The notes beneath the pieces are model-generated. The model did not search any database. It had not been told where the DNA came from and was given only the letters and a program-made list of their open reading frames with translations. A DNA stretch of 41,716 bases from Acidobacteriota bacterium (lineage in GTDB: Bacteria > Acidobacteriota > Thermoanaerobaculia > Multivoradales > JAHEKO01): NCBI GenBank assembly GCA_029862975.1, contig JAOTWP010000022.1, forward strand, positions 1-41,716. Direction: 5' to 3'. The position numbers and the translations under genes were made by a program. Every line of letters starts with the position of its first letter. Within the stretch, counting starts at the first letter, position 1. This document shows, one piece after another, positions 1 to 41,716 of the stretch.

Positions 1-230
1 AGGGCCGCCACGCGCTCGGTGGAGGGCCCCGGGATGGGCTCGGCGAGGTCGCGGGCCGCCTCGTCGCCCGGCCGCTGCGGGAAGAACCGGTCGAGGACGA
101 CCTCCGGAAAGGCCACGAGCCCGGCGCCCTGGGCGGCGGCGCCGCGCATCGCGTCCAGGCAGCGCTCGAGGTTCCGGCCGCGATCGGGCGAGGAGGAGAC
201 CTGGGCCAGGGCGATCTTCACGCGGCTCAC
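1..230 (-). CDS. Carbon-nitrogen hydrolase (nitrilase family), N-terminal part, truncated by window edge
   Basis: Reverse strand from GTG at 230 reads VSRVKIALAQVSSSPDRGRNLERCLDAMRGAAAQGAGLVAFPEVVLDRFFPQ...; ALAQ and LVAFPE motifs typical of nitrilases; GTGA overlap with the upstream gene's stop. Confidence 0.8.
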   Translation of the reverse strand, partial: MSRVKIALAQVSSSPDRGRNLERCLDAMRGAAAQGAGLVAFPEVVLDRFFPQRPGDEAARDLAEPIPGPSTERVAA

Positions 231-529
231 GGCTGCTCCTCCAGGACCGCCGGCGAGTCGTCGGCCGCCAACGCCTCCGCGGCCGGCTGCAGGAGAGCCC
301 GCGCGGCGTCCGCGTGCTCGGCGGGCACGAGGACCCGGGCCTCGAGGCCGCGGCGCGCGAAGAGCCCCGCGAGCGCGCCCGCCGGCAGCTGGGCGAGGGC
401 ATGCTCGCCCTGGACGACGAAGGGGATGCCGGCGCCGTGCAGCACGGAGCGCACGACCGGCAGGAGGCCCACCTCGGCCGTCGAGAGCACCAGCTCGTAC
501 CCGGATTCCGGTTCGCTCGGGTCGGACAT
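227..529 (-). CDS. DUF2007-like (putative signal-transducing) small protein
   Basis: 100 aa ORF, YELVLSTAEVGLLPVVRSVLHGAGIPFVVQGE... resembles DUF2007; overlaps the next gene by 4 bp. Confidence 0.7.
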   Translation of the reverse strand: MSDPSEPESGYELVLSTAEVGLLPVVRSVLHGAGIPFVVQGEHALAQLPAGALAGLFARRGLEARVLVPAEHADAARALLQPAAEALAADDSPAVLEEQP

Positions 530-715
530 CGCGCAAGGCTATCCCACGCCGGGGCTTTCGGGATCACCGAATAAGGTCGGCGCCCGCGAGCGCCTGGAGT
601 CTTCTCCGACCCTGTGCGTCACGGCGATGCTCGCCTTCAGCCGCTCGCGACCGACGCCGGAGCCCGAGGATCCGTAGAATCCCGTGATCGCCCGCCTGGT
701 CGCGGGCCTCGGATC

Positions 716-1222
716 ATGACTCTCAAGAAATGGCTGCTCGCCCTCGTCGCCCTGGCCGTGGCCCTGGCGTTCGGGAGCTGGTGGAGCGGCGACCGGCAGC
801 GCATCGGCCGCCGGCTCCGCGGGCTGGCCGACGCGATCGAGAAGGGTCCCGGCGAGGGCCAGCTGGCCGCGGCGCTCCGGTCGCAGGAGGCGGTGTCGTA
901 CTTCGCGGATCCGTTCGAGTTCCGGGCTCGCCAGTTCGACTTCGAGACCCGGGACCGCCAGAGCCTGGTGCGCAACGTGGCGCTCTACCGGCTGCGCTCC
1001 GAGCGCATCGCCGTCCAGATCTTCGACCGCCGCCTCGACCTCGACCCGGCGGCGCGCAAGGCGACCATGGTGCTGTCGGCCCGCTTCGTGGGCGGCCTGG
1101 GTGGACTCGGCGGCCGCGCCGACGAGGCCTACCGGTTCCAGCTCAACTGGGTCGAGCAGGCAGGCGCCTGGAAGATCGAGTACGTCGATCTCCTCGCGAT
1201 CCTGCCCCCCGGCTCGGGCTAG
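716..1222 (+). CDS. Hypothetical membrane-anchored protein, possibly NTF2-like fold
   Basis: ATG at 716 gives MTLKKWLLALVALAVALAFGSWW (signal anchor) plus a soluble domain; ORF ends TAG 1220-1222. Confidence 0.65.
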   Translation: MTLKKWLLALVALAVALAFGSWWSGDRQRIGRRLRGLADAIEKGPGEGQLAAALRSQEAVSYFADPFEFRARQFDFETRDRQSLVRNVALYRLRSERIAVQIFDRRLDLDPAARKATMVLSARFVGGLGGLGGRADEAYRFQLNWVEQAGAWKIEYVDLLAILPPGSG

Positions 1223-2139
1223 TTCAGGCTTTTCAGGTGGATGCCGCCGCCCGAGGTGCGCAGGTAGATCTGCGGCCCGCCGCCGTTCATCACCGCCTGC
1301 AGGCTGCTGCGGCCGATCTCGCCCTGCACCGTGACGGGGAAGTCGACGTGCACGCTGCCGCCCGAGGTCTTGGCGTCGAGGTTGGCCGCCACCGACGGGT
1401 CGATCGTGAGCTCGACCCGGCCGCCGGAGGTGGTCAGGCGGCAGTCGGCCAGCGGCTGGCTGGCGATCGTGGCCCGCACGCTGCCGCCCGAGGTCGACGC
1501 CTCGATCGAGCCCAGGACCTCGTCGACGACGATGTCGCCGCCGGAGGTCTTGGCGACGACCGAGCCGCCCGAGCGGTCGATGCGGATGTCGCCGCCGGAG
1601 GTCTTCGCGAGCACCGTGCCCGCGACCTTGCCGATCTCGATGTCGCCGCCCGAGGTGCGGCAGTCGACCCGGCCGCCCACGTCGTCCAGGGCGACGTCGC
1701 CGCCCGAGGTGGCGCACGCGACGTCCCCCGACAGCGAGGCGACGGAGATCGAGCCGCCGGACGTCGAGAGGTCGACGCTGAACCCCGCCGGAACCTCGAC
1801 CTCGAAGTGGACCCGGAAGCGGTTGCCGGAGTTCCAGCCCCAGCTGCCGCCGGGGCGCGTCCCCGTGACGCGGACGTCGTCGCCGCTCTGGTCGAACGAG
1901 AGCTCGAAGTCCTCGTCGTCGCCGCTCCTGGCCTCGCGCTCGACGGTGACGAGCACCCGGCCGGCGGCGCCGGCGCGCACGTCGATGCCGCCGAGATCGG
2001 TATCGATCGCGAGCGTCCCGTCGCCGACGACGTCGAAGCTGCGCCGCACGGTGTCCGCCCCCGCCAGCGCGGGCACGAGCACGGCGAGGACGAAGGCGGC
2101 AACGAGGACGGCCTTGATGGAGTTCTCTGCACGGTCCAT
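1219..2139 (-). CDS. DUF4097-family beta-helical exported protein
   Basis: Signal peptide and repeated TSGGDI/TSGGSV motifs typical of DUF4097 (putative adhesin) proteins. Confidence 0.85.
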   Translation of the reverse strand: MDRAENSIKAVLVAAFVLAVLVPALAGADTVRRSFDVVGDGTLAIDTDLGGIDVRAGAAGRVLVTVEREARSGDDEDFELSFDQSGDDVRVTGTRPGGSWGWNSGNRFRVHFEVEVPAGFSVDLSTSGGSISVASLSGDVACATSGGDVALDDVGGRVDCRTSGGDIEIGKVAGTVLAKTSGGDIRIDRSGGSVVAKTSGGDIVVDEVLGSIEASTSGGSVRATIASQPLADCRLTTSGGRVELTIDPSVAANLDAKTSGGSVHVDFPVTVQGEIGRSSLQAVMNGGGPQIYLRTSGGGIHLKSLN

Positions 2140-2357
2140 GATCTTGCTCCCTTCCTTCCGGTTCTGGAGCTACCTACGAGAAGGCCGATGGCGGGGTTTC
2201 AACGAGGCTGCTCGAGAGCGAATCCCTCCCCGGCGGTATTGAAAGCAGAGCTCCTCGGGGACGCCACGGCGTGAAGAGCCAAGGCGGGCGCGGCGCTCCA
2301 GGGACCGCCGTCAGAACGGGCCTCGAGCAGGCGCGGCGCCGTGCTAGCCTCCCGCCC

Positions 2358-3059
2358 ATGGAACTTCAGGGAGCCAAGGCCCTCGTGACCGGCGGCGGCG
2401 AGGGGATCGGCAAGGGCATCGCTGCCGCGTTCAGCAGGGAAGGGGCCGACGTGGTCATCACCGGCCGGCGCGCGGACGTTCTCGAGGCGGCGGCCGCGGA
2501 GCTCGGGGTCGGCTGGAGCGTCGGCGACGTGGGCGACGAGGACGATGCGGTCCGCACGGTCCGCGAGTTCGTGGACGAGCACGGCCGGCTCGACGTCCTG
2601 GTCAACAACGCCGGCTTCGGGCGGTTCGCGCCGCTCGTCGACATGGAGCTCTCCGACCTCGAGGCGGTCTATCGCACCAACGTCTTCGGAGCGTTCCTGA
2701 TGGCGCGCGAGGCGGCCAGGATCTTTGTCCGCCAGCAGTCGGGGCATCTGATCAACATCTCCTCGACCTCGGGCCTCAAGGGCGGAAGCGGCAGCACGGC
2801 CTACTCGTCGTCGAAGTTCGCCCTGAGGGGCATGACCGAGTGCTGGCGCGACGAGCTGCGGCGCCACAACGTGCGGGTCATGCTGGTCAACCCGAGCGAG
2901 GTGCAGACCGGCTTCTCCTCGAAGGCGGGCTACGAGCGCGAGGGCTCGCCCAAGAAGCTGCGAGCCCGGGAGATCGCCGACGCCATCGTCGGGGCGCTGA
3001 AGATCGACGACCGGGGATTCATCCCCGAGTTCTCGGTCTTCGCGACCAATCCGTTCTGA
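2358..3059 (+). CDS. SDR-family NAD(P)-dependent oxidoreductase
   Basis: VTGGGEGIGKGIA nucleotide-binding motif, NNAG, and S-Y-xxx-K catalytic motif (AYSSSKFAL). Confidence 0.9.
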   Translation: MELQGAKALVTGGGEGIGKGIAAAFSREGADVVITGRRADVLEAAAAELGVGWSVGDVGDEDDAVRTVREFVDEHGRLDVLVNNAGFGRFAPLVDMELSDLEAVYRTNVFGAFLMAREAARIFVRQQSGHLINISSTSGLKGGSGSTAYSSSKFALRGMTECWRDELRRHNVRVMLVNPSEVQTGFSSKAGYEREGSPKKLRAREIADAIVGALKIDDRGFIPEFSVFATNPF

Positions 3060-3098
3060 AGACGGCGCGACAGGGGAGGATTCGTTCCGAGGTAGAAG

Positions 3099-4667
3099 AT
3101 GATCGAAAGGGACTCGAGTACACCAAGGGCACTGCTGCTTCTCACGGGATTCCTGGCCTTGTCGGTCGTCTCGCCGGCACCCGCCGCGAGGTCCGAGGAG
3201 GGCGAGACCGCGGCTACCGAGAAGCCGGTCCCGGAGCCGACGCGCTTCGTCACCAGCCATCGCTCGACGTTCAATGGGAAGCTGATCGACTACGAGGCCG
3301 TAGCGGGCGAGACGTACCTGCGGGACGAGAAGGGCGAGCCGACGGCCACCATCTTCACGTTCGCGTATCTGGCGAAAGGCGTCGAGAACCCCGCGACTCG
3401 TCCTGTGACCTTCGTCTGGAATGGCGGCCCGGGCTCGGCGTCGCTGTGGCTCCACATGGGCACCTTCGGCCCCAGGCGGGTGTCCGTCCCGAGCGATGCG
3501 CAGCACCCGGGCGGACCGCCCTACGACCTGGTGGAGGCGCCCGAGACCATCCTCGACGTCACGGACCTGGTCTTCGTCGACCCCGTCGGGACGGGCTTTT
3601 CACGTCCTCTGGGCGACCATGAAGGCAAGGAGTTCTGGGGCCTCACCGAGGACGCGCGCTCGATCGCCCAGCTGGTCCACACCTGGGTGACGGAGAACGG
3701 GCGATGGAACTCGCCACGCTTCCTGATGGGCGAGAGCTTCGGCACGACGCGCGCGGCCGCCGTGGCGCGGATCCTGGAAGGCCGGCTGATGATGAGCCTC
3801 AACGGCATCATCTTCATCTCGCAGGCGCTCGACTACGCCGGCTCGAGCCCGTACGTGCGCGACAACATCATCTCGCACGTCACCTATGTGCCGACCATGG
3901 CGGCGACCGCCTGGTACCACGAGAAGGTGGAGCCACGGCCGGAGAGCCTCGAGGAGTTCCTCGAAGAGTCGCGAGCCTTCGCCATCGACGATCTGCTGCC
4001 GGCGCTCTTCAAGGGGAGCCGCGTGAGCGACGAGCAGAGGACGAGGGTGCGCGACCGGCTGGCGTACTTCACGGGACTCTCGCCCGAGTACATCGACCGT
4101 GCCGACCTGAGGGTGACCGGCGAGCGCTTTCGCAAGGAGCTGCTGCGCGACGAGGGACTGGCGGTCGGCAGGCTCGACAGCCGGTACACCCGTGACGACA
4201 TCGACGATCTCGACGCCGACCCCGAGAGCGACGCGACGAGCAACGCGATCTCGAGCGCTTTCAAGTCGACCGTCATGCACTACATGCGCAACGAGCTCGG
4301 CGTCGACTGGAGCCGTCCCTATCTCGCGCCGTCCGCCGCGGACCTCGGCCGGCAATGGCGCTGGTCGCCGCTTCCCGAGGGCGAGAGCTGGGAGCCCTGG
4401 CCGGTCAACACCGCCCAGGATCTCTCGGAGGCGCTGCGGCGCAATCCGAGCCTGCGGGTGCTCGTCGCCTCCGGCTACTACGACTTCGCGACCCCGTTCT
4501 TCGACGCGGAGTACACCCTGAACCGCCACAGCATCGGCGCCGACAGGATCGTCTACACCTATTACGGTGCTGGCCACATGATGTACGTCAACGAGCCGTC
4601 GCGAACGCAGCTGCTGGCGGACGTGCGGCAGTTCATTCGCGCTCAGAGCGGGCTCGCGGCGCAATAG
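3099..4667 (+). CDS. S10-family serine carboxypeptidase-like peptidase
   Basis: Signal peptide; WNGGPGSASLWLHMG, FLMGESFGTTRAAA (GESFG nucleophile), GAGHMMYVNEP C-terminal His motif. Confidence 0.9.
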   Translation: MIERDSSTPRALLLLTGFLALSVVSPAPAARSEEGETAATEKPVPEPTRFVTSHRSTFNGKLIDYEAVAGETYLRDEKGEPTATIFTFAYLAKGVENPATRPVTFVWNGGPGSASLWLHMGTFGPRRVSVPSDAQHPGGPPYDLVEAPETILDVTDLVFVDPVGTGFSRPLGDHEGKEFWGLTEDARSIAQLVHTWVTENGRWNSPRFLMGESFGTTRAAAVARILEGRLMMSLNGIIFISQALDYAGSSPYVRDNIISHVTYVPTMAATAWYHEKVEPRPESLEEFLEESRAFAIDDLLPALFKGSRVSDEQRTRVRDRLAYFTGLSPEYIDRADLRVTGERFRKELLRDEGLAVGRLDSRYTRDDIDDLDADPESDATSNAISSAFKSTVMHYMRNELGVDWSRPYLAPSAADLGRQWRWSPLPEGESWEPWPVNTAQDLSEALRRNPSLRVLVASGYYDFATPFFDAEYTLNRHSIGADRIVYTYYGAGHMMYVNEPSRTQLLADVRQFIRAQSGLAAQ

Positions 4668-4857
4668 GGCGTCTGGGACCACTCCGGTTGGGCGCCCGCG
4701 CTGCTGCCGCCGGGGTATCGGCGACTGCCGATCCGCGTTGACTGCGGAGATCCGCAGCGGGACCAACGGCGCGGGGAGGATGCCCCGACCGGCCCGGCGA
4801 AAAGGTCGTGGCGAAACATGCAGGGTGTCCGGCACGTCTTTCGAGTGGGGGCAATCG

Positions 4858-5613
4858 ATGAGGAAGCCGGTAATCATGGCGGTGACACTGCTCGCCGCGG
4901 GCGCGGCGGTCGCGGTCTGGTACTTCTCGGATCGCGGCCGCTTCACCACCGAGCCCGAGACCACGGGCCTCGGCCGCACCGTTGCGGGCAACGACCTCGT
5001 TTCCGATCACGATCCCGCGGTCGTCCTGCGGTTCGATTCGGCGTTCCGATACGCCGGCGGACAGAAGTTCGTCCTCTATGGCGTCGCCGACGCGGAGCAG
5101 CACTTCTTCGTCGAGACCACCGCCGACGATCGGCTGAAGAGCGTGTACTGGGTGCAGTACGAGGCCTATCTGCCCGGCAAGCGCGGCACCTACGACTACG
5201 GCGACTCGCCGATGCGGGTGACGCTCGACGACCACGAGTTCTACACGGACACCGACGTGGTCGAGTTCGACCCCGATCGCAAGAGACGGCGCGGCACCGA
5301 TGGCGCGATGGCGCGGCAGTTGCTCGCCGGCAAGGGCTACGTGCTTCCGCACGACTTCGCCTACGCGCGGCTGGTCTATCTCACCGACGAGTCGCGGCGC
5401 AAGGAGCTCATGATCATCTTCATCGACGATCTCGCCTCGCGCGGATGGACCGCGGCGGCGCTCCAGGAAGGCGGTGCGCATGCCTCGCGGCGGGCAGAGG
5501 TCGAGAAGGCGCACCTGGATCGGATCCGGGACACGCTGAGAGTCATCCCGCTCGGGGAAGCCGATTCCGTGCTCGCCTACCCGGCGCGATCGAGCTCGAG
5601 GGCGGCCCGCTAG
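4858..5613 (+). CDS. Hypothetical membrane-anchored/exported protein
   Basis: ATG at 4858, N-terminal hydrophobic segment MRKPVIMAVTLLAAGAAVAVWYF; no family recognised. Confidence 0.65.
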   Translation: MRKPVIMAVTLLAAGAAVAVWYFSDRGRFTTEPETTGLGRTVAGNDLVSDHDPAVVLRFDSAFRYAGGQKFVLYGVADAEQHFFVETTADDRLKSVYWVQYEAYLPGKRGTYDYGDSPMRVTLDDHEFYTDTDVVEFDPDRKRRRGTDGAMARQLLAGKGYVLPHDFAYARLVYLTDESRRKELMIIFIDDLASRGWTAAALQEGGAHASRRAEVEKAHLDRIRDTLRVIPLGEADSVLAYPARSSSRAAR

Positions 5614-5623
5614 GGCGGCGCGG

Positions 5624-7246
5624 CTAGCCGACGATGCCGGCCGGCGTCCAGGCCTCGGCGGCGGCGTGGAAGGACTCGAGCTCGGCCTCCCAGCGCTTGC
5701 CGTCCCAGCCGAGCTCCTGCGCGAAGAGCGGCCGCAGGCGCGGGGCGACCGCCGTGGCCGTCTCGGGCTCCCACATCCCGAGCCGAACGCGGCGCAGGAG
5801 CAGGTCCTCGAGACGGAGGACGGCCCCGAAGGCGAGGTGGCAGCGGACCTCCGCGGCGCAGAGGTCCGTGCCTTCGGCGACGGGGGCGAGCTCCTCGCGG
5901 TCGCGGGCCAGCCGCGGAGCCCACGAGGCGCTGCGCCGCAGCCGCCGCGCCATCGCCCGCGCCACCGGCTCGGCGAGGCCGTGGACGGCGGTGAGCTGCT
6001 CCGGCAGGTCGAGCGGCGCGTAGCCGGCCAGCGGCGTGCCCTTCGTGTAGCAGGGCGCCGCGGCGTCGGCGCGCTCGTCGGGCAGGTAGCGCACGACCTC
6101 GTCGACCGCCTCCTCGGCCGTGGGGCGCCAGGTCGTGAGCTTGCCGCCGGCCACGGAGACGAGGCCGCGCTCTTGCCAGATGTCCTCCTCCCGGCTGGCG
6201 TCCGAAGGGTTGTCCGTGTGGCTGTCGAGGATCGGCCGCAGCCCCGCGAAGACCCCCACGACGTCCGCGAAGCCGAGCCCGTGGTCCGGGAAGTGCGTCG
6301 CCATCGCCCGCAGCAGGTAGTCGACCTCGGCGCGGGTGGCCCGCGGGTCCCCGCGCGGACCGTCGTGGTAGATGTCGGTAGTGCCCACGAGCACGCCCTC
6401 GGGGTGGGGGATGAGGAAGATCGGGCGGCCGTCGTCGGGCGAGGGCACCATGGCGGCGGCGGCCACCGGCAGCCGGGAGGCGGGGAGCACGAGGTGCACG
6501 CCGCGCGAGGGGCGGACCCGCGGCTCGCCCAGGCCGCTTGCGGTGCGCAGGTCGTCGACCCAGACGCCGGCCGCGTTGACGACGACGTGGGCTTTCACCG
6601 CGTGCGAGCCGCCGCCCTCGAGGTCCTCGAGCACCACCCCGTCGATCCTGCCGGCCGCCGAGGCGGTGAGCTCGGCCACCCGGGCGCGGGTCAGCAGGAA
6701 CCCGCCGTAGGCGTAGCCGGTGGCGGCCACGGCCAGGGTGAGGCGGGCGTCGTCCGTCCGCGCGTCGCCGTAGGAGAAGGCCCGCTCGAGGTCGTCCGTC
6801 GCCATTCCCGGCAGCAGGCGCTCGACGTCCGCGACCTCGAGGTGGCGGTGGTGCTGGGCCTTGCGCGTGAGCCGGTCGTACATCCACAGGCCGAGGTCGA
6901 CCTGCCAGCTCGGCATGCGGTCGCCGCGGTTGGCCGGGTAGACGAAGCGCAGCGACTCCACGAGGCCCGGGTTCAAGACGGTCATGCGGTCGCGCTCGCG
7001 GGCGGCGATGGCGGTGATCCGGAAGTGCATCTGCTTGAGGTAGCGCAGCCCCCCGTGGACGAGCTTCGAGGATCGGGACGAGGTTCCCGACGCGACGTCG
7101 CCCTGCTCGACGAGGAGCGTGCGCAGGCCGCGCTGGGCGGCGTCGAAGAACACCCCGCAGCCCGTGATCCCGCCGCCGACGACGATCACGTCGAACGGCT
7201 CGGCCAGGGCGTCGAGGCTGCGCCGCCGCCAGTGGGGATCGAACAT
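5624..7246 (-). CDS. glpD: Glycerol-3-phosphate dehydrogenase / FAD-dependent oxidoreductase
   Basis: FDVIVVGGGITGCGVFFDAAQRGLRTLLVEQGDVASGTSSRSSKLVHGGLRYL is the characteristic GlpD N-terminus. Confidence 0.9.
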   Translation of the reverse strand: MFDPHWRRRSLDALAEPFDVIVVGGGITGCGVFFDAAQRGLRTLLVEQGDVASGTSSRSSKLVHGGLRYLKQMHFRITAIAARERDRMTVLNPGLVESLRFVYPANRGDRMPSWQVDLGLWMYDRLTRKAQHHRHLEVADVERLLPGMATDDLERAFSYGDARTDDARLTLAVAATGYAYGGFLLTRARVAELTASAAGRIDGVVLEDLEGGGSHAVKAHVVVNAAGVWVDDLRTASGLGEPRVRPSRGVHLVLPASRLPVAAAAMVPSPDDGRPIFLIPHPEGVLVGTTDIYHDGPRGDPRATRAEVDYLLRAMATHFPDHGLGFADVVGVFAGLRPILDSHTDNPSDASREEDIWQERGLVSVAGGKLTTWRPTAEEAVDEVVRYLPDERADAAAPCYTKGTPLAGYAPLDLPEQLTAVHGLAEPVARAMARRLRRSASWAPRLARDREELAPVAEGTDLCAAEVRCHLAFGAVLRLEDLLLRRVRLGMWEPETATAVAPRLRPLFAQELGWDGKRWEAELESFHAAAEAWTPAGIVG

Positions 7247-7286
7247 GCGGCTACTCTAACCGGGGTGGCCGGCCGGGTGGCGCCCG

Positions 7287-8630
7287 TTAGTCGACGTAGC
7301 CCAGGGCGCGCAGCATCCGGAGCTCCTCTTCGTCCGGCGCGGCCGCCGCGACCTCGGCGCCCGCCAGCCGGGCGCGCGCGGCGTCGAGCCAGCGCGCCTC
7401 CTGGCTGCCCGGCTCGTAGAGGTTGGCCCCGTCGAGCTCGCCCGCGCCGCGCCCCAGCAACGTGCTCTCCTCGCCGTCCTCGTCCCGGTAGTAGACGGCC
7501 TTCCAGTCGCCGCCGTGCAGGGCGAGGCCCACGACCTCGGGCTGCTCCGGGTAGGCGCGGCGCTCCACGAGGCGGAAGGGCAGCACAGGCAGGGGCTTGC
7601 CGGCCAGGACGGGCAGCAGCGACCGGCCGGGCAGGGGACCCGGCGGCGCGAGGGCGAAGAGCTCGAGCAGGGTCGGCACGAGATCGACGGTCTCGACCGG
7701 CGCCGCGACCCGCGCGCCAGCCGTCTGGCCCGGCAGGCGGAGGAGGAACGGGACCTTGACGACCGGCTCGAGGAGCCGCAGGCCGTGGCCGAAGAAGCCG
7801 TTGTCGCCCAGGGCCTGACCGTGGTCGCCCACGACGACCACGACGGTGTCGTCCATCCCGCCGAGGGCCTCGAGCCGCGCGAAGAGCCGGCCGAGGTGCG
7901 TGTCGAGGTAGGCGATCTCGGCGTCGTAGAGGTCGGTGACGTGGGCGAGGTCGGCGGCCGACAGCGGCGCCGCCGCCGGGTCGTTGAACCCGACGAGGGT
8001 CTCCACGTCGAGGGCGCCGGACAGGGGGCCGGCGTAGCCGCGGTCGAACTGCCGGGCGAAGCCGGCGGCGGGCGCGTAGGGCTCGTGGACGTCGTAGTAG
8101 TGGACCCAGAGCGCGAAGGGCGCCGCGCGATGGCGCTCGATCCACGCGGCCGCGTGGTTCGTCACGTGCTTCGCCCGCGCCTGGTACTGCCGCTCGGAGC
8201 TGGGGAAGACGACCTCGTCGAAGCCGAGGCCCGCGAGATAGCGCTCGCCCATGACCCGCGAGCCGATGACGGCGGCGGTGGCCGCGCCGCGGGCGGCCAG
8301 CAGATCGAAGACCGTCGCGAGGTCGCGCTCCGGCACCTGGCCGTTGCGGCGCACGCCGTGCTGCGCGGGCCGCAGCCCGGTGAAGATCGAGACGTGCGAC
8401 GGCAGGGTCGTCGGCATGCTGCACGTGGCGTCCTCGAAGACGGTCGCCCGCGCGGCGAAGGCGTCGAGCGCCGGCGAGGTCGGCCGCGGGTAGCCATAGA
8501 CGCCGAGGTGGTCGGCGCGCAGGGTGTCGAGGGTGATCAGCAGCAGATTACGGGGGGGGGGCTCCCCTCCGGCGCAGGCGAGACAGAGCGCCGCGAAGAG
8601 AAGGCTGAGCAGGCGGGCCACGCGGCGCAT
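7287..8630 (-). CDS. Sulfatase-like (alkaline phosphatase superfamily) exported protein
   Basis: NLLLITLDTLRADHLGVYGY..SPALDAFAA, TLPSHVSIFTGLRP, VVVVGDHGQALGD. Confidence 0.88.
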   Translation of the reverse strand: MRRVARLLSLLFAALCLACAGGEPPPRNLLLITLDTLRADHLGVYGYPRPTSPALDAFAARATVFEDATCSMPTTLPSHVSIFTGLRPAQHGVRRNGQVPERDLATVFDLLAARGAATAAVIGSRVMGERYLAGLGFDEVVFPSSERQYQARAKHVTNHAAAWIERHRAAPFALWVHYYDVHEPYAPAAGFARQFDRGYAGPLSGALDVETLVGFNDPAAAPLSAADLAHVTDLYDAEIAYLDTHLGRLFARLEALGGMDDTVVVVVGDHGQALGDNGFFGHGLRLLEPVVKVPFLLRLPGQTAGARVAAPVETVDLVPTLLELFALAPPGPLPGRSLLPVLAGKPLPVLPFRLVERRAYPEQPEVVGLALHGGDWKAVYYRDEDGEESTLLGRGAGELDGANLYEPGSQEARWLDAARARLAGAEVAAAAPDEEELRMLRALGYVD

Positions 8631-8724
8631 TCTCCAATCCTAGCTTGGGCTCCCGGCCAGCAACCTGCCCGAGCGGCGAGACGGGGCTGACACCGGCCGC
8701 AGCCTGGGCTACGCTGCCCCCGCC

Positions 8725-10020
8725 ATGAGCGATTCCGACCAGCTGCGCGAGCCGATCGCCGCCGCGAGCCCGGCGCTGTGGGCGGCGCTGTCCCCCCTGG
8801 GCAGGCGGGTGGCGTTTCCGCCGGACATTCCCTTCCAGGCGGCCCAGGCGCGGGGCAAGCGGTTCAACGGCACGATCGGCCAGGTCACCGACGGCGGCGG
8901 GCGGCCGCTCGCCCTGGCGGCGATCGAGGAGGCGCTGGCGCTGGCTCCCGAGGCGCGCGACCGGGCGCTGCTCTACTCGCCGGTGCAGGGCATCCCGGAG
9001 GTCCGCGCCGCGTGGCGCCGCTGGCAGCGGCGCGGTCTCGGGGACGACGCGCCGGCGTCGAGCCTGCCGCTCGTCACCGTCGGCCTGACCCACGGCCTGG
9101 CCGTGGCGGCGGATCTCTTCGGCGGCGAGGGCAAGGCGATCGCCGTCCCGGCACCCTACTGGGGCAACTACCGGCAGACCTTCGCGGCGCGCACCGGCGC
9201 CCGCGTCCTCCCGGCGCCCGCCTATCGCGACGGCGCCTACAACCCGCAGGCCGTCTGCGAGGCGCTGGCCGGCGAGCCGCCGGGGGAGCCCGCCGTGGCG
9301 ATCGTCAACCTGCCCTCGAATCCCGGCGGCTACATGCCGACCGCGGGCGAGCGGCAGGCGCTGTGCGCCGCGCTCCTGGCCGAGGCCGAGCGCCGGCCGC
9401 TCGTCGTCCTGTGCGACGACGCCTACGCCGGCCTCGTCTACGAGCCCGGCGTCCCCGCCCGCTCCGTCTTCTGGGACCTGGCCGGGCGGCACCCCGGCCT
9501 CGTGCCGGTCAAGATCGACGGCGGCACGAAGGAGTTCTCCTTCTTCGGCGGCCGGGTGGGCTTCCTGACCTTTCCGTTCGCCCCCGGCAGCGAGGTCGCC
9601 GAGGCGCTCGAGAGCAAGGTCAAGTGCCTCGTCCGCTCCGTCGTCGGCTCGCCCGTGGCGACGAGCCAGATGCTCCTCCTGCGAGCCCTCGAGGCCGCCG
9701 ATGTCGAGGAGCAGGTGGCGGCCGTGCGGCGGCGCCTGGAGCGGCGCTGTCGCGTCCTCACGGCCGCTCTGGCGGGCGTCGACCGGGCGCTGCTGCGCCC
9801 CCTGCCGTTCAACGCCGGCTGCTTCGCCCTCGTCGAGCTGGCGCCCCGGCTCGACCCGGAGGCGGCGCGCCGCCACCTCCTCGCCGAGCACGACACCGGG
9901 CTCATCGCGATCGCGCCGAGCTACCTGCGCATCGCGTTCTGCTCCGTCAAGGCGGACGATCTGCCGGCCCTGGTCGCCAACCTCGAGCGGGGCGTCCGCG
10001 AACTGGCCGCGAGGGGCTGA
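8725..10020 (+). CDS. Class I/II PLP-dependent aminotransferase
   Basis: PLP-fold motifs: NLPSNPGGYMPTAGE, LCDDAYAGLVY, KEFSFFGGRVGF. Confidence 0.85.
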   Translation: MSDSDQLREPIAAASPALWAALSPLGRRVAFPPDIPFQAAQARGKRFNGTIGQVTDGGGRPLALAAIEEALALAPEARDRALLYSPVQGIPEVRAAWRRWQRRGLGDDAPASSLPLVTVGLTHGLAVAADLFGGEGKAIAVPAPYWGNYRQTFAARTGARVLPAPAYRDGAYNPQAVCEALAGEPPGEPAVAIVNLPSNPGGYMPTAGERQALCAALLAEAERRPLVVLCDDAYAGLVYEPGVPARSVFWDLAGRHPGLVPVKIDGGTKEFSFFGGRVGFLTFPFAPGSEVAEALESKVKCLVRSVVGSPVATSQMLLLRALEAADVEEQVAAVRRRLERRCRVLTAALAGVDRALLRPLPFNAGCFALVELAPRLDPEAARRHLLAEHDTGLIAIAPSYLRIAFCSVKADDLPALVANLERGVRELAARG

Positions 10021-10437
10021 GTGCGCCTTCTGGCCTATCTCTGGGCCGCGCCGAGCACGCTCCTGGGGCTCGTCCTGGGTGCGCTCTGCCGCCTCGGCGG
10101 CGGCGCCCTCCGGCTCACGGGGGGCGTCGTCGAGGTCGAGGGCCGCTGGCTGGCCTGGCTGCTGGAGCGGGCGCCCGTGCCGCCGGCCGGCGTCGAGGCG
10201 CTGACGCTCGGCCACGTCGTCCTCGGCCGCAGCCCGGGCTGCCTCGAGCGCTGCCGCGCCCACGAGCGGATCCACGTGCGCCAGTACGAGCGCTGGGGCC
10301 CGCTCTTCCTGCCGGCCTACGCGGCGTCCAGCCTCTGGCAGTGGCTGCGCGGCCGCGACCCCTACCGCGACAACCGTTTCGAGCGCGAGGCCTACGCGGC
10401 CGCACCGCCCGACGGCGGCGCCACCGCCAGGAGCTGA
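10021..10437 (+). CDS. Conserved hypothetical protein with HExxH-like motif
   Basis: GTG start immediately after preceding stop; AHERIHVRQYERWGPLFLPAYAASS motif. Confidence 0.6.
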   Translation: MRLLAYLWAAPSTLLGLVLGALCRLGGGALRLTGGVVEVEGRWLAWLLERAPVPPAGVEALTLGHVVLGRSPGCLERCRAHERIHVRQYERWGPLFLPAYAASSLWQWLRGRDPYRDNRFEREAYAAAPPDGGATARS

Positions 10438-10462
10438 TCGCTGGCCGAGGCCGCCGCCGACG

Positions 10463-10948
10463 ATGGACGGACGCTGGTTTGGACGGCTGCTGAGCTGGTA
10501 CCCGCCTTTCTGGGGCACGGGGATCCGCTTCCGCGTGGCCGCGGACTACTCCGCGGCCGAGGCGTCGATGACGCTGCGCTTCTACAACCGCAACTACTTC
10601 GGCACCCACTTCGGAGGCAGCCTCTACGCCATGGTCGACCCGGTCTACGTCCTGCTGCTGGCCAACCGGCTCGGTGCGGACTACTCCGTGTGGGACCAGG
10701 CGGCGGCGATCGAGTTCGTCAAGCCGGGCAGGGGCGTCGTCCGGGCCCGGTTCGAGGTCGGCGACGACCGCCTGCGGGAAGTGCGGGCCGCGACGCGCGG
10801 GGGCGCGACGTACCGCCCGGTATGGCCGGTCGAGGTCGTCGACGCGGCCGGCGAGGTCGTGGCCCGGGTGCAGAAGACGCTCTACATCCGCCGCCTGGCG
10901 GGAGACGGCCCGGAGCCGGCCGCGGCAGGCGACGACGCCGGGCGCTAG
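10463..10948 (+). CDS. DUF4442 / hot-dog-fold thioesterase-like protein
   Basis: FYNRNYFGTHFGGSLYAMVDPVYVLLL motif typical of the DUF4442 family. Confidence 0.8.
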   Translation: MDGRWFGRLLSWYPPFWGTGIRFRVAADYSAAEASMTLRFYNRNYFGTHFGGSLYAMVDPVYVLLLANRLGADYSVWDQAAAIEFVKPGRGVVRARFEVGDDRLREVRAATRGGATYRPVWPVEVVDAAGEVVARVQKTLYIRRLAGDGPEPAAAGDDAGR

Positions 10949-11730
10949 AACAGCCCCTTGGCGTAGCCGCCTTCGACGGCGATCGACTGGCCGGTGACGT
11001 AGGAGGCCTCCGGCGAGCAGAGGAAGCCGACGACGGCGCCGATCTCCTCGGGCTCGGCGAGGCGGCCGATGGCGGCGTCGCGGGCCGGAGCGTCGAGGAT
11101 CTCGTCGAGCGGCTCGCCCGTCTGCTCGGCGCGCATGGTGGCGAGCTCGATCTGGCGGCCGGTGCGGGTGTAGCCCGGGAGCACGGCGTTGACGGTGACG
11201 CCCGCGGCGGCGACCTCGAGGGCCAGCGTCTTCAGGTAGCCGAGGACGGCGGGCCGCAGCGCGTTCGACAGCGTCAGGCCGGGGATCGGCTGCCGCGACG
11301 AGACCGAGTTGATGGCGACGATGCGGCCCCAGCCGCGGCGGATCATGCCGGGAAGCACGAGCCGGCACAGCCGGGGCACGAAGAGCAGCGCCAGGGGGAT
11401 CGCCGCCTGCCAGTCCGCGTCGTCGAGCTCGAGCGCCCGCTTGGCCGCGGGGCCGCCGCCGTTGGGCACGAGGACGTCGATCGGCCCGAGCGTCTCCTCG
11501 ACCTCGTTGACGAGCTCTTCGAGGTCGTCCTGGTGGCTCACGTCCGCGGCGACGGCGATCACCTCCGCGCCGTCGGCGGCCAGGCCGCGCCGCGCCGCGT
11601 CCAGCTTGGCGCCGCCGCGGCTCGACAGCGCGATCCGGGCGCCGCGGGCGGCCAGGGCGCGGGCGGCCGCCAGGCCGAGGCCGGAGCTCGATCCCGTGAC
11701 CAGGGCCACGCGCTCCTCGAGGCCCTTCAT
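10945..11730 (-). CDS. SDR-family oxidoreductase
   Basis: VTGSSSGLGLAAARALAARGARIALSSR; NGGG; C-terminal YVTGQSIAVEGG. Confidence 0.88.
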   Translation of the reverse strand: MKGLEERVALVTGSSSGLGLAAARALAARGARIALSSRGGAKLDAARRGLAADGAEVIAVAADVSHQDDLEELVNEVEETLGPIDVLVPNGGGPAAKRALELDDADWQAAIPLALLFVPRLCRLVLPGMIRRGWGRIVAINSVSSRQPIPGLTLSNALRPAVLGYLKTLALEVAAAGVTVNAVLPGYTRTGRQIELATMRAEQTGEPLDEILDAPARDAAIGRLAEPEEIGAVVGFLCSPEASYVTGQSIAVEGGYAKGLF

Positions 11731-12614
11731 CGCTCGTCTCCGGCGAGGCGCCGGCCGTTCTCGTCGTACGCGTAGACGCCGCGGCCGGTCTTGCGGCCGA
11801 GCCGGCCGGCCTTGACGTACTGCTCCATCAGCGTCGTCGGGCGGTAGGTGTCGCCGAGGGTGCGGTGCAGGAAGCGGAGGATCGAGAGGCGTACGTCGAG
11901 CCCCACGAGGTCGACCATCTCGAACGGTCCCATGGGGTGATTGAGGCCCAGCTTCAAGGCCTTGTCGATGTCCTCGGGGGTCGCCAGGCCGGCCTCGAGC
12001 ATCCGGAACGCCTCGTTGCCGATGAGCGCGTTGATGCGGCTGGTGACGAAGCCCGGCGACTCCTTGACGACGACCACCTCCTTGCCCATGCGCTCGCCGA
12101 CCGCGGCGAGCGCGGCGAGCGTCGCCTCCGCCGTCTCGAGGCCGCGGACGAGCTCGATCAAGCGCATCAGGTGCACGGGGTTGAAGAAGTGCATGCCCGC
12201 GAAGCGGTCGGGCCGGTCGGTGGCCGCCGCCATCTCGGTGATCGAGAGGCCGGAGGTGTTGGACGCCAGGAGCGCGTGCGCCGGGCAGGCGGCGACGACC
12301 TGTCCGAAGATCTCGAGCTTGAGGTCGATCGACTCCGGCACAGCCTCGATCACGAGGTCGGCCGCCGCGACGGCCGCGGCGAGGTCGACGCCGAAGGCCA
12401 GCCGCTCCTTGGCGCGGGCGGCGGCGTCGGCGTCGACCTTGCCCTTCTCGACCCCCCGGTCGAGATTGCGGTGGATCTGCGCTTCGGCCTTGCGCAGCGC
12501 CTCGGGCGCGACGTCGAAGAGCCGGGTCTCGTAGCCGGCGAGCGCCGAGACGTGGGCGATGCCGAGCCCCATCGTGCCGGCGCCGAGTACGGCGAGCTGT
12601 CGGATCTCTGCCAT
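11727..12614 (-). CDS. 3-hydroxyacyl-CoA (3-hydroxybutyryl-CoA) dehydrogenase
   Basis: LGAGTMGLGIAHVSALAGYETRLFD, FAGMHFFNPVHLMRLIELVRG, KESPGFVTSRI, LGLNHPMGPFEMVDLVGLD. Confidence 0.93.
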   Translation of the reverse strand: MAEIRQLAVLGAGTMGLGIAHVSALAGYETRLFDVAPEALRKAEAQIHRNLDRGVEKGKVDADAAARAKERLAFGVDLAAAVAAADLVIEAVPESIDLKLEIFGQVVAACPAHALLASNTSGLSITEMAAATDRPDRFAGMHFFNPVHLMRLIELVRGLETAEATLAALAAVGERMGKEVVVVKESPGFVTSRINALIGNEAFRMLEAGLATPEDIDKALKLGLNHPMGPFEMVDLVGLDVRLSILRFLHRTLGDTYRPTTLMEQYVKAGRLGRKTGRGVYAYDENGRRLAGDER

Positions 12615-12702
12615 GGTCGGTCCCTCTCGCTTGGATGCTCCCTGCCCGGATCGGCCCGGGTCGGGCCGTGAAGCTCGCCCCCCGGCGCCGCGCGCGCCGT
12701 CC

Positions 12703-13737
12703 TCAGTCCACGATCAGGACGATCTTGCCGAACTGCTCGCGGCTTTCGAGCGCCGCCTGCGCCGCGGGCGCCTGCGCGAGCGGCAACGTGCGGTCGATCA
12801 CGGGCTCGAGAGCTCCGGACACGACGAACTTTAGCAGGTGCCGCAGCTCCGCCAGCGACCCCATCGTCGAGCCGAGGATGGACTGGTTCTTGAAGAACAG
12901 CATCCGCAGGTTGACCTCGGCGGCCGCCGCCGCGGTGGCGCCGCAGAAAACGAGGCGGCCGCCGCGGGCCAGGACCTTCAGGCTCTTCTCGAAGGTGTCG
13001 CCGCCCACGTGGTCGAAGACGACCTCGACCCCCTTGCGGCCGGTGATCTCCCGCACGGCGGCGACGAAGTCGTGCTCGCGGTAGTTGACGGTGTGGGTGG
13101 CGCCCAGCCGCGTCGCCTTCTCGAGCTTGGCGTCGCTGCCGGCCGTGGCGATGACGTGGCGCGCGCCGAGCAGCTTGGCGATCTGCAGGCCGGCGCTCGA
13201 GACCCCCGAGCCCGCCGCGTGGACGAGCACGTCCTCGAGCGGCCGCAGGCGAGCCCGGGTGACGAGCATGTGCCAGGCGGTCATGAACACGAGGGGCAGG
13301 GCGGCGGCCTGCGCGAAGGAGAGCCCGGCGGGCAGCGGCAGGACGTTGCGGGCCGGCGCGACGACGTACTCGGCGTAGCCGCCGTCGCGGTGCTCGCCGA
13401 GGATCCCGTAGCTTTCGCAGAGCATGTCCTCGGCGCCGATGCAGCGGTCGCAGTGGCCGCAGGAGACGCCCGGAGCGAGGAGGACGGGGGTCCCGATCTC
13501 GTGGTCGCCGGCGCCGGCGCCAACGGCGTCGATCTCGCCGGCGATCTCGCTGCCGGGAACCAGCGGCAGCGGGAACTGATGCCCGGGGACCCCGTCGCGC
13601 ACCCACAGGTCGAGGCGGTTCAGGGCGCAGGCCCGGACCCGAACGCGGACCTCGGTGGGACCGGGCTCGGGAGTCGGCAGCTCGGTCCACTCCAGGGCCT
13701 CCGGTCCGCCGTGGCGACTGATTCTGAAGGCCCGCAC
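12703..13737 (-). CDS. Zinc-binding alcohol dehydrogenase / quinone oxidoreductase family
   Basis: MRAFRISRHGGPEALEWTELPTPEPGPTEVRVRV, VPGSEIAGEIDAVG, GVSCGHCDRCIGAEDMLC zinc loop. Confidence 0.9.
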   Translation of the reverse strand: MRAFRISRHGGPEALEWTELPTPEPGPTEVRVRVRACALNRLDLWVRDGVPGHQFPLPLVPGSEIAGEIDAVGAGAGDHEIGTPVLLAPGVSCGHCDRCIGAEDMLCESYGILGEHRDGGYAEYVVAPARNVLPLPAGLSFAQAAALPLVFMTAWHMLVTRARLRPLEDVLVHAAGSGVSSAGLQIAKLLGARHVIATAGSDAKLEKATRLGATHTVNYREHDFVAAVREITGRKGVEVVFDHVGGDTFEKSLKVLARGGRLVFCGATAAAAAEVNLRMLFFKNQSILGSTMGSLAELRHLLKFVVSGALEPVIDRTLPLAQAPAAQAALESREQFGKIVLIVD

Positions 13738-13936
13738 GATGCCGTCATTCTAACCGGCCCCCGGGGCGTCCGGTAGCCGGCCGGCGAGCGCCGGCCGGGC
13801 GCCCCGCGGGGGAGTGCCGCCGAGACCGAAAAACGCTGTGCCTGTGCACCTTTGGGTTGCATTCCCGCGAGGATTCGTCGACAATCGCGCGAAGCGGATC
13901 AGCTACTGCCGACTGGGTGGAGACTGGAGGATTCAG

Positions 13937-14515
13937 ATGAAGAGCCGCACAAGACCTTGGACTCTCGCGCTGCTCGCGCTCGCGTTGTGCTCGGCGCCCG
14001 CGACTGCCAGCAGCATTGGATTCTTCGTGTCCTCGTACTCGCCGGACGACACGGACACCAGAGAGGGCGTCGGCCTCGACCTCGAGTTCGGCTCCGGACC
14101 GGTCGAGTTCGAGATCCGCGCGGCGTACTACACCGAGCTCGTAAGCAAGGCCAACCCCGAGATCTTCGAGCTCGAGGCGGTGCCGGTCGACTTCGGCCTC
14201 AACCGCAGCTTCGGCGGCGGCGGGAAGATCACCCCCTACGTCGGCGGCGGCTTCACCTACGCCGTCTTCGACTTCGTCGGCGACGTGACCATCGCCCCGG
14301 GCGTGCGGCGGGCCGTGGCCATCGACGCCGAGTTCGGCTTCTACGCCCAGGCGGGATTCGAGTTCGACATCGGCAAGAACTGGGAAGGCTCCGTCGAGGG
14401 GCTCTTCCGCCAGCTCGACGCCGAGCCCGAGGGCGACGACCTCGGCACGTTCCTCGACCAGCCCTTGAGCATGTCCGGCCCCGCCTTCAACGTCGGCCTC
14501 GCCGTCCACTGGTAG
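13937..14515 (+). CDS. Outer-membrane beta-barrel protein
   Basis: Signal peptide MKSRTRPWTLALLALALCSAPATA; alternating beta strands, ITPYVGGGFTYAVFDF, aromatic C-terminus (AVHW). Confidence 0.75.
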   Translation: MKSRTRPWTLALLALALCSAPATASSIGFFVSSYSPDDTDTREGVGLDLEFGSGPVEFEIRAAYYTELVSKANPEIFELEAVPVDFGLNRSFGGGGKITPYVGGGFTYAVFDFVGDVTIAPGVRRAVAIDAEFGFYAQAGFEFDIGKNWEGSVEGLFRQLDAEPEGDDLGTFLDQPLSMSGPAFNVGLAVHW

Positions 14516-14587
14516 TCGGCTCCTCCCGACGAGGGAACTGGGCCCTCGAGGCGCGGGCGCCCCGAGCGCTCTGATCAGCGGGTCGGA

Positions 14588-15073
14588 TCAGTCGAATTCC
14601 TTGACAGGCTCTGCCTGGTGATCGCCCACTCGGCCTGCTTCGATCTCGGCCTTGAAGTAGTTCTCGCCCCGAATCGGCGCGTCCGCCAGCCGCCGGAGCA
14701 ACGCGATCTGGCCGATGTGGGTGAGCGCGTCCGCGATTGGGCCCTGGAACATCTTCTCCTCGGGAAACCCGGTCGGCTCGCCGCTCGCGAGGCGCCGGTC
14801 CAGAGCCTCGAGCGCGGCGAAGAAACGGGAAACCTCGTCTTCCCAAGAGCGCGTCTCGGAGTCGCGCCACACTTGGCGGCCCTCGGCCTGCGAGAGCGCC
14901 CAGTCCAGCAGATCCCCGACGTGCGCCAGAATCTGCCCCGGGGTCCGGGTGCTCGGACCGATGCGAAGCTCCGCAAAACCACGCGGCGCTCCACGAATCG
15001 CCTTGCCGCCGCGGTACGCCAGGGTCGCCAGGGTGTGGCGTAGGAACTCGGTCTTGATGTTGGGAATCGTCAT
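14588..15073 (-). CDS. DinB-superfamily protein
   Basis: LAHVGDLLDWAL, DALTHIGQIALLRRLADAP motifs; start at MTIPNIK. Confidence 0.72.
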   Translation of the reverse strand: MTIPNIKTEFLRHTLATLAYRGGKAIRGAPRGFAELRIGPSTRTPGQILAHVGDLLDWALSQAEGRQVWRDSETRSWEDEVSRFFAALEALDRRLASGEPTGFPEEKMFQGPIADALTHIGQIALLRRLADAPIRGENYFKAEIEAGRVGDHQAEPVKEFD

Positions 15074-15297
15074 TGGACGTCGCACCCCTCCCGGATCTAG
15101 TTCATCACAAAGACGAGGCAGCCCAGGGCAGCGCCTGTCTCGGTCCCAAGCGAACTCTCAGAGCTCCCTATTGTAGAGCCAAGCACCCTCCTCCCACCCC
15201 GCGTGCTCCGCGTGGAACCGGCGCTTCCCGACGACCGGCAGAGCCACTCCGGACCCGGAGGGAGACGACGGGAGGTCTCCGCTTGTCGTCGGGGGGG

Positions 15298-15352
15298 TTG
15301 ACAGACGTCCCGGGCAGGTGCATGCTAGATACCCCTGGGGGGTATCTAGCAT
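15298..15352 (+). promoter_or_regulatory. csoR promoter region: TTGACA -35-like box plus 31-bp CsoR-type palindromic operator overlapping the start codon
   Basis: TTGACA at 15298-15303; ATGCTAGATACCCC-TGG-GGGGTATCTAGCAT at 15322-15352, perfect 14-bp arms around 3 bp; core TACCCC..GGGGTA matches known CsoR boxes. Confidence 0.82.
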
Positions 15353-15638
15353 GAAGACCGCCACCAAAGACGAGCTGTTGAAGCGGTTGAGGCGCGCCGA
15401 GGGGCAGATGGCGGCGATCCGGCGCATGGTGGACGAGGACGAGGGCTGCGTGGACGTCCTCCTGCAGATCTCGGCGGTCCGCGGGGCGCTGGGCAAGGCC
15501 GGGCAGGTGCTGCTCGGCTCGCACCTCGAGACCTGCGTCTCGGACGCCCTGACGAGCGGCGACGCCGAAGAGCGGCGCCACCAGGTCGACGACCTGATGA
15601 AGATCTTCGGCCGCTTCGGCGGGATCACGGCGCGGTGA
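15351..15638 (+). CDS. csoR: CsoR/FrmR-family metal-sensing repressor
   Basis: LLKRLRRAEGQMAAIRRMVDEDEGCVDVLLQISAVRGAL...GSHLETCV; Cys-His-Cys ligand pattern of Cu(I) sensors. Confidence 0.9.
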   Translation: MKTATKDELLKRLRRAEGQMAAIRRMVDEDEGCVDVLLQISAVRGALGKAGQVLLGSHLETCVSDALTSGDAEERRHQVDDLMKIFGRFGGITAR

Positions 15639-15648
15639 GGGCGCGGCC

Positions 15649-16848
15649 ATGGTGATGCTGGCAGCCGTCTGGCAGGTCCTCGTGCAGCTCGCTCCCTGGC
15701 TGCTGCTCGGCACCGTCATCGCCGCGGTGCTCCACGTCCTGCTGCCGCGCGACTTGATCCGGCGCCAGTTCCGCGGCTATGCGGGCGTCGCCAAGGCGGT
15801 GCTGCTCGGCGTGCCGATGCCGCTGTGCTCCTGCGGCGTGATCCCCGCCGGCCTGGGGCTCAAGAAGGACGGCGCCAGCGACGGCGCGGCCGTCGGCTTC
15901 CTCGTCTCGACGCCGCAGACGGGCGTCGACTCGATCCTCGTGTCGGCCTCCTTCCTGGGCTGGCCCTTCGCGCTCTTCAAGGTCGCGAGCGCCGCCCTGA
16001 CCGGGCTCGTCGCCGGCTTCTGGGTCGAGGCGTCGAGCCGGGGCGCGGCGGCGGAGCCGGCGGCCGTCGCGGAAGCGCCGGGCGGGCCGCGCGCCCTGCC
16101 GCTCGAGATGTGGAGCCACGGCATCGACATCCTGCGCAGCATCTGGCGCTGGCTGGTCTTCGGCGTCGTCGTCTCGGCGGCGATCGAGGTGCTCGTGCCC
16201 GACCAGGCGCTGGCGGCCCTGGGGCGCTTCGGGAGCCTCGGGGCGGGGGTCGCGGCGCTCGCCGTCTCGCTGCCGCTCTACGTCTGCGCCACCGCCTCGG
16301 TGCCGATCGCGGCCGCCCTGGTGGGCGCCGGCATGCCCGCCGGCGCCGCCCTCGTCTTCCTCATGGCCGGTCCGGCCAGCAACGTCGCCACCATCGGCGC
16401 CGTCTACCGCGCGCTGGGAAAGAAGGCCCTCGCGATCTACCTGGCGACGATCGTCGCCGGCAGCCTGGGACTGGGCGTCCTCTTCGACGGCGTCATCGGC
16501 AGCGCCGCCGCCCGCGCGGCCGTGGCCCACGAGCACGGCGCGGCCTGGTGGGGCGTCGCCTCGGCCGCCGCCCTCCTCGCGCTGACGGCCTGGTTCGCCG
16601 TCGAGGATCTGCGCCGGCTCGTCAAGCGCTACCTTCCGGAGGTCACGATGCCCGACAGTCGAGAGATCACCATCGAAGGCATGATGTGCGAGAACTGCGT
16701 CCGCCACGTCGAGACGGCCCTGCGCGAGACGGAGGGGGTGACCGCCGTCGAGGTCACCCTCGAGCCGGCGCGCGCCGTCGTCTCGGGGGCCGTCGAGGAA
16801 TGGCGGCTCCGCGAGGCGATCGCCGGGGCCGGCTACACGCCGGTCTAG
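15649..16848 (+). CDS. ArsP/DUF318-type permease (SO_0444-like Cu/Zn efflux transporter) fused to a C-terminal HMA domain
   Basis: VPMPLCSCGVIPAGLGLKKDGASDGAAVGFLVSTPQTGVDS permease signature; C-terminal ITIEGMMCENCVRHVETAL HMA motif in the same ORF. Confidence 0.88.
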   Translation: MVMLAAVWQVLVQLAPWLLLGTVIAAVLHVLLPRDLIRRQFRGYAGVAKAVLLGVPMPLCSCGVIPAGLGLKKDGASDGAAVGFLVSTPQTGVDSILVSASFLGWPFALFKVASAALTGLVAGFWVEASSRGAAAEPAAVAEAPGGPRALPLEMWSHGIDILRSIWRWLVFGVVVSAAIEVLVPDQALAALGRFGSLGAGVAALAVSLPLYVCATASVPIAAALVGAGMPAGAALVFLMAGPASNVATIGAVYRALGKKALAIYLATIVAGSLGLGVLFDGVIGSAAARAAVAHEHGAAWWGVASAAALLALTAWFAVEDLRRLVKRYLPEVTMPDSREITIEGMMCENCVRHVETALRETEGVTAVEVTLEPARAVVSGAVEEWRLREAIAGAGYTPV

Positions 16849-16996
16849 ACGGCGGCGGCCGCGGGTCCCGGATCTGGCCGCCGGGCTGGTGGTCACGGCC
16901 GCCGTCTGCGCGAGGAGCGGCGTCAGCCGCCGCGAGCGCTGAGGGGGGCGGGTCCGGGAAGCCGCGGCTCCCCGCCACGAGCCGGCGCCGACAGGG

Positions 16997-17683
16997 TTAC
17001 CGACCGGAGCGCTCGGGGAGCACTCCGCGCAGCCACGCACCCACGGCCTGGATCTCTTCGAGGCAGACCTGGTGGGCCATGGGGTAGTCGTGGCTCTCGA
17101 CCGTCCAGCCGCGTTGGGTGAGCCATTCCCTCGTGAAGGTCCCGAGGGCGTTGGGGACCATAGGGTCGAGGGTGCCGTGGGCCTGGAAGATGGGGACGTC
17201 GCGGTTGGCGGGCGCGAGCTCGGCCGCGATGGCCTCGGGGGCGACGAGGAACGTGGAGAGAGCCATGATGCCGGCCAGCCGCTGCGGGTGGCGCAGGCCG
17301 GTGAAGAGCGCGATGGCGCCGCCCTGGGAGAAGCCGGCGAGGACGATCCTCGAAGGCGGGATGCCGCGGGCGTTCTCGCGGGCGACGAGCTTCGCGATCT
17401 CGGCGGCGCTGCGGCGGATCCCGGCTTCGTCGTGGCCCGCGCGGTCGAGGCTCTTGATGTCGTACCAGGCGGGCATGACGAAGCCGCCGTTCAAGGTCAC
17501 GGGGATGCGGGGGGCGTGGGGGAAGACGAAGCGCACCCCGTGGCCCGGCGGCAGGCCGAGCTGGGGGACGATGGGGGCGAAGTCGTGGCCGTCGGCGCCC
17601 AGGCCGTGGAGCCAGATGACGGCCGCGGTCGCGGCGCCGGGCGGCTCCTGCTCGATGCAGGGGAGGAGGGTCTCGGCGGTCAT
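16997..17683 (-). CDS. Carboxylesterase/phospholipase (alpha/beta hydrolase)
   Basis: VIWLHGLGADGHDFAPIVPQL, LAGFSQGGAIAL, FQAHGTLDPMVP. Confidence 0.9.
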   Translation of the reverse strand: MTAETLLPCIEQEPPGAATAAVIWLHGLGADGHDFAPIVPQLGLPPGHGVRFVFPHAPRIPVTLNGGFVMPAWYDIKSLDRAGHDEAGIRRSAAEIAKLVARENARGIPPSRIVLAGFSQGGAIALFTGLRHPQRLAGIMALSTFLVAPEAIAAELAPANRDVPIFQAHGTLDPMVPNALGTFTREWLTQRGWTVESHDYPMAHQVCLEEIQAVGAWLRGVLPERSGR

Positions 17684-17700
17684 CGGTCTGCGGTCTCCGC

Positions 17701-18477
17701 TCAGTCGAGGTCGGCGTAGACGGGGGCGTGGTCGGAGGCGGTGAAGCCGTCCTTCTTCTTGCGGTACTGGCGGGCGATGACGACGTCGCGGACCCGCGCC
17801 GCCAGCGCCGGGGTGGCGAGGACGAAGTCGATCCGCAGGCCGAGGTTGCGGTGGAAGGCGCCGCCGCGGTAGTCCCACCAGGAGTACATGCGGGTCTCGG
17901 GGTAGCGGTCGCGGTAGAGGTCGACCAGCCCGCCCTCGAGCAGCCGCCCGAAGCGCGCGCGCTCGGCCGCGGTGTGGAAGATGCGGTCGGCCGCCGCGCC
18001 CGGGGCGTGGTGGCTGTCGAGGTCGGCGGGGCAGACGTTGAAGTCGCCGCACAGGACGGCCAGCCGCGCCGGCGCTTCGGTGGCCGCCCAGTGGGCCGCC
18101 AGGCCGTCGTACCAGCCGAGCTTCCTGGGGTAGTCCTCGTGGCCGACGCTCTTGCCGTTCGGGCAGTAGACGGTCGTGAACGACAGCTCGCCGAAGCGCG
18201 CCGTGACGAGCCGCGAGCCGAGCTCCTCCTGCCCGGGCAGCCCGCGCCGCGTCACCTCGCCGGGCTCGCGGCTCAGGATGGCGACCCCGTTCCACGCCTT
18301 CTGGCCGTGGACCGCCGCCCGGTACCCCGCCGCGGCGAGCTCGTCGTAGGGGAACTGCTCGTCGGTGAGCTTCAGCTCCTGCAGCCCCACGACGTCCGGC
18401 TGCCGGGCAGCCAGCCAGTGCAGGACGAACTCGAGCCGCGAGCGCAGGCCGTTGACGTTCCAGGTGGCGATCCGCAT
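17701..18477 (-). CDS. xth: Exodeoxyribonuclease III
   Basis: MRIATWNVNGLRSRLEFVLHWLAARQPDVVGLQELKLTDEQFP; ASDHAPVYADLD C-terminus. Confidence 0.95.
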   Translation of the reverse strand: MRIATWNVNGLRSRLEFVLHWLAARQPDVVGLQELKLTDEQFPYDELAAAGYRAAVHGQKAWNGVAILSREPGEVTRRGLPGQEELGSRLVTARFGELSFTTVYCPNGKSVGHEDYPRKLGWYDGLAAHWAATEAPARLAVLCGDFNVCPADLDSHHAPGAAADRIFHTAAERARFGRLLEGGLVDLYRDRYPETRMYSWWDYRGGAFHRNLGLRIDFVLATPALAARVRDVVIARQYRKKKDGFTASDHAPVYADLD

Positions 18478-18701
18478 GCGCCCGGCATCATACCGGGTCG
18501 AAGACGCCGGCGACGCTCCCGCCTGCCTGGACAGCGGCCTTGGCAGTCTGCGGGAGGTCCACGGGGCGTGGGAGCCGAGGGGGACCCGCGCTCGGGCCCT
18601 AGACCGTCGAAACAGGCTGGCCGAAAGCGCGCCTCTTCCTGCCGTCAGCGGCTGTCTTGAGCCCTGCGGGCGGCAGGGGGTAGGATGGCCGCTCGCCGCC
18701 C

Positions 18702-20413
<1,712 letters not shown>

Positions 20414-20417
<4 letters not shown>

Positions 20418-20950
20418 AGAGCCCCGGCTACGTGCTGATCACCGCCGGCTTCCTCGTCGGCTCGTACTTCACGGTGCGGCAGACGGAGGGCGTGCCGTGG
20501 AGCTGGTATCTGGTCGCCCTCGTCGCCGGCGCGGCGGGGGTCGTGATGGTCCGCCGGGCGATCCACGGCGAGGCCCGGCAGGCGGACCGGATCGCCACCA
20601 ACCTCGACGCCATCGGCACGAGCCTCGAGACGGCCGTCGAGCGGGCCCGCGCCCTCGATCGCGAGAAGGGCGAGATCGACGTCTACGAGCTGCGGCACCG
20701 CATCGACCGCGAGTTCCCGGAGCACCTCGACGCGTTCGTCCAGGCCCGGGAGAGCTTCTCGCACCGCTTCGGGCTGCACGCCTACGCCGAGCTCATGAAC
20801 CCGTTCGCGGCCGGCGAGCGCAACTTGAACCGGGTCTGGTCGGCGTCGACCGACGGCTACGTCGACGAGGCGCACACCTACATCGAGCGGGCGCTCGCGG
20901 AGCTCGAGAACGCCCTCGCCGTCTTCCGTGCCCATCACCGGGCCGTCTAG
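20414..20950 (+). CDS. Hypothetical membrane protein translationally coupled to the OPT transporter
   Basis: ATGA overlap with OPT stop; two N-terminal TM segments plus helical domain. Confidence 0.7.
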
Positions 20951-22235
20951 GGCCGCGGTCCCGGCACCCGTCGTGAGCGTCGCCCCACCACCCGAGCTGC
21001 CGGCCGTCGCGGCGCGCTTCTGGCGCTACGTCCAGATCGACACCGAGGCGGACCGCGACTCGACGACGACGCCGTCCACCGCCAAGCAGAAGGACCTCGG
21101 CCGGCTCCTGGCCCGGGAGCTCGCCGAGCTCGGCGTCGCCGACGCCGAGATGGACGCCCACGGCTACGTCTACGGCTCGCTGCCGGCGGCGCCGGGCGCG
21201 CCGCGGCTCGCGCTCCTGGCCCACGTCGACACCTCGCCCGACGCCCCGGGCGGCCCGGTCGTGCCCCAGCTCCACCGCGCCTACGACGGCTCCGTGATCC
21301 GGCTGCCGGGCGACCCGGAGGTCGCCCTCGATCCGGCGGTGAGCCCGGAGCTTGCGGCCCACGTCGGTCACGATCTGATCTCGAGCGACGGCACGACGCT
21401 GCTGGGCAGCGACGACAAGGCGGGCGTCGCGGTCATCATGCAGACCGTGGCGGATCTCGTCGCCGACCCCGAGCTGCCGCGGCCGGCGCTCGCGATCTGC
21501 TTCACGGTGGACGAGGAGATCGGCCGCGGCGTCGACAAGATCGATCTCGAGCGCCTCGGCGCCGACGTCGCCTACACGATCGACGGCGGCGCCGTGGGGA
21601 CCTTCTCGTTCGAGACCTTCAACGCGGCGGAGGCCACGATCCGGGTGCGGGGGGTCGGGGTCCACCCCGGCTACGCCAAGGGGGTGATGGCCAACGCGGC
21701 GACCATCCTCTCCGGGATCCTGGCCGCCCTGCCGGCCGCCGAGACCCCCGAGGCGACGAGCGGCCGCGAGGGCTACTTCTTCCCGCACGAGATCGGCGGC
21801 AACGTGACGGCGGCCACGGCGCGCGTTCTCCTGCGCGACTTCGCGGCCGACGGTCTCGAGCGCCGCAAGCGGCTCGTCGAGGAGCTGGCCCGGGGCGCGG
21901 CGGGCGCGCATCCGCGGGCGGACGTCGAGGTCGAGATCACGGACAGCTACCGCAACATGCGCGAGTACATCGAGCGCACGGACCCGCGGGCCATCGCGTT
22001 CGCCTTCGCCGCCGCGGAGAGCCTCGGGATCGAGCTCACGGCGGAGCTCGTCCGGGGCGGCACGGACGGCTCGCGGCTCTCGGAGATGGGGCTGCCGACG
22101 CCGAACGTGTTCACCGGCGGGCACGACTTCCACAGCCGCTTCGAGTGGAACACCGTCCAGAACCTCGAGGCCTCGCTGGCCTACGTCAAGGCCCTCGTCG
22201 GCTACTGGGCTCGGCACGGAGGAGAGCCGGCGTAG
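20928..22235 (+). CDS. pepT: Peptidase T (tripeptide aminopeptidase)
   Basis: RFWRYVQIDTEADRDSTTTPSTAKQKDLGRLLAREL, LLAHVDTSPDAPG, FTVDEEIGRGVDKID; start may instead be the GTG near 20973. Confidence 0.92.
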   Translation: MPITGPSRAAVPAPVVSVAPPPELPAVAARFWRYVQIDTEADRDSTTTPSTAKQKDLGRLLARELAELGVADAEMDAHGYVYGSLPAAPGAPRLALLAHVDTSPDAPGGPVVPQLHRAYDGSVIRLPGDPEVALDPAVSPELAAHVGHDLISSDGTTLLGSDDKAGVAVIMQTVADLVADPELPRPALAICFTVDEEIGRGVDKIDLERLGADVAYTIDGGAVGTFSFETFNAAEATIRVRGVGVHPGYAKGVMANAATILSGILAALPAAETPEATSGREGYFFPHEIGGNVTAATARVLLRDFAADGLERRKRLVEELARGAAGAHPRADVEVEITDSYRNMREYIERTDPRAIAFAFAAAESLGIELTAELVRGGTDGSRLSEMGLPTPNVFTGGHDFHSRFEWNTVQNLEASLAYVKALVGYWARHGGEPA

Positions 22236-22363
22236 CCGGGTCGGGAGCAGCCCGGCCACGAGGCCCGGCGACGCGGATGGACGGCGCGGCGACCGCCCGC
22301 CGACGAGACCCGCGGGGCGGCGGCCCCGCGGCTGAACGCGAGCGAGCAAGGGAGAGGCGAGTG

Positions 22364-25300
22364 ATGGAGAAGCTCCGGAAGTGGATGTCGGTCCCGGGGG
22401 GCGGCGCGCTGGCGGTCCTGGCGCTCTGCGCCTTGCCGAGCGTGGCTCGCGGCGCGGAGACCGCGGAGACGGCGGGGGCGGCGGAGGACCCGTTCGCCGA
22501 GCTCGAGTTCCGGCACATCGGGCCGGTCGGCAACCGGGCTCCGGCCGTCGTCGGCGTGGCGGGCGACCCGCGCACCTACTACGCGGGATCGGCCTCGGGC
22601 GGCATCTTCAAGACCTCCGACGGCGGCGCCACCTGGGAGCCGATCTTCGACGACACCCCGGCCTCGTCGATCGGCTCGCTGGCCGTCGCGCCGTCCGATC
22701 CCAACGTCGTCTGGGCCGGCACCGGCGAGACCTTCATCCGCGCCAACATCTCGATCGGCGACGGCATCTACCGCTCGACGGACGCCGGCCGCAGCTGGGA
22801 GCACCGGGGCCTTGCCGAGTCCGGCCGGATCGGCCGCATCGTCGTCGATCCGCGCGATCCGGACGTCGTCTTCGCGGCGGCCCTGGGGCACGCCTACGGG
22901 CCGCAGCAGGAGCGCGGCGTCTACCGCACCCGCGACGGCGGCGCGACCTGGGAGCGGGTGCTCTTCGTCGACGAGAACACCGGCGCGATCGACCTCGTCA
23001 TGGACCCGAACAACCCGCGGATCCTCTTCGCCGCCATGTGGCAGCTGAAGCTGTGGACGGCGGGCCGGGAGAGCGGCGGGCCGGGCAGCGGCCTCTACGT
23101 CTCGCGCGACGGCGGCGAGAGCTGGGAGCGGCTGGAGGGGCACGGCTTGCCCGAGGGGCCGTGGGGCAAGATCGGGCTGGCGATGTCGGCGGCCGACTCG
23201 GACCGGGTCTACGCCCTCATCGAGACCAGCTCGAACCAGGACTTCGCGCCGTTCGACGACTTCCAGGGCGTCCTGTGGCGCTCCGACGACGGCGGGCGCG
23301 AGTGGACCATGGTCAGCGCCGACAACAACCTGGCCCAGCGGCCGCTCTACTACTCGCGGGCGGCCGCGGCGCCGGACGACGCCAACGAGATCACGTTCCT
23401 GTCCGTGCGCCAGTGGATCTCCCACGACGGCGGCGTCTCGGCCGAGGAGCAGAACTCGGGCTGGGACCACCACGACATCTGGATCGACCCGCTCGACGGG
23501 GACCGCCGGATCACCGGCCACGACGGCGGGGTGAGCATCAGCGTCAACCGCGGCGCGAGCTGGCTGCGCCCGCAGCTGCCCATCGCCCAGATGTACCACG
23601 TCGCCACCGACAATCGGATCCCCTACTTCGTCTACGGCAACCGCCAGGACGGGCCCACCGCCATGGGGCCGAGCAACACGCTGGCCGGGGACGAGATCCC
23701 GGTCGGCGCCTGGAGCACCGTCGGCGGCTGCGAGGTCGGCTTCACGGTGCCCGACCCGGAGGACCCGAACCTCGTCTGGGCGGGCTGCTACGACGGCATC
23801 CTCGACCTCTACGACCACCGCACGGGGCACGCCCGCAACGTCAGCGTGTGGCCGCAGGCGATCGAGAGCTGGGCCGCCGAGGAGCTCGAATATCGCATCC
23901 AGTGGACCGCGCCGCTGGCCATCTCGCCGCACGACCACGAGACCGTCTACTACGGCAGCCAGTACGTCCACCGCACCCGCGACCAGGGGCGCACCTGGGA
24001 GGTGATCAGCCCCGATCTCACGACCGCCGACCCGGAGCTGATGAAGCGCACCGGCGGCCTGACCCTCGACGACGCCGGGCCGACGCTCGCCCCCGTGGTC
24101 TTCGCCATCGCCGAGTCGCCCATCGAGCCGGGGGTGATCTGGGCCGGGACCAACGACGGGCAGGTGCAGGTCACCCGCGACGGCGGCGCGACCTGGAGCA
24201 ACGTGACGGCCGCCCTGAGGGGCGTGCCGCCGCTGGGCACGATCTCGAACATCGAGCCGTCGCGCCACGCTTCCGGCGCCGCCTACCTCACGGTCGACCG
24301 GCACCAGGAGGGCGACACCACGACCTACGTCTACCGGACGTCGGACTACGGCGCGTCGTGGGAGAGCCTGCGCGGCGACCTGCCGGAAAGCGTCTTCGGC
24401 TACGCCCACTGCGTGCGCGAGGATCCGCGCCGCCCGGGCCTTCTCTACCTGGGGACCGAGAACGCGCTGTGGGTGTCCTTCGACGACGGCGGCCACTGGC
24501 GCGAGCTCGGCGCCGGGCTGCCCCCGGCGCCGGTGCACTGGCTGGAGATCCAGCCGCACTTCGACGACCTGGTCGTCGCCACCTACGGCCGCGGCTTCTG
24601 GATCCTCGACGACGTGACCCCGCTGCGCGCCTACAGCGAGGCGGCGGCCGCGGACCAGCCGACGCTCTTCGCGCCGCGCCCGGCGTACCGGTTCCTCGCT
24701 CGCGAGGAAGCGTGGAGCGAGTACCAGAGCGCCGCCACGGGCAGCAACCCCGAGGACGGCGCCACGCTCCACTACTACCTGCCGGCCGAGGCCGCCGGCG
24801 ACGTCACGCTCGTCGTCCGCGGCCCGGACGGCGAGATCGTCCGCGAGCTCGAGGACCTCGAGGGGGCCGCCGGGCTCCACCGGACGCACTGGGACCTCTA
24901 CGAGGAGAAGACGACCCAGGTCAAGCTGCGCACCAAGCCCGAGGAGTCCTCCAAGGTGCGGCTGCCCGAGGAGGGGTGGCGGCGGCTGACGGACGGCGGG
25001 CGCTTCGCGATCTACGCGCCGCCGGGCCGCTACCAGGTGGAGCTCGTCGTCGGCGGCGAGGTCGCGGGCACGGCGAGCCTCGTCGTCCTCAAGGACCCGG
25101 GCGCGGCGGGCACGGAGGAGGAGCTCGCCCGCCAGATGGAGACCCTGCGCGAGCTGCGCGCCCTCATCGAGGAGGCCGCGGAGATCGTCAACGCGGCCGA
25201 ATGGAGCCGCCGCCAGCTCGGAGAGCTGCGCACCGTGTGGCAGGAGCTGCGCGCGACGGACGGGGAGAGCTCGGTGGACGGCGATGGAGCAGAGGTCGAG

Positions 25301-25756
25301 GAGGACGAAGGAGAGGATCCTCCGCGACGAGGCCGTGGCGCCGGCGGCCGGGGGAGCGCCGAGGAGGGCGCGGGCGACGCCGCCTCGGAGGCCGATTCCG
25401 ATACGGCGGGGGAGGCCGGCTTCCCCGGCGCCCTGGACGCTCTCGAGGAGCGCCTCGCGGCCCTCGAAGGCCGCTTCTTCGACCTCCGGCTGACCGGCGC
25501 CTACCAGGACTCCCTGCGCTGGAAGCGCCTGCTCTACGCCCAGCTGACCCGCCTGGCGGACACGATCTCCCGCACCGACCTGCCGCCGACGCGCTCCCAG
25601 CTCGAGTTCTTCGCCGCGGTCTCCGCCCAGGTGGCGGAGGCGCGCGCCGAGTGGCGGCGGCTGCGCGACGAGGAGATCCCGGCCTTCAACGCCCGGGCGG
25701 CCGGGGAGGGGATCGGCGCGGTGGTGCTCGCGGCCGCCGCCGACGAGACTCCCTGA
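22364..25756 (+). CDS. BNR/VPS10-like repeat (sortilin-type beta-propeller) exported protein
   Basis: Signal peptide; repeated SDGGATWEP, TDAGRSWEH, RDGGATWER, RDGGESWER Asp-box motifs. Confidence 0.9.
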   Translation: MEKLRKWMSVPGGGALAVLALCALPSVARGAETAETAGAAEDPFAELEFRHIGPVGNRAPAVVGVAGDPRTYYAGSASGGIFKTSDGGATWEPIFDDTPASSIGSLAVAPSDPNVVWAGTGETFIRANISIGDGIYRSTDAGRSWEHRGLAESGRIGRIVVDPRDPDVVFAAALGHAYGPQQERGVYRTRDGGATWERVLFVDENTGAIDLVMDPNNPRILFAAMWQLKLWTAGRESGGPGSGLYVSRDGGESWERLEGHGLPEGPWGKIGLAMSAADSDRVYALIETSSNQDFAPFDDFQGVLWRSDDGGREWTMVSADNNLAQRPLYYSRAAAAPDDANEITFLSVRQWISHDGGVSAEEQNSGWDHHDIWIDPLDGDRRITGHDGGVSISVNRGASWLRPQLPIAQMYHVATDNRIPYFVYGNRQDGPTAMGPSNTLAGDEIPVGAWSTVGGCEVGFTVPDPEDPNLVWAGCYDGILDLYDHRTGHARNVSVWPQAIESWAAEELEYRIQWTAPLAISPHDHETVYYGSQYVHRTRDQGRTWEVISPDLTTADPELMKRTGGLTLDDAGPTLAPVVFAIAESPIEPGVIWAGTNDGQVQVTRDGGATWSNVTAALRGVPPLGTISNIEPSRHASGAAYLTVDRHQEGDTTTYVYRTSDYGASWESLRGDLPESVFGYAHCVREDPRRPGLLYLGTENALWVSFDDGGHWRELGAGLPPAPVHWLEIQPHFDDLVVATYGRGFWILDDVTPLRAYSEAAAADQPTLFAPRPAYRFLAREEAWSEYQSAATGSNPEDGATLHYYLPAEAAGDVTLVVRGPDGEIVRELEDLEGAAGLHRTHWDLYEEKTTQVKLRTKPEESSKVRLPEEGWRRLTDGGRFAIYAPPGRYQVELVVGGEVAGTASLVVLKDPGAAGTEEELARQMETLRELRALIEEAAEIVNAAEWSRRQLGELRTVWQELRATDGESSVDGDGAEVEEDEGEDPPRRGRGAGGRGSAEEGAGDAASEADSDTAGEAGFPGALDALEERLAALEGRFFDLRLTGAYQDSLRWKRLLYAQLTRLADTISRTDLPPTRSQLEFFAAVSAQVAEARAEWRRLRDEEIPAFNARAAGEGIGAVVLAAAADETP

Positions 25757-25774
25757 GCCCGCCCGGGCGGGCTC
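25755..25774. terminator. 20-bp perfect palindrome overlapping the stop codon of the BNR protein (3'-end hairpin; no U-tract)
   Basis: GAGCCCGCCCGGGCGGGCTC, self-complementary over its full length. Confidence 0.4.
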
Positions 25775-25827
25775 CTGGCGCCGTCGCCCCGCCGGCCCGG
25801 GGAGCGCGGCGCCCGCGCGGGCGGGTG

Positions 25828-25856
25828 TTGTCGCGGCGCGGCGATCCCGCTATAAG
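25828..25856 (+). promoter_or_regulatory. Candidate sigma70-type promoter of malate dehydrogenase
   Basis: TTGTCG - 17 bp - TATAAG, 62 bp upstream of the ATG. Confidence 0.5.
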
Positions 25857-25918
25857 AAGACTCCGGGCGCTTCGACCGCCCGCCACCGGCAACCGCCCCA
25901 ACCCTGGAGGGAGTCCCC

Positions 25919-26896
25919 ATGAGCAAGCCCGTTCGCGTCGCCATCACCGGAGCGGCCGGCAACATCGGCTACCAACTGTGCTTCCGCGTCGCGGCCGGCG
26001 ACATGCTCGGCGCCGACCGCCCCGTGGCGCTGTCCCTGATCGAGATCCCGCCCGCCATGGACGCCCTCGCCGGCACCGTCATGGAGCTGCGCGACGGCGC
26101 CTTTCCGCTGCTGGCCGACGTCGTCGCCACGACGGACATCGACGACGGGTTCGACGAGGCCGACGTCTGCCTGCTGGTGGGCGCCAGGCCGCGCGGCGCG
26201 GGGATGGAGCGCAAGGACCTCCTGGGCGCCAACGGCAAGATCTTCGGCCCCCAGGGCAAGGCGATCAACGACCACGCCTCGCCGGACGTGCGGGTCCTCG
26301 TCGTCGGCAACCCGGCCAACACCAACGCCCTGATCGCGGCCTCGAACGCCCCCCGCCTCGACCGCCGCCAGTTCATGGCCATGACCCGCCTCGACCACAA
26401 CCGGGCGATCTCCCAGCTGGCGGAGAAGACGGGCGCCCATCCGCGGGACGTCCGGCGCATGACCATCTGGGGCAACCACTCCTCGACCCAGTACCCCGAC
26501 CTCTCCCACGCCCTCGTCGGAGGCCGCCCGGCCCCCGAGCTGGCGGACGAGGATTGGGTGCGCGACACCTTCATCCCGACGGTCCAGAAGCGCGGCGCGG
26601 CGATCATCAAGGCCCGCGGCGCCTCCTCCGCCGCCTCCGCCGCCTCCGCCGCCATCGACCACGTCAGGAGCTGGTTCCACGGCACCCCGGAAGGCGACTG
26701 GGTCAGCATGGCCGTCCCCGCGGACGGCAGCTACGGCATCGCCGAGGGCGTCATGTACTCCTTCCCCTGCACCTGCAAGGAAGGCGACTACGAGATCGTC
26801 CAGGACCTCGACTGCAGCCCCTTCAGCCGCGACCGCATGGCCGCCACGGACGCCGAGCTGCGCGAGGAGCGCGACGCGGTGGCCGAGCTGCTGTAG
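25919..26896 (+). CDS. mdh: Malate dehydrogenase
   Basis: [65 protein letters not shown]. Confidence 0.96.
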
Positions 26897-26934
26897 GGGC
26901 GCCACTCACCGCCGAAGGCGGATAAGGTCGGCCG

Positions 26935-28287
26935 ATGGAATCGGCCGCGAGCGCGTGGCGCACCGACGCCGGGAGGACCGTTCGGCTGGCGTTGCCGCTG
27001 GTGATCGGGCAGCTGGCGAGCGTGCTGATGACCTTTGTCGACACGGTCATGTCGGGGCGGCTGTCGGCCGCGGCCCTGGCCTCGGTGGCGGCGGGGGCGG
27101 CGATGTGGCACGTCGTGATGCTGGCGGGGATGGGGGTGCTCATGGCGGTGTCGCCGGCCGTGGCGCAGCTCGACGGGGCAGGGCGGCGAGCGCCGATCGG
27201 GTCGCTGGTGCGGCAGGCGTTGTGGATCGCCGCGGCGCTGACGCTGGTCACGGCGCTCCTGTACTCCACCGCTGCGCCGGTGCTCGTGGGCCTCGAGATC
27301 GACCCGTCGCTGCACGCGACGATCCTGGGCTATCTGCGCGCGCTGCTCTTGGGGGCGCCGGCGATGTACGCGTTCCTGGCGCTCAGGTTCCTGTGCGAGG
27401 GGATGGGGCTGAGCCGGCCGGTCATGTACTTCGGGTTCGTCGGGCTGGCGGTCAACGTGGTCGGCAACTACGGCCTCATCTACGGGCGCTGGGGGCTGCC
27501 GGCGCTGGGCGCGGTCGGCTGCGGCTACGCGACCGCGGCGGTGTGGACGACGCAGCTTGCCGGGCTAATCCTCTACATCCGCCGCCACGAGCGGCTGGCG
27601 CCGCTCGGCGTCTTCGCGCGGCTCGATCCGCCGCGCTGGCCGGCCATCGCGTCGCTCCTGGCGGTGGGGGGGCCCATCGGCTTCAGCTTCTTCGTCGAGG
27701 TGAGCATGTTCGCCGGAGTGGCGCTGCTCATGGGGTCGATCGGGGCCGTGGCCGTAGCCGGGCATCAGATCGCCATCAACGTGGCGTCGATCACGTTCAT
27801 GGTGCCGCTGGGGATCTCGCTGGCGACGACCGTTCGGGTGGGCAACGCGCTCGGGCGCCGCGACGGGGAGGGGGTGCGGCGGGCGGGCTGGGTCGGCGTG
27901 CGGCTGGCGCTCGCCGGGCAGGTCGTCTCGGCGCTGGTGCTGCTCGCCCTGCCGCGGCAGATCGCGGCGATCTACAGCCGCGACGAAGGCGTCGTCGCGA
28001 TGGCGGCGCAGCTGCTGGTGCTGGCCGCGATCTTCCAGCTCTCGGACGGCCTGCAGGTGTCGGCGGCGGGCGCCCTGCGCGGCCTCCAGGACACCCGCGG
28101 CCCGATGCTGGTGACGGTCGTCGCCTACTGGCTGGTCGGCCTGCCGTTCGGCTACTGGCTGTGCTTCCACCGGGACCTCGGCCCGAGCGGGCTGTGGATC
28201 GGCTTCATCTGCGGCCTGACGGTGGCCGGGCTGCTGCTGGCCTGGCGCTTCGGCCGGCTCTGCCGCGAGCTTCCGCAGGCGCCTTGA
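26935..28287 (+). CDS. MATE-family efflux transporter
   Basis: LPLVIGQLASVLMTFVDTVMSGRLSAAALASVA, 12-TM pattern, GALRGLQDTRGPM. Confidence 0.92.
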   Translation: MESAASAWRTDAGRTVRLALPLVIGQLASVLMTFVDTVMSGRLSAAALASVAAGAAMWHVVMLAGMGVLMAVSPAVAQLDGAGRRAPIGSLVRQALWIAAALTLVTALLYSTAAPVLVGLEIDPSLHATILGYLRALLLGAPAMYAFLALRFLCEGMGLSRPVMYFGFVGLAVNVVGNYGLIYGRWGLPALGAVGCGYATAAVWTTQLAGLILYIRRHERLAPLGVFARLDPPRWPAIASLLAVGGPIGFSFFVEVSMFAGVALLMGSIGAVAVAGHQIAINVASITFMVPLGISLATTVRVGNALGRRDGEGVRRAGWVGVRLALAGQVVSALVLLALPRQIAAIYSRDEGVVAMAAQLLVLAAIFQLSDGLQVSAAGALRGLQDTRGPMLVTVVAYWLVGLPFGYWLCFHRDLGPSGLWIGFICGLTVAGLLLAWRFGRLCRELPQAP

Positions 28288-28363
28288 ACGGCGGCGGAGG
28301 CGCCGCCCGCCGGGGATTGCTGGTCCGGGGATTGCAGACGTTGGCGGACGGGGGGGAATCTAA

Positions 28364-28780
28364 GTGCGTCTTCTCGTCCTGGATGGAAGCCGGGTCCTGC
28401 CGTCATTGATCCGCCGGCTGGCGCCTCCGGAGGTGGAGGTGGTGTCGGTTCCGGCCTTCGAGGAGGCGGTGGCGAGCATCGCGGACGATCCGCCGGACGC
28501 CGCGATCGTCAACCTGACGCCGTGCGGGCTGCCCTGGAGGGAGCTCAAGGCGGCGTGCCAGCGACACGAGCCGCCGATTCCGGTGCTCTTCGAGTCCTGC
28601 GTCTTCCGCAGCCCGGACGAAGCGGGGCTGGGCCGGTTGGACGCGTCGGCCGCCTTCCTCACGAAGCCCTATCCTCTCTCGCAGCTGCGCCGCGAGATCG
28701 ACCGCCTGCTGCTGGCCGCCGCCGGCGACGAGCAGCCGCCCTTCCGATCCGCCGCGGCCCGGCCCGCAGCGAAGTCGTGA
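28364..28780 (+). CDS. Receiver-like (pseudo-REC) single-domain protein
   Basis: GTG start; MRLLVLDGSRVLPSLIRRLA, AAIVNLTPCG, FLTKPYPLSQLRREIDRLL - receiver-like layout with Asn at the expected phospho-Asp site. Confidence 0.62.
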   Translation: MRLLVLDGSRVLPSLIRRLAPPEVEVVSVPAFEEAVASIADDPPDAAIVNLTPCGLPWRELKAACQRHEPPIPVLFESCVFRSPDEAGLGRLDASAAFLTKPYPLSQLRREIDRLLLAAAGDEQPPFRSAAARPAAKS

Positions 28781-28816
28781 CCCGGCCGCACTGCCTGGGC
28801 AGTCCTCGCGCGCGCC

Positions 28817-28861
28817 GGGGGATATGCCCCAATTGGCCGCTCGAATCGGGGGATATTCCCC
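28817..28861. promoter_or_regulatory. Two tandem near-palindromic sites GGGGGATATNCCCC upstream of the cytochrome operon
   Basis: GGGGGATATGCCCC 28817-28830 and GGGGGATATTCCCC 28848-28861; 31 bp repeat spacing (about three helical turns). Confidence 0.6.
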
Positions 28862-29014
28862 AGCTCGCGCTCGGGCTAGCCCCTGACGTCCCGTTGCGAC
28901 CTGCCCTAGCGGTCGCCGGACGCGGCTCCCTCCATGGCACCTTCCTTGCTACAGTAGCGGTCGAGGTTTGAAGTTATTCGAGACCTGTCCACCGAACCGA
29001 TAGAGGAGACCGCA

Positions 29015-30100
29015 ATGCGCACTGCCACCCGAATCCTGCTCCTGGCGAGCGTCGCAGCGCTCGTGCTGTGGGGCGTCCCGGCGCTGGCCTTCCACGACGA
29101 GGGCGTCGCCCACTGCAACGGCTGCCATACCATGCACAACAGCTACGAGGGCGAGCCCGTCGACCCGGATTCCCCCGACGGCAACCCGTGGCTGCTCGTC
29201 GACGCGACGCCGAGCGACACCTGCCTCGGCTGCCACAGCTCGGCCAACTCGTCGAGAGGTGTGTTCGACGGCGACTGCTCGGCGGGTCATTCGCTCGAGA
29301 AGGGCGCCGGCAACTACATCTTCCTGACCTGCCCCGACCTGCGGGAGTCCACTCGCGGCGCGGTCATTCCGGGAGAGCGGGCGGGCCACAACCTCGACGC
29401 CCCGGGCCACGGCCTCGTCACGGACACCACCCACATCTCGGCGCCAGGCGGCACCTTCCCGGCCTTGCTGATGGGCTGCACGAGCTGCCACGATCCGCAC
29501 GGCACGTTCTCCTTCCGGCTGCTGTACGGTGCCCGTGAGGTCCAGGGTACCTACAACTTCACCAACCCACCGCCGGTGGCCGAGAAGCTGGACAGCGGCA
29601 TCGGTGGCGAGGAGCCGAACAACCACACCGCCTACCAGAGCGGCATGAGCCTGTGGTGCGGCAACTGCCACACCGACTTCGAGGACATCGGCTTGACCCA
29701 CAAGCACGTCGCCGGGGAGCCTCTCGGGCCCGGGATCGCTCTGGCCTACAACCTCTACAACGGGTCCGACGACCTGATCGGCGGCGACCCGGCCTTCGCG
29801 TACTGGCCGGAAGTGCCGTTCGAGGACGCGGGCATGACGATCGACAACACGGCGGGACCGGCTGCCTCGAGCCAGGTGATGTGCCTGACCTGCCATCGGG
29901 CGCACGCCACCTCGGCGGCCTCCTCGGGGCGCTGGGACTTCAACGTCACCTTCAACGAGGAGGACGGCGACGCCTGGGGCACGTACGAGATGGCCCAGCG
30001 GATCTCGGACCTGAGTCCGAACGCGAACCGCTCGCTGTGCAACAAGTGCCACGTCCAGGACATCGACGACGAGGTCAAGCAGGACGGCGGTCCCTACTGA
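29015..30100 (+). CDS. Hexaheme c-type cytochrome, OmcS-like (extracellular cytochrome filament subunit candidate)
   Basis: Signal peptide ending ...PALA/FHDEG; six CXXCH (CNGCH, CLGCH, CTSCH, CGNCH, CLTCH, CNKCH); FHDEGVAHCNGCHTMHNS, APGGTFP...CTSCHDPHG, GMSLWCGNCHTD, CLTCHRAHA, LCNKCH match remembered OmcS motifs in order. Confidence 0.85.
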   Translation: MRTATRILLLASVAALVLWGVPALAFHDEGVAHCNGCHTMHNSYEGEPVDPDSPDGNPWLLVDATPSDTCLGCHSSANSSRGVFDGDCSAGHSLEKGAGNYIFLTCPDLRESTRGAVIPGERAGHNLDAPGHGLVTDTTHISAPGGTFPALLMGCTSCHDPHGTFSFRLLYGAREVQGTYNFTNPPPVAEKLDSGIGGEEPNNHTAYQSGMSLWCGNCHTDFEDIGLTHKHVAGEPLGPGIALAYNLYNGSDDLIGGDPAFAYWPEVPFEDAGMTIDNTAGPAASSQVMCLTCHRAHATSAASSGRWDFNVTFNEEDGDAWGTYEMAQRISDLSPNANRSLCNKCHVQDIDDEVKQDGGPY

Positions 30101-30137
30101 TCCCGGCTTCTGAGGGTCTCATCGGCCCCTAGCCTTC

Positions 30138-30180
30138 GAGGGCCCGGAGCGCCAGCGCGTCCCGGGCCCTTTTCTTGTCT
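30138..30180 (+). terminator. Intrinsic terminator after the OmcS-like gene
   Basis: AGGGCCCGG-agcgccagcgcgtc-CCGGGCCCT followed by TTTCTTGTCT. Confidence 0.75.
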
Positions 30181-30236
30181 CAGCGATCGACGACGGGCAC
30201 CGAGCTTTCGCAGCGGCACGGCACGCGGGGCTCGCG

Positions 30237-32465
30237 ATGGAAAGTGTGGAGATGCGCGCCGCGGTATGCCATCCTTGCCGCGAAGGTTCTCCGAGGACGC
30301 TCGATGCCGGAAGCGCAGGGAACCACGGGAGAAGTCCGCTGAGGACAGCCGACGACGGTCTCGACCTGGGCGCCCTGCGGGCAAGGGCCAGGTTGCGGCG
30401 CCCGCTGCTGGCAGCCGCGGTGCTGTGGGCGGCGAGCACCGTTCCGGCGCGGGCCGTGGACGTCAACGGCAGCGTCCGGGCCTGGATCGGATCCGTCGAC
30501 GCCGGCGGGCTCCAGAGCGACGAGGAGGATCGGGCGTTCCGGTTGACGCTGACCCAGGAGCTGACGCCCTGGCTGTCGATCTTCGGGTCCTTCCGGGCCA
30601 CCAACTTCCGCACGACCTTCGGGCCGGGCCCGACGTTCGAGCGGACCTCCGAGCAGCCGGAGATCGGCCTCGCCTACAGCCGGAGGAACCTCAACGGGCG
30701 CCTGCTCTTCAGTGACCGGGCCATCCGAACGACGGACGAGAGCCAGGATCTCGACATTCGCACCTTCCTGGCGAGCCTGGATTGGCGTCCCCGGCGCGGC
30801 CCGCGGCTCGGCTTCCGCTTGCAGGACTCGACGAGCACCGCCGACGCCGTGCTCTTCGGCCGCGACACGGCGTCGCGCAGCCTCAACTTCCGCGCCGATT
30901 ACGCGAAGGCCACCTGGAACGCGCGCTACTTCTTCGATGTGACCGACATCACGAACAACAACACCGGCTCGAGCCTCGAACAGAGCCGGCACGAGCTGCG
31001 CACCGGCTATTTCGAGAGCCTGTGGGACGATCGCTGGTCGATCGTCCTGGACGCCAGGCTCGCCGACGTGCGCCAGGTCCAGGAGGCCGCGGCCGGGGCT
31101 ACGGTCGCCCTGCCGCTGCCGGCCGCCCAGGGCCTCTTCGCCATCGATTCGACCCCTGCTCTCGGTGAGCTGGAGCCGGCGCCACAGCTCATCGACGGCG
31201 ACACGGCGCAGCCGGCGGCGCCCGGCGTCGAGATCGGCGGTGCCAATACGTTTCGCAACATCGGCCTCGATATGGGGGTCAGCCGTCCGGTCAGCGCGCT
31301 GGAGGTGAGCGTCGACACTCCGTCCGGACCCGTCGTCTGGCAGGTCTGGCAGAGCCCGGACAACTCGAGCTGGTTCGAGGTCGGCCCGGTGGCGTCGGAC
31401 TTCGACGCCGGGTTTCTGCGCTACAACCTGCGGTTTCCAGAGACCACGGCTCAATACTTCAAGGCGGTCAACCTGTCGGTCAACCCGGTCCTCGACGTGT
31501 CCGTGACGGAGATCCGGGCGCTGCGGGCCGCCGGCGCGCTCGAGCGCACGGAAGGCACCGGCAGCGAGTACTGGCTGAATCTCCAGACCAGCTTGCAGGC
31601 CACCGAGAGGATCGAGGTCTCGGTCGGCGCCAATCTGCGGCGGGATCAGGACCTCGTCGCCACCGACGTGCGCCGCAGCTACGACGAGCGCGGGCTTTCG
31701 GCGCAGGTGCGCTCGGACCTCGGCGCCAACCTGCAGCTGCGCCTCGGATACCGGATCGCCGAGCTCGACGAGAAGGTCGAGCCCGCGCTCGAGCGCCGGC
31801 AGGAGACCGCGACCGCCGCGCTCGACTGGCAGCCGCTCGAAGCCGTCGGCGTGCTCTTCACGGCCCAGCAGCGCGATGAGACGGATGGCGCCCAGCTCTT
31901 GAGCGCCACCGATTCGCTGACCCTCCAGGCCGTCACCCGGATCTTCCCCGATCTCGTCCTCAACTCGACCTTCGGCGTCGCCGACACGAGCAACCTGCTC
32001 TTCGGCTTCTCGCAGGAGACCCGTTTCGTCGTCGAGACGGTCGAGGCCCGGCCCAACGACAGGTGGCTGCTCGGAGGGACGCTGTCGCGTCACGAGTACG
32101 ACTCGGCGGGGCGGGTCGTCGTCACCTTCCGCACCGGCGCCCGGCTGCGGGCATCCTGGTTCGCGACTCCCTTCCTGTCGCTGAGCGGGGAGTGGGGGAG
32201 GAGCGAAGACGACCTCGGCGGCACCACGACGCGGCGCCTCGGCGCGCAGTGGTCGCCGGGACCCAAGCTGGCGCTCGCGGCCAGCTTTTTCGAGACGGAT
32301 GCCTCCACGGGCGGCGGTACGTCGAACCTAGCCTTTGATGGCAGCTACCGGCTCAATCGATGGTTCCGGATGTGGCTGGCGCTCAGCGAAGCCGAGTCGC
32401 TCATCGCCACCCAGGAGCCGCAGACGACCGAAGCACTGAGGCTGGGTATCTCTGCGATATTCTGA
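30237..32465 (+). CDS. Large outer-membrane beta-barrel (porin-like) protein with internal discoidin-like domain
   Basis: Secretion-like LRRPLLAAAVLWAASTVPARA, long alternating beta-strand pattern, C-terminal Phe (LRLGISAIF); start codon uncertain. Confidence 0.75.
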   Translation: MESVEMRAAVCHPCREGSPRTLDAGSAGNHGRSPLRTADDGLDLGALRARARLRRPLLAAAVLWAASTVPARAVDVNGSVRAWIGSVDAGGLQSDEEDRAFRLTLTQELTPWLSIFGSFRATNFRTTFGPGPTFERTSEQPEIGLAYSRRNLNGRLLFSDRAIRTTDESQDLDIRTFLASLDWRPRRGPRLGFRLQDSTSTADAVLFGRDTASRSLNFRADYAKATWNARYFFDVTDITNNNTGSSLEQSRHELRTGYFESLWDDRWSIVLDARLADVRQVQEAAAGATVALPLPAAQGLFAIDSTPALGELEPAPQLIDGDTAQPAAPGVEIGGANTFRNIGLDMGVSRPVSALEVSVDTPSGPVVWQVWQSPDNSSWFEVGPVASDFDAGFLRYNLRFPETTAQYFKAVNLSVNPVLDVSVTEIRALRAAGALERTEGTGSEYWLNLQTSLQATERIEVSVGANLRRDQDLVATDVRRSYDERGLSAQVRSDLGANLQLRLGYRIAELDEKVEPALERRQETATAALDWQPLEAVGVLFTAQQRDETDGAQLLSATDSLTLQAVTRIFPDLVLNSTFGVADTSNLLFGFSQETRFVVETVEARPNDRWLLGGTLSRHEYDSAGRVVVTFRTGARLRASWFATPFLSLSGEWGRSEDDLGGTTTRRLGAQWSPGPKLALAASFFETDASTGGGTSNLAFDGSYRLNRWFRMWLALSEAESLIATQEPQTTEALRLGISAIF

Positions 32466-32486
32466 TCACGAATGGGAAGGTCCGCC

Positions 32487-33065
32487 ATGACAGAGTTGAG
32501 ACCCACGGTCGCCGCCTCGATCCTCATCGCCGGGCTGACGCTGCTCGGCTGCTCGGGCAATCTCGCCACGACCGAGTTCACGAACCCCCGCTTCGACTTC
32601 GGCTTCGTGGAGCGGGTGGCGGTGATGCCTCTCGAGGACCTGGCCGGCGATCGTCAGGCGGGGCTTCGCGCGACGCGGATGCTGATCACCGAGCTCCTGG
32701 CTTCGGGCGCAGTGGACGTCGTCGAGCCCGGCGAGCTGCAGGCCGTCGCCGATCGGGTCGTCCGCGGCCGCGGCCTGCCCTCCAAGGACGAGATCCTCGA
32801 GCTCGGCCGCCAGCTCGAGGTCCAGGCCGTCATCGTGGGGAGCGTGACGCAGTCCGAGGTGCTGCGCTCCGGCGCCGTCAGCGTGCCCGTGGTCACCCTC
32901 GACCTCCACATGCTGGAGACCGAGACCGGCACGGCGGTGTGGGCGGTGACCCACACCGAAAGAGGGTCGGGCGCTGCCGCGAAGTGGCTCGGGACCGGGG
33001 CGGAGCCGATCTCGGCGACGACCCGTAAGTGCGTCCAAGAGGCGCTGCGGAGCTTGTTTGGATGA
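32487..33065 (+). CDS. Lipoprotein with CsgG/LpoB-like domain
   Basis: Lipobox LTLLGC; VERVAVMPLEDLAGDRQAGLRATRMLITELLASGAVDVVEPGEL...VQAVIVGSVTQSE; GGGAAGG RBS before ATG 32487 (alternative ATG at 32472). Confidence 0.72.
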   Translation: MTELRPTVAASILIAGLTLLGCSGNLATTEFTNPRFDFGFVERVAVMPLEDLAGDRQAGLRATRMLITELLASGAVDVVEPGELQAVADRVVRGRGLPSKDEILELGRQLEVQAVIVGSVTQSEVLRSGAVSVPVVTLDLHMLETETGTAVWAVTHTERGSGAAAKWLGTGAEPISATTRKCVQEALRSLFG

Positions 33066-34213
33066 GGCCGGCCACCTTCGCCGGCTCCCTGCTCCTCCTC
33101 GTGGCCGCCGGACTCACCCCACCCGTGGCGGCGGAGCTGCCGCCCGGCCGCGGCGCTCTGCTGCCGGTACAGGACCGCGTCGGGGCAGCGCGGTTCGCCG
33201 GCCTCACCGAGACCCTGCTGCGACGGGAGCTCGAGCCGCTCCGCGACCTGGCCGCGAGCGACGCGGCGCGGGCCGTGCTGCGCTCCCTGCGAATCCGCGA
33301 TGCCGGCAGCGAGTCGCCGGAGCGACTGGCCGCGCTCGCGGACCGGCTGGGAGCCGAGTGGTTCTTCCTTGCCACGCTGCACGAAGCGAGATCCGGCCGG
33401 CGGTCGGCGCGCGACGGCGGCGGGACGCCGACCGATTCCGACTTCGACGATGCCGGCGAGCTTCCGCTCGTGGTCCTCTCGGCCCTCGTCTTGCGGCCCG
33501 ACTCCGAGGAGCTCTGGTGGGCGGGCTTCCACGCCGCGTCCGGTCTCGAAGGCCGGGGCGCCTTCGGTCGCGGGGGGATCGAGACCCTGGACGAGCTGGT
33601 CGCGACCGCGGTTCGCGCTCTCGTCGCGGCGGCCGATGGGCCGGAAGCGTCCCAGGAGCGGACGCGTCTGCGCCGCCGGAAAGGCGGGTTCTTGCGGGCG
33701 TCGCACGAACCCTCGCCGCCCGGCCGCGTTGCGGTGATTCCCATGGACTCGGCCGCCGTGACGACTCCGGGCGCCTCGGCCGCGGTGGCGACCGCGGCGC
33801 TGCTCGCCGCCCTCGAGGACTTCGGCTTCAAGGCTCTGCTGCCGGGTCTCGTGCGGACCATCCGGCAGCAGAGCGGGCAGGGGCAGCACGGGGCCGCGAG
33901 CCGCTCCGAATGGGAGGCTCTGGCTCGCGAGGGGGGTGCGAAGTGGGTGGCCACGGGCACCGTGGAGACCTATCGCGGCGGCCGGGGGGGGATCCCCGAC
34001 CCGGAGGTCGCCCTCGCCGTCCGTTTTCTCGACGCCGCAGACGGCAGGATCGCGTGGCTCGACGGGCTCGAGCGAACCGGCAGCGACACGGCGGTCGTCT
34101 TCGACCGCGGTCGGATCTACACGGCGGGCGGCCTGGCCTACGAGATGATGCGCGCCTTGTTCGGCGCGATGCGGACCGGCTCCGGCAACGCTGGGACGGC
34201 CGGGGGTAGCTGA
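33062..34213 (+). CDS. Exported protein with two CsgG/TolB-N-like modules
   Basis: ATGA overlap with preceding stop; signal peptide; halves GRGALLPVQDRVG..LADRLGAEWFFLATLHEA and GRVAVIPMDSAAV..AREGGAKWVATGTVETY...VRFLDAADGRIAWLDGL. Confidence 0.6.
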   Translation: MRPATFAGSLLLLVAAGLTPPVAAELPPGRGALLPVQDRVGAARFAGLTETLLRRELEPLRDLAASDAARAVLRSLRIRDAGSESPERLAALADRLGAEWFFLATLHEARSGRRSARDGGGTPTDSDFDDAGELPLVVLSALVLRPDSEELWWAGFHAASGLEGRGAFGRGGIETLDELVATAVRALVAAADGPEASQERTRLRRRKGGFLRASHEPSPPGRVAVIPMDSAAVTTPGASAAVATAALLAALEDFGFKALLPGLVRTIRQQSGQGQHGAASRSEWEALAREGGAKWVATGTVETYRGGRGGIPDPEVALAVRFLDAADGRIAWLDGLERTGSDTAVVFDRGRIYTAGGLAYEMMRALFGAMRTGSGNAGTAGGS

Positions 34214-34217
34214 CGCG

Positions 34218-35948
34218 ATGATCTTCGATTCCCTCGCGTTTTCCAGGCCGGCCGCTCCCCTCGTGGCCGCCTGCGCCCTCTTCGGGGCCGTGGCGGCCGG
34301 TTCGCAGATGGAGCTTCCTCCGACGACGGTCGCCGTGGTCAACGGCGAAGCGATCACGATCGAGGACCTGGAGAAGAGCCTGGAGACCCTCCACGGGGAA
34401 GCGGAGACCGCCCAGCGGTCTCCCGCCCGCCTCGAGCGGCTCCTGTTCAAGGCCGTCAACGACGTGCTCATCGGCCAGGAGGCGCGGGTCCTCGGTCTCC
34501 ACGAGGAGCCCCCCATTCCGGAGACGCTCGAGCGCAACCGCCGCCGTCTCGCTCTCTCCATCCTCGAGCGCGAGGAGATCGAGGGTCCCGCCGAGCCGGG
34601 GGACGACGAGGTGACGGCGATCTTCGAGGAAAGGTACCGCCGGGCCAGCTTCCACGTCCTGACCGCCGGGGACTTCGAAGGCGCGGAGCGGATCCTCGAC
34701 GCGCTGCGCGCGGGCGTCGACATCGGAACCGTGGCGCGCGAGCAGTCGATCGATCCCTACCGCGAGCAGGGCGGCCTCGTCGAGGGCGTCGCGAGGAAGG
34801 ACCTGCAGCTCGTCATCGCCGACCTCGTCTTCACGCTGGCCCCCAACGAGGTCGCCGGTCCCGTGCAGACCGATCTCGGCTGGTCGGTCGTCGTCGCGCA
34901 GTCCTTCCAGGGCCCGGACCCGGAGCTCTTCGAGGAGGCTCGCCCGCTGCTCGAGCGCCTGGCCAGGCAGCGCCGCGAGTCGACCCTGCGCCAGGAGCTC
35001 CTGGCCGGGCTGCGTTCGCGCCACGCCGTCTGGATCGATCGCGACCTGGTCGATTCGATCTCGCCCGTGCGGCGCCGGGACGGCCGGCTGACCGCCGAGA
35101 GCCCCGGCCCGGAGACGGTGGTCGCCAGGATCGGCGACGAGATCACTCTGTCCGGCGACGAGTACGCGGTGGCGCTCGAGCGCCGCTGGCGGACGATTCC
35201 CGACGAGGAGGCGGCGCGGGCGGCCGGACCGATCATCCTCGAGAACCTGATCAACGAGCGACTGCTCCTCGCCGAGGCCTACCGCCGCGGCTATCACGAG
35301 CTTCCCGCGGTACGGCGGGCGCTCCACCGGCTGGAGACCGACCTGGTCGTCCCGAAGTACCTGAGCTCGGTGCTCGCCGCCGGCGTCGAGGTGTCCGAAG
35401 AGGAGATGCGCGCCTACTACGAAGAGACCAAGGCCGGCCTCAAGCGGCCGCCTCGCGTGCAGCTCGGGCAGATCACCGTTCCGTCCCTGGAGGAGGCCGA
35501 GAGCGTTGCCGCCGCGTTGCGCGGCGGCTCCGACCTCGGCTGGCTGGCCGAGCGGCACTCGACCGACGGGCTCAGGGACAAGGGAGGAGTCAAGGGCTGG
35601 TCGGTGGTCCGGCCGGGCGGAGCCGGGCTCGACGCGGCGCTCCTCGCGGCGGAGACCGGAGCGACTCTCGACCCGGTGCCGGGGGACGGCGATTCCTGGG
35701 TGGTCTACAAGGTGCTGGCGCGGGAGGAGCAGGGGGTCTACTCGTACGAAGAGGTGTCCGGCAACATGCGCGAAGCGGTCTTCCGGCGGGAATTCACGGC
35801 GGTGCTCGATCGTTTCATCCAGAGTGCCCGCAGCCGGTCCGAGATCGAGGTCCGGGAGGACGTCCTCGCGGCTCTCGAGCTCTCGGGCACGCAGGAGGTC
35901 GAGGACGGCTCGGGACATGGAGGACATGGGGTACACGGTGAGGGCTGA
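34218..35948 (+). CDS. Exported PpiC/SurA-type peptidyl-prolyl cis-trans isomerase
   Basis: VAVVNGEAITIEDLEKSLE SurA-N-like; two rotamase-like regions (VAREQSIDPYREQGGLVEGVARKDL; LAERHSTDGLRDKGGVKGWSVV); His-rich C-terminus GHGGHGVHGEG. Confidence 0.85.
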   Translation: MIFDSLAFSRPAAPLVAACALFGAVAAGSQMELPPTTVAVVNGEAITIEDLEKSLETLHGEAETAQRSPARLERLLFKAVNDVLIGQEARVLGLHEEPPIPETLERNRRRLALSILEREEIEGPAEPGDDEVTAIFEERYRRASFHVLTAGDFEGAERILDALRAGVDIGTVAREQSIDPYREQGGLVEGVARKDLQLVIADLVFTLAPNEVAGPVQTDLGWSVVVAQSFQGPDPELFEEARPLLERLARQRRESTLRQELLAGLRSRHAVWIDRDLVDSISPVRRRDGRLTAESPGPETVVARIGDEITLSGDEYAVALERRWRTIPDEEAARAAGPIILENLINERLLLAEAYRRGYHELPAVRRALHRLETDLVVPKYLSSVLAAGVEVSEEEMRAYYEETKAGLKRPPRVQLGQITVPSLEEAESVAAALRGGSDLGWLAERHSTDGLRDKGGVKGWSVVRPGGAGLDAALLAAETGATLDPVPGDGDSWVVYKVLAREEQGVYSYEEVSGNMREAVFRREFTAVLDRFIQSARSRSEIEVREDVLAALELSGTQEVEDGSGHGGHGVHGEG

Positions 35949-37875
35949 GCGCCGGCTCGGGGGCCTCGCGATCGCCTTCTGCGTGACGTTTCTCGGCCTC
36001 GCGGGCTGGCGGGCGGCCGAGGCGCAGCTGCGCCCGGGCGCGCGCTTCGAGGAGAAGGGCCAGTGCCTGGAGTGCCACGCCGAGGTGGCGCGCGCGGTCC
36101 GCGAGCCCCATGCGCCCGTGGGGAAGGGCGACTGCGCGGCGTGCCACAAGCCGCACGGACTCGTCGGCGCCTTGCGGCTGCAGGCGGAGGAGCCGGCCCT
36201 GTGTCTCGAGTGCCACTCGGGGCAGGCCGCGGAGCTGGCGGCGAGCCATCAGCATCCCGAAGCCGGCAAGTGCTCCGCATGCCACGATCCGCACGGCTCG
36301 GACCACCCGGCGATGCTCGTCGAGCCCGAGAGAGAGCTCTGTCTGAGCTGCCATGAGGACTCCGGCTTCACGCGTCCGGTCGTCCATGCGCCGGCGGCGG
36401 AGGACTGCTCCTCCTGCCACCTGCCGCACGGCGGCCCCAATCCGCGCCTCCTCGAGCTCGAGCAAGAGGCGCTCTGCGCTACCTGCCACGACGCCGGCCC
36501 GGGGGCGGACTTCGCGACCGCCCACGGCGGCTATGCGGCCGCCGGCTCCGACTGCTCGTCGTGCCACGTGCCGCACTCGGGCTCGACGGAGGCGCTGCTG
36601 CGCGCCTCGGTCCACCCGGAGATGACCTGCGACACGTGCCACGACCCGAGCGCACCGGCCGCTGCGCTCGGGCCGGAGCTCTGCCTCGACTGCCACGAGC
36701 TGCCCCTCGAGCCCGCCGGCGGCTCGCTGCACTACCCGGCCGCGGAGGGCGCCTGTCTCGACTGCCACGACCCCCACGCCACGGACCACCAGCCGCTGCT
36801 GCTCGCCGCCGAGCGCGAGCTGTGCACCGAATGCCACGACGACGTGGCGGCTGCTCTCGACCTGCCGAGCGTGCATCCCGTGGCCGGGGAGTGCTCCTCG
36901 TGCCACGCCGGGCACGCGGCCAGCCACCCGCTGCTGCTCGCGGCCGAGGGGCGGGAGCTCTGCGTGGAGTGCCACGAGGATCCCGAGACCTCGGGCGCAG
37001 CGGTGGTGCACCCGCCGGCGGCCGGCGACTGCCTCGACTGCCACGGCCCCCACGGGACGCCGATCCGCGGCCTGCTCGTCGCCTCCCAGGAAGACCTGTG
37101 CGGAGAGTGCCACCCCGGGGTCGGCAACCGCTCCGGCCTCCCCGTCGTGCACGCGCCTGTGGCCGCCGGGGAGTGCTCGGCCTGCCATCTGCCGCACTCG
37201 GGCGGCGCGCTGCTCCTGCAGGCCGAGGGGGCCGAGCTGTGCGGCGAGTGCCACGAGTCGACCCTCCTGGCGGTGGCCGAGAGCGACCGGCATCTGCCCT
37301 TCGCGGACGGGGACTGCGCAACCTGCCACGCCGCCCACGCGTCGGAGCTCGAGAACCTGATGGCCGCTTCCGTCGGCAGCGTGTGCTCCGAGTGCCACGA
37401 CGTCGAGACGACGGCGCCGGCCGGCGGCAGCGCCCACCGCCCCGTCGTCGAGGGCGACTGCACGGCCTGTCATCAACCCCACGGCAGCGCGATCGCGGGC
37501 TTTCTCCAGGCCAGTCCGCGCCCTCTGTGCACGAGCTGCCACAGCGAGGTCGAGACCCGGCTGGCGACCCTCGACGCGCATCCGCCGGCCGTCGATGACG
37601 ATGGCTGCCTGACGTGCCACGGAGCCCACGCCTCGCCGCACGCCAACCTGCTCGCACAGAAGGTCGACGCATTGTGCACCGACTGCCACGACGGCGAGTC
37701 CGAGGAGTTCCGGAGCCTCCATCTCGGCCTGCCGGCGACGGCGATCGACTGCGGTGGCTGTCACGATCCGCATGCCTCCGAGGGCTCCGGCATGCTGCTG
37801 CCGCGGCTCCACTTCCCGTTCGCCGAGCGCGAGTGCTCGCTCTGCCACGAGGACACCGGGGGGACCGCGCCATGA
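35917..37875 (+). CDS. 26-heme doubled-CXXCH multiheme c-type cytochrome
   Basis: 26 CXXCH motifs counted, largely alternating LCxECH and DCxxCHxPHG; signal peptide; alternative start GTG 35938. Confidence 0.92.
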   Translation: MEDMGYTVRAERRLGGLAIAFCVTFLGLAGWRAAEAQLRPGARFEEKGQCLECHAEVARAVREPHAPVGKGDCAACHKPHGLVGALRLQAEEPALCLECHSGQAAELAASHQHPEAGKCSACHDPHGSDHPAMLVEPERELCLSCHEDSGFTRPVVHAPAAEDCSSCHLPHGGPNPRLLELEQEALCATCHDAGPGADFATAHGGYAAAGSDCSSCHVPHSGSTEALLRASVHPEMTCDTCHDPSAPAAALGPELCLDCHELPLEPAGGSLHYPAAEGACLDCHDPHATDHQPLLLAAERELCTECHDDVAAALDLPSVHPVAGECSSCHAGHAASHPLLLAAEGRELCVECHEDPETSGAAVVHPPAAGDCLDCHGPHGTPIRGLLVASQEDLCGECHPGVGNRSGLPVVHAPVAAGECSACHLPHSGGALLLQAEGAELCGECHESTLLAVAESDRHLPFADGDCATCHAAHASELENLMAASVGSVCSECHDVETTAPAGGSAHRPVVEGDCTACHQPHGSAIAGFLQASPRPLCTSCHSEVETRLATLDAHPPAVDDDGCLTCHGAHASPHANLLAQKVDALCTDCHDGESEEFRSLHLGLPATAIDCGGCHDPHASEGSGMLLPRLHFPFAERECSLCHEDTGGTAP

Positions 37876-39125
37876 CGACGTCGAGATCCCGCCTCGCGGT
37901 GCTCCTGCTGCCGCCGCTCGCCGCCGTCCTCTGGCTCGCGCCGGCGGCGAGCGGGGTCCCCGTGGATCAGGGCGAGGTCTGCCTCGAGTGCCATGACGAC
38001 GTCGCCGCCGAGCTCAGGCTGCCGGTCGAGCATCCGCCCGCCAAGGAGGCGGAGTGCTCCTCCTGCCACAACCCCCACGCGGCGCGCGACGCGGGTCTGC
38101 TGCTCGAGAGGCCGGCGATCCTCTGCGTCGAGTGCCACGCCGACGTCGCGGAGCAGCTGGGGCGGAGGGTCCTCCATCAGCCGGTGGCGGAAGGCCGCTG
38201 CACGAGCTGCCACCGGCCGCACGGCGCCGGCCACGAGAAGCTGCTCCTCGCGGCGGGCGCCGACCTCTGCGTGACGTGCCACGCGGACGTCGCCGGTTGG
38301 CGAGGACTCGCCAACCAGCACTCGCCGTTCGAGCGCGGGCGCTGCACCGACTGCCACGAGCCGCATGGCAGCGAGCACGAGCGCCTGCAGCGGAAGGCCG
38401 GCGGCGAGGTGTGCTCGAAATGCCATCCCGTGAGCGCCAAGTTCCGCTCCGATCACGGCGGCTACCCGGTGGAGCAGGCGAACTGCCGGCAGTGCCACGA
38501 TCCCCACGCCTCCAAGCAGGCCGGGCTCCTGCAGCCCAACGTCCACGAGCCCTTCGCGGCCGGCGACTGCACGCTGTGTCACGTCGCGGTCGGCTCGCCG
38601 GCACCGTTCGCGCTCCGTGTCACCCAGGACGAGCTCTGCGGCGACTGCCACGAGGACGCGGTCGAGGAGAACCGGTCGGCGGCGTTCCCGCACGTCGCGG
38701 CCGGCGGCTCGCGCTGCTCGGCCTGTCACAACCCCCATGGCGGGCAGGGCGGGAGCCTCCTGCGGCGCGAGACCAACGAGCTGTGCCTGTCGTGCCACGA
38801 CCCGGGGGGCAGCGCCACCGGCGGGGCGGGTCACTTCCAGACCCACTCCGAGCTCGGCTGCGATACCTGCCACGCTCCGCACGGCGGCGATCGGCCGGTG
38901 CTGCTGGCGGACGATCCCATCGAGCTGTGCGGCCTGTGCCACTCGCACCAGCACGCCATCACGCATCCGCTGGGCGAGGAGGTGCGGGATCCGCGCAACG
39001 GCCAGGCGCTGGACTGTCTGTCCTGCCACGGCATCCACGAGGCGACGGCGGACAAGTACCTCCACAAGAGCGGCACCCGCGATCTCTGCCTCGGCTGCCA
39101 CAAGGACAAGGGGGTGGTGCGTTGA
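37872..39125 (+). CDS. 16-heme doubled-CXXCH multiheme c-type cytochrome
   Basis: 16 CXXCH motifs counted; signal peptide; ATGA overlap with preceding gene. Confidence 0.92.
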   Translation: MTTSRSRLAVLLLPPLAAVLWLAPAASGVPVDQGEVCLECHDDVAAELRLPVEHPPAKEAECSSCHNPHAARDAGLLLERPAILCVECHADVAEQLGRRVLHQPVAEGRCTSCHRPHGAGHEKLLLAAGADLCVTCHADVAGWRGLANQHSPFERGRCTDCHEPHGSEHERLQRKAGGEVCSKCHPVSAKFRSDHGGYPVEQANCRQCHDPHASKQAGLLQPNVHEPFAAGDCTLCHVAVGSPAPFALRVTQDELCGDCHEDAVEENRSAAFPHVAAGGSRCSACHNPHGGQGGSLLRRETNELCLSCHDPGGSATGGAGHFQTHSELGCDTCHAPHGGDRPVLLADDPIELCGLCHSHQHAITHPLGEEVRDPRNGQALDCLSCHGIHEATADKYLHKSGTRDLCLGCHKDKGVVR

Positions 39126-40042
39126 GACGCGGTGCGTCGAGACGCGAAGCCGCGTCGCTCGTCGGGCGTCGACTGGCGCTCCTCGTCGCCGTGGCGTCCA
39201 TCTGGGCGGCGCCGGCCGCCGGGCAGGACGGCGCGACGCTCTACGCCTTCGACGAGGCGGTCGCGGGCGGCGAGACGCTGCGGCTGCGCTGGCCGACCGC
39301 GGTCGCCGCCGGCGGCGCCGACGAGATCGCCGTCGCCGACGCCGAGGGGCCCTCGCTCGCCGTCTTCCGCGATCTCGGCGGCGGCGAAGGCTGGGTCGTC
39401 CACGCCGCGATCGAGCTTCCGGCTCCGGCCTACAGCGTGTCGTGCGGCGCCGATTTCTACCTGATCTCCACCCGCCGGCCAGGAGTTCTGCTGACCGTCG
39501 CCAAGAGCGACTACACCCTGCGCGAGCTCGCCCTGGCGCCGGGCATCACGCCGGGCGCCGCGACCTGCCTGCCCGACGACCGGCTGCTCGTCCACGATCT
39601 GGCCGCCGGCCGGCTGGTCGTTCTCGACGGCGCCGGGAAGGTGCTGACGGCGGTGGCGATCGCCGAGACGGTCGCCGCGCTGGCCCCCGGAGCGGGCGGC
39701 GGCTTCTACGCCGCCCTTCCCGGCGCGGGGGAGGTGCGGCGCTACGGCGCCAACGGCGAGCAGCTGTCGTCGCTGAAGCTGCCGGGGGTGGGTCCGACGC
39801 CCGCCTGGCCGGTGGGTCTGGCCGTCGAGGCCAACGGCGAGGTCGTCGTCGTCGATCGGCACGGGGGCAGGATCCTCGTCGTGGAAGCGAGCGGCCGCCT
39901 GGCAGGCTCCGGCTCGCGCAAGGGGTGGGAGCCCGGCCTGCTGCGCTTCCCGGCCAGCCTTGCCAGGCTCCCGGACGGCAGGGTCGTGGTCGCCGATCAG
40001 GGCAACGGGCGGGTCCAGCTGTTCCGCCGCCTCGAAGAATGA
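39122..40042 (+). CDS. Exported NHL/beta-propeller repeat protein
   Basis: TTG start overlapping the preceding TGA; signal peptide LALLVAVASIWAAPAAGQ; LPDGRVVVADQGNGRVQLFRRLEE NHL-type repeat. Confidence 0.78.
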   Translation: MRRGASRREAASLVGRRLALLVAVASIWAAPAAGQDGATLYAFDEAVAGGETLRLRWPTAVAAGGADEIAVADAEGPSLAVFRDLGGGEGWVVHAAIELPAPAYSVSCGADFYLISTRRPGVLLTVAKSDYTLRELALAPGITPGAATCLPDDRLLVHDLAAGRLVVLDGAGKVLTAVAIAETVAALAPGAGGGFYAALPGAGEVRRYGANGEQLSSLKLPGVGPTPAWPVGLAVEANGEVVVVDRHGGRILVVEASGRLAGSGSRKGWEPGLLRFPASLARLPDGRVVVADQGNGRVQLFRRLEE

Positions 40043-41716
40043 GGGCTCGCGGCGGCAGCACGGTGCTGGTCGGCGTGCTGGCGGGACTGCTCCTGCTCGT
40101 CGCGGACGCCTCCCTGGGCCAGCCGCCCGGCCCGATCCCTCCCCGCTACGCCCAGCGCCTGCGGATGCCCATCCGCGGCGATGACCTCCAGCAGCCGCGC
40201 GCGGTCGTCGCCGACCCGCACACCGGGGAGATCTTCGTCTGCGACGGCCTGCGCAACCGGATCGTCATCTTCGACGAGGAGGGCCGGTTCCGCTACGAGA
40301 TCCCGGGGGGCAGCGATTTTCAAACGCCGATCGACGTCGCCGTGGATCCCCAAGGGTACCTCTTCGTGCTGGGCCAGGTCAGCGGCCGGATCATGCTGCT
40401 CGACTTCGACGGGCGACTCGTCCGCGGACTGCCGCTCGAGGGCCTGCCGGAGGACGCCGGAAGCCCCGGCTTCGCCTCCCTGGCGATCTCGCCGAGCGGC
40501 GAGAGACTCTACCTGCTGGACGCCGAGAACGACCGCCTGTGGATGGCCGATCGCGAGGGCGCGATCCTGGGCGCAGTCGACTTCACGGCCGGCCGCACGC
40601 CAAAGGAGATCGACGAGCTGCGCTACGGCCACGTCGACGTCTACGGCGACACGGTGCTCGTCGCGGTGCCGAGCGACGGGCTCGTGCACCTCTTCGACCT
40701 GGAAGGCCGCGCCAAGGGGACCGTCGGCGCCCAGGGCGCCGCGGAGTGCCAGACCATGTTCCCCGTCGCCGCGGCGCTCGACGACCAGGGGAGGGCGATC
40801 ATCCTCGACCAGCAGCGGGCCCTCTTCATGACCTGGGACCTGGCGCGCAACGCCTGCCTGAGCGAGCACTACGGCTTCGGCAACGCGCCCGGCGCCTTCT
40901 ATCAGCCCAGCGACCTCGCCCTCGACGCCGCGGGCCGCCTCTGGGTCAGCCAGGGCTTCGAGGGACGGGTCCAGGTCTACGAGGGGGCTCGCCCGGCGCT
41001 CGCGCTGCTCGCGGCCGCGCCGCCCGCGCCGCCCGCCCCGGAAGCCTCCGCGGAGCCCTCGATCGCCGGCCTGGGGACGGGCGGGCAGGAGCCCGAGGAG
41101 CCCGGCGCCGCGGCCCTTCCGCCGGCAGAGCCCGCCGCGCCGGCGGAGCCCGAAGTCGCGACGGCCGAGGCGAAGCTGCTTCCGCCGGCAGAGCCCGCCG
41201 CGCCGGCGGAGCCCGACGTCGCGACGGCCGAGGCGAGGCTCCTTCCGCCGGTAGAGCCCGCCGCGCCGGCGGAGCCCGAGGTCGCGACGGCCGAGGCGAG
41301 GCTCCTTCCGCCGGTAGAGCCCGCCGCGCCGGCGGAGCCCGAGGTCGCGACGGCCGAGGCGAAGCTGCTTCCTCCGGTAGAGCCCGCCGCGCCGGCGGAG
41401 CCAGAGGTCGCGACGGCCGAGGCGAAGCTGCTTCCGCCGGTAGAGCCCGCCGCGCCGGCGGAGCCCGACGTCGCGACGGCCGAGGCCGAGCCCCGTCTCG
41501 TTGCGGGCGCTCTGCTGTCGGTCGCGAGGGCGCCGCGCTACGATCCCAGCTACGCCGAGCTCGCCTATCCGGGAGGCGACGTGGCGGCCGACCGCGGTGC
41601 CGCCGTCGACGTCGTCGTCCGCGCCTTCCGCCACGCGGGGGTCGATCTGCAGCGAGCGGTCCACGAGGACATCGTCGCCGCCCCCGCGGCCTACGGGATC
41701 GCGGAGCCCGACGCGA
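40039..41716 (+). CDS. Exported NHL-repeat protein with Pro/Ala/Glu repeat linker and C-terminal DUF1287-like domain (runs off window)
   Basis: Manual translation from ATG 40039 has no stop to the edge: QQPRAVVADPHTGEIFVCDGLRNRIVIFDEEG...; six 21-aa repeats; RYDPSYAELAYPGGDVAADRGAAVDVVVRAFRHAGVDLQRAVHEDI resembles DUF1287. Absent from the ORF track because it lacks a stop in the window. Confidence 0.82.
   Translation, partial: MRARGGSTVLVGVLAGLLLLVADASLGQPPGPIPPRYAQRLRMPIRGDDLQQPRAVVADPHTGEIFVCDGLRNRIVIFDEEGRFRYEIPGGSDFQTPIDVAVDPQGYLFVLGQVSGRIMLLDFDGRLVRGLPLEGLPEDAGSPGFASLAISPSGERLYLLDAENDRLWMADREGAILGAVDFTAGRTPKEIDELRYGHVDVYGDTVLVAVPSDGLVHLFDLEGRAKGTVGAQGAAECQTMFPVAAALDDQGRAIILDQQRALFMTWDLARNACLSEHYGFGNAPGAFYQPSDLALDAAGRLWVSQGFEGRVQVYEGARPALALLAAAPPAPPAPEASAEPSIAGLGTGGQEPEEPGAAALPPAEPAAPAEPEVATAEAKLLPPAEPAAPAEPDVATAEARLLPPVEPAAPAEPEVATAEARLLPPVEPAAPAEPEVATAEAKLLPPVEPAAPAEPEVATAEAKLLPPVEPAAPAEPDVATAEAEPRLVAGALLSVARAPRYDPSYAELAYPGGDVAADRGAAVDVVVRAFRHAGVDLQRAVHEDIVAAPAAYGIAEPDA
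41116..41493 (+). repeat. Six tandem in-frame 63-bp repeats (21 aa: LPPxEPAAPAEPxVATAEAxL)
   Basis: Units begin at 41116, 41179, 41242, 41305, 41368, 41431 with few substitutions. Confidence 0.95.

Follow-up and report, generated by a model that had tools for sequence, protein, structure and literature searches.

The locus analysed here raises the question whether an uncultured acidobacterium encodes a cytochrome nanowire of the kind known from Geobacter. An earlier note on the same DNA had proposed this for one hexaheme protein, which it considered to resemble OmcS, the filament-forming cytochrome of Geobacter sulfurreducens. The gene in question lies at 29015-30100 of the window, i.e., the whole stretch of DNA that was analysed (41,716 nucleotides), and like all features described below it is read on the forward strand.

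The hexaheme cytochrome and its relationship to OmcS

The open reading frame 29015-30100 (ATG start, 361 amino acids) contains exactly six CXXCH motifs. Its N terminus, with n- and h-regions read from the sequence, is a putative signal peptide (29015-29089) that would be cleaved between PALA and FH, and the mature start FHDEG that follows this site aligns with residue 1 of OmcS. The product, as predicted from its sequence, is a secreted hexaheme c-type cytochrome with a mature part of 336 amino acids (29090-30097). The first heme motif, CNGCH (C34-H38, 29114-29128), is invariant in an alignment of 94 homologs. It is followed by CLGCH (C70-H74, 29222-29236), CTSCH (C155-H159, 29477-29491), CGNCH (C215-H219, 29657-29671) and CLTCH (C290-H294, 29882-29896), all four taken from sequence and alignment, and by CNKCH (C342-H346, 30038-30052), which is found in 93 of the 94 rows, the remaining row being truncated. 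The motifs that the earlier note had named are all present, namely FHDEGVAHCNGCHTMHNS, LLVDATPSDTCLGCH, GERAGHN...DTTHISAPGGTFPA..CTSCHDPHG, GMSLWCGNCHTD, CLTCHRAHA and RSLCNKCH. In one homolog, from a genome of the same family as the host (L005, G011:C556), the heme-4 motif reads CGNGH rather than CGNCH, which reflects either a lost attachment cysteine or a sequence error.

The comparison with OmcS that the earlier note had proposed was carried out both with the single sequence and with a family profile. In a phmmer search of the PDB, the window protein matched OmcS (6ef8/6nef) collinearly at E=5.3e-38, well above what chance would give, and nothing else of weight. The identity is 37% across 316 aligned residues, the six heme motifs keep the order that they have in OmcS, and the homology is full-length. 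A profile built from the 94 homologs matched OmcS over its full extent of 1-407 (E=4.6e-134) and no other sequence in the PDB. The fold was computed with AlphaFold2 from 94 sequences (pLDDT 80.9, pTM 0.82), a run with 12 sequences having been discarded at pLDDT 33. When this model was compared with the PDB by Foldseek, 6ef8 was the single significant match, at E=2.3e-20, with a probability of 1.00 and a TM-score of 0.77 normalised to the query. As far as sequence and predicted fold indicate, OmcS (6ef8/6nef) is the sole solved relative of the protein.

These searches also bear on the alternative that the gene encodes a surface or periplasmic multiheme cytochrome unrelated to filaments, i.e., a soluble or porin-bound reductase of the Mtr/Omc porin-cytochrome type. 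In Pfam, the MtrC/MtrF domains and NapC/NirT match weakly and below threshold, which points in this direction, as do the putative barrel and the large multiheme cytochromes encoded next to the gene. However, the fold search gave OmcS and no Mtr-type protein (a chain of the Mtr complex was listed at E=9), the family profile is specific to OmcS, and the NCBIfam models for decaheme cytochromes and for NrfH score far below their cut-offs. A reductase of this type is thus very unlikely, and a periplasmic or Mtr-type identity was rejected on the strength of the fold search. The best matches lie with OmcS and its heme order, and not among periplasmic families lacking this order, where the earlier note would have looked for a refutation.

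The histidines tell a similar story. Among the 94 homologs, which come from many phyla, exactly 12 histidines are invariant: the six of the CXXCH motifs, save that the last of these is missing from the one truncated row, and six others, which are present in 94 of 94 and align with OmcS. These six candidates for the distal axial ligands are (numbering of mature OmcS after the coordinates) H27 (29093-29095; H2), H41 (29135-29137; H16), H125 (29387-29389; H110), H162 (29498-29500; H147), H231 (29705-29707; H257) and H297 (29903-29905; H335). Of the eleven histidines that OmcS has in addition to those of its CXXCH motifs, the window protein shares only these six; its own remaining histidines each occur in between 2 and 57 of the 94 homologs. 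According to the literature on the OmcS structure, H16 is the inter-subunit heme ligand of OmcS, and H41 is the corresponding candidate in the window protein. Judged from the alignment, none of the 12 axial ligands for bis-histidine coordination is missing from the window protein. In OmcS, 11 of the 12 histidine ligands come from the same subunit and one from its neighbour, and the hemes run in motif order (PMC6584659). Since the six histidines are invariant throughout the family, including paralogs that are not known as wire formers, the ligand set speaks for an OmcS-type architecture, but not for polymerisation.

The protein also differs from OmcS in size. As the earlier note had observed, the protein is shorter, with 336 instead of 407 mature residues, and the approximately 71 missing residues fall mostly in three loops. 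Between the region of the third heme (H162) and the motif of heme 4, the loop is reduced to 57 residues (96 in OmcS), the loop between hemes 4 and 5 to 63 (75 in OmcS), and that between hemes 5 and 6 to 49 (69 in OmcS), while the spacings around heme 3 are the same. Sequence, predicted fold, the order of the hemes and the 12 axial histidines all bear out membership in the OmcS family.

The downstream gene run

The OmcS-like gene opens a run of nine genes, with 4-bp start/stop overlaps at 33062, 37872, 39122 and 40039. In Geobacter, a block of eight genes (GSU2500-GSU2493) has been connected with the maturation and secretion of OmcS (PMC12977616). Seven of the eight gene types of this osc block (OscE, F, G, H, I, J and K) are present in the window in Geobacter order, the Osc letters having been given to the window genes by gene order and domain content. 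The OscE-like gene (30237-32465, 742 amino acids) encodes a putative outer-membrane barrel. The protein has no Pfam hit; syntenic homologs stand beside OmcS-type genes in many phyla, including one in a Geobacter locus (L084) at 3e-13. The OscF-like gene (32472-33065) encodes a predicted lipoprotein with an LpoB/CsgG-type domain (Pfam LpoB 1.7e-5 and CsgG 4.8e-5, both over the cut-off) and has syntenic homologs as well; it overlaps by 4 bp (ATGA) with the OscG-like gene (33062-34213), whose LpoB/CsgG-like product is its distant relative. The next gene (34218-35948) encodes an OscH-like protein, probably a chaperone of the periplasm, which has two prolyl isomerase domains of the PpiC type (Pfam Rotamase_2 7.3e-22, Rotamase 6.8e-12) and again syntenic homologs.

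Two large cytochromes follow. The OscI-like protein (35926-37875, 649 amino acids) has 26 CXXCH motifs (Pfam Paired_CXXCH_1 5.8e-125) and resembles GSU2495, a 26-heme protein of ~70 kDa; in most complete loci, the large cytochrome has exactly 26 hemes. The OscJ-like protein (37872-39125, 417 amino acids) has 16 CXXCH motifs and is likewise recognised by Pfam. In three loci (L032:5239-8532, L038:5368-8598 and, on the reverse strand, L069:11115-14303), the two are fused in one frame, without stops, to a protein of ~1060-1100 amino acids with 42 CXXCH motifs that aligns end to end with the two window cytochromes. This fusion supports the notion that the 26- and 16-heme proteins act as one unit.

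The run continues with an OscK-like NHL beta-propeller protein (39122-40042; Pfam NHL 2e-13, and synteny) and closes with a gene for an NHL propeller joined to Pro/Ala/Glu-rich repeats and a DUF1287 domain (40039-41716; Pfam NHL, DUF1287 2.5e-18), which is cut by the contig end. The end of the window contig overlaps another contig of the same genome, C114, over 230 bp at 97.8%, and the gene continues there. It is followed by a second OmcS-like gene (C114:903-1937; 49% identical). In a relative from the same family (G006), a single contig carries the two OmcS-type genes at a distance of 12.5 kb. The fusion of NHL propeller, repeats and DUF1287 directly before the second OmcS-like gene (window 40039-41716, L002:1-876) has its contig break close to the repeats, and DUF1287-like sequence is also found in a same-genus locus (L011). 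A copy of the second gene, together with an NHL protein close to that of the window, occurs in a MAG labelled Gammaproteobacteria (L039), which is probably mis-binned or mislabelled.

An OscD-type propeller lipoprotein is absent from its usual place in the window, the interval between cytochrome and barrel, where most other loci carry such a gene. By gene content and order, the nine-gene run closely resembles the osc (omcS-companion) operon, with OscD as the one gene type not found where it would be expected. The operon and its conservation were computed across genomes. The same gene order is found in loci from Krumholzibacteriota, Calditrichota, Nitrospirota, Myxococcota and Desulfuromonadia/Geobacter, and the operon occurs in at least six phyla. 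This operon, which the earlier note did not mention, is the strongest supporting evidence for the nanowire proposal.

Phylogeny, distribution and host

In a maximum-likelihood tree of 95 rows, the window protein is one of 45 sequences, most of them short, that make up one side (support 95), within which an inner group of 37 rows has support of 100 and a stem of 0.41. This compact side holds sequences from Acidobacteriota, Krumholzibacteriota, Calditrichota, Zixibacteria, Delongbacteria, Gemmatimonadota and Poribacteria, and some of its members carry a seventh CXXCH (L034, L036, L045). On the opposite side stand Geobacter OmcS, the Geobacter genes in OscC position, homologs from Nitrospirota and Myxococcota, and several long acidobacterial homologs. 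Such long, Geobacter-side homologs are found in some Acidobacteriota (L009, L101-L103, L109, L110), and in two genomes (G277 and G299) the long type occurs alongside the short one. A tree in which the window row and the two sequences closest to it are held together with Geobacter OmcS was rejected by the AU test (p-AU 1.8e-5). The protein is OmcS-like in the sense of family membership, but not of orthology, and belongs to a separate clade of short homologs. The mixture of phyla in the compact clade suggests horizontal transfer, as far as a gene tree can indicate this.

The position of the gene brings up the most serious alternative. By position, the window gene corresponds to the OscC paralog (GSU2501) and not to omcS (GSU2504), as it lies directly upstream of the secretion block. 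It may thus encode an OscC-like hexaheme monomer that does not polymerise and acts at the outer membrane as an electron-transfer partner or adaptor for a secretion or conduit complex, with another cytochrome, perhaps the product of the C114 gene, forming the wire. That the same operon has a second OmcS-like gene, and that OscC occurs even where omcS is absent, would fit this. However, an OmcS-type gene precedes the block in many compact-clade genomes, as expected of its main product, the window protein stands apart in the tree from the Geobacter genes in OscC position, and it has kept the predicted fold and the full ligand set of a filament former. We consider the monomer unlikely, but it is an alternative to be taken seriously.

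The earlier note had suspected a genome other than Geobacter, and this is supported. The host is an uncultured acidobacterium of the Thermoanaerobaculia type, represented by a genome of 4.49 Mb that is 93% complete and in which the window is contig C220; further multiheme cytochromes are encoded on at least nine other contigs. One could suspect that the window contig stems from a Geobacter-like organism and was binned erroneously into an acidobacterial MAG, given that this MAG consists of 309 contigs and that the family is patchy in Acidobacteriota (13 of 396 sampled genomes). Against this, copies with 80% identity, the second copy included, are found in one genome of the same genus and one of the same family (G006), and the closest relatives in the tree are from Acidobacteriota and Krumholzibacteriota-type genomes, not from Geobacter. 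On the basis of the same-genus copies and the tree, contamination was rejected, and we regard it as extremely improbable.

Possible function and comparison with known systems

Taken together, we favor the reading that the window gene encodes a compact cytochrome of the OmcS family, which most likely assembles head to tail into an extracellular conductive filament and is served by the osc-type genes downstream. Since this shortened relative of OmcS adjoins a near-complete set of the genes that reportedly serve the folding and secretion of such nanowires in Geobacter, the acidobacterium probably makes electron-conducting surface filaments. Points against this reading are that the protein does not belong to the clade with the proven filament, that OscD is absent from its expected position, and that OmcS filaments are reported to be dispensable for Fe(III) oxide reduction in Geobacter.

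Polymerisation, secretion route, electron path and acceptor are inferred, and they may be pictured as follows. The exported bis-histidine hexaheme subunit, with its hemes stacked in motif order, would polymerise head to tail such that one of the six distal histidines caps a heme of the next subunit. The double prolyl isomerase protein could assist the folding of this loop-rich cytochrome, and the barrel and the LpoB/CsgG-like proteins may form an export channel across the outer membrane. For Geobacter, roles of OscH in folding, of OscEFG in secretion and of OscD in morphology are given in a report that cites Shen et al. 2025 (PMC13194489). Electrons would pass from periplasmic carriers via the 26- and 16-heme cytochromes to the outer-membrane assembly and on to the hexaheme polymer, by which the host may respire Fe(III)/Mn(IV) oxides, humics or partner cells. 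Proof of a filament would not by itself settle its physiological role, because Geobacter deficient in OmcS still reduces Fe(III) oxide (PMC11077965); the role of OmcS filaments is itself disputed.

With respect to novelty, the expectation of the earlier note that the protein would extend the range of cytochrome nanowires has been overtaken by the literature. In 2021, an acidobacterial MAG was reported to encode OmcS-like hexaheme proteins in clusters with cytochromes and beta-barrels (PMC8528874), OmcS homologs have been described as widespread (PMC10954620), and Shen et al. 2025 use the words widespread and ancient for the assembly machinery in their title. What is new is thus limited to the compact branch, the altered operon layout and the host group. 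In a text search of a partial literature collection, no paper was found for OmcS together with Krumholzibacteria, and Zixibacteria together with nanowire gave only a general iron-gene tool paper. As a tentative idea, to which we would not yet commit ourselves, there may be a class of compact OmcS-type nanowires outside the known-filament clade, with subunits of ~335 residues in Acidobacteriota, Krumholzibacteriota, Calditrichota, Zixibacteria and Delongbacteria. Export would depend on osc genes, in some lineages without OscD, and two different hexaheme subunits at the operon ends would allow alternative or mixed, probably thinner filaments.

If filaments form, the OmcS nanowire and its secretion machinery would be common to many uncultured sediment phyla that are rarely counted as electroactive. 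The smaller version would then show which parts of OmcS are essential (the 12 histidines and the heme order) and which loops are dispensable, and it would help in structural studies, in the dissection of the osc machinery and in telling which sediment bacteria are able to exchange electrons with minerals or other cells.

Among the known systems, OmcS of G. sulfurreducens (GSU2504), whose filament has a rise of 47 A, has in common with the window protein the order of the six CXXCH motifs, the N terminus FH..GVA.C.GCHTMHNS, the six distal-type histidines and the predicted fold, whereas the window protein is shorter, with three reduced loops, belongs to a separate clade and forms a filament only putatively. 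The OmcS-like cytochromes of Ca. Polarisedimenticola svalbardensis (PMC8528874) come from the same phylum but another class, and are likened to the window protein by description only. Geobacter OscC (GSU2501) is a hexaheme OmcS homolog that shares the place of the window gene before the secretion block, but it belongs to a different clade and is followed by OscD. The Geobacter osc operon as a whole has OscE- to OscK-type genes in the same order, the 26-heme gene included. The window run differs from it in that no OscD lies between cytochrome and barrel, and in that a second OmcS-like gene stands at its far end, after the NHL-DUF1287 protein.
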